From Synechococcus sp. SB0662_bin_14 (GTDB lineage Bacteria > Cyanobacteriota > Cyanobacteriia > PCC-6307 > Cyanobiaceae): a stretch of 58,183 nt of DNA. Positions 1 through 58,183 of the stretch are shown in pieces; the stretch's first letter is position 1, and each line of letters begins with the position of its first letter. Under the pieces are notes generated by a model. That model had not been told where the DNA came from. It worked only from the letters and a program-made list of their open reading frames with translations, and made no database searches. The stretch covers positions 1 to 58,183 of the forward strand of contig VXNS01000027.1 of assembly GCA_009840445.1 (NCBI GenBank), read 5' to 3'. The position numbers and the translations under genes are program-made.

Positions 1-172
1 CAGGAGGATCTACAGGAGGATCTACAGGAGGATCTACAGGAGGATCTACAGGAGGGTCTACAGGAGGATCTACAGGAGGATCTACAGGAGGATCTACAGG
101 AGGATCTACAGAAGGATCTACAGAAGGGTCCACAGGAGGATCCACAGGGGGATCCACAGGTGGGTCTACAGG
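1..172. repeat. 12-bp tandem repeat coding VDPP
   Basis: About fourteen near-identical 12-bp units (consensus AGGATCTACAGG on the plus strand) run from the window edge, drifting towards position 172. A shorter, less regular block lies at about 260-320. They are in frame inside the leftward lipoprotein gene and encode Val-Asp-Pro-Pro. The array continues past the left edge, so the total copy number is unknown. Confidence 0.85.
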
Positions 173-544
173 TGGAGTGTTGTCTTCCCCAAGAGCAGCA
201 GGGGGGTCAGGCTCGAAGTCCTGGGAATCCTGGGAATCAAGAGGAGGGTCCGCAGGGAGATCAGCAGGAGGGTCTACAGGAGGGTCCACAGGAGGATCTA
301 CCTCAGGCTCCACAGGAGGATCAGTAGGGAGGTCAGGCTTGTTGGGGTCAGTATTGGGTTCGGGCTCGGTCCTGAGAGGCTCGGGGTCAGGCCGAGGCTG
401 AGGTAGAGCAGCAGATAGACCCTCACGTTGAGAGGTTTCAGGTATCGAACCACCATTACCCCCTTCTCCGCCACCACAGGCTGCCAGCAGCACCAGGGGT
501 AACACCAAGAGGGTGGGCACAACCCATGGACTTCGGATGCGCAT
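1..544 (-). CDS. Pro-rich repeat lipoprotein, 3' end beyond the window
   Basis: Reading leftward from ATG at 544 there is an open frame to base 2 with no stop, so the C-terminus lies outside the window. The N-terminus is MRIRSP, a hydrophobic stretch, then LLAAC-GGG, a clear lipobox with the lipidated Cys at about residue 23. After a Gly/Asn linker the chain is dominated by Asp, Pro, Val and Glu, with many VDPP units (VDPPVDPPVDPP) encoded by 12-bp repeats. Such a chain should be extended and rigid, like a cell-wall or periplasm spacer. Inference: a lipid-anchored envelope protein whose repeat number can vary by slippage. No known domain is visible in the part present. The lipobox and the frame are seen directly; the function is unknown. 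Confidence 0.75.
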   Translation of the reverse strand, partial: MRIRSPWVVPTLLVLPLVLLAACGGGEGGNGGSIPETSQREGLSAALPQPRPDPEPLRTEPEPNTDPNKPDLPTDPPVEPEVDPPVDPPVDPPADLPADPPLDSQDSQDFEPDPPAALGEDNTPPVDPPVDPPVDPPVDPSVDPSVDPPVDPPVDPPVDPPVDPPVDPPVDPPVDPPVDPP

Positions 545-682
545 GGCCTGACGCCTGGAAAGGGAGATAGGTAGGGAAAAGCAAGGCTCAGCTTATGGAC
601 TGATCCGCCACCATGGTGTAGCATCTGTAACATCCAGTGCTTCCTGCGCAGCGGCGGCACGGCATAGCCAATGAGGCCTTAA

Positions 683-703
683 ATCACCTGATCGTCAGGT
701 GAT
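683..703. promoter_or_regulatory. Perfect 9-bp inverted repeat upstream of the HAD gene
   Basis: ATCACCTGA-TCG-TCAGGTGAT lies 28 bases before the ATG at 731. The arms are perfect, with a 3-base loop and no T-run, so an operator or mRNA hairpin is more likely than a terminator. The rest of the 545-730 gap between the divergent lipoprotein and HAD genes shows nothing else recognisable. Confidence 0.35.
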
Positions 704-730
704 ACCGTTCAGCGGATAGACAACCCACCC

Positions 731-1537
731 ATGCCCCACGCCTTTGGCCTGTTTTGGGATGTGGACGGCACCATGGCGGAGACCGAGGAGGACGGTCACC
801 GGCAGGCGTTTAATGCCGCCTTTGCGGAGCGGGGCCTACCTTGGCGCTGGTCGATGGATAACTATGGCCAGTTGTTGCAGGTCAGTGGCGGGGAAGAGCG
901 TCTTCGCCACTGGCTGGCCACGGTTCCCTCTGGCGCCCCTGGGGATCAAGCCGGGCAACGGGCCATGGCGGCAGACCTGCAGGAGCGCAAGCAGGTCCAC
1001 TACGGGCACATTGTTGGGGCAGGCGTTCTGGCGCCGCGGCCCGGTGTGGTGCGCCTGATTCAAGCGGCAGCAGCAGCGGGATGGCGGCAGTGGATTGTGA
1101 CCACCAGCCGTCGCCAGGCGGTGGCGGCGCTGCTCCGCAGCCAACCCTTCCAACCCCTGGCATCCGCCTTTTGCGGCTGGGTTTGCGGTGATGACGTGAC
1201 CCGCAAGAAGCCGGACCCCCAGGCCTATGCCATGGCCCTGCGCCAATCGGGGCTGGCTCCCCACCAGGTGGTGGCGCTTGAGGATTCCCCTCACGGGCTG
1301 AAAGCGGTCTGTCGTGCCGGGCTACGGTGCCTGGTGACGCCCAGTCGCTTCACGGTGGGTCAGAGGTTTGCCGGGGCCGCGGCAGTGGTGAATCATCTGG
1401 GTGACGGGCCGCAGCAACCCGCTACCGTGGTGTTGGGGCCTGCCCTGGGGCCTCAAGCCCATGTGGATCTTGCCTACCTGCAAGACCTTCTTCCAGGAGC
1501 CCACCCCCCGTCAGCCTCGCCCCGTCCCCGATCCTGA
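731..1537 (+). CDS. HAD-family sugar phosphatase, CbbY-like
   Basis: A 268-residue haloacid dehalogenase superfamily phosphatase. Motif I is DVDGT, with nucleophile Asp10 and acid/base Asp12; the motif III lysine lies in RKKPDP and motif IV in LEDSPHG. The helical cap between motifs I and II has the pattern of CbbY/beta-phosphoglucomutase-like enzymes. In autotrophs CbbY removes xylulose-1,5-bisphosphate, a Rubisco inhibitor, so that role is plausible here but not proven; phosphoglycolate phosphatase is an alternative. The Pro/Ser/Arg-rich C-terminal tail overlaps the likely 5' end of the ycf20 gene. An inverted repeat lies just upstream. Confidence 0.85.
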   Translation: MPHAFGLFWDVDGTMAETEEDGHRQAFNAAFAERGLPWRWSMDNYGQLLQVSGGEERLRHWLATVPSGAPGDQAGQRAMAADLQERKQVHYGHIVGAGVLAPRPGVVRLIQAAAAAGWRQWIVTTSRRQAVAALLRSQPFQPLASAFCGWVCGDDVTRKKPDPQAYAMALRQSGLAPHQVVALEDSPHGLKAVCRAGLRCLVTPSRFTVGQRFAGAAAVVNHLGDGPQQPATVVLGPALGPQAHVDLAYLQDLLPGAHPPSASPRPRS

Positions 1538-1596
1538 GCCCGCAACACACCCGTCTTCAGATTGCCTCCGCCGGTGCCGGCCGGTGGCTTCTCGAC

Positions 1597-1872
1597 GTGC
1601 TGCAGGCCTCATGGCGTCGCAGGGTGGTCTTGATTCTCGGGCTCACCGGCGGCTTTTTCATCGGTCAAGTGGGGATACCGCTCCTCAGTCAGTTGCCACC
1701 CCTCAGCGATTTTGGCGCCTTGGTGGTGCTGGTGGCCTGCGAGGTTCTTGTGCGGCTCCGCAGCTTGGGGGCCAACGTGGCCAATCCTTCCCTGCTGCGC
1801 CAAGCTCTGGACAACATCCGTGTCGGCTTCCTCTTCTCGGTTGTGCTGGAGGCGTTCAAGTTGGGGTCCTGA
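1597..1872 (+). CDS. ycf20: Ycf20 homologue (DUF565 membrane protein)
   Basis: A small membrane protein with the DUF565/Ycf20 pattern: a basic PWRR-like element (SWRRR), a helix with GGFFIGQ, then a second helix followed by RLRSLGANVAN. In algae and plants Ycf20 is linked to non-photochemical quenching; the cyanobacterial role is unclear. The frame is open upstream of the GTG at 1597, and residues coded there (TRLQIASAGAGRWLLDVL) look like the family's N-terminus. The true start therefore probably lies further upstream, overlapping the end of the HAD gene, perhaps at a rare codon (CTG at 1534). It is followed 10 bases later by the glycerate kinase gene, so the three genes look like one transcript. 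Confidence 0.75.
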   Translation: MLQASWRRRVVLILGLTGGFFIGQVGIPLLSQLPPLSDFGALVVLVACEVLVRLRSLGANVANPSLLRQALDNIRVGFLFSVVLEAFKLGS

Positions 1873-1882
1873 GTTGGTGTCC

Positions 1883-2986
1883 ATGTCTTCCCCAGGGCCA
1901 ACGGTCTGGGTTGATGGCGATCTCAAGCTGCAGGCGGTGCTGGATGGGCCGCTGCAGCGTCGTCGGCTGGCTCGACAGTTGGCCCGTCAGCGCGGCTGGC
2001 GCACTCTGTTGGGCTTGGAGGAAGGGGGCGTGGCGGCATGGCTGGATCAGCAACTGGCCCTGCTGGCCCCGCCAACCATTGTGGAGGCTCTGGCGGCCAT
2101 CCCGCACCATCCCAGTGTGCTCTGGGGCCTGTGGATCCCCATGGTGCAACTCATGGGGAGCGTGCAACGGACAACGCCACGCCCCCGCATTGGCCTGGCG
2201 GGGGTGCCGGGCACCGGGAAAACCACCCTGGGTCAAGCCATGGCCGTGCTGGGCCAGGCCTACGACTTTTCCCCCATCGTCGCCTCCGTTGACGACTACT
2301 ACCTGCCCCTGCCCATACGGACCAGGGCCATGGCCGCCAATCCCTTCGCCGTTGACCGTGGTCCCCCTGGCAGCCACGACCTGCAATGGCTGAACCGCTC
2401 CCTGGACGACTTCGCTACCCATGGGCAGTGCCGTATTCCCTGTTTTGACAAGGGTCTGGCCGGTGGTCGGGGGGACCGCAGCGGTAGTGGGCGGCACCGG
2501 GGGAACTTCTTTCTGCTGGAGGGCTGGATGGTGGGGGCCCGCCCCTTTCCGGTGGGTCCGGAAGATCCCCACCCTGACGCATCCGCCGCGGAGCGGGCTT
2601 GGTGTGCCCGTTGCTGCAACGTGCTGACGGAGTACACCAGCACATGGGAGCGGCTGCATGGGCTGGTGATGGTGGTTCCCCAGCAGTGGCGCCACAGCCT
2701 GCGGTGGCGGCTCCAGGCGGAGGCGCGGCAGCGCCGCCGCGGCAAGGGCGCCCTCAGTGGTGCTCAACTGGAGCGGTTACTGCGTTGCTTCTGGGCCTCG
2801 GTTCCACCCCATCGCGCCCTGCAGCCTGCCTGGACTTCAGCAGGTGGGGGGCCACCCGTAATGATGATGGCGACCCTGGACGGCCGGCGACGGGTGGTGG
2901 ACGTGGGGCCGCCTGAAGCCGTCAACTGGCCCGCACCGGTTCAGCTCCCCTCCTCGTCCTCGTCCTCCGCATCGTCTACTGGATAG
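1883..2986 (+). CDS. glyK: D-glycerate 3-kinase
   Basis: A 367-residue P-loop kinase of the plant/cyanobacterial glycerate 3-kinase family. It phosphorylates D-glycerate to 3-phosphoglycerate, the last step of photorespiration. The Walker A motif GVPGTGKTT lies near residues 107-115, followed by SVDDYYLP and [15 protein letters not shown], both typical of the family, and by the Walker B-like region [10 protein letters not shown]. The ATG at 1883 was chosen because upstream codons belong to the ycf20 frame; TTG 1874 and GTG 1877 are alternatives. Pairing with a CbbY-like phosphatase upstream fits carbon-salvage chemistry. The last 46 bases overlap the 3' end of rpmF on the other strand. Confidence 0.88.
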
Positions 2987-3126
2987 TGAAAGCCCGTTGC
3001 CCGCCCGCTGAGGACAGCCTTCCCCAGGGACATGGCCCGCTGGGCAGCCAGGCGCGCCTTGCGGTTCCAGGTGGCGCGGCGCTGATTCCGCTTCTGGTTG
3101 GAGGTTTTCTTCTTGGGGACAGCCAT
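2941..3126 (-). CDS. rpmF: 50S ribosomal protein L32
   Basis: A 61-residue protein beginning [18 protein letters not shown], the invariant L32 start. The core [13 protein letters not shown] follows, and then an acidic tail ([11 protein letters not shown]) of the kind seen in cyanobacterial L32. The start is the ATG at 3126; upstream in-frame codons do not match the family. It is transcribed away from ftsH, leaving a 113-base divergent region, and its 3' end overlaps the glycerate kinase gene tail to tail. L32 is part of the large ribosomal subunit near the peptidyl transferase region. Confidence 0.95.
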
Positions 3127-3239
3127 CGAATCGCAAGAACACGGGACCATGAGCCTTCCATTCTTGCCATGGCGTGGAACCACGTCAAACCATTGGGCAT
3201 GGTGATCTGGCTACAGTTGCTCCAAGAAGGGAACACTCC

Positions 3240-5063
3240 GTGGCAAACCAGAGCCACATCGCCGTTGTGGCGCCAGCACTGGGCCAATCCGCCAGGGGGC
3301 CGCTCAGCTACAGCGGCCTTGTGCAGGCCATCCGTGACGGCCAGGCGCAGGAGTTGCTGTGGGATCCTGACCTGCGCAAGGTGCGGGTCACCCTGGTGGA
3401 CGGTCGCCAGATCGTGGTGGACGTGTTTCCCGAGAATCCTGTGCTGATTCAGGAGGCGGAAGCCGCCGGGGTGCCCCTCACTGTTCAGGACAGCCGTCAG
3501 CAGCAGGCCCTCACGGGGCTGATGGGCAACCTGCTGCTGGTGCTGTTGATCCTGGTGGGCCTCACCTTCCTGCTGCGCCGCTCCGCCAAGGCGGCCAACC
3601 GGGCCCTGGGCTTTGGCCGCAGCAAACCCCGCCTGCGCGCCGAGAACGACATCAAGGTGTGTTTTGAGGACGTGGCAGGAATCAGCGAAGCCAAGGATGA
3701 ACTCCAGGAGGTGGTGGCTTTTCTGAAGCAGCCGGATCGGTTCACCAGCATTGGCGCCCGCATTCCCCGCGGCGTGCTGCTGGTGGGACCGCCCGGAACA
3801 GGCAAAACCTTGCTGGCCCGGGCCGTGGCCGGAGAAGCGGGGGTGCAGTTTTTCTCCATCTCCGCCAGTGAATTTGTGGAGTTGTTTGTGGGGGTGGGGG
3901 CCAGCCGGGTGCGGGACCTGTTTCGCCAGGCCAAGGAGAAGGCCCCTTGCATTGTGTTTATCGACGAGATTGACGCCGTGGGCCGCCAGCGGGGCGCGGG
4001 CATCGGTGGCGGCAACGACGAGCGGGAGCAAACCCTCAACCAGTTGCTCACGGAAATGGACGGGTTTGAAGACAATTCCGGAGTGATCCTGCTGGCGGCC
4101 ACCAACCGCCCCGACGTGCTGGATACCGCCCTCCTGCGACCGGGTCGCTTTGATCGGCGGGTGCTGGTGGATTTGCCGGACCGCCGTGGACGGGAGGCCA
4201 TTCTCAACGTCCATGCCCGCACCCGCCCCATCAGCCCCGAGGTGGATCTTGCCACCTGGGCCCGCCGCACCCCCGGCTTCTCCGGCGCCGATCTGGCCAA
4301 CCTGCTGAATGAAGCCGCCATCCTCACGGCCCGGTCGCAGAAGCAGTGCATTGAGGACAGCCACATCATGGATGCACTGGAGCGGGTCACCATGGGACTG
4401 CCCGCCGCATCCCTGCAGGACAGCGCCAAGAAGCGCCTCATTGCCTATCACGAGGTGGGTCATGCCCTGCTGACCACCCTTCTGGATCAGGCGGACGATC
4501 TGGACAAGGTGACCTTGCTGCCCCGCAGCGGCGGGGTGGGTGGCTTTGCCCGTTTCACCCCTGACGAGGAAGTGGTGGATTCCGGCCTGGTAACCAGGGC
4601 TTGGCTTGAGGCCCGCATGGTGGTGAGCATGGGGGGGCGTGCGGCAGAGTTGGTAGTCTTTGGCAAACAGGAGACCACCCAGGGGGCCAGCAGCGACATC
4701 GAGACCGTCACCGCCATTGCTCGCGAGATGGTCACCCGCTACGGCTTCTCGTCCCTGGGTCCGGTGGCTTGGGAAGGGGACCAGGCGGAAGTGTTCATTG
4801 GCCGGGATTGGCTTCAACAGCGCCCCACCTACTCAAAAGACACGGCCAAGGCCCTGGATGGGGAAGTGCAGAAGCTGGCCAAGCAGGCCCTGGCCAAGGC
4901 CTGCGCCCTGCTGTCCCGGCACCGCCCTCTGATGGACGAGTTGACCGATCAACTCATTGAGCAGGAAACCATTGCCGGGGACCAGTTCCGGGCTGTTGTG
5001 GAGCGGTGCCGAGGCACGACGGACCCCGTTCAGGATGCGGTTCAAGATTCAGTCACGGTTTAG
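3240..5063 (+). CDS. ftsH: FtsH family ATP-dependent zinc metalloprotease
   Basis: A 607-residue AAA+ membrane protease that unfolds and degrades membrane proteins. The GTG at 3240 is preferred because AAGAAGG sits 9 bases upstream (GTG 3174 is an alternative). Order: a small N-terminal domain like the FtsH extracytoplasmic domain (about 20-90), one hydrophobic segment (about 95-112), Walker A GPPGTGKT (about 183-190), Walker [10 protein letters not shown], the second region of homology ending RPGRFDRR, and the zinc site HEVGH (about 404-408) with the third ligand in ASSDIETV. The first membrane helix found before the N-terminal domain in most FtsH proteins is not visible in frame. In cyanobacteria FtsH paralogues take part in PSII repair or iron response; which paralogue this is cannot be fixed here. 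Confidence 0.93.
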
Positions 5064-5216
5064 TCAAGGGCCTTCCACACGAAGCGGGATGAGGGTCAGA
5101 AAGAGACTGGCGTGGATAACCGTCCTTGAGAGTCTCGTCAGAGGGAAGCTGGTGACGCACCTGAGACCCAGGCATTGACGTCTCCGGTTCCATCAGGTAA
5201 TGTTGTGATGAGACGC

Positions 5217-5233
5217 AAGTTCTTTAAGAACTT
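5217..5233. other. 8-bp inverted repeat in the ftsH downstream gap
   Basis: AAGTTCTT-T-AAGAACTT is a perfect inverted repeat with a one-base centre. It stands alone in the 5064-5247 gap after ftsH, which otherwise shows no gene. It could be an operator half-site pair or part of a longer folded 3' region with the terminator that follows. Confidence 0.35.
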
Positions 5234-5247
5234 GCCCTCTTTCCGAG

Positions 5248-5270
5248 GCCCGTGCTCTGGCACGGGCTTT
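5248..5270 (+). terminator. Likely rho-independent terminator after ftsH
   Basis: GCCCGTGC-TCTG-GCACGGGC is a perfect 8-bp GC-rich stem with a 4-base loop, followed by TTTCGTGTTCTTT. It lies 185 bases after the ftsH stop and at the point where the DUF3800 remnant begins. It could instead have come in with that remnant. Confidence 0.55.
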
Positions 5271-5872
5271 CGTGTTCTTTGGAGAAGCCACTCGCCTATG
5301 TCGGGACCAAGAAGACCCTTTCGCCAGACGACTCCAATCCAAAAGGACTTTACAATTCTATCCTTTGTGAAGCCATCAAGCGAATTGACCAATTCTGTAA
5401 AAGCGACTGCAATCCCCCGGAAGATTTTATCCTGATTCTTGATGAACATGATCAACGATCAGAACTAATCACCAAGGCTGCGCAGGAGATGTATGGGAGT
5501 GATGAACCGAAGCGTCAGCTTATCGAGCCACTGTTCCAGGCGGAAAGCCACCGCTATCAAACACTGCAAGCAGCGGATTGGATTGCCGGATTGGTGGGGC
5601 GCCTTGGGGCCTGCTGGGCTGAACGGACCGCCTATTCCGATAATCAAGTGTTCTGTTGCTACTTCGAGCACCGCCTCGATGAAGTCGCCCGCAGGAGTGG
5701 AGTGCGTGACGCCGCCAGGACACCTTTGCAAAATCACCTTCCCCTACTTCAGAGGACTGCAACTCTGGATTCAAAAAGTGACCAAGTGGAGCATAGCCGC
5801 ATTTCCCCCCCCCTCAAACCAACCCCAAAACCCCAGGCCGGACCTGGGTGGGTGCCACCGCCAGGCTGTTGA
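5252..5872 (+). pseudogene. Truncated DUF3800 protein (C-terminal part only)
   Basis: An open frame of about 206 codons whose middle matches the C-terminal half of DUF3800 proteins: ILDEHDQRSE, LIEPLFQAESHRYQTLQAADWIA and a C-terminal helix. DUF3800 proteins normally begin with a DESG nucleotide/metal motif about 100 residues earlier; nothing like it is visible here, so the N-terminal catalytic part is missing. The frame then runs on through non-homologous sequence into the 3' end of comB. DUF3800 genes often sit in defence or mobile islands. Codon use is more AT-rich than in neighbouring genes, which suggests transfer. Probably a dead remnant. Confidence 0.6.
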
Positions 5873-6551
5873 CGGCGGCGCAGCAGCGGAAATCCCCGTC
5901 GTGGTTGCCGAGGCGTTGCAGGCGTTGACCATGGGTGGCCAGGCGCAGGCAGGCTTCCGGGTTATGCCGCCACACCTGCCAGAGGGCGGCGGCGGCGGTC
6001 ATCTCGTCGTTTTCACAGTGGTTGTGGGGATCGCTGTCCAGGGCTTTGGCCATGGTGTGGAGCAGGGCGCCGGCGGCCAGGCTGTCTTCAAGGGAATAGC
6101 TCCCCTCCCAACCACTGCCCACGATCCACACGTGAGCCACGGTCAACGCCTGTAACCGCCGGGCCACCGCCGCCAGGTTGTTGAGGGAACAGGTGAACAC
6201 CCGGGGAACGGCCTGCACCCGTTCCAGGGCGCGGGTGCCGTTGGTGGTGGTGAGGAAAAGCTGCTTGCCCGCCACCACCGCCGGGGTCGCGGCGACGGGA
6301 GAATTCCCCAGGTCGAAACCCTCCAGCGCTCGACCGCCCCGTTCCCCCGCCAGCAGGCGTTTGCCCTGGGGCACTGCCGCGGCGGCCCGCCGCAGGGCAT
6401 CAAGCTGGGCGAACACATGAACCGCCGTGGCGCCGTTGTGCAGGGCCCAGCCAATGGTGGTGGTGGCCCGCAGCACGTCAATGACCACCGCCGCATCGGG
6501 CTGGCCACTGCCGGGCACCGCCTCCGGCGTGGGGCAATAGCGAAACTTCAT
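5814..6551 (-). CDS. comB: 2-phosphosulfolactate phosphatase family protein
   Basis: A 245-residue ComB family protein. It has [12 protein letters not shown] near the N-terminus, [24 protein letters not shown] and [17 protein letters not shown], all hallmarks of the Mg-dependent ComB fold. The start ATG at 6551 (MKFRYCPTP) matches the family; an upstream in-frame codon does not. In archaea ComB makes sulfolactate for coenzyme M. Cyanobacteria carry the family without coenzyme M synthesis, so the real substrate here is uncertain. It is divergent from ubiD with a 53-base gap. Its 3' end overlaps the tail of the DUF3800 remnant. Confidence 0.88.
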
Positions 6552-6604
6552 CACACCACAGCATCCATGGCCTGCCACAGTAGCCGGGTGGTTGGCTGAT
6601 CCCA

Positions 6605-8140
6605 GTGGCGCAAAATCTCCGCCAATTTCTGGCGCTCCTGGAGGCGCGGGGTCAACTGCGGCGCATCACGGCCGCCGTGAATCCCGATCTTGAGTTGGCG
6701 GCCATTGCGGATCGGGTGCTGGCCATGGGTGGCCCCGGCCTGGTATTTGAAAACGTGATCGGCAGCCCATGGCCGGTGGCCATCAACCTTCTGGGCACGG
6801 TGGAGCGGGTGGTGTGGGCCATGGGCATGGAGCAGCCGGAGGAGTTGGAGCACCTTGGGGAGCGCCTGGCTGCCCTGCAGCAACCCCAGCCCCCCAAACG
6901 TGCCAAGGAGTTGCTGGCCATGGGTGGCCTGCTGTGGGACGTGGTGCGGGCGCGCCCGGATCGGGATCTGCTGCCCCCCTGTCAGCAGGTGGTGCTGGAG
7001 GGGGAGGCGATGAACCTGGATGCCCTGCCCCTGTTGCGCCCCTGGCCGGGGGATGGGGGCTTCATCGTCAACCTGGGCCTGGTGATCACCAAGGACCCGG
7101 AGACGGGTGTGCCCAACGTGGGGGTCTATCGGTTGCAGCGCCAGTCTCCCCACACCATGACGGTCCATTGGCTCTCGGTGCGGGGCGGTGCGCGCCATCT
7201 GCGCAAGGCGGAGGCCATGGGCAAACCCCTGGAAGTGGCCGTTGCCATCGGGGTGCATCCTCTGCTGATCCTGGCTGCCGCCACCCCCATTCCCGTCAAC
7301 CTCTCGGAGTGGTTCTTCGCGGGGCTTTACGGCGGCAAGGGGGTCCAGCTTGCCCGCTGCCGCACTGTTGACCTGCAGGTTCCCGCCCAGAGTGAAATCG
7401 TGCTGGAAGGGCAGATTCATCCGGGAGAGCGCCAGGCGGATGGCCCCTTTGGTGACCACATGGGCTTCTACGGCGGCATTGAGGATTCTCCCCTGATTCG
7501 CCTGAAGGCCGTCACCCATCGTCGCCAGCCCACCTTCCTGGCCACCTTCAGCGGGCGCCCCCCCAAGGAGGAGGCCATGCTGGCCATTGCCCTCAACCGC
7601 ATCTATACCCCCATCCTGCGCCAACAGATTCCGGAGATCAAGGACTTTTTCCTGCCCATGGACGCCCTCAGCTACAAGCTGGCGGTGATTGCCATCGACA
7701 AGGCCTATGCGGGCCAGGCGCGGCGGGCCGCCATGGCGTTCTGGGGGGTGCTGCCCCAGTTCACTTACACCAAGTTCGTGGTGGTGGTGGACGGGACCAT
7801 CAACGTGCGGGATCCCCGCCAAGTGCTGTGGGCCGTCAGCGCCAGGGTGGATCCCCAACGGGACCTGCTGGTGATTGCCGATAGCCCCTTCGACAGCCTG
7901 GATTTTGCCAGTGAACGCATCGGCCTGGGGGGTCGCATGGCCATTGACGCCACCACCAAGATCGGCCCGGAGCGGCGCCACGACTGGGGTCAGGCCCTGG
8001 AGAGGGGTGCCGCCACCGAGGCCCGCATTACGGAGCGTTGGGGGGAGTTGGGGCTCGAGGACTTGGGGCGGACCCCGCCCGACCCCGTTCTGTTTGGCTA
8101 CGTGATGGAAAACCTGCTGGCCCTCCTGGGCTGCTCTTAA
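6605..8140 (+). CDS. ubiD: UbiD family decarboxylase
   Basis: A 511-residue prenylated-FMN decarboxylase. In cyanobacteria UbiD removes the carboxyl group from the 4-hydroxy-3-prenylbenzoate intermediate of plastoquinone. Family marks: [11 protein letters not shown], the prFMN and metal region NVGVYRLQ with [33 protein letters not shown] carrying catalytic acidic residues, and [15 protein letters not shown]. It starts at GTG 6605 ([13 protein letters not shown]), which matches family N-termini. The flavin prenyltransferase partner UbiX is not in the window. An Rrf2 regulator follows 33 bases downstream and may be co-transcribed. Confidence 0.93.
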
Positions 8141-8173
8141 GGCTTTTGCGCCGCCCTCTCCCCACCCGCCGCC

Positions 8174-8623
8174 GTGCTGCAATGTTGCACCCTCTACGCC
8201 TTGAAGGCCCTTCTGGAGTTGGCCCAGGCGCAGGAAACACTCCATTCAGTGACCCAAATTGCCCAGCGCCAGCAGATTCCCGCCCCCATGCTGGAACAGA
8301 TTCTGTTGCAGTTGCGGCGCGCCGGGCTGGTGGTGGCCCGGCGGGGCCGGGCAGGGGGCTACGGACTGGCCCAGCCTGCCAACGCCATCCGCCTGGAGCA
8401 GGTGGCCGATGCTGTGGGAGAGCGGCTGCAACAGGCCAAGCCCTCTCCCAACCACGGCGACAAGCATGAAGACAACGCCACAGACCAGGTGCTGGCCATG
8501 CTGGAGCGGCGTCTCCAGCGTTCCCTGGCCAAGGCCCTGCAAGAGACCACCTTGGAGGAGCTGTTCCTTGATCTGCGCTCCTGGCAAGCCATCCTGGAGG
8601 ACGACAACGCCTTGATGCTTTGA
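8174..8623 (+). CDS. Rrf2 family transcriptional regulator
   Basis: A 149-residue protein with the Rrf2 winged-helix fold: LYALKALLELA, VTQIAQRQQIPAPMLEQILLQLRRAGLV and the wing RRGRAGGYGLAQPANAI. Rrf2 proteins such as IscR and NsrR often bind an Fe-S cluster through three cysteines in the C-terminal half. Here the only visible cysteines are residues 4-5 (QCC), so a cluster is unlikely and another signal is expected. It starts at GTG 8174. Its target is unknown; the closest candidate is its own operon with ubiD. Confidence 0.85.
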   Translation: MLQCCTLYALKALLELAQAQETLHSVTQIAQRQQIPAPMLEQILLQLRRAGLVVARRGRAGGYGLAQPANAIRLEQVADAVGERLQQAKPSPNHGDKHEDNATDQVLAMLERRLQRSLAKALQETTLEELFLDLRSWQAILEDDNALML

Positions 8624-8651
8624 AAGGGAGTCAGGGACGAGCCAAGGGGTT

Positions 8652-8688
8652 GTGTCTCGAAGAGTGAAGCCTGGGGCGTCTTCGACAC
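8652..8688 (+). terminator. Hairpin after the Rrf2 gene
   Basis: GTGTCTCGAAGA and TCTTCGACAC form a 10-bp stem with one bulged T, closing a 15-base loop. There is no clear T-run. It lies 29 bases after the Rrf2 stop and forms the left end of the dispersed repeat. Confidence 0.35.
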
Positions 8689-8861
8689 GCAACACTACGT
8701 TGGCGCGTTCGGTACAACTCGACAACAGCAGTAGACACCATGGTGACGGGCAAGGGTCCCCTCCCACCGCAACGCTGATGCAGTCTGGTCACTCTCCCTT
8801 CAGAGGCAGCGCCGGGCAACCAGCATCGCGAACGCTACCGTCAATCTTCCGGTTATGAATC
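8652..8861. repeat. Dispersed intergenic repeat, copy 1
   Basis: This non-coding stretch shares a run of blocks, in the same order, with 57161-57320: GTCTTCGA-ACAC, CGACAACAGCAG, CCATGG, CGGGCAAGGGT, then a CAGT-CACTC segment and a closing CCGGTTATGA (ACCGTTATGA in the other copy). The 13-mer TCTTCGAGACACA also occurs here on the minus strand, at 51404 and at 57163. No reading frame is preserved between copies. Probably a decayed non-autonomous mobile element or an intergenic repeat family. Confidence 0.5.
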
Positions 8862-8867
8862 CTGAGC

Positions 8868-10421
8868 CTAAGACGTCGTGGAGCAGGGTCCCCTGCCGTA
8901 GAGCGCCGCCATGGCCCCATAGCCTTGCAGGTGGCCGTCCAACTGCTCCAGGGGAACCGGTATCCGCCAGTTCCAGTTGCCGGTGGTGGTGCCGGGGAGA
9001 TTCATGCGGGCCTCGTCCCCCAGGCTCATGACGTCCTGGAGCGGCGTCATCACCAGCGCTGCCCGGGACATCAGGGCAAGGCGCAGCAACTGCCAGCCCG
9101 GCGCCGTGATTGAGTAGCCCACGTAGGTTTCGACCCGCCGCCGGTCTTCCCCGTTGAGGCTGGCCCACCATCCCACGCTGGTGGCGTTGTCGTGGGTGCC
9201 GGTGAACACCACGGTGTTGTCCGAGGCATAGGTGTGGGGCAGATAGGGGTTATTGGCGTGGCCGTCGAACGCAAATTGGAGAATTTTCATGCCGGGTAGA
9301 TGGAAATCATCCCGCAGGGCTTCCACGGCCGGGGTGATCACCCCCAGATCCTCGGCAATGAGGGGAAGGTCCTGAAAAGCCTCCCGCCACTGGCGCAGCA
9401 TGGCAGCCCCTGGCGACTGGCGCCAGCGCCCACCCCGGGCGTCCTGGTCCTGGCCGGGAACCGCCCAATAGGACTCCAGGGCACGGAAGTGGTCGACGCG
9501 CAGCACGTGGGCCAGGCGCAACTGGCGGCGGATGCGTTCCCGCCACCAGCGGAAACCCTCCTGCCGATGGCGGTGCCAGGCGAAGGTGGGGGTGCCCCAC
9601 AGTTGACCCGTGGCGGAAAAGTAATCCGGGGGAACACCGCTTTGCTCCCGCAACGACCCATCCCCATACACGCTGAAGAGGTGGGGGTGGCCCCACACGT
9701 CGCTGCTGTCGTGGGCCACGTAGAAGGGCATGTCCCCAATGACGGTGATGCCCTTGCTGCGGGCCTGGCCCAGCAGGCCTCCCCACTGGCGGTCCAATTG
9801 CCACTGGAGGAGCGCCTCCTGGTCAACGGCGTCGGCCGCGGTGCGGCGGATACGGGCCAGGGCGTCGGGGTGGTGTTGCGCCAGGGGACGGGGCCACCGC
9901 CACCACGGTCTCCCCCTCTGAAAGCCCTTGATCACCAGGTAGAGGCAGTGGTCCTCCAGCCAGGCCCCTTGATCCCGACGCCATGTGGCGAAGTCCTCCA
10001 CGTGTGGCCCGCTGATGAGCCCTTGCCGATAGCGTTGCAGCAGGGTGCGCCCCAGGTGGGCAGCGCGGGCATCCGCCAGTTTGCCGTCCAGTTGCCGTCC
10101 CGCAGGCTGATGGGCACCAGGCAACTTGTGAAGGGTGTCCTCTGCAACGAGACCAGCGGTGTGGAGTGCCTCCCCATCCAGAAAGCGGGTGCTGATGGCC
10201 GAGGCGCTGGGCGCGTTGTAGGGGGAGCCCAGGGGGTCAGGCTGCGCCAGGGGCAGCACCTGCCATGCCCCCAGGCCGTGATGGGCCAGGGCGGCAATCC
10301 AGGCTGCGGCCTCCTGACCGAAGCTGCCACAACCCGGTGTCCTGCCCAGGCTTGTGGGATGCAGCAAAACACCTGCACAGCGCCCGTTGAGACGTACTTT
10401 CAGGGTTGGGGTCTGCGCCAA
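8868..10421 (-). CDS. malQ: 4-alpha-glucanotransferase
   Basis: A GH77 amylomaltase/disproportionating enzyme of about 517 residues that reshuffles maltodextrins during glycogen breakdown. Seen motifs: GVLLHPTSL near the start, GAWQVLPLAQPDPLGSPY, GDMPFYVAHDSSDVWGHP, VLRVDHFRALESYW (catalytic Asp), LIAEDLGVITPAV (catalytic Glu) and FTGTHDNATSVGWW. The start is set at TTG 10421, which gives a family-like N-terminus and overlaps the bciA stop by 22 bases; the longer open frame upstream is bciA in another frame. With glgA nearby it forms part of the glycogen gene set. Confidence 0.92.
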   Translation of the reverse strand: MAQTPTLKVRLNGRCAGVLLHPTSLGRTPGCGSFGQEAAAWIAALAHHGLGAWQVLPLAQPDPLGSPYNAPSASAISTRFLDGEALHTAGLVAEDTLHKLPGAHQPAGRQLDGKLADARAAHLGRTLLQRYRQGLISGPHVEDFATWRRDQGAWLEDHCLYLVIKGFQRGRPWWRWPRPLAQHHPDALARIRRTAADAVDQEALLQWQLDRQWGGLLGQARSKGITVIGDMPFYVAHDSSDVWGHPHLFSVYGDGSLREQSGVPPDYFSATGQLWGTPTFAWHRHRQEGFRWWRERIRRQLRLAHVLRVDHFRALESYWAVPGQDQDARGGRWRQSPGAAMLRQWREAFQDLPLIAEDLGVITPAVEALRDDFHLPGMKILQFAFDGHANNPYLPHTYASDNTVVFTGTHDNATSVGWWASLNGEDRRRVETYVGYSITAPGWQLLRLALMSRAALVMTPLQDVMSLGDEARMNLPGTTTGNWNWRIPVPLEQLDGHLQGYGAMAALYGRGPCSTTS

Positions 10422-11398
10422 CGGTTCCAGAGAAGCTGGTCGCCAAGGTCCTGCCCATGAAGGCCCTCGCCCAGGATTCGCTTGTAGAAATCCTCCAAGG
10501 TGTCCGTTCCGGTGGATGGCGTGGCATCCGCACAATAGGCGTTGGTTTGCGAATCCCACACCAACATGGATTCCGTGGCGTAGTAGTGCCCGATGCGGGC
10601 ATACTCCAGGGTATCCTCCAGGCCGGGAATCAACCGGTTGAGGGCGGTGAAGACCCGGATCACCACGTCGAACAACGCCACTGGCACGCTAAGGAAGCGG
10701 GGGGGGCGTTGCAGGAGGGAAAACAACAGTTCCCCCTGTTGTTTAGCCGTCAGGGCCGGACCGGGTCCACCAATGGGCAGAACCCGGTTTTGCAGCTCGG
10801 GCCGTTCCAGACAGTCCGCCATGTATTCGGCAAGGTCCTCCTCGCTGATGGGGGTGCAGGCTGCCTGCTGGCCGTCGCCAAACATCACGTAGGGACACCC
10901 CTGGCGGACGGGCTCCACCTGGGCAGCCAGGGACTTGAAAAACGCCGTGGGTCGCACGATGGACCAGATCAGGCCCGAGGCCTTGAGTTCTTCTTCAGCC
11001 TTGCATTTGGCCTTTTGAAAGGCCAACAACGGCTTCTGCACACAAATTGCCGACAACAACACAAATTGGCGGGCCCCCAGGCGACGGGCCGCTTCGATGG
11101 CGTTGACCGTGGCTTGGTGGTCAATACGCCAACTGTCTGCAACCCCTCCGGTACGGGAGGCCAGGCAGCAGACGACGGCATGGAAAGACTCGCCCCGACC
11201 GCCGTCCGCCAGCAGGGAATCCAGCCGGGTCGCCTGACCAAAGCGCACGTCCGCCCCGGCCAGGGACCGACGGGTTGCCTCCTCGTCTTCTGTGCCGCCA
11301 ACACCTGCGCAGGGTCGGGCAAAGGCCACCACCCCGTGACCCCGGTTCACCAGAGCCCGCACCACCGCCTTGCCGATGTAGCCGGTGCTACCCACCAC
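10400..11398 (-). CDS. bciA: 3,8-divinyl chlorophyllide 8-vinyl reductase
   Basis: An SDR-type reductase of the BciA/plant DVR family, which turns divinyl into monovinyl (proto)chlorophyllide with NADPH. Seen: the Rossmann motif GSTGYIGKAVV, SRTGGVADSWRID, FVLLSAICVQKPLLAFQ, SIVRPTAFFKSL, PYVMFGDG, PISEEDLAEY, VLPIGGPGPALT, ESMLVWD and TPSTGTDTLEDF, all matching the plant enzyme closely. The GTG at 11398 is the last usable start but cuts the first beta strand. In-frame codons upstream (KQPSRRLLV) complete it, so the true start is probably a non-standard codon near 11465-11490. Many cyanobacteria use the unrelated BciB instead. Confidence 0.92.
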   Translation of the reverse strand: MVGSTGYIGKAVVRALVNRGHGVVAFARPCAGVGGTEDEEATRRSLAGADVRFGQATRLDSLLADGGRGESFHAVVCCLASRTGGVADSWRIDHQATVNAIEAARRLGARQFVLLSAICVQKPLLAFQKAKCKAEEELKASGLIWSIVRPTAFFKSLAAQVEPVRQGCPYVMFGDGQQAACTPISEEDLAEYMADCLERPELQNRVLPIGGPGPALTAKQQGELLFSLLQRPPRFLSVPVALFDVVIRVFTALNRLIPGLEDTLEYARIGHYYATESMLVWDSQTNAYCADATPSTGTDTLEDFYKRILGEGLHGQDLGDQLLWNRWRRPQP

Positions 11399-11422
11399 AA
11401 GCAGCCGTCGGGACGGCTGCTT
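11399..11422. promoter_or_regulatory. Perfect 11-bp hairpin at the bciA start region
   Basis: AAGCAGCCGTC-GG-GACGGCTGCTT abuts the GTG at 11398. It encodes KQPSRRLL if the longer bciA frame is translated. A perfect 11-bp stem with a two-base centre is unusual at a translation start and could affect initiation. Confidence 0.4.
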
Positions 11423-11567
11423 GCCGGACTTGGCTTCCCCGCCGGGGGGTTGAGATTTTTGTGTGTTCAGGGGACTTGCCGCAAAAGGGATAAAGACTGA
11501 TCATTAGTTTTGACCCCATTTTGCCTGAGCCTGGAGCCACCGGGGACTCCACTGATCCCGCAACGCC

Positions 11568-12830
11568 ATGCAAAACCTGCGGTATCGGAGACTAGCGTCA
11601 CTGGGACGCAACAGAAGGCTGTCCATGTTTCTCCGCATTGTCCTGCGGTTGGGCACGTTCTTTGTTGCTCTCCTGATCTGCTCGGTGGCCTTGAATCGCC
11701 TCTGGCCGAGGCAGGCGGATCTCCTGAACCGCTCCGAACATGGAAGCCGTCAGGAGGGCACAAGCCCGGCGCTCAAGGATCCCCTCATGTTGCTCCTCAT
11801 GGGTCTTGCCCCGAAAGACGATGAACAGCAACTCCCCAACGTTAGTGGTGTTCTGCTGGTGCATCTGGTCCCCGGTCAGCCCGTGCGCTTTCTCCAGGTG
11901 CCTGCCACAACCTCGGTGGCGGTGCCAGGCAGCGGCACCGTCTCCCTGGCCCGTGCCTACAACATTGGCGGTGTCAGGCTCGTGGCGGAATTGTTGGAAC
12001 AGCACCTGAACCGTCCCGAGACCCTGGTGGATCGTTACATCCTGAGCAGCAGCCCGGCCCTGGCGGCGTTCATGGATGCCATGGGGGGCGTGCCCATGAC
12101 GCTGGACCCGCCCCCCCAGCCACTTGCACAGGTCACTCCTCCCCCGGTCGACACCGGAACCGTCGTACACGTACAGGACGTGCAAGACGGCAATCGCCAA
12201 GCCTCCAGCCCCGGCGCCGGCCCGTGGGCCGCACTGGGGGCCGGCGCCAAACGGCTCAGTGGCGCCCAGGTGGAGACCTATTTGTACACGCCCGGTCCTG
12301 CACCTGGACCAGCTTGGCAACTGGAGCGTCAGCGGCGCTTCCTGGGGGCCATGGCCCACCATCTGGATAGTGGGGCCCTGCGTCGGCAGTGGCCCAGGTT
12401 GGCCCAGGATTTGCTGGATGCCAGCCGCACCAATTTGAGTCGGGAGGAACTGTTCAGTGTGCTGGCCATGCTCCAGACGCATCCCTTGAGACTGGTGGTT
12501 GAGCCCCTGTCCCCACGGGCCGGCGCTCAGGCCCACTTCTGGCCCCGGTCCCGCCCCGTTCCTGGGGACACTGTTCTGGTGGAGGGTCCCCTTCAGGCCG
12601 CCATGGCCTTCAAGCAGCAGTTGGAAGCCCGTGGCACAAGGGCTGTGGTGGCCCCCACATCACCCGATGGCGTCATCCTCACACACACCCGCCTCCTGGC
12701 CTGGGGCGCCGAGCCCCCCGCCAGTGTCGGCAGTCTCCTGGGCACCCGTGGGCGCCGCCGCCAGGATGCCCCCAGCACGGATGCCGCCATTACGGTCCGA
12801 TTAGGAACCGACTGGAGCCGGAGCCCTTAG
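11568..12830 (+). CDS. LCP (LytR-CpsA-Psr) family protein
   Basis: A 420-residue protein with a short basic cytoplasmic N-terminus, one membrane helix (about 21-41) and an extracytoplasmic LCP domain. LCP enzymes transfer polymers from lipid carriers to peptidoglycan or other envelope acceptors. The match is the LCP core pattern: PGQPVRFLQVPATTSVAVPG, LARAYNIGGVRLVAELLEQHL and VDRYILSS, then MGGVPMTLDPP and LSGAQVETYL. Several canonical Arg/Asp catalytic residues are replaced (no clear SIPRDT or NAAY form), so activity may differ. It is transcribed away from bciA, and its 3' end nearly touches glgA tail to tail. Confidence 0.75.
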   Translation: MQNLRYRRLASLGRNRRLSMFLRIVLRLGTFFVALLICSVALNRLWPRQADLLNRSEHGSRQEGTSPALKDPLMLLLMGLAPKDDEQQLPNVSGVLLVHLVPGQPVRFLQVPATTSVAVPGSGTVSLARAYNIGGVRLVAELLEQHLNRPETLVDRYILSSSPALAAFMDAMGGVPMTLDPPPQPLAQVTPPPVDTGTVVHVQDVQDGNRQASSPGAGPWAALGAGAKRLSGAQVETYLYTPGPAPGPAWQLERQRRFLGAMAHHLDSGALRRQWPRLAQDLLDASRTNLSREELFSVLAMLQTHPLRLVVEPLSPRAGAQAHFWPRSRPVPGDTVLVEGPLQAAMAFKQQLEARGTRAVVAPTSPDGVILTHTRLLAWGAEPPASVGSLLGTRGRRRQDAPSTDAAITVRLGTDWSRSP

Positions 12831-12846
12831 CATCGAGACCGTGATT

Positions 12847-14241
12847 TCAGGGTTCTGCCGGGGCAGAGGTTCCCACCACCTGCCGATAGACCTGGTCATA
12901 GTGTTCGGCGGAGCGATCCCAGCCGTAGTGCTGACCCATGGCGCGACGCTGCAACTCCTTCCAGGAGTCGGGATGGCGATAAGCTTCCCAGGCCCGCACC
13001 AACGAGGTGTAGAAGTCAATGGGCTCATAACGGTCAAAACAGAAGCCCGTTCCTTCGTTGCTGGCGGGGTCGTGGGGATGGACCGTATCCACCAATCCCC
13101 CCACGTTGCGCACGATGGGGATGGAGCCGTAGCGCATGGCGTACATCTGGCTGATGCCACAGGGCTCAAAGCGGCTCGGCATCAGGAAGGCGTCACTACC
13201 GCCGTACACCATCCGAGCCAACTCGTCGCTATGGACCAGATAGACTGCAAAGCGTCCCGGAAACCGGCTGGCTGTTTCCCAGAGGCGGGATTCAAAGTAG
13301 CGATCACCGGTGCCCAATACCACCACCTGGCTATCGGTGTAGGTGAGGGTGCGCTCACAAACCTGTAGCAGCAGATCAATCCCCTTTTGCTCCACCAGCC
13401 GGGCCACCATCCCCAGCAAGAAGGCCTGGGGGCGTTGCTCCAGACCCACCCGTTGCTGAAGGGTGGCCTTGTTATGGGCCCGTGGGGCCAGGTCGTCCCG
13501 AGAAAATCGGGCAGGCAGCTTGTAATCCGTGGAGGGATCCCAGAGCCGCAGGTCAATGCCGTTTAGAATGCCCACCAGTTTGTGGCTGATGAAGTTGAGG
13601 AGGCCTTCCAACTGTTCACCATATTCAGCCGTACGGATCTCCTGGGCATAGGTGGGGGACACCGCCGTCACCCGATCAGCGTAGAGAATGGCGGCAGCCA
13701 TGGTGTGGTTACCCTGCATGTACCAGGGGCACCAAGTGATGCGCTCCAGCTTCCAGCGCCAGGGGCCCTGGTACTTGAGGTTATGAATCGTAAAGACCGT
13801 GCTCACCTGGGCATCCTGGTGCATCCAGGCCGGAATCATGCCGGTGTGCCAGTCATGGCAATGAATAACCTGGGGTTTCCACGGGCCGTTCCACACAAAC
13901 TCTGCCGCCGCGTTGGCAAAAAACGTGAAACGCCAGTCCTCGTCCTCCCCGCCGTACACATGCACCGTGTCGAAGCTGGGGTGCCCCACCAGGTAAATGG
14001 GAAAGTCGTGGATAGGGTGGCGGGTTTCATAGACGGCGAAGTCCGCCCCCATGGCCCTGCCACGAAACAGGGGCTCGCCGGAAATGGTGAGACGACGCCA
14101 GAGCCTGCCATAGCCCGGCATGATCAGCCGCACGTCATGTCCCAGAAGCGTCAACGCTGCGGGCAGGGAGCCCACCACGTCTCCCATGCCACCCACCTTG
14201 ATCATCGGAGCGCACTCGGCAGCAGCAAAGAGCACGCGCAT
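12847..14241 (-). CDS. glgA: Glycogen synthase
   Basis: A 464-residue GT5 glycogen synthase that uses ADP-glucose. The start ATG at 14241 gives [21 protein letters not shown], the standard cyanobacterial N-terminus, with the ADP-glucose-binding Lys at about 15 (KVGG in place of KTGG). Other marks: [38 protein letters not shown] and [17 protein letters not shown] with the catalytic Glu. The gene ends 17 bases from the LCP gene on the other strand. Confidence 0.95.
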
Positions 14242-14306
14242 GGTCGAATCCTTCACAATCATGTGGAGGGATTACTTTAGGGGCATGGAGTGCTGCCGCC
14301 GAGGCC

Positions 14307-14510
14307 ATGGACAGTCCTTTCCCCATTGAAGAGCTCAAGGTGCTTTGGGAACGGTTTGAGGGTTCCCCTTTTGCCTTTTGGGACCTGATCTACAGCAAAG
14401 GCAAGGCCACGGCCACCGTGTCCCAGACTTTGGATCCCCTCCTGGGCCAGGATTCCGACGAGTCTTTTGCGCAACGCATCCTCAAAGCAGCCAAGCGTTC
14501 CTCCTGCTAA
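14307..14510 (+). CDS. Small conserved-looking protein of unknown function
   Basis: A 67-residue soluble, acidic N-terminal / basic C-terminal protein (MDSPFPIEELKVLWERFEG). It has protein-like composition and a clean ATG, and resembles short hypothetical proteins found in marine picocyanobacteria as I remember them; no motif is recognised. It lies between the divergent glgA start and the end of the leftward gene train. The antisense frame is also open, so the coding strand is not certain. Confidence 0.5.
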   Translation: MDSPFPIEELKVLWERFEGSPFAFWDLIYSKGKATATVSQTLDPLLGQDSDESFAQRILKAAKRSSC

Positions 14511-14536
14511 AATTGTCTGCTGCACCCCTGGCTACC

Positions 14537-14755
14537 CTAAGGGGACTTCTGCGATCCAGGGTATCCCCGCAGCAAGCCGGAGTCGATCATCAAACCAAGG
14601 CCTGTATTGACCACAATCAAGCCGGTGGTGCCCAGCCAGAACCAAGGCTGATCCGAACCTTTGTCAATGACGGCCTGGCCAAACAGACAAAGGCCTGCGG
14701 GGAGTAACAACACACCTGCTTGCGCCTTCAAGTACCAGATGAGCTTGGCGTTCAT
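14537..14755 (-). CDS. Small two-helix membrane protein
   Basis: From ATG 14755: MNAKLIWYLKAQAGVLLLPAG, a first helix, then VIDKGSDQPWFWLGTTGLIVV, a second helix, and a short tail; about 72 residues. The pattern matches small uncharacterised picocyanobacterial membrane proteins, but no named family is recognised. It is the last gene of the leftward train, 103 bases after the ferredoxin gene. An upstream ATG at 14803 would add 16 residues with no membrane-protein character. Confidence 0.6.
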   Translation of the reverse strand: MNAKLIWYLKAQAGVLLLPAGLCLFGQAVIDKGSDQPWFWLGTTGLIVVNTGLGLMIDSGLLRGYPGSQKSP

Positions 14756-14858
14756 TGTGCCGGTGCAAGTCAATCCAAGTATAGAAATGGTGGTGGGCAG
14801 CAAGTCAGACGTTCACCATCTCCCCAGCTTTTCCCGGCGCGGGGCCTCGGGCGGATGA

Positions 14859-15248
14859 TTATTGAGGCCGTTTCTGCTTGCTGGGCGTCGCAAAACCCAG
14901 GGCCTGGAACTGCTGCTCTCCCAGGTTCTTGCGCAGCTTGCCCAGGTCTTCGTAGGAGACCCAGTGGATACAGTCCACCGGGCAGGTATCAACGGCTTCC
15001 TGGATACGCTGGGTTGAATCCCCGTCTTGGCGAACCGCACGGGAGCGCCCAAAATCCGGCTCGATCAAAAAGGTGTTGGGGCATACGTTGGCGCAGTACC
15101 GGCAGCCAATGCAGACGGACTCATCCACCCAAACCGCCTTCTCCCGCAACGCCCCACCCAACAGGGGCTCCAGGCCTGTCGGGCGGCTGGAGCCGTCAGC
15201 CGGTGTGGTCAAGGCAAGGGATGGATCCATGGGCAGAACCACTGTCAC
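14859..15248 (-). CDS. Bacterial-type ferredoxin, one cluster motif with partner cysteine
   Basis: A 129-residue protein with CIGCRYCANVCP (Cys46, 49, 52, 56) and a distal CPVDC (Cys89, 93), followed by IHWVSYEDLG. This matches the cyanobacterial 4Fe-4S ferredoxin group with a C-terminal extension that is usually found beside DUF1257/DUF2997 genes, as here. Electron carrier in the cytosol; partner unknown. The start could be ATG 15248 or ATG 15230. It sits 26 bases downstream of ycf35, in the same transcript direction. Confidence 0.85.
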   Translation of the reverse strand: MTVVLPMDPSLALTTPADGSSRPTGLEPLLGGALREKAVWVDESVCIGCRYCANVCPNTFLIEPDFGRSRAVRQDGDSTQRIQEAVDTCPVDCIHWVSYEDLGKLRKNLGEQQFQALGFATPSKQKRPQ

Positions 15249-15274
15249 CAGTCCTCAGGGATCGGACTGGTGTC

Positions 15275-15661
15275 TCAGCCGTTCCAGCGGGTTACCACCA
15301 ACTCAATGGAGCCGTCGGCGGTGTTTTTTTGCTCACACACCTGGAAACCCTCCTGCTGGGTGGCTGCAAGAACGGTGCGCAGAGCATAGCGCTGGGTGAG
15401 CTGTGCAAGGAAGCGCTCAACGGGTATGTTTTGGCTCCAAAGTTGCAGGTCCGTCACCAGCTCGTAGCTGCTGCCGTTCCAACGAAAGCCGATGTCGGCA
15501 CCGTTGGGCTGACGGATGGCCAACTGGGCGTCCGTCATCTGCCCACGATACCCTCGCAGTTGCTGCTGGCCAGCTTCTGGCTGGTAACCCATCTCCGTCA
15601 GGGCAGCGGCAAGATCGTCAACGTTGCGCAACTCGGTTTTGATCGTGCTGAAGTGAGACAT
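15275..15661 (-). CDS. ycf35: Ycf35 homologue (DUF1257)
   Basis: A 128-residue protein beginning MSHFSTIKTELRNVDDLAAAL, the DUF1257/Ycf35 signature, and ending with FQVCEQKNTADGSIELVVTRW. Found across cyanobacteria and in red-algal plastids; biochemical role unknown. It is flanked by DUF2997 upstream (15-base gap) and the ferredoxin downstream, a conserved trio that suggests a shared Fe-S or redox function (inference from gene order). Confidence 0.88.
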   Translation of the reverse strand: MSHFSTIKTELRNVDDLAAALTEMGYQPEAGQQQLRGYRGQMTDAQLAIRQPNGADIGFRWNGSSYELVTDLQLWSQNIPVERFLAQLTQRYALRTVLAATQQEGFQVCEQKNTADGSIELVVTRWNG

Positions 15662-15676
15662 GGCGTGGAACAGAAG

Positions 15677-15892
15677 TCAGAACAACCGGCCAAGAGAAGC
15701 GGTCTGAAGCTGGTGCTGGCGGCCCACCGCAGAGGCGTAGTGATCTTCGGTGGGGGCGCTGCTGATGACAGCGCCAAGCCGGGCCTCAAGATCAGCGGTC
15801 AGCTTTTGGCAACTGGCGCCTTTGAGGCCTTGCACTTGCTCTTCCACACGGCCGTCCGGACGGATCCGGAAGCGAATGGTCTGCAAGGTCAT
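15677..15892 (-). CDS. DUF2997 family protein
   Basis: A 71-residue protein: TIRFRIRPDGRVEEQVQGLKG, CQKLTADLEARLG and a hydrophilic C-terminus. It fits DUF2997, a small family coupled with DUF1257 in cyanobacteria. The start ATG at 15892 is clear. Function unknown. Confidence 0.8.
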   Translation of the reverse strand: MTLQTIRFRIRPDGRVEEQVQGLKGASCQKLTADLEARLGAVISSAPTEDHYASAVGRQHQLQTASLGRLF

Positions 15893-15990
15893 GGGCCAGC
15901 TTAAAATCTCTTCCCAAAGGATAACCGTTTTTCCGCCACTCTGGAACAGTCCCAGTGTCGCCAGTAACAGAACCTGGGGAATTGACGGCT

Positions 15991-16797
15991 TTAGTCCAGG
16001 AGTCCGTCATCCAGGAGGCTCTTGAGCTTGGCCATGCTGTCAGGGTCGTCCAGTTGCTCAAGGGCGGTGCGGGCATCCTCGGCCACGCCTTGGTCCGGTT
16101 CCCCCAGCATGGCTTGAATCAGCGCCTGCACCAAGTTGTGCTGCTCTCCCGGATTGTCTCCACAGGCGCCATGGAGACGGCTCAAGCTCCAGGCGCAGTT
16201 ACTACGCACCACGGCATTGTTGTCAATGCGCAGGGCTTCCCTCAGCACCTGGCTGGCCCGCACCGCATTGGCTGGACTGCCAACGGCCACGTCCACAAGG
16301 GAACTGGCTGCCCAAAGACGAACCGCGGCAATGTCTGTGGTGAGGGCGCCAATCAAGGCATGCAACACCGCAGTTCCAGGATAGTTGCCCAGGCTCCAGG
16401 CCACGGCCTTGCGGACAAAGCCGTTGCTGTCCTGCAACAGTTGCAACAACAGGGACTCGGCTTCAGGGGTGGGATTGCGGCCCAACGCATAAATCGCGCT
16501 CATCCGCGTGATGGGGCAGAGGTCTTGAAGTTGGGGCAAAAGCAGGGGGATGGCCCGATGGTCCCGGTACTCGCAAAAGATGCGCAAGCCCTGCATCACC
16601 TCGTCGCGTCCGCCTTGCAGGTAGGCAAGCCCCGCAAGGATCTCGGCATCCGGATCCGGCCGTTCGACCCCAACCGAGTCCAGGGGATCATCCAGAAGGT
16701 TCTCAGGTTCCAGTGCTTCAGCCAGTAGGCCCGGATCCAGGTCTGTGGTGTGATCGGGAGCCTTATCCATGGGTGCAGGCTCGTTGTATGCCGCCAT
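15991..16797 (-). CDS. HEAT-repeat (PBS-lyase-like) protein
   Basis: A 268-residue helical-repeat protein. Repeats of about 30 residues are visible: HRAIPLLLPQLQD-ITRMSAIYALGR, ESLLLQLLQDSNGFVRKAVAWSLGN, AVLHALIGAL-AAVRLWAASSLVD and NNAVVRSNCAWSLSRL. The A-x-x-A-L-G/N-x pattern is that of phycobilisome-lyase-like HEAT repeats. This fold includes bilin lyases, NblB and the Fe-S protein IaiH; the neighbouring ferredoxin makes an Fe-S related role possible but unproven. Starts at ATG 16797 or 16770. Confidence 0.8.
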   Translation of the reverse strand: MAAYNEPAPMDKAPDHTTDLDPGLLAEALEPENLLDDPLDSVGVERPDPDAEILAGLAYLQGGRDEVMQGLRIFCEYRDHRAIPLLLPQLQDLCPITRMSAIYALGRNPTPEAESLLLQLLQDSNGFVRKAVAWSLGNYPGTAVLHALIGALTTDIAAVRLWAASSLVDVAVGSPANAVRASQVLREALRIDNNAVVRSNCAWSLSRLHGACGDNPGEQHNLVQALIQAMLGEPDQGVAEDARTALEQLDDPDSMAKLKSLLDDGLLD

Positions 16798-16824
16798 TGT
16801 TCCACAATCCGACCCAAACCTGGC

Positions 16825-17007
16825 TCACGGGACCGGCGCCGGTGCGGCCATATCCGTGGGCAGCCAGATGCGGGCGGAGACAACGAACAGGGTGAGGCCA
16901 AACACCAGCACCACAAAGGTCATCAACAGGGCGGCGCGCCAGGAGGCCATGGGCAACAAGACGACTCCGTCCATTCTGTTGCCATGGCGCCATGCCACCT
17001 CAGCCAT
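16825..17007 (-). CDS. Small single-helix membrane protein coupled to ycf46
   Basis: 60 residues from ATG 17007, whose first eight bases (ATGGCTGA) contain the ycf46 stop, a typical translational coupling. A shorter version starts at ATG 16950 (MASWRAALLMTF). A single membrane helix (LLMTFVVLVFGLTLFVVSA) is followed by a short Pro-rich tail. No family recognised. The HEAT-repeat gene begins 28 bases later. Confidence 0.55.
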   Translation of the reverse strand: MAEVAWRHGNRMDGVVLLPMASWRAALLMTFVVLVFGLTLFVVSARIWLPTDMAAPAPVP

Positions 17008-18508
17008 CGAGGGCCCAGGCGGCGGCGCTGGAGGCGGGACGCACCCTGCCGGAAGCAGCCCACTGTTGAAGAGCCTGCAACTGCTCTGCGGCCGTGCGGG
17101 AGAGGGGCACCAATTGTGCAGCCGCCTGGAGAAGGTCGTCTTGGTTGAGGGAGCGTCCCCCGTCCCCAAAAGCCAGGTGCATGGCCTCAACAAGCACCTG
17201 CTCCAACTCCGCCCCGGAAAAACCCTGGCAGCGCTCCGCCAAGGCGTCCAGTTCCAGATCCTGCTGGCTGGGCCGCAGGCGTGTCAAGTGGAGCTGCAAG
17301 ATGTCTTTTCGCTCAGCAAAGGTGGGCAGATTCAGCAAGAAGATCTCGTCAAAACGTCCCTTCCGCAGCAACTCCGCCGGGAGGGCCTCAATCCCGTTGG
17401 CTGTAGCCATCACGAAGACGGGGCTTTCCTTTTCCGCCATCCACGTGAGCATGGTGGCCAGGACCCGCTGGCTGGCGCCCCCGTCACTGCGACTGTCGGC
17501 TCCAAAGCCTTTATCGATTTCATCGATCCACAGCACACAGGGAGCCATAGCCTCCGTGGTGCGAATCATCTCCCGGGTGCGAGCTTCGCTGGCGCCCACC
17601 AGACCGGCAAAGAGGCGCCCCACGTCCAGGCGCAGCAAGGGCATTCCCCAACTGTGGGCCACGGCCCGAGCCGTCAAGGATTTTCCAGTGCCCTGGGGAC
17701 CCAGGAGCAGAACCCCTTTGGGGTGGGGCAGGCCGTAGGCCCGCGCTGCCGGGGAGAAAGCCAGCCGCCGCTGCTCCAACCAGCACTTGAGTTTGTCGTG
17801 CCCGCCGATGTCGGCGGTGCTGGCGGACGTGCTGCAGTACTCCAGCAGCTCTGTGCGCCCCACCGCCTGGCGCTTTTCCTCAAGAATGTCAGCCTGGTCG
17901 CCCAGGCCCAAGGCGCCCCGCTGGGCCAGGGCGCGGGCGGCCACCTGTCGGACCCGCTCTTCAGGGAGGCCGGTGCAACAACGGCTCAAGGTTTCGCTCA
18001 CCGCAAAGGGGAGGGGCTGGCCAGCGGCGTTGGCAATCTCTTCCAGAAGGGCGCGGATCTCGGCGCCACTGGGGAGGGGCAGCTCCAGCACGGAAACCAC
18101 GGTTTCCAACTCCGGGGGAAGGCTGAGATCGGGAGCGCTGATGATCACGGTATGGGGGTGGCGACGCAACTCCCTGGCCAGGTTCCGCAGGCGCCGGTTC
18201 ACCGCCGCATCGTCAAGAAAGCGATGGAAGTCCAGCAGGAGCAGGATGGCGCCCCGTCCCGCGGCCATGGTGGAGAGGCTGTCAAGAGCGGCCAAGGGAT
18301 TGCGGTCCGCTGTGCCAATACGGTCACCGGGGGCGTCCAGGCCACCTATGAAATCCCAGCGCATCACCAAGCGATCCTGGAGCCTCCGCGCTGCGGAGCG
18401 CACCAGGGTCTCCAGGCGCTCTTCCTCTTGGGTAGGCACCCAGATGATGGGCGTGCGCGCCCGGATCAAAAGATCCAACTGCTCCAAAGAACTGGTCTGG
18501 ATGACCAT
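17000..18508 (-). CDS. ycf46: Ycf46 AAA ATPase
   Basis: A 502-residue protein with the Ycf46 layout. A degenerate N-terminal AAA half (IIWVPTQEEERLETLV, LLLLDFHRFLDD) is followed by an active C-terminal AAA domain with Walker A GPQGTGKS, Walker B CVLWIDEIDKGF and a sensor/arginine region RKGRFDEIF. Ycf46 (Slr0374 in Synechocystis) has been linked to regulation of inorganic carbon use. It starts 20 bases after yidC in the same direction and shares its transcript with the small membrane protein. Confidence 0.92.
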   Translation of the reverse strand: MVIQTSSLEQLDLLIRARTPIIWVPTQEEERLETLVRSAARRLQDRLVMRWDFIGGLDAPGDRIGTADRNPLAALDSLSTMAAGRGAILLLLDFHRFLDDAAVNRRLRNLARELRRHPHTVIISAPDLSLPPELETVVSVLELPLPSGAEIRALLEEIANAAGQPLPFAVSETLSRCCTGLPEERVRQVAARALAQRGALGLGDQADILEEKRQAVGRTELLEYCSTSASTADIGGHDKLKCWLEQRRLAFSPAARAYGLPHPKGVLLLGPQGTGKSLTARAVAHSWGMPLLRLDVGRLFAGLVGASEARTREMIRTTEAMAPCVLWIDEIDKGFGADSRSDGGASQRVLATMLTWMAEKESPVFVMATANGIEALPAELLRKGRFDEIFLLNLPTFAERKDILQLHLTRLRPSQQDLELDALAERCQGFSGAELEQVLVEAMHLAFGDGGRSLNQDDLLQAAAQLVPLSRTAAEQLQALQQWAASGRVRPASSAAAWALDG

Positions 18509-18528
18509 GGTTGGTCTCCCCTCTCCCC

Positions 18529-19794
18529 CTAGGTCTTTGACTTCTTCTGTCGCTGACCCTTGCGACGGCTGGTCTTACCGGGCTTGGCCACGGGTTTCTG
18601 CGGCGGGACGGACGGGGAGACGCTCTGTGCTGTGCGCTCCTCCTTCAGGAGGCCACGGAACCCCTCCTTGCTGGCCACAGCCTCTGCCGCCACCGCAAGG
18701 GCTGATCCGGAGGCGGCATCAGCGGCCTGGGCAGCCAGTTGCTTCTCCAAGAGCACTTGCAGGTTTTCAGGCAGCGCTTCCCGTGTCGTGAGGAAGGTTT
18801 GCAACGCCTGGAGCAGGTTGGCCACCACCATGTACAGCAGCACCCCCGCCGGCAGCGGGAAAAACAGGAACATGCCGGTCATCATGAAAGGCAGCACCCG
18901 GTTGGTGGTGTCCTGCTGGGGATTTTTAGGCATGCCCCAACCGGAGAGAATCTGGGAGACAAACAAGGTGGCCCCAAAACCCACAACCAGGATGGCGATG
19001 TCCCAATTCACCTGGCCGTCCACGTAAAAGCCCACATGGCCCAGGGCCTTGATGAATAGGAAGCCGGTTTCGGAGGCCACACCGGGCACCGTGCCTTCCA
19101 CCTTTGCATTCCCCAGGCCCACTGCCGTGATCTCACCAGATTGATCGACACGGACCACGTCCGCACCCTGGGTCACCTGCCAACTGGGGGTGATGGCTGC
19201 GGCATGGTTTGTATGGGCCTGCACTGCTACCAGAGATTCTCCGTCTCGGGTTTCCAGTTGCAGCGTGGCTGTTTCCCCAATGGACAAGTTGTTGCCGGCG
19301 GGCAGGGTGGCCACCACCGGCACATGATCCGTTTCCGAGAGGAAAATGGAATGGCTGGCACTGGTAAAGGGCTTCACCTCCTCCTGGACGATCTCCTCGG
19401 GGGGCGCCACCTTCACAGGGACGGTGTAGGCCACGTCGGCAAAGGGGGATCCCCGCAGGGTGGCGAAGAGGGCAAACAGAATGGGCATTTGCACCAGCAG
19501 GGGCAAGCAGCCCGCCAGGGGATTGCCAAACTCCTTCATGAGCTTGCCCAACTCCTCCTGCTGTCGCTTGGTGTCGTTGGCGTACCGGGCCCGAATTTCC
19601 TCCTGCCGTTGTTTCATCACGGGCTGGGCAATGCGCATCCGCCGGGCGTTGCGGATGGAGCCAGCGCTGAGGGGGAAGAGGGCCAGACGGATCACCACCG
19701 TTAAAAAAACGATGGCCAAGCCGTAATTGGGCACCAGTCCATAGAAGAAATCCAGGATGGGCAGCAGGAGGTTGTCGGAGATGTAGCCGATCAC
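18529..19794 (-). CDS. yidC: Membrane protein insertase YidC
   Basis: A 421-residue YidC/Oxa1/Alb3 insertase. The conserved core includes [20 protein letters not shown] with the functional Arg, [20 protein letters not shown] and a C-terminal basic tail ([12 protein letters not shown]) that can bind ribosomes. Between helices 2 and 3 lies a long soluble insert (about 125-245) with Ig-like character ([20 protein letters not shown]), typical of cyanobacterial YidC. It inserts thylakoid and plasma membrane proteins. It follows the PH-domain gene by 70 bases in the rpmH-rnpA cluster. Confidence 0.94.
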
Positions 19795-19864
19795 AGGCGT
19801 GAAGCAGTGGAGTGTGCGTATCCAGCAGGGTCAGTGTGCCCCATGGCGGCAAAGGGATTCGCCG

Positions 19865-20338
19865 TCAACCGGAGAAACCGGCTTGGCCGGAGCGCCGGCT
19901 TGCGGCCTTGGGACCTGGGCAGCGCTCTTCGACAAGATCGCGCCAGCGGCGGTAGTCGGGCAGAGACCGCATTTCCAGGACGCCTCCCCCCTTGAGCAAC
20001 AACACCATGTCGCCATAGAGGCCAAAGCCGCGGGACACGGAACGCACCTCCCGGATCTGGCCAAAGCTGACGGTGGTTGTGGTTCGCCCCAGGAAACCGC
20101 CCTTGACCACAATGATCCCGTCCGTGATGCGGAAACGTAGCCAGAGGGACCGCACAACGGCGCCCACCGCCAGGGGAATGCCCACCACGGTGAGGGCAGC
20201 CAGGAGGCCAAACACCAGATCCATGGGATGGGGGCCGCCCTCGTACAACACCGTTTCCGTCGTGACTGCCTTGGTGGGCCGAGCAGCAGGGGCGCTTGAT
20301 TCTGTGGACCGGTCAGATGACTCTTCGGACATGGGCAT
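19865..20338 (-). CDS. PH domain membrane protein (bPH2/DUF304)
   Basis: 157 residues: a disordered Ser/Pro-rich start, two adjacent membrane helices (LVFGLLAALTVVGIPLAVGA), then a small beta domain (RFRITDGIIVVKGGFLGRTTTTVSFGQIREVRSV) with the bacterial PH pattern. This protein sits between rnpA and yidC in many cyanobacteria; function unknown. Its start lies 26 bases inside the 3' end of rnpA. Confidence 0.85.
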   Translation of the reverse strand: MPMSEESSDRSTESSAPAARPTKAVTTETVLYEGGPHPMDLVFGLLAALTVVGIPLAVGAVVRSLWLRFRITDGIIVVKGGFLGRTTTTVSFGQIREVRSVSRGFGLYGDMVLLLKGGGVLEMRSLPDYRRWRDLVEERCPGPKAASRRSGQAGFSG

Positions 20339-20801
20339 GGGGTTCGGCGCAGATCAAGGCAGCAGGACCATTCTGTTCATGGTCACAGCGCAGGCCGGAG
20401 CGCCGCAGAAGGTGATTCCACTCTTGCAGTAATTGATCCTCACTGCGCTGGGCCGCGCCTGGTTTAAGGCTGAGCAGGAGCCAATGGCCGCTCCGCAACC
20501 GGGGAAGGTCCTTCATGAAGGCGTGATGAAGAAGACGGCGCAACCGATTACGGATCACTGCCCGCTTGCTCACTTTCTTGCTCACCACCACGGCAAAGCG
20601 TAGATCCTCTTGGCACACCTGGTCACTGTTGTGTTTCACGGCGGCACGGATTCGGGATCCCATGAGGCCGGGCTTGAGGTGTCGAAGGTTCGGTACACCG
20701 ACCCTCAGGATCAAGTTGCCGCCATGGAAACGGTCCCTGGTTCTGTAGAGACGGTCAAAAACCCTGGCGCCGCTGAGGCGGTGGTCCCGAGGAAGCACCA
20801 T
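20313..20801 (-). CDS. rnpA: Ribonuclease P protein component
   Basis: 162 residues from ATG 20801 (MVLPRDHRLSGARVFDRLY). The RNase P signature is clear: FAVVVSKKVSKRAVIRNRLRR, the RNA-binding RNR motif. It binds the M1-like RNA and helps 5' maturation of tRNA. The C-terminus carries an unusual 25-residue extension (HEQNGPAALICAEPHAHVRR) overlapping the PH gene start. rpmH lies 21 bases upstream, the classic rpmH-rnpA pair. Confidence 0.93.
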   Translation of the reverse strand: MVLPRDHRLSGARVFDRLYRTRDRFHGGNLILRVGVPNLRHLKPGLMGSRIRAAVKHNSDQVCQEDLRFAVVVSKKVSKRAVIRNRLRRLLHHAFMKDLPRLRSGHWLLLSLKPGAAQRSEDQLLQEWNHLLRRSGLRCDHEQNGPAALICAEPHAHVRRVI

Positions 20802-20822
20802 GGTCGCCGGCAACACGATTGC

Positions 20823-20960
20823 TCAAACCGCAAGCCGGACGCGGCCCCGCTTGCGCCGACTGCGGATAACGCGGCGGCCCGTGTGGGACCTCATGCGCAC
20901 CCGAAATCCGCTGACGCGCTTGCGTTTACGGCTGGTTCCTTCAAGTGTCCGTCTGGTCAT
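20823..20960 (-). CDS. rpmH: 50S ribosomal protein L34
   Basis: 45 residues from ATG 20960: [45 protein letters not shown], then TGA. This is L34, highly basic, with the conserved GFRVRM and TGRRV elements. It leads the rpmH-rnpA-PH-yidC cluster, 56 bases after aroH in the same direction. Confidence 0.96.
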
Positions 20961-21016
20961 GTTGGCGCTGGTGTCGTGTGGCTAGTGTATGCCCTTGCCG
21001 TCCCCATGGGCCGTCT

Positions 21017-21400
21017 TCATTGGCGATCCGGCCGCAAAGACACAGCTCCGCGCAGATAGGGGTGCTCCGGCAGTCGCCCCTCAGGTAGCCAACCATGGGC
21101 CAGGAAGCGGATGCAGCGGCCCAGGTTGCCCGGCACATGCATTTGCTGCGTGTCCAACAGAGCAACTCCTTCCCAACCTGGCCGGCGGCGCGCCACGGAC
21201 GCTGGAAACATGGCATCCAGATCCGCCGTCACCGAGAACACCACGGAAATCAGGTGACGGGGTTGGAGTTGATTGCGGTTGACCAGGGCATCAAGGAGTT
21301 CCGACACGGCCTGGTCAACGGCGGTGGTGGTGTTTTCGTTGACTGTGGTGGCGCCACGCCAGGCCACCAGTTGGTTGCAGGGGGGAGACGAGTTGGTCAT
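21017..21400 (-). CDS. aroH: Chorismate mutase, AroH type
   Basis: A 127-residue monofunctional chorismate mutase of the trimeric Bacillus AroH fold, making prephenate for Phe and Tyr. Seen: WRGATTVNENT with the active-site Arg, ELLDALVNRN, ISVVFSVTADLDAMFPA and a C-terminal YLRGAVSLRPD. The start ATG at 21400 overlaps the sppA stop (ATGA), so the two genes are coupled. Most bacteria use the AroQ fold; this type is normal in cyanobacteria. Confidence 0.92.
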   Translation of the reverse strand: MTNSSPPCNQLVAWRGATTVNENTTTAVDQAVSELLDALVNRNQLQPRHLISVVFSVTADLDAMFPASVARRRPGWEGVALLDTQQMHVPGNLGRCIRFLAHGWLPEGRLPEHPYLRGAVSLRPDRQ

Positions 21401-22218
21401 GGACGGTACAGCCATAGGGGACTGGAGCCATGAAGCAGCTCCAGCTCCAGTTCTCGACTCAGGCGAGCCAGCAGTCTGGAGCCGGGCAGCAGTCGCCGCA
21501 ATCCCTTGGGCCGATCCTCGAGCCTCACCAGGCGGGCCTTGTCGGGGTCCAGTCCAGCCAGGGTAGCGGCCCGGCGCCGGGCAAGGTCTTCATCCCCCAG
21601 GTGATCCACCAGGCCCAACTCCTTCGCCTGGGCTCCGGTGAACACCCGCCCGTCCGCAAATGTTCTCACCGTGTCCAGTTCGAGGCCACGGCCCTGGGCA
21701 ACGGCCTCCACGAACTGATGATAGCTGGCGTCGATCAGATCCTGCAAAAGCTGGCGTTCGGCATCGCTGAGGGGCCGATCCGGGGACAGGATGTCCTTGT
21801 AAGGGCCACTCTTCACGGTTTCAAAGCGTACCCCCAGGCGTTGCAAAAGCTCGGAAATGTTGCTGCCCCGCAGGATGACTCCAATGCTGCCGGTGATGGT
21901 TCCGGGATTGGCCACCACCTCTTTTGCGGCAACCCCCACATAGACGCCACCAGACGCGGAAACATTTCCGTAGCTGGCCACCACCTGGCAGCCGCGCTCC
22001 TGTTGGAGTCGCCGCAGGGCCTGGTGAATTTCCTGGCTGTCCCCCACCGTGCCCCCAGGGCTGTCAATGCGCAGGAGCAGAGCGGGGAACTCGCACGTCT
22101 CGACCCGCTTCAACAACTTGAGAACGGCGGTGCGGGTGCTGGAGGTGATCGGACCGCGGAGTTCAATGCGGGCAATTTGTCGCCGTTTGCGATAGCGCCA
22201 GGGCCGAAGCCAGGACAT
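21397..22218 (-). CDS. sppA: Signal peptide peptidase SppA
   Basis: A 273-residue serine protease of family S49, short form. The catalytic Ser lies in NVSASGG (about 88) and the general-base Lys in SGPYKDI (about 141), the spacing of the Bacillus enzyme. RIDSPGG and GTITGSIGVI are typical. There is no clear N-terminal membrane helix (MSWLRPWRYRKRRQ is basic), so it may be cytoplasmic or peripheral. It is the first gene of the leftward train and divergent from the EamA exporter (61-base gap). Confidence 0.9.
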   Translation of the reverse strand: MSWLRPWRYRKRRQIARIELRGPITSSTRTAVLKLLKRVETCEFPALLLRIDSPGGTVGDSQEIHQALRRLQQERGCQVVASYGNVSASGGVYVGVAAKEVVANPGTITGSIGVILRGSNISELLQRLGVRFETVKSGPYKDILSPDRPLSDAERQLLQDLIDASYHQFVEAVAQGRGLELDTVRTFADGRVFTGAQAKELGLVDHLGDEDLARRRAATLAGLDPDKARLVRLEDRPKGLRRLLPGSRLLARLSRELELELLHGSSPLWLYRP

Positions 22219-22279
22219 GGAAGCAGCCTTCAGGTGGAGTGATCCTACGGTTTGATCCTCTAACGGTCACTCCACCCCC

Positions 22280-23203
22280 ATGCCCCAACGTTGGATGCTC
22301 ATGGTGCTGCCCTTTGCACTGTGGGGCAGTTCCATGGTGGCCATGAAGCTGGTGCTCGGCCACGTGGACCCCTGGACCGTGGCCTGTTTGCGCATCTTGC
22401 CTGCGGCCTTGGCCATGTTGCTGGTGCTGCCCATGGCGGGCATCTCCCTGGTGGTGGCCCGTGGAGATTGGGGCTGGCTGGTCCTGTTCTCCCTTGTGGA
22501 CGTAGGGTGTGCCCAGGGCTTGCTCAGCGCCGGCCTGCAGACCACAGGCCCGGGACTCAGTTCCGTGTTGATCGACACCCAGCCGCTGCTGGTGGCCCTC
22601 CTGGCCCGCCAAGTGTTTGGTGAAGCCATCAATCCCGTTGGCTGGGTGGGTCTGTTGACGGGGTTGGGGGGGGTGGCCTGCCTGGGGCTGCCCGAGCCTT
22701 TGTTGCGGAACCTTTGGCTGCAAGGGCCAGCCTTGGGAGACCTGTCATGGAACGGGGGCGTGGCCCTGCTGCTGGGTTCCGCCATGGCCATGGCCTGTGG
22801 CGCCGTGCTCTGTCGCTTTGCAGCCCGCCAATCCCATGTGCTCAGCGTGACTGCCTGGCACCTGCTGCTGGGTGGTTTGCCCCTGCTGGGGATCAGTGCA
22901 TGGCAGGGGCCTGCACTACAAACCCTGCCGCCCCGGGACTGGTGGCTCATGGCCTACGCCAGCGGTGGCGGCACAGCCCTGGGTTATGGGTTGTTCTTCT
23001 GGTTCGTGACCCGGAGGGAACTGACGGGGTTCACGGCCCTTACCTTCCTGACACCGGTGTTTGCCCTGGCCTGCGGCTGGCTGGTGCAGCATGAACACCT
23101 GGAGACGACCCAGTGGATCGGGGTTCTGCTGGCCTTGGTGGCGGTCACCCTGATCACCCGCCGCCAACAGCTCTGGACACCCAAACCTCACAGCTTAAGA
23201 TAG
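22280..23203 (+). CDS. EamA family (DMT) transporter
   Basis: A 307-residue integral membrane protein with about ten helices and two EamA repeats. The first begins LPFALWGSSMVAMKLVLG (the WG-S motif), and the second half includes ALGYGLFFWFVTRRELTGFTALTFLTPVFA. Proteins of this group export metabolites or amino acids; substrate unknown. First gene of the rightward set, ending 19 bases before the recombinase-like gene. Confidence 0.88.
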   Translation: MPQRWMLMVLPFALWGSSMVAMKLVLGHVDPWTVACLRILPAALAMLLVLPMAGISLVVARGDWGWLVLFSLVDVGCAQGLLSAGLQTTGPGLSSVLIDTQPLLVALLARQVFGEAINPVGWVGLLTGLGGVACLGLPEPLLRNLWLQGPALGDLSWNGGVALLLGSAMAMACGAVLCRFAARQSHVLSVTAWHLLLGGLPLLGISAWQGPALQTLPPRDWWLMAYASGGGTALGYGLFFWFVTRRELTGFTALTFLTPVFALACGWLVQHEHLETTQWIGVLLALVAVTLITRRQQLWTPKPHSLR

Positions 23204-23222
23204 TCTGACTGCTCCGGCCCCT

Positions 23223-24401
23223 GTGGACGCCCCGCCCTTTGATCTGCGTCTGCAAATTCTCAACGAGGGCTTCCGCACGGGTGGGTTGCCCCTGCGCATT
23301 GAACGGCGTGGCCAGCGGTTGGGATTGCGGGGGCGGTTACCACGCCGGGACGGTCCGGGTTTTCAGGTGCAACGCCTCAGCCTCGGCCTCAAGGCGGACG
23401 GGACGGGCCTGGAGGCGGCAGCACAGCAATTGCACAAGGTTTGCGGGGATCTGGCCGGTGGCCGCTTCTGCTGGAATCAGTGGCCCTCCCCTCGCCAACG
23501 CCCCCAACGGCCCCACATGCAACCAACGGGGAGCGCCGATCCACTCCGTCACGCCTTGTGGCGCTTCAAGGAAGCCTTTAACGCCGACCCCGTGCGCAGC
23601 CGCAATCCAGCGGGGCAACGCAGCACCTGGGCCACCGCCTATTGGCCCTATCTGCGGCGACTGGCGCTGATACAGGAGCAGCACCAGCACTCCCTGGGTC
23701 GGAAGTTGCTCCTGGGCACCCTGGAGAGCTACCCACTGGCCAGCCGCAGTCGGCAACAGTGTGGCACGGTGCTGGCGGCACTGGCCCGCCAGGAGGGCAT
23801 CCCCTTGCCCGAGGATTGGTCCCAACGGGCAGGGGGCTACGGCCTGCACCGGGCTGGCCATCGCCGACTCCCCAGTGACCGGAAGATCATGGCGGCATGG
23901 CACCGGATTCCCAATCCAGCCTGGCGTTGGGTGTTGGGCGTGATGGCCACCTATGGCTTGCGCAACCACGAGGTGTTTTTCTGTGACTGCTCCGCCCTCC
24001 ATGGGGGCGGAGCCCCTGTGGTGCGGGTGATGGCCACCAGCAAAACAGGTGAACACCAGGTTTGGCCATTTCTACCGGAGTGGGTGGAGTACTTTGCCCT
24101 GGCCGACGTGCGGCGACCACCCGTCACCACGGACCTGAAACAGGTCAGCCTGCAACAGGTGGGGCGGCGGGTGATGGAGCAGTTCCGCCGCTATGAAGTG
24201 GGCTTCAGCCCCTACGACCTGCGCCACGCCTGGGCCGTGCGCACCATTCACCTGGGCCTGCCCGACACCGTGGCCGCCCGCATGATGGGCCATTCCGTGG
24301 CCATCCACACCCGCACCTATCACCATTGGATCACCCACCGTGATCAGCAGCAGGCCGTGAACACCGCCCTGGCGCGCCGCCATGCCGTCGGCAGCCCATG
24401 A
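23223..24401 (+). CDS. Tyrosine recombinase-like protein
   Basis: 392 residues from GTG 23223. The C-terminal domain has tyrosine-recombinase landmarks: Arg247 in YGLRNHEV, Lys274 in SKTGEH, Arg334 in SPYDLRHAW, His357 in MMGHS and the nucleophile Tyr366 in HTRTYHHW. The position before DLR that is usually His is Tyr (331). The N-terminal half has an SAM-like core-binding helix set plus an extra 90 residues. It is not beside phage genes. Instead it overlaps a methyltransferase by four bases (ATGA), which suggests a resident chromosomal gene rather than a mobile-element integrase. Confidence 0.8.
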   Translation: MDAPPFDLRLQILNEGFRTGGLPLRIERRGQRLGLRGRLPRRDGPGFQVQRLSLGLKADGTGLEAAAQQLHKVCGDLAGGRFCWNQWPSPRQRPQRPHMQPTGSADPLRHALWRFKEAFNADPVRSRNPAGQRSTWATAYWPYLRRLALIQEQHQHSLGRKLLLGTLESYPLASRSRQQCGTVLAALARQEGIPLPEDWSQRAGGYGLHRAGHRRLPSDRKIMAAWHRIPNPAWRWVLGVMATYGLRNHEVFFCDCSALHGGGAPVVRVMATSKTGEHQVWPFLPEWVEYFALADVRRPPVTTDLKQVSLQQVGRRVMEQFRRYEVGFSPYDLRHAWAVRTIHLGLPDTVAARMMGHSVAIHTRTYHHWITHRDQQQAVNTALARRHAVGSP

Positions 24402-25048
24402 GCCGCCGCCCTCTCCGCACCTTTGCCTACGGCCATCCCTGGTTCTACGACCTGGTGACCGGCGTCGGTTCTCTGCCGGTGGGGGGTACCCGGCGGTTGC
24501 GGCAGCTATGCGCGCAACGGCTGGCGCAACGGCTGCCGCCCCAGGCGGCAGTGCTGGATTTTTGTTGTGGAGGCGGAGCCGCCAGTGCTCCTTTGTTGGC
24601 CCGTGGTTTCCGTGTCACAGGGTTGGACTGCTCCCGTCAGGCCCTGGAGCGGGCGGCACGCACCTGTCCGGGGTTGGTGACGGTGCAGGGGTTGGCGGAG
24701 CAGCCGCCGTTGGCGCCGGGGCAGTTTGCAGGGGTGCAGCTCAGCCTGGCGCTCCATGAGTTTCACCGCCCCGCCCGGCTGGAGTTGCTGGCGGCAGCGT
24801 TGCGGTTGCTTCAGCCCGGCGGCTGGTTTGTGGCCCTGGACCTGCACCCCACCCATGGCCTGCTGGGTTGGCCCCAGCAATGGTTTGTCCGCTTGTTCGA
24901 GACGGACACCGCCGTGGACTTTCTGGCGTCGAACCTGGCGGCAGACTTGAGCAGGGCGGGCTATGGAGACGTGGCTGTCGAGATCCTGGCCATGGGCTCC
25001 CTCCAGTTGGTGAGCGCCCGGAAACCCTCTCCCTCTCTTGCGCCATGA
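24398..25048 (+). CDS. Class I SAM-dependent methyltransferase
   Basis: 216 residues with motif I VLDFCCGGGAAS, the acidic residue after strand 2 in VTGLDCSRQAL and LLQPGGWFVALDLHP after strand 5, a UbiE-like small-molecule methyltransferase. Substrate unknown. The N-terminal FAYGHPWFYDLVTG is typical of quinone/phytol-type methyltransferases. It overlaps the gene before and cobO after it by four bases each. Confidence 0.85.
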   Translation: MSRRPLRTFAYGHPWFYDLVTGVGSLPVGGTRRLRQLCAQRLAQRLPPQAAVLDFCCGGGAASAPLLARGFRVTGLDCSRQALERAARTCPGLVTVQGLAEQPPLAPGQFAGVQLSLALHEFHRPARLELLAAALRLLQPGGWFVALDLHPTHGLLGWPQQWFVRLFETDTAVDFLASNLAADLSRAGYGDVAVEILAMGSLQLVSARKPSPSLAP

Positions 25049-25746
25049 CTCCATCTCCCCAAGCCTCTCAAGAGCCCCAAGAGCAGGAGCATCCTTTGGA
25101 TGCCGCGGCGGCGGATCTGGGATCCGGTGGCGCCACGGCCCCGGAGCGGGATGCCGTCGCCTACCGCCGTCGCATGGAGCGGCGCCAGCAGGTGCAGCAA
25201 CAACGGGTGCAGGCACGCCAGGTGGAGAAGGGTTTGCGGCTGGTGTTCACCGGTCAGGGGAAGGGGAAAACCACTGCGGGGCTGGGCCTGGTGCTGCGCA
25301 CCCTGGGCCATGGGGAGCGGGTGGCGGTGGTGCAGTTCATCAAGGGGGCCTGGATACCGGGAGAAGCCAAGGCCCTGGCGGTTTTCGGGGAGCAATTGCG
25401 CTGGCACGCCCTGGGGGAAGGCTTCACCTGGAATACCCAGGATCGAGAGCGGGACCAGGAGATGGTGAACCGTGCCTGGCGACAGGCTTGCGTCTACCTG
25501 CCCGATGCCGCCGTCAAACTGGTGCTCCTGGACGAGATCAACGTGGCCTTGAAGCTGGGCTACATCTCCCTGGAGGCGGTCTTGGCCGGCCTGGAACAGC
25601 GTCCCCCCCTCACCCACGTGGCCCTCACGGGCCGCGGCGCACCCCCCGACCTGGTGGCCGCCGCCGACCTGGTGACGGAGATGACCATGGTGCGCCATCC
25701 CTTCCGGGAGCAAGGGGTGAAGGCCCAGGCGGGGATTGAGTATTGA
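25045..25746 (+). CDS. cobO: Cob(I)yrinic acid a,c-diamide adenosyltransferase
   Basis: 233 residues from ATG 25045. A charged, Gln/Arg-rich N-terminal helix (RRRMERRQQVQQQRVQARQV) precedes a CobA/CobO core: Walker A FTGQGKGKTTAGLGL, VVQFIKGAW, VLLDEINVALKLGYI and LTGRGAPPDLVAAADLVTEM. It adds the adenosyl group to corrinoid in cobalamin or pseudocobalamin synthesis or salvage. It is coupled to the methyltransferase by ATGA; the start was chosen for this overlap. Confidence 0.93.
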   Translation: MTPSPQASQEPQEQEHPLDAAAADLGSGGATAPERDAVAYRRRMERRQQVQQQRVQARQVEKGLRLVFTGQGKGKTTAGLGLVLRTLGHGERVAVVQFIKGAWIPGEAKALAVFGEQLRWHALGEGFTWNTQDRERDQEMVNRAWRQACVYLPDAAVKLVLLDEINVALKLGYISLEAVLAGLEQRPPLTHVALTGRGAPPDLVAAADLVTEMTMVRHPFREQGVKAQAGIEY

Positions 25747-25768
25747 AGAAGAGGCTCTGAGCGTTGTG

Positions 25769-26983
25769 ATGAACATCTCGATTCCCACCGTCCCCTGCCG
25801 TCGTTTTGGGCGAACCGGGCTCAACGTGCCCGTGCTCTCCCTGGGGGGCATGCGCTTTCAGCAAAGCTGGAGCGACCTGGACTGGGGGCAGATCCCGGAC
25901 GACAATCAGGCCAACCTGGAGGCGCTCCTGCGTCGCACCCGGGACTTGGGAATGCACCACGTTGAAACAGCACGCCACTACGGCAGCTCGGAGCGGCAAC
26001 TGGGGCGGGCGTTCACCGTCGCGCCGGATCCCCGGCGCATCGTGCAGACCAAGGTGCCGCCCCGGCAGGATGCCCGGCAGTTTGAGGCGGAGCTGGAAGA
26101 GAGCATGACCTTGTTGGGCTGTCAGCGCGTTGATCTTCTGGCCATTCACGGCATCAACCTTCCCGAGCATCTGGAGCAGACTGTCCGCCCTGGGGGGTGC
26201 TTGCAGGTGGTGCGGCGTTGGCAGCGGGAGGGCCGCATCGGGCACGTGGGCTTCTCCACCCATGGCCCCGTCGAGGTGATCGTGGCGGCCATTGAGACGG
26301 ACGCTTTCGATTACGTGAACCTGCACTGGTACTACATTCGCCAGGACAACCACCCCGCCATTGCCGCCGCGCAACGTCATGACATGGGGGTGTTCATCAT
26401 CAGTCCCACGGATAAGGGTGGCCATCTGCACAGCCCTTCAGCCTGCCTGCTGGAATTGTGCGCACCCCTTCACCCCATCGTCTTCAACGATCTGTTCTGC
26501 CTGGCCCAAACCGGTGTTCACACCATCAGCGTCGGGGCTGCCCATGCGGGAGATCTCCAGTTGCACTTGCAGGCGGTGGCCCGGCTGGAGGATGCCCCAC
26601 GGTTGTTGCCGCCAATCCGCCAGCGCCTTGAAAGGGAGCAGCAAAAGCGCCTTGGCGCGCAATGGGTCCGCTCCTGGAGGCAGGGGCTTCCCCCCTGGCA
26701 AGACACGCCGGGACAACTGAATCTGGCGGCCCTGCTCTGGCTCCATAACCTGTGGGCAGGGTGGGATCTGGACAGCTATGTGCAAGCACGCTACGGGCTC
26801 ATGAGCAACGATAACCACTGGTTCCCGGGCTGTAACGCCAACGCCCTGGACGAGGGTGTCAGCCCGGAATCCCTGCGTCGTGCCTTGCGACGCTCCCCCT
26901 GGACAGAACGCATCCTCACGATCCTGCGCCAGCTCAAGGACCGGTTTGGACAGGCCAAAGGGCAACGGCTCAGTTCAGCTTGA
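25769..26983 (+). CDS. Aldo/keto reductase family protein
   Basis: 404 residues from ATG 25769 (TTG 25736 would overlap cobO). The first 270 residues form an AKR barrel: RRFGRTGLNVPVLSLGGM, HHVETARHYGSSERQLG (catalytic Tyr, with Glu in place of the usual Asp), VQTKVPPR (Lys) and LLAIHGIN (His). A C-terminal helical extension of about 130 residues (NLAALLWLHNLWAGWDLDSY) resembles that of ferredoxin-type AKRs, but it has one Cys only, so the usual Fe-S cluster is absent. Substrate unknown. Confidence 0.85.
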   Translation: MNISIPTVPCRRFGRTGLNVPVLSLGGMRFQQSWSDLDWGQIPDDNQANLEALLRRTRDLGMHHVETARHYGSSERQLGRAFTVAPDPRRIVQTKVPPRQDARQFEAELEESMTLLGCQRVDLLAIHGINLPEHLEQTVRPGGCLQVVRRWQREGRIGHVGFSTHGPVEVIVAAIETDAFDYVNLHWYYIRQDNHPAIAAAQRHDMGVFIISPTDKGGHLHSPSACLLELCAPLHPIVFNDLFCLAQTGVHTISVGAAHAGDLQLHLQAVARLEDAPRLLPPIRQRLEREQQKRLGAQWVRSWRQGLPPWQDTPGQLNLAALLWLHNLWAGWDLDSYVQARYGLMSNDNHWFPGCNANALDEGVSPESLRRALRRSPWTERILTILRQLKDRFGQAKGQRLSSA

Positions 26984-27063
26984 GTAAAGAATCGGTGGAT
27001 CGGGCTTCGACACAGGTTTAATTGGTTTAGGAGACTAAAAAGATCCAACGACCGGAGCGAACC

Positions 27064-27528
27064 ATGAAAGTGCTTGTCCCTGAGCAGTCGCCCCAGGCTT
27101 CGCCCCCATACCGGGGGGCGCGGCGGCTCTCACAGACGTGGTGTGGAGCACATCCGATGATTGAATCTAAAGCAACCATCCTGTTGCGGATCGCAAGACG
27201 GGATCTTGTCGCCGCATCGTTTCTCCATGAGCCCCATGTGTCGGAGGCAAGTTGGGGACTATTGATTCATCAAGTCCTTGAGAAATCCCTGAAGGCCTGG
27301 CTGGTCACCCTGGGGGTGCCGTTCCCGTCGACTGACGATCTACGGATCTTGATTGATCTTTTATATCAAAACGACGTAGACGTTAGGGAACTTAACCAGT
27401 TTATCGTCTTTAATCAATTTGCAGCGCAATGCCACCATGCAAGTGATCCGGACCCTCTACATCTCAACCGGCGCTTTTGGGAAATGCGGGCGGAAGAGCT
27501 TGTGAACCACCTTTCCACCGTGCCATAG
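27064..27528 (+). CDS. HEPN domain protein
   Basis: 154 residues from ATG 27064 (GGAG upstream) or 123 from ATG 27157, also with GGAG upstream. The HEPN pattern is visible: LLRIARRDLVAASFL, WGLLIHQVLEKSLKAWLV, LRILIDLL and a final helix LNQFIVFNQFAAQ. The catalytic R-x4-6-H of HEPN RNases is not evident, as the usual R-Y-P end is replaced. No nucleotidyltransferase (MNT) partner is adjacent, so a classical HEPN-MNT toxin pair is not supported. The upstream region is AT-richer than its neighbours. The next gene starts inside its stop codon. Confidence 0.7.
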   Translation: MKVLVPEQSPQASPPYRGARRLSQTWCGAHPMIESKATILLRIARRDLVAASFLHEPHVSEASWGLLIHQVLEKSLKAWLVTLGVPFPSTDDLRILIDLLYQNDVDVRELNQFIVFNQFAAQCHHASDPDPLHLNRRFWEMRAEELVNHLSTVP

Positions 27529-27770
27529 TGGTTGCAGCAACATCAGCGCCTGTGGCTCCGGGCTTTTGGCAGAAGAAACCCTGGTGGTGTCAGCCCTGGA
27601 GCATTCTGCTTACGGGTGTTGGCGCCCTGGTGGGAGGCTGGTGGATCACGCAACGTTGGTGGATTGTGGTGGGGTTGGGCTGTCCCGTTGTTGCCTGGTG
27701 GTGGTTGTTTTTGGTGCTGGCCCCCAGGCTTGCCCAGACCCAGCAGGGAGGCGGTCTGGAGCAAGAGTGA
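27528..27770 (+). CDS. Small two-helix membrane protein, DUF6737-like
   Basis: 80 residues from GTG 27528, which shares a base with the HEPN gene stop (TAGTG). It has FWQKKPWWCQPWSILLTG, a helix, ITQRWWIVVG, a second helix and a short polar tail. The Trp-rich KPWWCQPWSI element is a widespread cyanobacterial signature that I associate with DUF6737; the name is from memory. It is widespread in cyanobacteria without the HEPN gene, so the overlap here may be incidental. Confidence 0.75.
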   Translation: MVAATSAPVAPGFWQKKPWWCQPWSILLTGVGALVGGWWITQRWWIVVGLGCPVVAWWWLFLVLAPRLAQTQQGGGLEQE

Positions 27771-27860
27771 GTGGAGGGGCGTGAGCTTTCTTGACAATGG
27801 CCATGGGGTGTCGATCCCTTGCGCCTACGCTGCTGGCGCAGATTGTCTATCGCACCACAA

Positions 27861-28916
27861 ATGCTCACAATGAAAGGCCAGTGGTTGGCCGTTCCTGTGG
27901 CCGCCACGGTGGCTTTTGCTGTTGCCTGCAGTCACCCTGGCGCCCCACCCGTGGGTGAGCGGAAGCCTGGGGCAATCACTGGGGCCTCTGATGATGATCA
28001 ACCACTCAAGATCGGTGTGGTCACGGACATTGGCAGGGTTGATGATCGAAGCTTTAACCAGTTTGCCTGGGAAGGGGCCCAGCAAGGCGCGGCAGCAGTG
28101 GGTGGTGAGGTGAGTTACCTGGAGAGTGGGTCAAGAACGGACTACGAGAAACATATCAACGCCTATGTTGAGCGTGATGCCGACGTGATTGTGACCGTTG
28201 GCTTTGCCCTTGGGGACGCCACCAGGGCTGCAGCCAAAGATCATCCGGACACCATCTTTATCGGTGTTGACCAGAACCAGACCGAGACCCTTTCCAATCT
28301 GGCGGGACTCATCATTCCCGCCGATCACTCCGGGTTTCTTGCTGGCGCCCTGGCCGGCATGATCACCCGGTCCAACACCGTTGCCGTTGTTCTGGGCACG
28401 GACGAGATTCCCCCGGTGGTGGCGTTCAAGGAGGGGTGGGAGAGCGGCGCCCGCTACACCAACCCCCAGGTGCAGAACCTCGCGAAGTACCATCCCGGCG
28501 CCCTGAACGTGGTGTTTAACGACCCCGACTGGGGCGCAGCGACGGCACGGGAGTTCCTGGATCAGGGGGCCGACGTGATCTTTGCTGCTGCCGGCAACAC
28601 GGGAAACGGCGCCTTGGTGGCCCTGGCGGAGGAGGGGGTCTACTGCGTTGGCGTGGATGCCGATCAATGGAAAACCTTGCCCGAAGCAAGGCCGTGTCTG
28701 GTGACCAGTGCCCTGAGACTCATCGGACCTGGTGTTGCCGATCTGATCACCGCGGTCCATAACGGTGAATTTTCCGGCGGCAACACCATCGGCACCGTGG
28801 GCTTGGCGCCCTTCTACGACTTTGACACTCTGGTCACGGACCAGATGCGCGACACCCTGGACACGGTATTGACGGGCCTCAAGGACGGCAGCATTACAAC
28901 CGGTTATGGGTCCTGA
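27861..28916 (+). CDS. BMP family substrate-binding lipoprotein
   Basis: 351 residues from ATG 27861 with a signal peptide ending in a lipobox (VAFAVAC, Cys about 24). The Med/BMP/PnrA periplasmic-binding fold follows: IGVVTDIGRVDDRSFNQFAWEG, DVIVTVGFALGDATRAAAK, HPDTIFIGVDQ, FLAGALAGMITRS, IFAAAGNTGNGALVAL and YCVGVDADQW. The family binds nucleosides or related ligands for ABC import. No ABC ATPase or permease genes lie beside it, so it is an orphan component or a receptor. Confidence 0.9.
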   Translation: MLTMKGQWLAVPVAATVAFAVACSHPGAPPVGERKPGAITGASDDDQPLKIGVVTDIGRVDDRSFNQFAWEGAQQGAAAVGGEVSYLESGSRTDYEKHINAYVERDADVIVTVGFALGDATRAAAKDHPDTIFIGVDQNQTETLSNLAGLIIPADHSGFLAGALAGMITRSNTVAVVLGTDEIPPVVAFKEGWESGARYTNPQVQNLAKYHPGALNVVFNDPDWGAATAREFLDQGADVIFAAAGNTGNGALVALAEEGVYCVGVDADQWKTLPEARPCLVTSALRLIGPGVADLITAVHNGEFSGGNTIGTVGLAPFYDFDTLVTDQMRDTLDTVLTGLKDGSITTGYGS

Positions 28917-28944
28917 CCGGGTGTTGGCAACCGGAGGCCATGGC

Positions 28945-30150
28945 CTATGCCATGGCGTAGTCCTCAATGTTGTCCCGCAGATGCCGCAGGCTGGCCATGC
29001 AATCTTTTTCCAGCTTGCGGACCCGGTCACGACTCATGTTGAGAACCCGGCCAATGCCCGTGAGGCTCATGGGTTTATGTTCGCCAATGCCGTAGCGCAT
29101 TTTGATGACTTCGCACTGCAGATGAGGCAGTTGGCCCAACACAGCCTCCATGTCGCTCTTGAGGCATTCGCCATCCACCACGTCGTTGGGGGCTGGCCCT
29201 TCATGGCAGAGCAATTCCTGCAGGGCGGTGTCGTCCCCGTCCCCAACCTGTAAATCCAGGCTCACGGGTTGCCGCGCCCGGCAGATGACGTCCTTCACCT
29301 CGCTGGTGAGGGTGTTCACATCTTCTTCGGAACGGTTGAGGGCCTGGGCAAGCTGGGCCATGGTGGGTGCATGGCCCAGTTCCCTGTTGAGGCGCACAAT
29401 AACTCCATGGACGCCACCACCCTGCTCCTCGTCCAGGGCAACGGCGGCGGAGAGTTCCACCACTGTGGGTGTGCGTCCCAACCGTTGGCTAAGCTCTCGC
29501 TGACTTTTCTTCAGCCGGTTAAGAACCTCGGTAATGTGAATCGGCAGGCGGATGGTGCGGCTTTTCTCGGAAATGGCCCGGGTAATACCCTGGCGAATCC
29601 ACCAATAGGCGTAGGTGGAGAACTTGTAGCCCCGGCTGGGGTCGAACTTTTCCACGCCACGAACCAGGCCGATGGTGCCTTCCTGGATGAGATCCAGAAG
29701 TTCCATGTTGCGCTTGGTGTATTTCTTGGCCACAGATACCACCAGGCGCAGATTGGCGGAGACCATCCGCTCTTTGGCGCGACGACCGTTGCGCAGCCGG
29801 CGTTGCAACTGGGCGGGGCTCAACTCCGCAGCCTCGGCCCACTCCTCCCAGGTGGGGGAGACGCCAGTCTCTTGCTTGAATCGGGTCTCAAGTGTCTCCA
29901 GGCGCATGAGTTCCTGCACCTGGCGCCCCAGCGTGATTTCCTGTTCATGACTCAGCAGGGGAACACGGCCAATGTCTCGCAGATAGGAGCGCACCAGATC
30001 GGTATCGGTGGATGATTGACCGGTGAACTGGGACGGGGAGGGTGGCGTGGCGGTGATGTCTGTCATGTTGTTGTCATGGCTGGGCAGGGAGGCACGGTCA
30101 ATCGGTTGAGCACCAGGCCGGGAGGGGGATGTTGAGGGGGTCGGAACCAT
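28945..30150 (-). CDS. Group 2 sigma-70 factor with duplicated region 3 segment
   Basis: 401 residues. Region 1.2 (DLVRSYLRDIGRVPLLSHEQEI), region 2 (RLVVSVAKKYTKRNMELLDLIQEG, GYKFSTYAYWWIRQGITRAI) and region 4 (IGRVLNMSRDRVRKLEKDCM) are complete, so it is a functional primary-like sigma factor of the non-essential cyanobacterial group 2. Region 3 is longer than usual. LSQRLGRTPTVVELSAAVAL (about 220-240) is followed by a similar unit, LNRELGHAPTMAQLAQALNR (about 254-273), before RARQPVSLDLQVG. It starts at ATG 30150; ATG 30066 is possible. It is convergent with the BMP gene. Confidence 0.92.
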   Translation of the reverse strand: MVPTPSTSPSRPGAQPIDRASLPSHDNNMTDITATPPSPSQFTGQSSTDTDLVRSYLRDIGRVPLLSHEQEITLGRQVQELMRLETLETRFKQETGVSPTWEEWAEAAELSPAQLQRRLRNGRRAKERMVSANLRLVVSVAKKYTKRNMELLDLIQEGTIGLVRGVEKFDPSRGYKFSTYAYWWIRQGITRAISEKSRTIRLPIHITEVLNRLKKSQRELSQRLGRTPTVVELSAAVALDEEQGGGVHGVIVRLNRELGHAPTMAQLAQALNRSEEDVNTLTSEVKDVICRARQPVSLDLQVGDGDDTALQELLCHEGPAPNDVVDGECLKSDMEAVLGQLPHLQCEVIKMRYGIGEHKPMSLTGIGRVLNMSRDRVRKLEKDCMASLRHLRDNIEDYAMA

Positions 30151-30238
30151 GGGTGACGTGGGCTGCTCTAAACTGTGAGCAAATCCTAACCTTAAGAAGC
30201 GTAAAGAAGACCGTGAATTTTCCTGTTTTCAGGGTTTT

Positions 30239-30254
30239 TAAGTAAAATTACTCA
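30239..30254. promoter_or_regulatory. Inverted repeat upstream of the sigma gene
   Basis: TAAGTAA-AA-TTACTCA, with one mismatch between the arms, lies about 90 bases upstream of the sigma factor start in a locally AT-rich stretch. It may be an operator or overlap a promoter for the leftward sigma gene. The rest of the 30151-30581 gap before the Rieske gene shows no convincing gene. Confidence 0.3.
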
Positions 30255-30581
30255 CCCTGAGGCTTCAAAGATCAGGTCCGGTCAGCCCCTCGAAACTCCC
30301 CTCAGAACCAACCTGGGCGCCCACCGCAGGTTGGCCACGGATTGACCAGTCTTTCACGCTAGCGAGTTCCACGGCGGTCCTGAAGGAAACCGGGCTTCTA
30401 GATGGTACATTGCACCCCAACAGTTCCCTTGGTCTTGGCAGGAGACCGTACTGCCCCACCACCAGCCACCACCTTGCCAAACTGTCTTCGACCAAGACGT
30501 GACCAAACCGCTGCGTTGAGTGTTTTGCGGTGATGACCATCGCAATCATGGCTGATCCAAACCATTGGGCGCAGACCTTGC

Positions 30582-31664
30582 ATGTTCATCAAAAATCATT
30601 GGTACGCCGTTGAGTTAGGCCACCGTGTGGCCCACGAGCCCGTGTTGGTCAGGATCCATGGCCATAACGATATCGTGCTCTGGCGTAGCCGGAATCGTGC
30701 TGTCAACGCCCAGTCCGACACCTGCGCCCACCGGGGGTGCTCACTGGCCAGCGGTGCTGTTGTCGACAACTGTCTAGAGTGCCCATACCACGGATGGCGC
30801 TACGCTCCCAACGGGATTTGTGTGAAGATCCCGGCCAACGCCAAGGGCATACCCATCCCGAAAAACGCCCGGATTCATGCTTACCCGTGCCTTGAGCGCT
30901 ACGGCTTCATGTGGGTTTTCCTTGGTGACCTCCCCACCGAGCAGCGTCCCCCCATACCCCGGTTGGATGGTTTGGAGCCACACCGCGAGGCACGGGCAAA
31001 GGGATACAAGCCAATTTTTGGTGATTTCAACTGGAAAGCCAACTACGAGCGGGTCTTGGAGAATGCACTGGACATCTCCCATGCCCCTTTCGTCCATTCC
31101 GGGTCGTTTGGCAACCCGGACCATCCGGAAATCCAGGATTTTGAACTGGACGTCACGCGCCGCGACGAGCACGTGGTCTCGGTGGGCGCTTCCGTGAATT
31201 TGGAACCGTCTCCCCCATCGGGTTTCTGGAGGTTGATCTCCAGGGGGAATTACCCACGGGTGCGCACCACTGTGGGGTTCTATCCCCCTAACGTATCAAT
31301 GCTGATCGTGCGCCTGCCGCTGGGTGAACTCCGTCTGTTCAGTGCGGCGGTGCCCACCACTGAACAGACGACGGTCTCGAAGTTTTGCATGCTGCGGACG
31401 TTCTTCACCGGCGCTTGGGCTGATCAGGACGCACAGCGGCGAACACGCAAGATCTTCCTGGAAGATCAGCCTATCGTGGAGAGCCTGCGACCACAACGAT
31501 TACCATCCGAACCGTCGGCTGAACTGCATGTCAAGTCTGATGCCATCCAGTTGGCTTACCGTCGCTGGCGTCAAGAACAGCTTGTCAAAGGCTGGGGCCT
31601 CCAGACTCCTTGCCAACCCAGTCCCTCAAGTTGCGGGCAGCAGCAGCGTGGAGGCCAACTGTAA
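30582..31664 (+). CDS. Rieske non-heme iron oxygenase
   Basis: 360 residues. The Rieske 2Fe-2S site is Cys48-x-His50 and Cys67-xx-His70 (CAHRGCS and CPYHGWRY). The mononuclear iron site is in ENALDISHAPFVH, with Asp164, His167 and His172. Layout and length match the PaO/Tic55/vanillate-demethylase-like branch (cyanobacterial 'aromatic ring-hydroxylating dioxygenase subunit alpha'). The substrate could be a chlorophyll catabolite, carotenoid or aromatic; it cannot be told from sequence. There is no C-terminal membrane helix, unlike plant PaO. The last 39 bases overlap mgtE tail to tail. Confidence 0.87.
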   Translation: MFIKNHWYAVELGHRVAHEPVLVRIHGHNDIVLWRSRNRAVNAQSDTCAHRGCSLASGAVVDNCLECPYHGWRYAPNGICVKIPANAKGIPIPKNARIHAYPCLERYGFMWVFLGDLPTEQRPPIPRLDGLEPHREARAKGYKPIFGDFNWKANYERVLENALDISHAPFVHSGSFGNPDHPEIQDFELDVTRRDEHVVSVGASVNLEPSPPSGFWRLISRGNYPRVRTTVGFYPPNVSMLIVRLPLGELRLFSAAVPTTEQTTVSKFCMLRTFFTGAWADQDAQRRTRKIFLEDQPIVESLRPQRLPSEPSAELHVKSDAIQLAYRRWRQEQLVKGWGLQTPCQPSPSSCGQQQRGGQL

Positions 31665-32999
31665 ATAGACAAACACCCCGGCCACGTCCACCACCGTGGT
31701 GATGAAGGGGGCCGACATCAAGGCCGGGTCAAAGCCCAGACGACGAAACAGCAGGGGCAGCAAGGACCCTGCCGTTGCCGCCATGGTGGCAATGGCCAAC
31801 AGGCTCCCCCCCACCGCCAGGGCCACCTGCTGCTGATAACCCAGAATCCAGGCCACCAGGCTGACAATGACGGACAGCAGCAGGCCCAGCAACGCCCCTG
31901 CCGCACTTTCCCGCAGCACGGATTGCCAAGCGCCGATGGCCTGAATGCGCCGGGTGCTCAGGCCACGGATGACCACCGTGGAACTTTGGGCCCCCACGTT
32001 GCCGCCGGTGCCAATGAGCAGGGGGATGAAGGCCGCAAGGGACACATACTGGGACAACACCGCACCCTGGGCGGCAATCACGGAGGCGGTGCCCACGTTG
32101 GCCAGCAGCAGCACCAACAGCCATACAAGGCGGCGGCGGGCCACCTGCAGCAGGTTGATCTGAAAGTAGTCGTCTTCGTCAGTGGTCTGGATGCCGCCAG
32201 CGGCGTAGAGATCCTCCGTGGCCTCCTGCTCAATCACGTCAATCACGTCATCGACGGTGATAATCCCCACCAGCCGGGTCTCCCGATCCACCACCGGTAG
32301 GGCCAGGAAGTCGTAGCGCTGGATCAAGCGCGCCGCCTCTTCCTGGTCCACTTCCGTGGTCAGGGACACCACCTCCCTGGTCATGGCCTCGGCCACCAGG
32401 AGTTCCGGCTCGGCCGTGACCAGCTCCCGCAAGGACAGGGTTCCCGTCAGGCGACTGAACCCGTCGGTGACGTACAGGGCGTAGACGGTTTCCGTCTCTC
32501 TCGCCCGACGGCGCACCACGTTCAGGGCTTCCGCCACCGTCTGCTGCTGTTTGAGGACAATGAACTCCGTGGTCATGAGTCGGCCCGCCGTGCCGGGGGC
32601 ATAACCCAACAACTGGGCCGTGACGCGGCGCTCTTCCGGGCTCAACTGCTGCAGCAGGCGCCGCACCACCTTGGCCGGCAACTCGTCGAAGAGGCGCACC
32701 CGGTCGTCCGGCGCCATCTGCTCCACCACCTCCAACACCTCGTTGGAACGCAGGGTCTCCAGGAGGGCCTGCTGCACCAGGGGTTCCAGGTCCTCGTACA
32801 CCTCGATGGCCAGATTCTTGGGCAGCAGCCGAAAGCCCAGGGCCTGTTGAGCCGTGGGCAGGGTGCCGATGGCCTCGGCAATGTCCACGGGTTGGAGGGG
32901 CTCCAGAAGATGTTTGACCCTGTCGTAGCTGCCGTCTTGCAGCAGACCGGCCAACCGTTGGGCAACCCGCTCAGAGACACTGGGGCGATCACTGTTCAT
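31626..32999 (-). CDS. mgtE: Magnesium transporter MgtE
   Basis: 457 residues from ATG 32999. The N-terminal helical Mg-sensing domain includes RLLQQLSPEERRVTAQLLGY. Two CBS domains follow (AEALNVVRRRARETETVYALYV and EEAARLIQRYDFLALPVVD), then five membrane helices with the selectivity region GTGGNVGAQSSTVVIRGL. It imports Mg2+ under control of cytosolic Mg, which matters for chlorophyll supply. It is downstream of the crcB pair by 28 bases. Confidence 0.95.
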   Translation of the reverse strand: MNSDRPSVSERVAQRLAGLLQDGSYDRVKHLLEPLQPVDIAEAIGTLPTAQQALGFRLLPKNLAIEVYEDLEPLVQQALLETLRSNEVLEVVEQMAPDDRVRLFDELPAKVVRRLLQQLSPEERRVTAQLLGYAPGTAGRLMTTEFIVLKQQQTVAEALNVVRRRARETETVYALYVTDGFSRLTGTLSLRELVTAEPELLVAEAMTREVVSLTTEVDQEEAARLIQRYDFLALPVVDRETRLVGIITVDDVIDVIEQEATEDLYAAGGIQTTDEDDYFQINLLQVARRRLVWLLVLLLANVGTASVIAAQGAVLSQYVSLAAFIPLLIGTGGNVGAQSSTVVIRGLSTRRIQAIGAWQSVLRESAAGALLGLLLSVIVSLVAWILGYQQQVALAVGGSLLAIATMAATAGSLLPLLFRRLGFDPALMSAPFITTVVDVAGVFVYLQLASTLLLPAT

Positions 33000-33027
33000 G
33001 CCCCTTGAATCCACAGGCAACAACAGT

Positions 33028-33411
33028 TTACGAGGGCCGCTGCCCCTGGCCCAGCCCCTGGCCCAGCCGTTGGCCCAGCCAGGCCATGGCCAGTCCCACC
33101 GCCAGACCCAGAGCCAGCCACAGCAGACCCATGACGAATCCTTGCCGCTGGAGTCTTGCGGTCACCAGCATCCAGGAGGAGAACGTGGTGAGTGACCCAC
33201 AAAAACCCGCTCCCAACAGCAACTGGAGGTCCTGACGGGAGGGGCGGGTCACCAGCCAGCCCAGCAGCAGGCTGCCCAAACCGTTGACCAGAAGGTCGGA
33301 TCCTCCGGGAGGAAGGTCAGGGCCGAGCAGTATGGCTGCCTGCCAGCGCAACAGCCCCCCGGGGACGGCCCCTGCCGCCACCCACAGGACCCGCTGAACC
33401 TCAGTCGTCAC
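33028..33411 (-). CDS. crcB: CrcB/Fluc fluoride channel subunit, second of pair
   Basis: 127 residues from GTG 33411, whose GTGA contains the stop of the first crcB gene. CrcB pattern: VAAGAVPGGLLRWQ, VNGLGSLLLGWLV, GAGFCGSLTTFSSW and a final helix. Ends in a repetitive GQRLGQGLGQGQ tail. Fluc channels are dimers that export fluoride; two unlike subunits usually form an antiparallel heterodimer. Confidence 0.9.
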   Translation of the reverse strand: MTTEVQRVLWVAAGAVPGGLLRWQAAILLGPDLPPGGSDLLVNGLGSLLLGWLVTRPSRQDLQLLLGAGFCGSLTTFSSWMLVTARLQRQGFVMGLLWLALGLAVGLAMAWLGQRLGQGLGQGQRPS

Positions 33412-33833
33412 GGGGTCAATGCCTCCCCCAGGGCCAAGCCCAGCGCCAGGAGGCCGTAGCCCGCCACCACGCTGGCTCCCGTCAGGCCCAGTGCTTCCTG
33501 CCGGTGGCCGGTTCTCAGCAACAGGGTCACGTCCACCATCAGCGTGGAGAAGGTGCTCAGGCTTCCCGCAAAGCCCACCCCCAACCAGAGCCACGCCTCC
33601 CCCTGGGGATGGGGCGCCAGCACGCCCGCCAACACGCCCAGGGCGCCGGAAGCCATGCCGTTGACCGCCATGGTGGCCCAGGGGGCGCCGGCGTTGCCCG
33701 GCAGTTGGTGTTGTCGATGGCGGCCTGCCCAGGCGGGGGACCACTGACGCACCAGCCACCAGCGCAGACAAGCGCCCGGAGCAGCCCCCAAGGCCACCAG
33801 CAGAGCACCGCCGAGGGATTGGGATTCAACCAT
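33408..33833 (-). CDS. crcB: CrcB/Fluc fluoride channel subunit, first of pair
   Basis: 141 residues from ATG 33833 (MVESQSLGGALLVALGAAPG). Family marks: GACLRWWLVRQWSP, MAVNGMASGALGVLAG and GVGFAGSLSTFSTLMVD. Its first eight bases (ATGGTTGA) hold the stop of the ParB-like gene upstream, and its stop overlaps the second crcB gene, so the three genes are translationally chained. The unequal pair fits a heterodimeric fluoride exporter. Confidence 0.9.
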   Translation of the reverse strand: MVESQSLGGALLVALGAAPGACLRWWLVRQWSPAWAGRHRQHQLPGNAGAPWATMAVNGMASGALGVLAGVLAPHPQGEAWLWLGVGFAGSLSTFSTLMVDVTLLLRTGHRQEALGLTGASVVAGYGLLALGLALGEALTP

Positions 33834-34842
33834 CGCTGATGGTGATTTCCACGTGGTAGTGTTCCTGGCCACCCAGTGCGCCAACGGAGATTCGTACAGG
33901 ACTGCCCGACAAAGATTCCAGCGCCTCCAGCAGTTGACGCAGGTGAGGGGTGCTGCCGCCGCTTTCCAGCCAGAGGCGCTCGTGGAGATCACCCAGCCGC
34001 TGCCAACTGCGATTCAACTGGCTGGCAGCCTGCTCCACCTGCCGGGCATGGCGCAGGATTTCCGCCAGGAGTCCCAATACCTCCAAGCGCTGGGCTTCCC
34101 CCAGGGCTTTGTCCAGGTTCGGCGCACTGTCCCGCAGTGTGTTCAGGGCCAGGGCCGCATCCTGGACGTTGGCCATGCTGCGGGCTGTTTGGGTAACGGC
34201 TTTGACGGCATCCAGTTCCGGTGTGGCCGCCAGTTCCTGCCGCAACTCCTCCTGCTGCTCCTTCGGCAGACGGGCCAACTCCTTCACCAGGGGAGCCACA
34301 ATCTTGGTGGGCAAGATCTGCGCCTGGGTGCGCTGGCGTACTTCCTCCGGCAAGAGCGTGCTGCTGACCGCGGTGAATTCATCGTCAAAGCGCTTCACCT
34401 GGTGACGGGTAATCCGCTCGCCTTCATTGGCTGCGGTGTTGACCAGCTCCTGCACCGCCGGTGCGGCCTTGGCGGTGGCCAGAAAGGCGTGTTTGGAAAA
34501 GTTGTTGACACAGGTGGGATCCAGGCTGCCCTCCGTAACAAGGTCGTCAGCGGAATCGGCCAGTTGAATCAAGCCGTAGGCCTGACTTTTGCTGATGTCC
34601 CGCTCCCGCAACCACTGCAAAAACGGGGCGCCCCGGCTCTGGCCGTGATGCTTGCCCCGATCCCGAATCCGCCGCAGGATCCGCCCCCGCCAGATTTCCG
34701 TCTGTAGATCAAACCGCTCGCAAACGGACCAGGCCCGGTCCACGTGCTCCAGGAATTCCACGTCGCTCAAATCGTCCGCCTCGGGATCCGGCAAGTCCAA
34801 GGCATGAAGGGCTGCTTCCAGGGAGTCGGGGTCTACAGACAC
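33826..34842 (-). CDS. Conserved cyanobacterial protein with ParB-like helix-turn-helix
   Basis: 338 residues from GTG 34842 (MSVDPDSLEAALHALDLPDP); ATG 34926 would overlap the divergent TPR gene. The N-terminal third has FLEHVDRAWSVCERFDLQTEIWRGRILRRIRDR, then WLRERDISKSQAYGLIQLAD, which looks like a helix-turn-helix of the ParB/KorB kind. A long helical C-terminus (ELARLPKEQQEELRQELAA, coiled coil near LLAEILRHARQVEQAASQL) follows. Conserved in picocyanobacteria, I believe, but with no assigned role. It is coupled to crcB by an 8-base overlap. Confidence 0.7.
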   Translation of the reverse strand: MSVDPDSLEAALHALDLPDPEADDLSDVEFLEHVDRAWSVCERFDLQTEIWRGRILRRIRDRGKHHGQSRGAPFLQWLRERDISKSQAYGLIQLADSADDLVTEGSLDPTCVNNFSKHAFLATAKAAPAVQELVNTAANEGERITRHQVKRFDDEFTAVSSTLLPEEVRQRTQAQILPTKIVAPLVKELARLPKEQQEELRQELAATPELDAVKAVTQTARSMANVQDAALALNTLRDSAPNLDKALGEAQRLEVLGLLAEILRHARQVEQAASQLNRSWQRLGDLHERLWLESGGSTPHLRQLLEALESLSGSPVRISVGALGGQEHYHVEITISDG

Positions 34843-34927
34843 AGATAGCGTGGCGCAGGCGGAACGATCTAAAATAGCCGGCAAATTATCCTTGCTTGTT
34901 GTGGGCGCCCACGCACTTGGTCCCATC

Positions 34928-35872
34928 TTGCTCCCACGGGGACTCAGGCTACCTGGCTTAGCTTTAGCGACTCTAGCGACAGGGCTGGCGTGCTGCCTTG
35001 CCGCCCCGGCTTCGGCCCTTGTGCCCTACGTCTATCTTCCCAGAGAAGAGGAACTGGAAGCTTCGGCCCTGAGCATTGCCCAGGCAGCGGCCCAGGTGCT
35101 GCAGACCGGCTACCTGGAAGACGCCGCCAGCCTGGCTGACTTGTCTGTCCGTCTGGCGCCCTCCAATGCCCAGAGTTGGTTGCTGTTGGCAGAGGCCCGG
35201 CTGCGGAACCGGGATTCTGCGGCAGCCAAAGAAGCCCTGGCCCAGGCCAAGCTGCTGGATACCGATAATGCCGGCATCTGGTTTGCCGAGGCCTCCCTCG
35301 CCATGGCCGACGACGACTTTGCCCATGCCGAGGCCTTGATCCGCAGGGGCCTTGACCTGGACCCGGAGAATGCCAACGCCTATTTCGACCTGGGCAACGC
35401 CCTTTTTCTGCAAGGGAAGGGAGAGGAAGCCCTGACGGCGTTCCAGCAGGCTTCTGCAAGGAAGGAAGACTTCTGGCCAGCCATCAACAACGAGGGCCTG
35501 GTGTTCTATGAAGCCGACCAGCCCGAGGCGGCGATCGAGCGCTGGCGCCAGGCCATCGCCATCAACGACCAGGTGGCGGAGCCAGCGCTGGCCCTGGCCG
35601 CTGCGCTCTACAGCCAGGGAGATCAGAGTGAATCCACCATTGGCATGGCCATCCGGGCGCTGGATCAGGAATCGGACTATGCCGAAGAGGCCTTCCAGGA
35701 AAGTCAGTTATGGGGAGAGAAGCTGCGGGCTGCGACCCGCCGTCTCTTCACGGACTCCCGCCTGCAAAACGCTTTGGAACGGGCACTGGCCCTGGTTAAC
35801 CTGCGGCGCCTGGAGATGGACAGCACAACACCGTTGCCTGAAGAGGACGGCGCCCCGCCCCAAAGTCCCTGA
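34928..35872 (+). CDS. Exported TPR-repeat protein
   Basis: 314 residues from TTG 34928, which gives a good signal peptide (LPRGLRLPGLALATLATGLA, cut after AAPASA); longer starts within the divergent gene spoil it. TPR units are visible: AQSWLLLAEARLRNRDSAAAK, AGIWFAEASLAMADDDFAHA, ANAYFDLGNALFLQGKGEEA and PAINNEGLVFYEADQPEAAI. TPR domains scaffold protein complexes, here in the periplasm or lumen. It ends 58 bases before the gyrase-like gene. The start codon is inferred. Confidence 0.8.
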   Translation: MLPRGLRLPGLALATLATGLACCLAAPASALVPYVYLPREEELEASALSIAQAAAQVLQTGYLEDAASLADLSVRLAPSNAQSWLLLAEARLRNRDSAAAKEALAQAKLLDTDNAGIWFAEASLAMADDDFAHAEALIRRGLDLDPENANAYFDLGNALFLQGKGEEALTAFQQASARKEDFWPAINNEGLVFYEADQPEAAIERWRQAIAINDQVAEPALALAAALYSQGDQSESTIGMAIRALDQESDYAEEAFQESQLWGEKLRAATRRLFTDSRLQNALERALALVNLRRLEMDSTTPLPEEDGAPPQSP

Positions 35873-35930
35873 AGACGGAAGAAGGCCTCAGGCCCTTCCT
35901 TAGGCTGAGCCGAATCCGTGGTGAAGCGGC

Positions 35931-38432
<2,502 letters not shown>

Positions 38433-38480
38433 CCTGGGGGCTGTGCTCTGTAGGATGACCCGGAGCACCATTAAGCGACC

Positions 38481-38633
38481 ATGGCCAAACGCCGCAACCT
38501 CAAAAAAGAAAAACAAGATCGCAATCGCTCCTACGCACGCCGTTTCAAGAAGCGGGGCGGCCATGACGGTCGTGGCGAAGGCGCCGGCAACGGGGTCACC
38601 GGAACGGCCAACAACGGGGGCGCCGCAGACTGA
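38481..38633 (+). CDS. Small basic conserved protein, 50 residues
   Basis: From ATG 38481: MAKRRNLKKEKQDRNRSYAR, RFKKRGG, then a Gly/Asn-rich tail. The very basic N-terminus (KRRNLKKEKxxRNRxYARxF) resembles a short cyanobacterial protein seen near ribosomal genes, so RNA or ribosome binding is a guess. It lies between the gyrase-like gene and the glycosyltransferase, and its frame differs from the longer open frame that overlaps it. Clean start and stop, with protein-like conservation in the first half only. Confidence 0.65.
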   Translation: MAKRRNLKKEKQDRNRSYARRFKKRGGHDGRGEGAGNGVTGTANNGGAAD

Positions 38634-38661
38634 GATCACCCTGCTCCGATGGAGAGGAACG

Positions 38662-39609
38662 GTGTTTTTCAGCGTGGTGGTTCCCACCTACAACCGCCTT
38701 CCCATCCTGCGCCAGTGTCTGGCGGCCTTGGCAGCTCAGGATCTGTCCACGGCGCCGGTGGTGGACGGCTACGAGGTGGTGGTGGTGGACGACGGTTCCA
38801 CGGATCAGACCGTGACGGTCCTGAGCCAGGCCACCGACCCCCACCTGCGCCTCCTCCAGCAGAACCACGGCGGCGCGGCCATGGCCCGCAATCTGGGGGT
38901 GAAGGCGGCCCGGGGGAACGTGATTGTCTTTATCGACAGCGACCTGGTGGTGGTGAAGGGTTTTCTCGCTGCCCATGCCCGTGCCCTTCAGCGCCACTGG
39001 CGCCGCCATGGGAATCGCCTCTGCTTCACCTACGGCGCGGTCATCAACACCAGCAACTTTGCCCGGCCCACCGCCGAGCCCCACAAACTCACCGACCTGT
39101 CCTGGGCCTATTTCGCCACGGGGAACGTGGCCATTGATCGTCAATTGCTGCTGCGCTCCGGGTTGTTCGACCCGCGCTTTTGCCAGTACGGCTGGGAGGA
39201 TCTTGAGTTGGGGGAGCGGCTGCGGAAGCTGGGTGTTGCGCTGGTGCGCTGCCCGGAGGCCGTCGGTTACCACTGGCATCCCCCCTTTCAGCTCCGGCAG
39301 GTTCCCCGGCTGATCCAGCAGGAGAAGGAGCGGGCCCACATGGCCCTGGTATTCTACCGCAAGCACCCCACCCTCCGGGTGCGCATGATCATTCAGTTCA
39401 CCTGGCTCCATCTCCTCCTGTGGCAGGTGCTCACGTTGGGTGGTCTGCTCAATGCCCGCACCATGGGTCCCCTGCTGGCCGCTCTGGTGCGCTGGGAACG
39501 GCCTGGCTGGGCCATGGAACTGCTGCGGCTGCACCTCAACCGCATCTGCGTGCAGACCATCTTTACGGAAGCGCGGCGGCAGCGGCGGCAGGTCCCACAG
39601 CCCTCTTGA
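38662..39609 (+). CDS. Family 2 glycosyltransferase
   Basis: 315 residues from GTG 38662, preceded by GGAGAGG. GT-A fold: SVVVPTYNRLPILRQCLAAL, YEVVVVDDGSTD, NHGGAAMARNLGVKAARG, VFIDSDLVV (DxD) and the acceptor-site GWEDLELGERLRKLG (ED). C-terminal amphipathic helices may dock it at the membrane. It likely adds a sugar to a polysaccharide or lipid; donor and acceptor unknown. The longer open frame upstream belongs partly to the small basic gene in another frame. Confidence 0.88.
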   Translation: MFFSVVVPTYNRLPILRQCLAALAAQDLSTAPVVDGYEVVVVDDGSTDQTVTVLSQATDPHLRLLQQNHGGAAMARNLGVKAARGNVIVFIDSDLVVVKGFLAAHARALQRHWRRHGNRLCFTYGAVINTSNFARPTAEPHKLTDLSWAYFATGNVAIDRQLLLRSGLFDPRFCQYGWEDLELGERLRKLGVALVRCPEAVGYHWHPPFQLRQVPRLIQQEKERAHMALVFYRKHPTLRVRMIIQFTWLHLLLWQVLTLGGLLNARTMGPLLAALVRWERPGWAMELLRLHLNRICVQTIFTEARRQRRQVPQPS

Positions 39610-39723
39610 TAAGCTGGGGAGGTCAACACACCGCACACCTGCGTGTTTCGGGTGAGTCCCAGGCTTCCGGTTCGGGGCTCCGACGCGGGTGGAGGTTGAA
39701 CCCGAAACCCACACCCAAAACCC

Positions 39724-40416
39724 ATGGCCATTGCCACACTGACGGAAATGATGGAGTCTGGCGCCCACTTCGGGCACCAGACCCGTCGCTGGAACCCCAA
39801 GATGGCGCCCTACATCTACTGCGCCCGCAACGGGGTCCACATCATTGACCTGGTCAAGACGGCGGTCTGTCTCAACAACGCCTACAAGTGGGTCCGCTCA
39901 TCGGCCAAGGCCGGTAAACGGTTCCTGTTCGTCGGCACCAAGAAGCAGGCTGCGGACGTGATTGCCCAGGAGGCCAGGCGCTGTGGCGCGGCCTACGTGA
40001 ACCAGCGCTGGCTGGGGGGCATGTTGACCAACTGGACCACCATGCGGGCCCGCATTGACCACCTCAAGGACCTGGAGCGGATGGAATCCTCCGGAGCCAT
40101 TGCCATGCGTCCCAAAAAGGAGGCCGCGGTCCTGCGCCGCGAGCTGGACCGCCTGCAGAAATATCTGGGTGGTCTCAAAACCATGCGGCGGTTGCCGGAC
40201 GTGGTGGTCCTGGTGGACCAGAAACGGGAAGCCAATGCCGTTCTGGAATGCCGGAAGTTGTCCATCCAGTTGGTCTCCATGCTGGACACCAACTGCAATC
40301 CCGACCTCTGCGACGTGCCCATTCCCTGCAACGACGATGCGGTGCGCTCCGTGCAGTTGGTGCTCAGCCGTCTTGCCGACGCCATCAACGAGGGCCGTTA
40401 CGGTTCCCGGGAGTAA
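39724..40416 (+). CDS. rpsB: 30S ribosomal protein S2
   Basis: 230 residues starting [20 protein letters not shown]. Standard S2 signatures: [49 protein letters not shown] and [21 protein letters not shown]. It is followed 85 bases later by tsf, the universal rpsB-tsf pair. The 114-base leader (39610-39723) can fold GGTTCGGG against CCCGAAACC and may carry autoregulation, as in other bacteria (inference). Confidence 0.96.
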
Positions 40417-40501
40417 GGCCCCCGCGATTTCATTGGCCCACCACTTCTTTCCCCTGTTCCAGCCCTAGGCTGACTCCTGATTATCCGTCCCTATTGTTTC
40501 C

Positions 40502-41161
40502 ATGGCTGCCGTTTCCGCCCAGACCGTCAAGCAACTGCGCGAACAAACCGGCGCGGGAATGATGGATTGCAAAAAAGCCCTCGCCGCCAGCGAAGGGGAC
40601 CTGACCAAGGCCAGTGAATGGCTGCGGCAGAAAGGCATCGCTTCTGCGGAGAAGAAAGTTGGCCGCACCGCCGCCGAGGGTCTGGTTGGCAGCTACATCC
40701 ACACCGGCGGCCGGGTTGGCGTGCTGGTGGAAGTCAATTGCGAGACCGACTTTGTGGCGCGGGGGGAAGAGTTCCAGCTTCTGGTGCGGGACGTGGCCAT
40801 GCAGATTGCCGCCTGCCCCCAGGTGGAGTTCGTCAGCACGGACGACATTCCCGAACCCGTGAAGGAGCGGGAACAGGCCATTGAGATGGGGCGAGACGAT
40901 CTGGCCAAAAAACCCCCGGCCATCCGGGAAAAGATCGTGGCGGGACGCATTGGCAAGCGTCTCAAGGAGCTGGCCTTGCTGGATCAGCCGTTCATCAAGG
41001 ACACCGCTCTGAGTGTGGAGGATCGTGTCAAGCAGACCTCCGGCAAGCTGGGGGAAAAAATTGTTGTGCGTCGCTTTGCCCGTTTCGTGTTGGGGCAGGG
41101 AATTGAGGTTGCCGCCGCGGACTTCGCGTCCGAAGTGGCAGCCATGACCACCAGCAGTTGA
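40502..41161 (+). CDS. tsf: Elongation factor Ts
   Basis: 219 residues. [19 protein letters not shown] is the EF-Ts N-terminal signature, followed by CETDFVAR (the TDFV motif that exchanges the nucleotide on EF-Tu) and [20 protein letters not shown]. It is shorter than the E. coli protein, as usual in cyanobacteria. Its stop codon overlaps the TTG start of the next gene. Confidence 0.96.
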
Positions 41162-42093
41162 GCTCAGCGGCCTTGCAGGATCTGAATCCCCACCAAGACG
41201 CCAGCCAGGCACTGCGTCAACTGGAGGCCGCAACGGATCGGTTGGCGTTGCCCTTGCTGCGCCAGTTGGAGGCCTATCTCGGCCTCCTGCGCCAGCAGGT
41301 GCCCCATCAAACCCTGCAAGCCGTCTTTGTACTGGTGTCTCAGGACTGTCCCGAGCGCTATAGCAGACTCGGCTCTGACGAGCGCCAAACCCTCCAGCGC
41401 CGCCTGCAAACCCTCACTGCAGAAGCCGGCTGTTTGCTGACCGTGGAGCACTTGGTGCTGCTGGCGCGGAAGCTCCAGGCGGAACATCGGCGAGTCAAGC
41501 AGGAGCGCCGCCGCAAGATGCTTGCGGCCTTGGAGCGCCTCAACGGTGGGGAGCAGGACGAGCCGTCGGGGGACGGCCTGATCCTGTCGGTCCAGGAGCC
41601 GCCCGAAGAAGACGACATCCTGCCTTTGACGCCACCCAGGGATCCCCAAGGTCTGGAGCGCTGGTGCCTATGGCTCCGCCAGGCCATGGTTCGTCACCTG
41701 CGCACCCTGTCCCATCAACTGAGCGTGGAGCTGCTGAACCATCACCTGATCCAGGCCGTGCTCCCGGTCAGGCTGCTGGATGCCGTACTGGCCGGAGACG
41801 TGGAGGCCATGCAGGCGCCGGAAAACCTGCTCAAGATCGCCGTGCCCATGGGTAACGAAGAGAATGCCCCCCAGGTGGTCACCTGCGTGCTGTTGTTGCG
41901 TCTCCAGGACATGGAGTTTGCCCATCGCCCTCTGCGGCAGAGCAGTGAGCTCTTGCAGAAGCACCAGAAGGATTTGCAAAACCTTGTCACCCAGAGCCGC
42001 CAGTGGCGGAGACGACTGGTGACGGAGCAGGCCATGGCCGACTGGAACAATGATCTCCAGCAGATTCAACCCCCACGGCCTTGCGTGCCCTGA
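41158..42093 (+). CDS. Conserved cyanobacterial protein between tsf and recG
   Basis: 311 residues from TTG 41158 (TTGA overlap with tsf). Helical, Leu/Gln/Arg-rich, with an acidic linker ([15 protein letters not shown]) separating two helical halves; the second half contains [21 protein letters not shown] and a terminal coiled coil ([21 protein letters not shown]). No known domain recognised. The position tsf-X-recG and the 13-base overlap with recG suggest a stable operon. Soluble; function unknown. Confidence 0.75.
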
Positions 42094-44540
42094 CGCCCGA
42101 TCAACGCCGCGCCCTACAGGGCTGGCTTGGGCGCTTGCAACACATCCTGCAATGGGAAGCGGACCATGATTTTGTCAACAGCCGGGGCCGGAGCGGCCAC
42201 TTCGCGGAGGTGTTGGCACGGGGTCTGGCCGAAGCGCCCTTGGCCCCGTTGCGGGACGACCCCACCTGTGGGGAACTGCGGGCCGGGTTTTCCGCCTACT
42301 CCACCTGGCCTCCCTCGCAGCGGCGCCGCTGGGTGGTGCGCACCCGCCAATGGCTTCATCAGCAGCGTCTCCACCTCCAGGACCAGGCCCGAATCCAGGG
42401 CCATGCCGCCGTGCCGTCCCCGGAGCAGCCCCCCCCAGCACTGCAATCACCCCTCGCCCAGGTGAAAGGCATTGGTCCCAAGCTGGCGGCCAAATTGACG
42501 GGCACAGGACTTCGGACGATGGAAGACCTGCTGCGCCACTACCCCAGGGATTACATCGACTACTCCCGACTGCTCCGCATTCGTGCCCTGCGTCCTGGGG
42601 AAACCGTGACGGTGGTGGGCGCCGTGCGTCGCAGTCACGCCTTCGTCAGCAGCCGCAACCATAACCTGGCCGTTCTGGAGCTTCAGTTGCAGGATGCCAC
42701 GGGTCGCCTGCGGGTGACACGGTTCTATATGGGACGCCGCTTTACCAGCCCCAAGTGGTTGCAGCGGCAGCGGCAGGAGTTTCCGCCGGGAGCCACCGTG
42801 GCCGCCTCCGGGTTGGTGAAAGCGGGACCCTATGGCCTCAGCTTGCAGGACCCCCTGTTGGAGGTTCTGGATGCAGGCCCGGTGACCACTGCGGCAAGTC
42901 CGAGCCGGGGGATTCTGCCGGTGTATTCCTCCGTCGAAGGCGTGAGCGCCGAAGGCTTGCGCCGTGCGGTGCAGGCCGTGCTCCCCATGGCCTGCCAGCA
43001 ACAGGACCACTTGACGGCCCCATGGCGGCAGCGTTTCGGGGTGATCCCCCTGGCTGAAGCCTTTACCGCAATTCATCACCCCCCCAGCCCGGCTGCGCTA
43101 CAGGCCGCCCGCCACCGTCTGGTGTTTGACGAGTTTCTGGAACTCCAGTTGAGGTTGCTGCGCCGTCGGCAACAGCAACGGGTCCAGGCCATGGCCGATC
43201 TTGCCGTGGTGGGCGTCAGCGACCTGGCGACAGCCTTCCTGGCGCTCCTGCCGTTCCGGCTCACCACGGCCCAGGAGCGGGTGCTTCGGCAGGTTCGCAA
43301 CGATTTGCAGGGGACCACCCCCATGGGCCGCCTGGTGCAGGGGGACGTGGGCAGCGGCAAGACGGTGGTGGCCACCGTTGCCTTGCTGGAGGTGATTGCG
43401 GCAGGGGGGCAGGGGGCCTTGATGGCGCCGACGGAGGTGTTGGCGGCACAGCATTACCGCAAACTCTGCGACTGGATGGTGCAGCTTCACGTGCCCGTGG
43501 CCATGTTGACGGGATCCACCCCCGAGCGGCAGCGGCAGGCGGTGCTACGGGACCTGGCCACCGGCGCCGTCAAGCTGGTGGTGGGCACCCATGCCCTGCT
43601 GGAGGAACCGGTGACGTTCCTCCGGCTGGGGTTGGTGGTGATTGACGAGCAGCATCGGTTCGGGGTGCATCAGCGCAGTCGCCTGCTCAACAAGGGAGAA
43701 GCGCCCCATCTGCTCACCATGACCGCCACCCCCATTCCCCGCACCCTGGCCCTCTCCATCCACGGCGATCTGGAGTTGAGCCAGATTGACGAACTGCCAC
43801 CGGGGCGTCAGCCCGTGACCACCACCATCCTGACGCCCGGTGAGCGGGAGCAGGCCTATGGGGCCATTCGCACGGCGGCCTCCCGTGGCGAGCGGTCCTA
43901 CGTCATCCTGCCCCTGGTGGACGAGTCCGACAAGCTGAAGCTGCGCTCGGCGGTGCAGGAGCACCAACGCCTGGCCAGGGCGGTGTTCCCCAGCCTGAAC
44001 GTGGTGCTTCTCCATGGCCGCTTGCCCCCTGGAGCCAAGCAGGAGGTGTTGGAGGCCTTCGTCAGCGGCAAGGCCCAGGTGCTGGTGAGCACCACCGTGG
44101 TGGAGGTGGGCATGGACGTGCCCGAGGCCACGGTGATGGTGGTTGACCATGCGGAGCGTTTTGGCCTGGCGCAGTTGCACCAGCTTCGGGGCCGCATTGG
44201 ACGGGGGCAGGCCCCAAGTCGGTGCTTCCTCGTCAGCGAGTCCCGCCAAGCGGTGGCGCGCCAGCGGCTGGAGGTGCTGACCCGCTCCCGGGACGGCTTT
44301 GAAATCGCCGAGATGGACTTGCGTTTCCGGGGACCGGGGCAGGTGTTGGGAACCCGTCAATCGGGCCTGCCGGACTTGGCGCTGGCCAGCCTTACCAGCG
44401 ATGGCGCCGTGCTGGAGGAGGCCCGGGACGCCGCCAAACGTTTGCTGAACGACGACCCTCAACTGCACACCGTTCCCCATCTCAGGGCCAGACTGGTTGC
44501 CCAGAGCGCACGGCCGGCGTCTGCCTCCCGTCTCAACTGA
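42081..44540 (+). CDS. recG: ATP-dependent DNA helicase RecG
   Basis: 819 residues from TTG 42081. The cyanobacterial N-terminal extension (about 130 residues) precedes the wedge domain (VKGIGPKLAAKLTGTGLRTMED, LLRHYPRDYIDYS). The helicase follows: Walker A GDVGSGKTVVA, DEQH box VIDEQHRFGV, MTATPIPRTLALS, VVEVGMDVPEATVMVV and QLHQLRGRIGRG. It rescues stalled forks by regression. It overlaps the previous gene by 13 bases and the next by one base (TGATG). Confidence 0.95.
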   Translation: MRALTPDQRRALQGWLGRLQHILQWEADHDFVNSRGRSGHFAEVLARGLAEAPLAPLRDDPTCGELRAGFSAYSTWPPSQRRRWVVRTRQWLHQQRLHLQDQARIQGHAAVPSPEQPPPALQSPLAQVKGIGPKLAAKLTGTGLRTMEDLLRHYPRDYIDYSRLLRIRALRPGETVTVVGAVRRSHAFVSSRNHNLAVLELQLQDATGRLRVTRFYMGRRFTSPKWLQRQRQEFPPGATVAASGLVKAGPYGLSLQDPLLEVLDAGPVTTAASPSRGILPVYSSVEGVSAEGLRRAVQAVLPMACQQQDHLTAPWRQRFGVIPLAEAFTAIHHPPSPAALQAARHRLVFDEFLELQLRLLRRRQQQRVQAMADLAVVGVSDLATAFLALLPFRLTTAQERVLRQVRNDLQGTTPMGRLVQGDVGSGKTVVATVALLEVIAAGGQGALMAPTEVLAAQHYRKLCDWMVQLHVPVAMLTGSTPERQRQAVLRDLATGAVKLVVGTHALLEEPVTFLRLGLVVIDEQHRFGVHQRSRLLNKGEAPHLLTMTATPIPRTLALSIHGDLELSQIDELPPGRQPVTTTILTPGEREQAYGAIRTAASRGERSYVILPLVDESDKLKLRSAVQEHQRLARAVFPSLNVVLLHGRLPPGAKQEVLEAFVSGKAQVLVSTTVVEVGMDVPEATVMVVDHAERFGLAQLHQLRGRIGRGQAPSRCFLVSESRQAVARQRLEVLTRSRDGFEIAEMDLRFRGPGQVLGTRQSGLPDLALASLTSDGAVLEEARDAAKRLLNDDPQLHTVPHLRARLVAQSARPASASRLN

Positions 44541-45262
44541 TGCCCGATGCTACGGAACGACCATGGCTGGCCCTGGCCATCAACGACTGTGGCGAGCCAC
44601 TGGCGCCCCTGCCGGAAGACTTGCCCCGGGTGATGCCCCACCCCTATGCCTGCCTGGGGGCCCCCTATCCGGGGGACCCATGGCGGCTGCGTTTAGCGGT
44701 GGTGGTGCGCCTCCTTCGCGCCCGCACCACCCTCCAGGCCGCCCATCCCGGTTGGGATCTACAAATTTTTGATGCCTGGCGGCCCATTGCCGTGCAGGCC
44801 TTCATGGTGAACCACAGCCTGCAAGCGGAACTGGCCCGTGGCTCCCCTTCACAACGGGCGGATCCTGCCTGGCGCTGCCAGGTGGAGCAGCAGGTGCGTC
44901 ACCTCTGGGCCATCCCCAGCCGGGATCCGGGCACGCCCCCGCCCCACAGCACCGGCGCCGCGGTGGATCTGACCCTGGTGGACCACGACGGTGAGCCTGT
45001 GCCCATGGGTTCCCCCATTGACGCCCTGGGACCTGAATCGTACCCGGATCATTTCGCCGGGGATCCCCATGGGGCCACGGCGCACCGCAACCGGCTACGA
45101 CTGCGGCAAGCCATGCTGGCTGCTGGCTTTGTCCTGCACCCCTGGGAGTGGTGGCATTTCAGCTTTGGGGACCAGCTTTGGGCCTGGCGGACGGGTCAGG
45201 TGGCGGCCCGTTATGGCGCATACGGCAACGTCACCGGTGGCCAACCAGTGGCCAGCCGATAG
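44540..45262 (+). CDS. VanX-type D-Ala-D-Ala dipeptidase (M15D)
   Basis: 240 residues with the M15 zinc-peptidase pattern: FDAWRPIAVQ (active-site Arg), PPHSTGAAVDLTL (SxHxxGxAxD, zinc His and Asp) and FVLHPWEWWHFSFGD (catalytic Glu and third zinc ligand His). No signal peptide, so it acts in the cytosol, like DdpX/VanX, and probably recycles peptidoglycan D-Ala-D-Ala rather than giving resistance. It starts inside the recG stop. Confidence 0.88.
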   Translation: MPDATERPWLALAINDCGEPLAPLPEDLPRVMPHPYACLGAPYPGDPWRLRLAVVVRLLRARTTLQAAHPGWDLQIFDAWRPIAVQAFMVNHSLQAELARGSPSQRADPAWRCQVEQQVRHLWAIPSRDPGTPPPHSTGAAVDLTLVDHDGEPVPMGSPIDALGPESYPDHFAGDPHGATAHRNRLRLRQAMLAAGFVLHPWEWWHFSFGDQLWAWRTGQVAARYGAYGNVTGGQPVASR

Positions 45263-45303
45263 CTTCAAGCTGCGAGGGACATGGGAATCCGTTGCGATTT
45301 GTT

Positions 45304-45327
45304 GCCAGGACCGCCTGGCTTTCTTTT
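45304..45327 (+). terminator. Rho-independent terminator after the dipeptidase gene
   Basis: GCCAGG-ACCG-CCTGGC followed by TTTCTTTT, 42 bases after the stop. A compact perfect stem with a T-rich tail, ending the rpsB-tsf-X-recG-dipeptidase run. Confidence 0.7.
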
Positions 45328-45373
45328 GGGGGTTGTACGATGGGCTTGTATATCCTAGGGACTTTGAATACCA

Positions 45374-46183
45374 ATGCGTTCAATGAATCTGATCTTGCCT
45401 CTCGTCTTTAGCGCCCTCAGCCTGGCGGGTGGACAGGCTCTCGGTGCGCCTACCGTTTCCGTGCCGGACTTCAAGAACGAGGTGGCCAACATTCCCTGGT
45501 GGAGCGCAAGCGTGAGCACGCAGCTTGCCGATGCTTTGGCCAACGAACTGGCGGCCACCGGTGTACAGCTTGTGGAGCGTCAGCACGTCCAGGAGGTCCT
45601 CTCGGAACAGGAGTTGGCAGAATTTGGCATTGTGAGGCCTTCGGAGGAGAGTGCCCAGAGTGGCCAGATGACCGGTGCTCAATACTTGATCCTGGGTCGG
45701 GTCAATGCCTATGAGGCGGAGGTTGAGGAAAAGGCGAAGGGTGAAAGCACCAGCTTCCTCGGATTTGGCAGTACCCAAGCTGCTTATGAGGCAAAGGCGT
45801 ACATCGCCATTGATCTGCGGGTGGTTGACACCACAACCGGTGTAGTTGTCGGCTCCAGGACAGTGGAAGGGACAGCAAAAGACACCGCAGAGGTGGAAGC
45901 CAGGGGAGGATCTCTTGCCCCCTTGGCCGGCTTGATTGGCAGTGCGACCAACGCAACAGGAGGGGGAGCGATAGCGCTTGGCGTGATCGGAAGCTTCAGT
46001 CAGAGTGAAGTCTCTGCTGAAAAGAAGCAGACACCTGTAGGAAAAGCGATCCGGGCCGCCTTGATTGAGGCTTCAAACTACGTGGATTGCGTCCTTGTGC
46101 GACAGGACCGATGTCTCACGGAGTATGCCGTCAAGGATGCCGAACGCCGACAGAGAACTCTCGACGTTCTGGAACTCAACTGA
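45374..46183 (+). CDS. CsgG-like exported protein
   Basis: 269 residues with a signal peptide (MNLILPLVFSALSLAGGQALG) but no lipobox Cys, unlike true CsgG. The domain follows the CsgG/curli-secretion pattern: VSVPDFKNEV, STQLADALANELAATGVQLVERQHVQEVLSEQELAEFG, GAQYLILGRVNAYE and AIDLRVVDTTTGVVVGSRTVEG. C-terminal paired cysteines (CVLVRQDRC) may form a disulfide. Periplasmic role unknown; no curli genes nearby. Preceded by the terminator, so probably its own transcript. Confidence 0.8.
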   Translation: MRSMNLILPLVFSALSLAGGQALGAPTVSVPDFKNEVANIPWWSASVSTQLADALANELAATGVQLVERQHVQEVLSEQELAEFGIVRPSEESAQSGQMTGAQYLILGRVNAYEAEVEEKAKGESTSFLGFGSTQAAYEAKAYIAIDLRVVDTTTGVVVGSRTVEGTAKDTAEVEARGGSLAPLAGLIGSATNATGGGAIALGVIGSFSQSEVSAEKKQTPVGKAIRAALIEASNYVDCVLVRQDRCLTEYAVKDAERRQRTLDVLELN

Positions 46184-46218
46184 GGCAACAAAATAACGAA
46201 CGCCGAGACGCCTTCTTG

Positions 46219-47997
46219 TTACACAACTCCCAGAAGCCCCCGTAACTGCTCGGTGGTGTGGTCCTGGCAAAAGGCGCCAAAGCTTTTGCCGGCGGCGGTC
46301 TGCATCCAGTGGCTGAACAGAGGGCGCAGGACGGCTTCCAGATCCGCCAGGGGAAGGCGATCCAGAACAGGGCGGGCCAGGGTGGTGAGGCCGGGGGTGC
46401 CCCCCAGCCAGAGTTGATAGTGGCCTGCTGCACTGCCCACCAGGCCCACCTCGGCCATGTAGGGCCGGCTACAGCCGTTGGGGCAACCGGTCATGCGCAC
46501 CAGCAGGGGCTGTTGAATGCCCAGGCTCTGGCGCAGGGCGTCAAAGCGGGCCAGCACGTCGGGGAAGGCGCGCTCCGACTCGGTGATGGCCAAGCCACAG
46601 GTGGGCAGGGCAGGGCAGGCAAGCCCGTGGGACGAGGTGGGCTCCACCAGGGCGGATTCTTTCAGGCCAACGGCATCCAGGCGGGCCTGAACGTCCCGCT
46701 TCTGGTTGGCGGCAATCCCGCAGAGCAGAATGTCCTGATTGGGGGTGACGCGCAACTCCAACTGGTAACGCTGCACCAGCTCCCGCAGGGTGGACTTGAG
46801 GGGACCGGCCACGCGCCCGGTCATCACGGGCAAACCGACAAACCACAGACCTTCCCCCTGCCGTTGCCAGCCCAGGTAGTGTTCCAGCCTCCGGGCGGAC
46901 TCCTTGCGCAGGGGCCGGATGTCCCCGTGGAAATAGTTGGCGAGGCAGGCCTTGAACCAATCCAGCCCCTGGTGGTGCAGCAGGTACTTGAGGCGGGCGT
47001 GGCGGCGACTCTGGCGATCGCCGTGGTCCCGCTGCAGAGCCACAACGGCCTTGACTAGAGCCAGCACCTGGCGCCCCTGAACGTATCCCAAGGGATCGGC
47101 AGTGCGGGCAAAGGTGTCCTCCTTGTTGTGGGTACGCCCCATGCCGCCACCCACGTAGACGTTGGCGCCCGCCAGCCTGCCCACGGTATCCGTGAAGACC
47201 ACGAGCCCCAGATCCTGGGTCAGCAGGTCAATGGAGTTGTCCCCCGGCACCGTGACCCCCACCTTGAACTTGCGCGGCATGTAGCGACTGCCGTAGAGCG
47301 GCTCCTGTTCGTCTCCGCTATGGACTGCCGAAGGAGCAGGCTGACGGTTCACCTGCCTGACCTTGGGTGTGGGGCGGAGGCGGTAACGCACGTCCCCGTC
47401 CACCCATAGATCCAGGTAGGCCCCCAGGGCGGCCCGGGGTGTCAGCAGGGCGGCAACGTCGTCCGCCAGTCGCCGTGCGGCGGGGTAGCCCGCGGTGGCG
47501 TAGGGCGCTGCCGGCGCCATGACGTTGCGGTTGATATCGCCACAGGCGGCCAGGGTGGAGCCCAGGTTGCGCACAATGGTTCCCAGCACGGTGCGCAGAT
47601 CCTGTTTGGGGATGCCGTGCAGTTGAAACGTCTGGCGGGTGGTGGCCCGCAGGGTGCCGTTGCCGTAACGATCCGCCAACTGGTCAAGGGCCAGGTAAAG
47701 CTGGGCAGGCACCCGTCCACCGGGGGAGCGCAACCGCAGCATCATGCTCCAGTCCCTGTGGCGATGGTCGCGATTACTTTGCTGATAGCTGCCGTGAAAC
47801 TTCAGGATTTGAACGGCGCCGTTGCTGAAATGAGACTCCTCGTTCTCCAGCTCGCTGGCCAGGGGCTCCCGTAAGTGGTCACTGGACAGCTTGAGCGCTT
47901 CCACCTTGGCCATCCTGTTGCCCCCGTTCTCGCTTAACAGCCCCCCTGCCGTGGGGGCGTTGCTGGCCAGGGGAGCAGTGTCCACAGAACTCGTCAC
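46219..47997 (-). CDS. sir: Ferredoxin-sulfite reductase
   Basis: 592 residues. It reduces sulfite to sulfide in six electrons from ferredoxin using siroheme and a 4Fe-4S cluster. The cluster ligands are visible: CPALPTCGLAITESER and MTGCPNGCSRPYMAEVGLVG. Also LRATTRQTFQLHGIPKQDLR and GDINRNVMAPAAP (siroheme pocket). The N-terminus (MTSSVDTAPLASNAP) is low complexity. The end lies 35 bases from the CsgG-like stop, convergent. Confidence 0.96.
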   Translation of the reverse strand: MTSSVDTAPLASNAPTAGGLLSENGGNRMAKVEALKLSSDHLREPLASELENEESHFSNGAVQILKFHGSYQQSNRDHRHRDWSMMLRLRSPGGRVPAQLYLALDQLADRYGNGTLRATTRQTFQLHGIPKQDLRTVLGTIVRNLGSTLAACGDINRNVMAPAAPYATAGYPAARRLADDVAALLTPRAALGAYLDLWVDGDVRYRLRPTPKVRQVNRQPAPSAVHSGDEQEPLYGSRYMPRKFKVGVTVPGDNSIDLLTQDLGLVVFTDTVGRLAGANVYVGGGMGRTHNKEDTFARTADPLGYVQGRQVLALVKAVVALQRDHGDRQSRRHARLKYLLHHQGLDWFKACLANYFHGDIRPLRKESARRLEHYLGWQRQGEGLWFVGLPVMTGRVAGPLKSTLRELVQRYQLELRVTPNQDILLCGIAANQKRDVQARLDAVGLKESALVEPTSSHGLACPALPTCGLAITESERAFPDVLARFDALRQSLGIQQPLLVRMTGCPNGCSRPYMAEVGLVGSAAGHYQLWLGGTPGLTTLARPVLDRLPLADLEAVLRPLFSHWMQTAAGKSFGAFCQDHTTEQLRGLLGVV

Positions 47998-48345
47998 AGG
48001 TGGAAAGCAGGCAAGCGGGCGAAGGTGGCCAGCCCAGGCTAGGGTCCGGCTCGCCGTTAAGCTACAAGGGCAAGGCCAATCTGTTACAGCCGCTTGGCGG
48101 GCAGCCCAAATCCATTGCCCAATCGGCGGAGTCAGAACCGCGTGTTCAGTTCAAGCCCGAGGCTGGTTTCGGCATCACCCCTCCCCCCAAGGAACTTCCG
48201 ATGCCTTATCCCGCCTCGGGACTGGCCGCCGCCAGGGCTGCTCCGGCTTGGGACGTGGGTGTGCCGGAGGTCATGGTCAAGTTATTTGAACAGGTGACCA
48301 CATGGTTCCCACAGGTGATGCGGGTGCGGCTTACATGAATTTAAG
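47998..48345 (+). other. 348-base gap with a doubtful 112-codon frame
   Basis: Between the divergent sir start and the Cache-like gene. A plus-strand frame runs 48000-48338; its end (VPEVMVKLFEQVTTWFPQVM) looks protein-like, but the first two thirds are low complexity and match nothing known. Possibly a decayed or very short gene from an internal ATG at 48201. No terminator or RNA gene is evident. Confidence 0.25.
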
Positions 48346-48882
48346 ATGCTCGCCACAGCGATGAAAGCACTGCTCGCCGCGGCCACCCTGGCGGCTCTGA
48401 GCCCTGTGGGCGGTCCCGGACTGGCGGAGGACATGAAAAAACCGTCAGCCCCTGACGCGATTGGGCAGCACATGGTGGCGGAAGCGTTGCTGACCGCCCA
48501 TTTCATTGATGCGGCGCGGGAGGCTGGTCGCTCTGCCGAGGAGATCAACGCCGTGCTGGCCAGCATTGCCGAGCGCACCGCCCTGGCGGAGTTTTGGGTA
48601 ACGGATGGGAACGGCCGGGTGGTCCATACCAACATTGAAGGCAGCACGTTCCGATTCCCCACCGATCCTGAGGCGGGGACGCAAGCCGCACCCTTTGCCG
48701 CCCTTCTCGACGGCAGCAAGGCGGTGGTTGTGCAGGGCCCCCGTCCCCGTGAATCCGATGGCCGGATTTTCCGTTACGTGGCCGTGGCCGGGGTGGACGA
48801 GCCTCGCATTGTGCAAGTGGGCATGACGGGTGCAGACCTGAAACGCCATGAACGTCAGTGCCGCCCCCATCACCACCACTAG
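48346..48882 (+). CDS. Secreted Cache-like single-domain protein
   Basis: 178 residues (or 173 from ATG 48361). The signal peptide is ALLAAATLAALSPVGGPGLA. The body has IDAAREAGRSAEEINAVLASI, then AEFWVTDGNGRVVHTN and RYVAVAGVDEPRIVQVGMT, the strand pattern of a small Cache/PAS-like ligand domain. It ends RQCRPHHHH, a His-rich tail that may bind metal. No membrane helix or output domain is attached, so it is a free periplasmic binder. Function unknown. Convergent with the serine hydrolase gene. Confidence 0.65.
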   Translation: MLATAMKALLAAATLAALSPVGGPGLAEDMKKPSAPDAIGQHMVAEALLTAHFIDAAREAGRSAEEINAVLASIAERTALAEFWVTDGNGRVVHTNIEGSTFRFPTDPEAGTQAAPFAALLDGSKAVVVQGPRPRESDGRIFRYVAVAGVDEPRIVQVGMTGADLKRHERQCRPHHHH

Positions 48883-48886
48883 CGCT

Positions 48887-49807
48887 TCAGCAGGCAGCCA
48901 GCAGCTTGGCCATGAGTTCCGGTAGCCATTGGTCGTCTGCCGCGCTGGCTACCCCTTCCCCCAGCACCGCCACCAGGGTGGGCCTGTGCTGGGGCGCTTC
49001 CACATAGGCCACGTCGGCCCGGGCGGCACTCATCCAGCCGGCCTTGCTCCAGAGTCGGCTGCCTTCCGGCAGGGCTGCGCCCAGAAAGCCGTCCACCTGG
49101 TTGTCGGGATCCGCCAGGCGAGCCTGGGCATCCAGGGAGCGCCGAAGCTGCTGGCGCATGTGGGCGCCGGCCACCGGGGAGATCAACTCACCCGCCATGA
49201 CGGCGTGGAGGACGCGGGCCATGGCATCACTGCTGAGGCGGTTGCGATTATGCCGCTGGGGACCGTAAAACTGCCGTTCCCGTCCGTAGGGTGCCTCTTC
49301 CCAGGTTTTCTGGCAGCAGTTGCAGTGGTGCAACTCGGGCCAGCCCTGCTCTTGCAGCCACTGGTTCACCAGTTGCCGCTGCCGTTGCCAGGCAAGGTAG
49401 GCGTCGCCGGCCAACTCCGGGCCGCTGGTGGCGCCACTGAGCACGTCCACCACGTAGGCGGTGGCGTCGTTGCTGGAGTGGCCGATCATGGCCGCGGTGG
49501 CTTGCTCCAGCTCCGCCGTGCGCCGCAAGAGGTCCTGGGCATACCAGGCCTCCAGGGCCGCCATGTACACCACCTTCACCACGCTGGCAGGATAACGGAG
49601 GGTGGCGCCGTCGTGGCTGGCCCCTGCCACCGGCAAGGCCCAGAACTCCTCGCTGGAGAGCGACGCCGCCTGATCAATCAGGCTGTTCTCGTAGCGCAAC
49701 CAGGTGACGGACACCTGTTGTGCCAGCCATGGTCGCTGGTGGCCCAGGTGATCCAGGCTGGTGTGCAAGTGCTCCTGCAAGGCTTCATGGTTGGCATAGA
49801 AGGCCAA
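48887..49807 (-). CDS. Class A beta-lactamase-related serine hydrolase
   Basis: About 306 residues from TTG 49807 (GTG 49870 would read into the divergent gene's start). The penicillin-recognising fold: PASVVKVVYMAA (SxxK), GHSSNDATAYVVD (SDN-like, SSN) and SKAGWMSAARADVAYVE (KTG replaced by KAG). No signal peptide is visible, so it may be cytosolic. Conserved in picocyanobacteria; probably an esterase or peptidase rather than an antibiotic-resistance enzyme. Divergent from the NlpC/P60 gene, another wall-related gene. Confidence 0.78.
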   Translation of the reverse strand: MAFYANHEALQEHLHTSLDHLGHQRPWLAQQVSVTWLRYENSLIDQAASLSSEEFWALPVAGASHDGATLRYPASVVKVVYMAALEAWYAQDLLRRTAELEQATAAMIGHSSNDATAYVVDVLSGATSGPELAGDAYLAWQRQRQLVNQWLQEQGWPELHHCNCCQKTWEEAPYGRERQFYGPQRHNRNRLSSDAMARVLHAVMAGELISPVAGAHMRQQLRRSLDAQARLADPDNQVDGFLGAALPEGSRLWSKAGWMSAARADVAYVEAPQHRPTLVAVLGEGVASAADDQWLPELMAKLLAAC

Positions 49808-49857
49808 GGCTCCTGTTGGGCAGACTGGATGGCAGCGTACCGACCCCACGGGCACGA

Positions 49858-50586
49858 ATGATGTCCACACTGTCCCTGGCGGCCTTCTCCACGTGGCGCC
49901 TCAGCCGCAACACCCCGGGCTATGCCCGGCGCCATGGTGGGGAGTTGGGCACCCAGGCGGCGGCAGGGCGCCTGGTGCAGGTGCTGGAGGCTTGTCTCCC
50001 CAACCCGGATCCAGGCACGCGCCGGCGGGTGCGCCTGGCGGAGGACGGCTACCCCTGTTTCATGGACTGCCGCCACCTGCTGGGGCAGCAGCTTCAGCCC
50101 GCCCGGCACCGGCCGCTGCTGCTGAGTTCCTCCGCCATTCGGGAGCGCCTGGTGCAGGTGCTGGGGTTTGCCCACCACGCCATGAAGACCGGGAACCGCT
50201 ACCTACTGGGGGGGACCCACGGCCCCGACTACGACTGCTCGGGACTGGTGCAGGCTGCGTTCGCCCATGCCGGCGTCTGGATTCCACGGGATGCATACCA
50301 GCAGGAGCGGTTCTGCCAACCCGTGGCTGTCAGCGCTGCCGACGTCCGCCTGCTGCAACCTGGGGATCTGGTGTTTTTCGGTACGCGGGAGCGTTGTACC
50401 CACGTGGGGTTGCACCTGGACCAAGGCCGCTACATGCACAGTTCCTCTTGCGGCCATGGCCATGGCCGCATTGCCGTTGACGCCCTTCATCCTCGGGACA
50501 CCAACCCTGTGGCCAGCCACTACCGCCGTCGCCTGCGGGGCGCCGGCCGGGTGGTGCGTTGCCATGACGGCGCCACCCTTCCATAG
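49858..50586 (+). CDS. NlpC/P60 family cysteine peptidase
   Basis: 242 residues from ATG 49858 (or 49861). The N-terminal half is SH3-like (TRRRVRLAEDGYPCFMD). The C-terminal NlpC/P60 domain has the catalytic Cys in YDCSGLVQAAF, LQPGDLVFFG and the His in CTHVGLHL, followed by YMHSSSCGHGHGRIAVD. These enzymes cut gamma-D-Glu-diaminopimelate bonds in peptidoglycan. There is no signal peptide, as in similar cyanobacterial proteins acting on recycled or dividing wall. Confidence 0.88.
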   Translation: MMSTLSLAAFSTWRLSRNTPGYARRHGGELGTQAAAGRLVQVLEACLPNPDPGTRRRVRLAEDGYPCFMDCRHLLGQQLQPARHRPLLLSSSAIRERLVQVLGFAHHAMKTGNRYLLGGTHGPDYDCSGLVQAAFAHAGVWIPRDAYQQERFCQPVAVSAADVRLLQPGDLVFFGTRERCTHVGLHLDQGRYMHSSSCGHGHGRIAVDALHPRDTNPVASHYRRRLRGAGRVVRCHDGATLP

Positions 50587-50664
50587 GGGAATGAACGGCT
50601 TCCGCGTTCCTGCTTGACGGCAACGATCAGGCTGATGGCTCCAAGGACGTGGCCCTCCTTGTCT

Positions 50665-50976
50665 CTATATGGACTGAATGATCAGTGTTTTCAGGTCACT
50701 GATGTCCTGACGGACTCCATTGATCTGACTGCTGAGGTCCTTGTAATTGGTATCGATCCGGTCGCTGAGGTCCTTGTAGTTGGTATCGATCCGGTCACTG
50801 AGATCCTTGTAGTTGGCGTCGATCTTGGCATCCAGGTGAAAAAAGGCTGCCGAGCCGAGGCTGATGATCCCCAGAAGCAGGGTCATGGTTGCGGCGGGAA
50901 CCCCGGCGGCGATACGGTCCCAGGGCAGTTGGGCCTTGGCGGGAACCGGTTTGGGAGCAGTGGTCGTGGTGGTCAT
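50665..50976 (-). CDS. Membrane-anchored hendecad coiled-coil protein A
   Basis: 103 residues. Pro/Thr N-terminus, one membrane helix (about 28-46, MTLLLGIISLGSAAFF), then three 11-residue units (IDTNYKDLSDR) and a closing helix (INGVRQDISDLKTLIIQSI). The 11-residue spacing suits a right-handed or mixed coiled coil and probably oligomers. It has the same plan as proteins B to E nearby. Function unknown; no enzymatic motif. Confidence 0.7.
   Translation of the reverse strand: MTTTTTAPKPVPAKAQLPWDRIAAGVPAATMTLLLGIISLGSAAFFHLDAKIDANYKDLSDRIDTNYKDLSDRIDTNYKDLSSQINGVRQDISDLKTLIIQSI
50725..50823 (-). repeat. 33-bp repeat x3 in protein A
   Basis: Three near-identical 33-bp units inside the coding frame, each encoding I-D-x-N-Y-K-D-L-S-x-x. 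Unit-to-unit differences are only a few bases, which suggests recent expansion. Confidence 0.8.
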
Positions 50977-51085
50977 CTGTTGCCTGGAAGCAGCGTGTAC
51001 ACCGCCGGAACCAGCCTGGCTGCTGCTTCAAGACTAGACCACGCATCAACAACCACAAGCCGAACATCTGTCTGGATAGGGGGGG

Positions 51086-51358
51086 TCAGGCTTTGGCTTT
51101 GACGGAGAGCACCGCTTCCATCAGCGCCCTCGTCTCTGCCCTGCCCTCCTGCAGTTCAGCCTTGAGATCGTCAAACCGCTTGTTCTGTCTGGCTTCGAGA
51201 TCGTCAAATCGCTGGTTCCACCTGGCTTCGAGATCGTCAAACCGTTTGTCCAGCTTGTTCCACAAAACCATCAGCACGGTCACCACAACACCGGCCCAGG
51301 CGGCCAAAGCAGCAGTCACCGCAGCCGAGGCGGCAATGATCGGGAAAGGCGGCGGCAT
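51086..51358 (-). CDS. Membrane-anchored hendecad coiled-coil protein B
   Basis: 90 residues from ATG 51358 (MPPPFPIIAASAAVTAALAA). One Ala-rich membrane helix (to about residue 33, VVVTVLMVLW), then three 11-residue units (KRFDDLEARWN, QRFDDLEARQN, KRFDDLKAELQ) and a short helical end. Divergent from protein C with a 161-base gap holding the TCTTCGAGACACA motif. Function unknown. Confidence 0.7.
   Translation of the reverse strand: MPPPFPIIAASAAVTAALAAWAGVVVTVLMVLWNKLDKRFDDLEARWNQRFDDLEARQNKRFDDLKAELQEGRAETRALMEAVLSVKAKA
51149..51247 (-). repeat. 33-bp repeat x3 in protein B
   Basis: Three 33-bp units encoding (K/Q)RFDDL(E/K)A-x-x-x. The DNA similarity between units is high (GATCGTCAAA... 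repeats on the plus strand). Confidence 0.75.
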
Positions 51359-51519
51359 CGGGCAGAGGGGAAAGGGAAAGTCCTGCCCCCAGCGTACCCA
51401 CCATCTTCGAGACACAGCCCAGCCGGCAGCACCGCCACGGAGGACGGAACGCAAAGCCCGGACCTCGCAACCCGAACCAACCGTTCAGCAAGTAGACTTG
51501 GGGGACCCGACCACCCGTT

Positions 51520-52035
51520 ATGCCCCCGCTGTTCCCTGTTCTGGCATCCTGGATTCAGCCGGGCACGTTGAGCTTGGTGGCGGTAGTCCTGCTGTGGCAA
51601 CAGGTCCGGTTCCTTGGCCAGAGGCTGGACGAGTTCGGCAAGAGAATGGACGAGTTCGGCAAGAGAATGGACGAGTTCAAGCAGGAGACCAACGCCAAGC
51701 TGGATGAGTCCAAAAGGGAGGCCAACACCAAGCTGGACGAGTTCAAGCAGGAGACCAATGCCAAGCTGGACGAGTTCAAGCAGGAAACCAACGCCAAGCT
51801 GGACGAGTCCAAAAGGGAGACCAATGCCAAGCTGGACGAGTTCAAGCAGGAAACCAATGCCAAGCTGGACGAGTTCAAAAGGGAAACCAGCGCCAGGCTG
51901 GACCGCACCGATGCCAAGCTGGATCGGATCATCGACATTCTTGTGATCCAGGCCTTGCAGGCCGGTAAGGCGTCTTCTACAGAAGGGTTAGCCGCCGCCG
52001 GTGAGTTGACGGAACGCCAGGTCCAGGCTTCGTAA
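51520..52035 (+). CDS. Membrane-anchored hendecad coiled-coil protein C (longest)
   Basis: 171 residues. The N-terminus MPPLFPVLASWIQPGTLSLV and helix to about 28 are shared with protein D. Two 7-residue units (RMDEFGK) then lead into seven 11-residue units (KLDEFKQETNA with small changes), followed by a conserved-type end RLDRTDAKLDRIIDILVIQAL. Strongly charged coiled coil. The heptad-to-hendecad switch and near-identical units point to growth by slippage. No catalytic motif; likely a membrane-tethered oligomer or spacer. Confidence 0.75.
   Translation: MPPLFPVLASWIQPGTLSLVAVVLLWQQVRFLGQRLDEFGKRMDEFGKRMDEFKQETNAKLDESKREANTKLDEFKQETNAKLDEFKQETNAKLDESKRETNAKLDEFKQETNAKLDEFKRETSARLDRTDAKLDRIIDILVIQALQAGKASSTEGLAAAGELTERQVQAS
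51667..51897 (+). repeat. 33-bp repeat x7 in protein C
   Basis: Seven in-frame 33-bp units, coding (K/M)LDE(F/S)K(Q/R)ETNA. Two alternating types (EFKQE and ESKRE) suggest that pairs of units were copied together. Copy number is likely to vary among strains. Confidence 0.88.
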
Positions 52036-52077
52036 TCGGACGATCAAGGGTTAGGCTTTGGGGACCCCCCACCCGGA

Positions 52078-52320
52078 ATGTCGGCCCTGTTCACCGTTCT
52101 TCCATCCTGGATTCAGTCTGGCACGTTGAGCTTGGTGGGGGTGATCCTTCTGTGGCAACAGGTCCGGTTCCTTGGCAAGAGACTGGACGAGTTCAAGGGG
52201 TCCCAGGACAAGAGGCTGGATGAAGTGAAGGGAGACCTGAAGGATCTTCGGAGCAAGATGGACCGCGTCCTGGAATTGCTGGCGGCCCAAGCCGCCGCCC
52301 GCGAGGCCCTGAGCAAGTAA
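52078..52320 (+). CDS. Membrane-anchored coiled-coil protein D
   Basis: 80 residues, a short paralogue of C: MSALFTVLPSWIQSGTLSLV and VILLWQQVRFLGKRLDEFKG match C almost throughout the first 39 residues. It lacks the seven repeats and ends with its own coil (LKDLRSKMDRVLELLAAQAAA). A similar leader (GGGGACCC...CACCCG) precedes both start codons, so the pair arose by tandem duplication including the 5' region. Confidence 0.75.
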   Translation: MSALFTVLPSWIQSGTLSLVGVILLWQQVRFLGKRLDEFKGSQDKRLDEVKGDLKDLRSKMDRVLELLAAQAAAREALSK

Positions 52321-52377
52321 CCAAGGCTGTCCCCCCCCCTCCCAGAACTCAGCGAGGGGTGGGGCTGATCGCGAACC

Positions 52378-52440
52378 AACCAGCTCAACGAACGGATTGA
52401 CGACCTGCGTGGCGACACCAACCGGCTTGGCGCTGGCCGC
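52378..52440 (+). pseudogene. Remnant of a sixth coiled-coil gene
   Basis: The plus frame here reads NQLNERIDDLRGDTNRLGA, like NKRIDDLRDDM in protein E, but there is no start, membrane helix or continuing frame. Probably a decayed member of the family. Confidence 0.4.
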
Positions 52441-52897
52441 CATCCACCGCGTTCCGGCATCAGCACTCGTCACGGACGGAACAGTCCCCACTGCTCAAGC
52501 CCCACTGCTTCGGCCGTATGACCCGGCATGAACACCGCCGGAACACCAGGAGCGCCACCGGAACAACCGGCCGTCAGGAGATCACCACACCAGCCAGAGG
52601 GTACCCCCCGTGCCTCCTTGCCCGTTCTGCATACGCCCATGCCACTGCCTGCACGGCAGGAAAACCGCCAGAAACCCTCGCCAATACTAGCTTCTCAACA
52701 GATTCCTGTTGCCTCGCGCCTGAAGTCCGGGCCACGGGACAGGATAGAATCCTTGCGTGGAACCCTCCCCTCCTTGGAGCTTCTGAAAGGAATTGGTCAT
52801 AAAAGCCAGTTGCCAACAAGCAGAAGGCAGGCTATGGTTCCAGATGAATCCCTTTAATCTCCTCCAACCCGAGTGAGGAGTGTTCCTCTTCAACCTC
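52441..52897. other. Gap before the surface lipoprotein gene
   Basis: No convincing gene. Short frames on both strands have low-complexity, shadow-like composition. Just before the lipoprotein start, GAGGA-GTGT-TCCTC (52873-52886) could pair and mask the Shine-Dalgarno sequence. Confidence 0.35.
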
Positions 52898-54607
52898 ATG
52901 TCCCGACCAATCATGACCACATCAAGTTTCCGGTTTCGGTCAGTCGCCCTGGCGGCCTGCTGCGCTGCCCTTCTAGTTGGATGCGGTGGTGGCTCTGACG
53001 ACACTCCAATGTCCGCCGGCCCCACAGAGGCGGAAAAAGCGGAAGAGATGGAACGCAAAGGTCGTGAGACCAGTCAACGCACGGCGATCAGGGACGCCTT
53101 GACTGCTGCAAGGGCTGCCATGGACAGAGCGGTAACTGCCGTTGCCGCTGTGAACGATACAGCGACTGACGCTCAAGTCACGGCTGCAGATACCGCGATC
53201 ACCAACGTCACAACTGCGCTCAATGGTGTAAGAACTGCAATCGGGGCTGCTGCCGAGGTTCCGGAGGCAGAAAAGACCGGGTACAGTGGGGAGCACACCT
53301 CGCTCAGCAATCAGCTAAGGAGTCTCACAGATCAGCTAGCGACCGCCAAGACTTCCCGCGATACAGCGATGGATGCTGCTGATGAAGCTAAGCGTAAGGA
53401 GATGGCAGCCACTGGAATGGCGTTGAAGACAGCAATTGGGGCGGCCCCTCTGAGCTATCTCTCAGGTGACGGCTCTGCGGGTGTATCTTTAGCCTCAGCA
53501 GGGCTTACTGTTCAAGCGGACCCAGACCTCGCTAACACTGGCAGCACCCTAATTTCCGTAACATTAGAAGAAGGGGATTCCGCCGGCAGTTTGGGTGACT
53601 GGAAGGGCATACACTATGCTACTGAAGTCGATGAAGGTGATGATGATATGAAGGTTAACACTGCCGTGATTTATACAAATAAGGATTCTGCGAAATCTGA
53701 GCCAGTGGAGACCTATTATGTGACGGTGTCTAATAGACCTACCCAAGTTAGTAACTATGTCCCGGCTACAAAGACACTAACCTTGGACGCAGCCAAGCAC
53801 ATGAAGATGGAAAGTTCGGAGTTTCCGACCGCTGGTACGAAAACTTACGACAAATCAGGCAATGATAAGGCAGAATTCAGGGGATCTTATCACGGTATAG
53901 CCGGCACGTACTTTTGCACTAGCACTGAGGCATGCACGGCGACATATGCGGCGGACGGCATCACCCTCGCCGGAACCTGGACATTTGTGCATGATCCTGG
54001 CGCAACAGTGTCGGTTCCAAGCAACGACTACTTATACTTTGGCTGGTGGCTGCACAAGGACAAGGACGGTTCAAAATATGCCAGCGCGTTCTATGGCACT
54101 GCTGGCACTGTAACAAGCGAGAACGCTTACACAACAACCACCCTCGAAAATTTAGGTGGCATGGCGACCTATAGTGGCAAGGCTGCCGGGAAGTTCGCTA
54201 TAGATAACCTGCTTACGGGCACGGGCGATGCCGGGCACTTCACGGCGGACGTCAAGCTGACTGCCAAGTTTGATGCTGCTCCCTCTGGTGGGGGTATCTC
54301 CGGCGTGATCGATAACTTCTATCTCAACGACGTAAAACCAAAAGATACTTGGAGCGTGGAGTTGAAGAATACCTCTTGGGACGCGAATGCCAACTTCCCC
54401 AGTGCAGCCTTTAGCACCGCCAATCCAGATCACACGGTGTGGTCCATAAACGGCAGGAAAGCGGAAGCATCCGGTAGTTGGAAGGGCACGGTGTATGATC
54501 TGGAGGACGACGGCTCCAACTTGCCAACCATGGTCACCGGTAGTTTCCATTCTGAGTTCGGCTCAACCCACTCCATGGTCGGCGCCTTCGGTGCTGAGAA
54601 AGACTGA
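52898..54607 (+). CDS. TbpB-like surface lipoprotein, intact copy
   Basis: 569 residues from ATG 52898 (GTG 52880 is possible). The signal peptide ends in a lipobox, AALLVGC-GGG. An Ala/Thr-rich helical stalk follows (about 45-190, e.g. TALNGVRTAIGAAAEVPEAE). Then comes a beta-rich domain ending in the TbpB-type barrel: GGMATYSGKAAGKFAI, GHFTADVKLTAKFD, GISGVIDNFYL, GSWKGTVYDLEDDG and the last strand HSMVGAFGAEKD. In proteobacteria such barrels bind host proteins or metal carriers on the cell surface. Base composition is clearly more AT-rich than the neighbours, suggesting transfer. Ligand unknown. Confidence 0.8.
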   Translation: MSRPIMTTSSFRFRSVALAACCAALLVGCGGGSDDTPMSAGPTEAEKAEEMERKGRETSQRTAIRDALTAARAAMDRAVTAVAAVNDTATDAQVTAADTAITNVTTALNGVRTAIGAAAEVPEAEKTGYSGEHTSLSNQLRSLTDQLATAKTSRDTAMDAADEAKRKEMAATGMALKTAIGAAPLSYLSGDGSAGVSLASAGLTVQADPDLANTGSTLISVTLEEGDSAGSLGDWKGIHYATEVDEGDDDMKVNTAVIYTNKDSAKSEPVETYYVTVSNRPTQVSNYVPATKTLTLDAAKHMKMESSEFPTAGTKTYDKSGNDKAEFRGSYHGIAGTYFCTSTEACTATYAADGITLAGTWTFVHDPGATVSVPSNDYLYFGWWLHKDKDGSKYASAFYGTAGTVTSENAYTTTTLENLGGMATYSGKAAGKFAIDNLLTGTGDAGHFTADVKLTAKFDAAPSGGGISGVIDNFYLNDVKPKDTWSVELKNTSWDANANFPSAAFSTANPDHTVWSINGRKAEASGSWKGTVYDLEDDGSNLPTMVTGSFHSEFGSTHSMVGAFGAEKD

Positions 54608-56345
54608 TTCAGTCTATCCCACCATCTCAGTCTCAATATACGGGCTCTGGTTTCTATAGAAACCAGAGCCCGTTCTCTATGTAAGCCCCCTGGCGGCCTG
54701 CTGCGCTGCCCTTCTAGTTGGATGCGGTGGTGGCTCTGACGACACTCCAATGTCCGCCGGCCCCACAGAGGCGGAAAAAGCGGAAGAGATGGAACGCAAA
54801 GGTCGTGAGACCAGTCAACGCACGGCGATCAGGGACGCCTTGACTGCTGCAAGGGCTGCCATGGACAGAGCGGTAACTGCCGTTGCCGCTGTGAACGATA
54901 CAGCGACTGACGCTCAAGTCACGGCTGCAGATACCGCGATCACCAACGTCACAACTGCGCTCAATGGTGTAAGAACTGCAATCGGGGCTGCTGCCGAGGT
55001 TCCGGAGGCAGAAAAGACCGGGTACAGTGGGGAGCACACCTCGCTCAGCAATCAGCTAAGGAGTCTCACAGATCAGCTAGCGACCGCCAAGACTTCCCGC
55101 GATACAGCGATGGATGCTGCTGATGAAGCTAAGCGTAAGGAGATGGCAGCCACTGGAATGGCGTTGAAGACAGCAATTGGGGCGGCCCCTCTGAGCTATC
55201 TCTCAGGTGACGGCTCTGCGGGTGTATCTTTAGCCTCAGCAGGGCTTACTGTTCAAGCGGACCCAGACCTCGCTAACACTGGCAGCACCCTAATTTCCGT
55301 AACATTAGAAGAAGGGGATTCCGCCGGCAGTTTGGGTGACTGGAAGGGCATACACTATGCTACTGAAGTCGATGAAGGTGATGATGATATGAAGGTTAAC
55401 ACTGCCGTGATTTATACAAATAAGGATTCTGCGAAATCTGAGCCAGTGGAGACCTATTATGTGACGGTGTCTAATAGACCTACCCAAGTTAGTAACTATG
55501 TCCCGGCTACAAAGACACTAACCTTGGACGCAGCCAAGCACATGAAGATGGAAAGTTCGGAGTTTCCGACCGCTGGTACGAAAACTTACGACAAATCAGG
55601 CAATGATAAGGCAGAATTCAGGGGATCTTATCACGGTATAGCCGGCACGTACTTTTGCACTAGCACTGAGGCATGCACGGCGACATATGCGGCGGACGGC
55701 ATCACCCTCGCCGGAACCTGGACATTTGTGCATGATCCTGGCGCAACAGTGTCGGTTCCAAGCAACGACTACTTATACTTTGGCTGGTGGCTGCACAAGG
55801 ACAAGGACGGTTCAAAATATGCCAGCGCGTTCTATGGCACTGCTGGCACTGTAACAAGCGAGAACGCTTACACAACAACCACCCTCGAAAATTTAGGTGG
55901 CATGGCGACCTATAGTGGCAAGGCTGCCGGGAAGTTCGCTATAGATAACCTGCTTACGGGCACGGGCGATGCCGGGCACTTCACGGCGGACGTCAAGCTG
56001 ACTGCCAAGTTTGATGCTGCTCCCTCTGGTGGGGGTATCTCCGGCGTGATCGATAACTTCTATCTCAACGACGTAAAACCAAAAGATACTTGGAGCGTGG
56101 AGTTGAAGAATACCTCTTGGGACGCGAATGCCAACTTCCCCAGTGCAGCCTTTAGCACCGCCAATCCAGATCACACGGTGTGGTCCATAAACGGCAGGAA
56201 AGCGGAAGCATCCGGTAGTTGGAAGGGCACGGTGTATGATCTGGAGGACGACGGCTCCAACTTGCCAACCATGGTCACCGGTAGTTTCCATTCTGAGTTC
56301 GGCTCAACCCACTCCATGGTCGGCGCCTTCGGTGCTGAGAAAGAC
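52947..56345 (+). repeat. 1658-bp tandem direct repeat
   Basis: 52947-54604 and 54688-56345 look identical base for base (offset 1741), separated by 83 bases. The left boundary is inside the signal-peptide codons and the right boundary two codons before the stop. Identity over this length means a very recent event, or continuing gene conversion, or an assembly artefact. Confidence 0.9.
54641..54680 (+). terminator. Perfect 32-bp palindrome terminator
   Basis: CGGGCTCTGGTTTCTA joined to its exact reverse complement TAGAAACCAGAGCCCG (54641-54672), followed by TTCTCTAT. It lies 33 bases after the stop of the intact lipoprotein gene and should stop transcription before the second copy. Confidence 0.75.
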
Positions 56346-56450
56346 GACCGGCCCCTTGAACTGGCCGCCAGGCCTGCAAGCCATTCCCTCAAAAGGCCTG
56401 GACCCCTACGCAGCGGAATTTGCGGGCAGATACAACATCCGTCCCCGTAA
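54688..56450 (+). pseudogene. Headless second copy of the TbpB-like lipoprotein gene
   Basis: Identical to the intact gene from the middle of the signal peptide to the final AEKD. The in-frame codons upstream (LYVSPLAACC) have no ATG/GTG/TTG, and a stop (TAG) precedes them. The first ATG is at 54750, after the lipobox, so a product from there would be cytosolic. The palindrome terminator lies just upstream, so it is probably not transcribed. The C-terminus loses the stop and reads 35 residues into the transposase remnant in another frame. It may serve as a donor cassette for recombination. Confidence 0.8.
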
Positions 56451-56526
56451 CACCGCTGACCAGATGAACTGGGCTGTCAGGGGAATGCGTGGGCAACGGC
56501 TTCGCTACCAGGACTTGATTGCCTGA
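56346..56526 (+). pseudogene. C-terminal transposase remnant
   Basis: The frame TGPLNWPPGLQA, GLDPYAAEFAGRYNIRPRNT, ADQMNWAVRGMRGQRLRYQDLIA-stop resembles the end of DDE transposases with EFAGRHNxRxxDTxDQM and GKRLRYxDL motifs (IS1595/ISXO2-like, from memory). It begins exactly where the 1658-bp repeat ends, so the duplication junction lies inside a former insertion sequence or the insertion was cut by it. Confidence 0.55.
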
Positions 56527-56580
56527 GCCTTGACAAAATGACTTGGTAACGGGTAAGGGAGGAGGCTTTTTTGTTGTCTT

Positions 56581-56628
56581 CCATGTGTCCTGGCATATGC
56601 GCAACCATGTGTCCTGGCATATGCGCAA
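56581..56628. repeat. 24-bp tandem repeat x2
   Basis: CCATGTGTCCTGGCATATGC plus GCAA, repeated twice head to tail. Contains the palindrome GCATATGC. Downstream of the transposase remnant; may be an old insertion-sequence end or an intergenic repeat. Confidence 0.7.
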
Positions 56629-56714
56629 CAGCCCGTCACGAGCTTCCTGGGGGCGCCCCGTTCAGGTCGGTTACCATGAGCGGACCTGCCTGCCGGTCTT
56701 CCTCTGTGGGGAAT

Positions 56715-56957
56715 TCAGCGATCCGGGGTAACGGGTTGCGAGAAACGGGCTTCCAGCAGGCGGTCCAGCTTTGCATCCAAGGCTCTGTTATCTTCCCGGT
56801 GCCGGGTGTCCATGGTCTTCATGTCGTCCCGCAAGTCGTCAATCCTCTTATTCACCCTGGCCTCACTGGCCTTGAGCTCATACCAGATCAGCCCCAAAAA
56901 GGCAGTGAAGAAGCCCGATGGTAACCATTCAGTCAGTCCGGGGGGGATTGTTGGCAC
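56715..56957 (-). CDS. Membrane-anchored coiled-coil protein E
   Basis: 80 residues: MPTIPPGLTEWLPSGFFTAF, a short membrane helix (to about 27), then a charged coil KASEARVNKRIDDLRDDM, HREDNRALDAKLDRLLEARF. Same plan as A to D, and the AKLDR end matches protein C; the N-terminal Pro/Leu-Pro-x-Trp region resembles C and D. No expanded repeats here. It is separated from A-D by the duplicated lipoprotein genes. Confidence 0.65.
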   Translation of the reverse strand: MPTIPPGLTEWLPSGFFTAFLGLIWYELKASEARVNKRIDDLRDDMKTMDTRHREDNRALDAKLDRLLEARFSQPVTPDR

Positions 56958-57160
56958 GGGTCTGTCGGGATGTGCTGCCAGTCTACCTTGCCGGGTCTGG
57001 CAGGGCTGTAGACCATGCCCTTACATGAACCACAGTGGGGCAACGCCCCCAACCAGGCCTGATGCCCATCGTCTTCCCCTTGCTGGTGCTGGTCCTGGGG
57101 CAGCCCCCAGGTTGCCACCGGTCTCTCTTGAGGTGGTGCAACCCCGCCCCAGTGTTCCAC

Positions 57161-57320
57161 CGTCTTCGAGACACATCCCACGGACCCGACCTCGGCTACG
57201 ACACGACAACAGCAGCAGGCGCCATGGCAGCGGGCAAGGGTTCCCTCGCAGAACGCCCCTGACTCCACGTCAGTGGCCAGACGGCAAACTGGCCACTCTT
57301 TAACCCGGAACCGTTATGAG
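57161..57320. repeat. Dispersed intergenic repeat, copy 2
   Basis: Shares blocks with 8652-8861 in the same order (CGTCTTCGA, CGACAACAGCAG, CCATGG, GCGGGCAAGGGT, then ACCGTTATGA). In this copy a strong hairpin lies near the right end. Non-coding, between protein E and the rubrerythrin gene. Confidence 0.5.
57272..57301 (+). terminator. Hairpin in dispersed repeat copy 2
   Basis: AGTGGCCAG-ACGGCAAA-CTGGCCACT is a perfect 9-bp stem followed by CTTT. It may act as a terminator ahead of the rubrerythrin gene, or it may be only part of the repeat. Confidence 0.5.
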
Positions 57321-57362
57321 TACGAGTTAGATGAATAACAACGTGGACGCCTCAGCACCCCC

Positions 57363-58091
57363 ATGGATCTTTCCCGACCCCGCACCCATGCCAATCTTGA
57401 AGCCGCCTTTGGCGGTGAAAGCATGGCCAACCGCAAATACCTCTTCTTCGCCGAAGTGGCCAAAACCCTGGGCCACAAAGACCTGGCCAAGCTCTTCCGG
57501 GACACCGCCGCCCAGGAAACCGAGCACGCCTTTGCCCATTTCCGCCTCCTCCACCCGGAATTGGTGGTTGAAGATCCCCAGGCCTTGACCCCCGAACAAC
57601 GGCAGGCGCTCCTCAGCCGTTGCCTGGAGTTGGCCATTGAGGGGGAAACCTACGAGTACACCACCATGTACCCGGAATTTACCGACGCGGCCCGCTCGGA
57701 TCGTGACGCCGCCGCCGCTGCGGAATTCGACGAGCAGATTGCCGAATCCCGGGAGCACGCCGGCATCTTCAAAAAGGCCGCCAGCAACTTCGGCTTCCTC
57801 ACCTCCATTGAACATCATCACGCCGAACGCTACGGGGTGGCCCTGGCTGCTCTGGAGGGCAAAGGCGATGCCGCCGAGGCCGCCAACCCCGTCCCCGGCC
57901 TCTGGATCTGCCGCGTCTGCTCCATGATCTACGACCCGGCCAAAGGGGATCCCGATTCCGGCATTGCCCCCGGCACCCCCTTCGAGCAGATTCCCGACGA
58001 CTGGGAGTGTCCCATCTGCGGCGCCCGCAAGGCCGGCTTCGTCCCCTACCGTCCCTCCACCCTGCAACAGCCGGCCTTGCAAACCGCTTGA
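57363..58091 (+). CDS. Rubrerythrin with C-terminal rubredoxin domain
   Basis: 242 residues. The four-helix ferritin-like diiron domain has ligands in [46 protein letters not shown] and [10 protein letters not shown]. The rubredoxin centre follows ([20 protein letters not shown] and [11 protein letters not shown], with four Cys). Rubrerythrin reduces H2O2 in the cytosol. The start ATG 57363 gives the usual [16 protein letters not shown]. Confidence 0.94.
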
Positions 58092-58144
58092 AGCGCCCTT
58101 GCCCGCAGCTTCCTAAACTGCTCCCAAAGCCCATCCCATCCACC

Positions 58145-58183
58145 ATGGCCCTGTCACCCACCCCCACCCCCACCCCTGAAGCC
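58145..58183 (+). CDS. Start of a gene cut by the window edge
   Basis: ATG 58145 opens a frame, MALSPTPTPTPEA, that runs off the right end. Only 13 codons are visible, so identity cannot be judged. Confidence 0.4.
   Translation, partial: MALSPTPTPTPEA

Follow-up and report, generated by a model that had tools for sequence, protein, structure and literature searches.

The window studied here, a stretch of 58,183 nucleotides that constitutes contig C64 of a 2.16-Mb genome of Synechococcus sp. SB0662_bin_14, carries several members of a family of small, genus-restricted single-pass membrane proteins that consist of three exchangeable modules, i.e. an anchor in the membrane, a stalk that forms a coiled coil and a short cap at the C-terminus. 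On balance we lean towards the view that these proteins act as oligomeric membrane tethers, and that recombination reassorts their stalk lengths, anchors and caps.

Five open reading frames (A to E) and one remnant had been described on a single plan in a sequence-only reading of this DNA, and all six are present. According to the ORF calls, gene A (50665..50976, minus strand) encodes a class II protein of 103 amino acids with a Thr/Pro-rich basic N-terminal tail, a single helix, a coil that is predicted to lie outside and three hendecads (IDTNYKDLSDR); a homologue is found in another genome of the genus (G006:C74, E 1.5e-9). The other four ORFs are called as class I genes. Gene B (51086..51358, minus strand, 90 amino acids) combines the anchor AWAGVVVTVLMVLWNKLDKRF with three hendecads (RFDDLEARxNx) and the cap LKAELQEGRAETRALMEAVLSVKA, and gene C (51520..52035, plus strand, 171 amino acids) combines the anchor WIQPGTLSLVAVVLLWQQVRFLG with 2.5 heptads followed by seven hendecads (KLDEFKQETNA). 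Gene D (52078..52320, plus strand, 80 amino acids) has the anchor of C, a short coil and the cap KMDRVLELLAAQAA. Gene E (56715..56957, minus strand, 80 amino acids, GTG start) has the anchor LTEWLPSGFFTAFLGLIWYELKASEARVNKRIDDL and the cap DNRALDAKLDRLLEARF, and relatives of the E type are the commonest type found in the genus. The class I remnant (52342..52434, plus strand; NQLNERIDDLRGDTNRL) reads ...TNQLNERIDDLRGDTNRL and contains a stop in frame; in blastx searches its matches to family members have E values of about 1e-4.

The 33-bp period that had been reported for A, B and C was recovered by the TRF program as arrays of 2.8 copies in A (50731-50824), 2.6 copies in B (51164-51249) and 7.2 copies in C (51668-51903), and D and E are without a tandem repeat. 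Two features of C had been missed, namely a 21-bp array of 2.5 copies at the start of the coil (51626-51678, 'KRMDEFG') and a 99-bp higher-order unit. The period itself is not special. Tandem repeats were detected in 59 of 99 member ORFs, which were collected from the loci around matches with an N-terminal helix as the selection criterion, and the base period of 21 bp (20 ORFs) is as common as that of 33 bp (19 ORFs), followed by 54 bp (7) and by 66, 75 and 87 bp (3 each). A separate 12-bp tandem array at the start of the contig (positions 1-322 of the window, CAGGAGGATCTA, 14.7 copies) is unrelated to the coil family.

What the repeats have in common is their length in terms of the coil. The period corresponds to 7, 11, 18, 22, 25 or 29 residues in 55 of the 59 repeat-bearing ORFs, all of them sums of the form 7a+11b, and the remaining four ORFs have other periods in weak arrays. 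Lengths of this form make up 38% of all lengths between 5 and 33, and the non-family tandem repeats in the same loci have mostly other periods (8, 12, 15, 18, 24 and 90-102 bp). Since all these unit lengths are of the form 7a+11b, the phase of the coil is kept when units are gained or lost. The gaps of at least four residues between close homologues show a similar tendency, the most frequent lengths being 7 (27 times), 11 (16 times) and 4 (16 times), and the next 14, 18, 22 and 25; note that a gap of four residues is often part of a split change of 11 or 18 residues. The helical period of the coils is between 3.60 and 3.65 residues in A to E; when compared with shuffled sequences, the periodicity of A, C and D was above nearly all shuffles, and that of B and E was borderline (54 and 100 of 1000). 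The suggestion that selection acts on something other than the exact sequence is supported, with the coil phase as its object. The rule is partly mechanical, because slippage on an existing repeat automatically retains its unit and the members are related to each other, so that it reflects mechanism as well as selection.

Slippage is only one half of the picture. It had been proposed as the source of length changes, and changes by whole in-frame units are indeed seen, but anchors and caps are also swapped between genes. In separate comparisons of the anchor DNA and of the final 66 bp of each coding sequence, 15 pairs were found to have the same cap with a different anchor, and 11 pairs the same anchor with a different cap, although some of the latter have truncated or shifted ends and are not countable as exchanges. 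The clearest case is the cap LPLKIMEMLRKAPR, which is 79-91% identical at the nucleotide level and occurs on four anchor types whose mutual nucleotide identity (0.45-0.55) is that of shuffled sequences (null median 0.53). Genes C and D constitute one of the same-anchor pairs. They had been described as near-identical before the repeats, and this is true of the anchor (84% nucleotide identity), whereas beyond it the C-termini are identical at chance level (50%). Moreover, the two halves of E match two separate genes of a single island in genome G003 (contig C33), the 5' part with 78% identity and the 3' part with 70%. The natural reading is that such mosaics arise by recombination through the coil DNA.

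The family appears to be essentially restricted to one genus of sponge-dwelling cyanobacteria, i.e. Candidatus Synechococcus spongiarum and its relatives. Every one of the ten genomes of the genus has members, with at least 23 in the genome of the window; these counts come from searches and are lower bounds. With protein E as a query, relatives were found in all ten genomes, and six of the seven best genomes gave between 22 and 28 matches apiece. A profile of E-like sequences searched against 300 genomes of the taxonomic family (59 genera) had matches in nine of the ten genomes of this genus, and outside it gave a single marginal match, inside a 380-residue frame. A second profile gave the same picture in 299 genomes of the order (the listed ones all belonging to the same family), with essentially no matches outside the genus, and a profile of the other class matched all ten genomes of the genus, with one marginal match elsewhere, inside a 3,218-residue frame. 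One member compared with 84,980 species matched ten loci, all of them in Ca. Synechococcus spongiarum or in Prochlorococcaceae and other cyanobacterial MAGs, and the MAGs with the best matches belong to this genus. Genome contigs and viral contigs were searched with single proteins as queries; no relatives of E were found in phages, plasmids or IMG/VR contigs, on which ground a mobile-element vehicle was rejected. The most divergent genome, G001, has a single E-like gene and three matches of the other class, so the expansion of the E-like genes probably came after the separation of G001. A literature search on coiled-coil proteins in Ca. S. spongiarum returned no relevant papers.

The members tend to lie at the ends of contigs. 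According to a hand count of the matches in the window's genome, about 9 of 35 members are less than 500 bp from a contig end, as compared with 1.4 expected, and therefore the copy numbers are lower bounds and the repeat numbers provisional.

One branch of class II, characterised by the C-terminus VYQLLL or a similar one, lies immediately upstream of a pspA/IM30-like gene, in the same orientation. The distance from the end of the class II gene to pspA is 68-110 bp in G000, G002, G003, G005, G006 and G008, and in G004 two class II genes precede pspA, the second of which is truncated; the link is thus found in seven genomes. The length of the coil varies among these syntenic copies. In one of them (G000:C66:1-263) the end of the contig cuts the gene inside the coil repeats, which is an example of the family breaking assemblies. 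Among 24 genomes of other genera of the taxonomic family in which the pspA locus was examined, none of the 22 whose upstream DNA extends over 1.1 kb or more carries such a gene, and none is present in the 268 bp that separate pspA from the contig end in G001. The position points to a putative role in membrane maintenance for this one class II branch; genes A to E themselves are not beside pspA. By analogy with this branch, the other members may have a role as tethers or adaptors.

The ORFs are real genes under purifying selection. For every one of the 94 homologous pairs with a usable estimate the dN/dS ratio is smaller than 1 (median 0.26), from which it follows that the frames are real, and the differences at codon positions 1, 2 and 3 number 1299, 826 and 2280. 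The pairs were picked at a protein identity of at least 55%, which biases the ratios towards low values; in the 20 pairs with at least 90% nucleotide identity the median is near 0.19. For the genes of the window the values are 0.14 and 0.32 for B against its relatives, 0.48 for C against D and 0.48 for E. Relatives with the same layout and intact frames are present in the sister genomes, so that the sequence-only reading passes the check it had set itself. One may ask whether the family is instead a recent and largely neutral bloom of self-duplicating, low-complexity coil ORFs, many of them near-functionless, in the manner of selfish repeats. The copies are numerous, some of them contain stops or are fragmentary, they are over-represented at contig ends, and hendecad amplification is generally known as a route to new coils. 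We nevertheless find a neutral bloom unlikely, given that dN/dS is below 1 in every pair, that anchors and caps are conserved, and that a syntenic member upstream of pspA has been retained in seven genomes.

The genomic surroundings are mixed. The 95 neighbours scanned are mostly other genes, often housekeeping ones (argH, ndhI, sufS and the like), and neither a common function nor a constant partner gene was seen among them. This bears on the idea that the proteins serve phage defence or toxin-antitoxin units as small membrane effectors or regulators, as some members do adjoin genes for a type I methylase, a SoFic-like Fic protein, type IIG or type III systems, or CRISPR. Against the background of the other neighbours, and with E having no relatives among phages, plasmids or viruses, we give a defence function little credence.

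Some observations on the loci may be added. Class I genes (two, one and one) occur at loci L191, L213 and L005 (G003:C31, G004:C104 and G000:C72) in a variable segment together with type I methylase, SoFic-like Fic and nucleotidyltransferase-like ORFs. ORFs with ankyrin repeats are found near several members (L219, L231, L236 and L242, in G005 and G002), and several of these have DNA repeats of 90-102 bp. No shared DNA element was found in the 99 upstream regions; the motif TCTTCGAGACA near B and E was considered as such an element and rejected, as it occurs at only five places in 620 kb.

The orientation of the proteins was predicted from the distribution of charged residues. The mean number of Lys and Arg residues is 0.30 in the 15 residues before the helix and 3.36 after it (99 members), and 91 of the 99 members have more of them after the helix. 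Genes B to E have none ahead of the helix and several behind it, so that by the positive-inside rule the N-terminus is predicted to be outside and the coil in the cytoplasm; this topology remains a prediction, because the coils are charged anyway. A has three such residues before the helix and one after it, and some of its relatives are likewise charged in front, i.e. the coil of A and of these relatives may be outside. In the AlphaFold model, E is one uninterrupted helix (residues 8-73, mean pLDDT 78), in which the membrane helix would run straight into the coil.

Genes A to E lie in an island (50590..57270) that is flanked on the left by a bla-like and an NlpC/P60 gene and on the right by a rubrerythrin gene. 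The flanks are conserved in the relatives, yet adjoin each other in none of them. In G003 a separate cluster comes after the NlpC/P60 gene, with A-like, B-like and E-like genes, further anchor types and a relative of the lipoprotein; the island is therefore old and its gene content is turning over. The lipoprotein-like gene is present in the window as tandem copies (52913-54607 and 54690-56345) that are nearly identical over 1.6 kb. The second copy may not be expressed, because it has no start and no signal region; it runs into what is apparently the 3' end of an IS1595/ISXO2-like transposase (56346-56526, ADQMNWAVRGMRGQRLRYQDLIA). The end of the gene (GAFGAE, beta-rich) presumably resembles lipoproteins of the TbpB/Slam type; a Pfam search gave no match, and the predicted structure (pLDDT 44) was too poor for a structure search. 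A perfect palindrome of 34 bp, which may be a terminator, lies 3' of the first copy (54640-54673), and an exact 24-bp direct repeat is found in two copies at 56581-56629.

The proximity of this gene had suggested a shared role in the envelope, a suggestion that we do not uphold. In its fuller form it would make the family variable envelope or host-facing proteins that act with the duplicated lipoprotein, a form of cassette variation. The matching island of G003 also holds the lipoprotein family, and A and some class II proteins have basic residues before the helix, which may place their coils outside. It seems improbable all the same: B to E are predicted to have the N-terminus outside and the C-terminus inside, neither a signal peptide nor a sorting motif was seen in them, and most members elsewhere adjoin other, often housekeeping genes.

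According to the tether model that we favour, the proteins would form parallel coiled-coil bundles in either the plasma membrane or the thylakoid membrane. In class I, i.e. B to E and most members, the length of the stalk would determine how far away the cap is held in the cytoplasm, and the proteins would tether cytoplasmic partners to the membrane or serve them as adaptors. In class II, as in A, the stalk would be directed the opposite way, and one class II branch would cooperate with PspA in maintaining the membrane. New versions would come about by recombination through the repetitive coil DNA, which would alter the length of the stalk and reassort anchors and caps, and the duplicates would afterwards scatter into intergenic spaces. 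More tentatively, it is conceivable that the family forms a combinatorial repertoire under active recombination, in which the coil DNA serves as the joint, providing many membrane tethers with different specificities, and that it expanded when the lineage took up sponge symbiosis.

Coiled coils are considered easy to invent and to lengthen, but there are few cases in which the steps can be followed among close relatives. From the dozens of related genes described here one can read off the tolerated length changes, namely whole units of 7 or 11 residues, and the way in which anchors and caps are traded, which makes the family a natural experiment in the birth and recombination of simple coiled-coil proteins. 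It also marks one clade of sponge symbionts and has no name in the public family libraries searched, and the branch tied to pspA, a membrane-stress gene, offers a first testable function.

The view that no named family covers A to E stands. All five stay below the curated cut-offs of Pfam and NCBIfam, and in PHROGs single members give weak coiled-coil matches, the best (about 1e-5) with the long coil of C; any coiled coil gives weak matches of this kind. Two Pfam candidates were rejected, both of them for C only: DUF948 (PF06103) with 21.8 bits against a cut-off of 37.2, and Apolipoprotein A1/A4/E (PF01442) with 29.7 bits against a cut-off of 90, the latter match being a resemblance of the 11-residue periodicity. 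A sequence search of the PDB gave generic coils only, and a weak profile match (E 0.02) was to 6h9l, which we take to be a member of the MCUR1/CCDC90 family. This family and its prokaryotic relatives share with ours a membrane-anchored coiled-coil stalk of variable length, but they have a C-terminal anchor and an N-terminal head, whereas the anchor is N-terminal in A to E, and there was no Pfam match (DUF1640) at E values up to 1.

The Bdr proteins of Borrelia are likewise a multigene family with short tandem repeats in a coil-like region and one membrane helix. Their repeat is a different one and their helix is C-terminal, whereas in A to E it is N-terminal (in the collected members by selection). 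PspB is a small protein with an N-terminal helix and a cytoplasmic coil, encoded beside pspA in E. coli. The likeness is in this layout, with a cytoplasmic coil predicted for B to E, and in the class II branch that also adjoins pspA, but that branch has the opposite predicted topology; the charge rule fits a PspB-like topology for B to E and not for A, A to E are not beside pspA, and they gave no match to a Pfam or NCBIfam profile of PspB at E values up to 1.

A further comparison is with hendecad proteins, which are defined by tandem units of 11 residues with 3-4-4 hydrophobic spacing and a periodicity near 3.67. Units of 33 bp are present in A, B and C, with periods of 3.63, 3.60 (alone not significant) and 3.65. 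Tandem amplification of hendecads is reportedly a route by which new coiled coils arise, and the likeness is that 11-residue coil units have been amplified in tandem in short proteins. A survey of hendecad proteins (Martinez-Goikoetxea and Lupas 2023, J Struct Biol 215:108007) is cited in PMC11676326. The present family differs from such families in that heptads and units of 18, 22, 25 and 29 residues are mixed with the hendecads, and in that anchors and caps are exchanged. To our knowledge, this combination of mixed 7- and 11-residue units with mosaic ends in one bacterial lineage is new.
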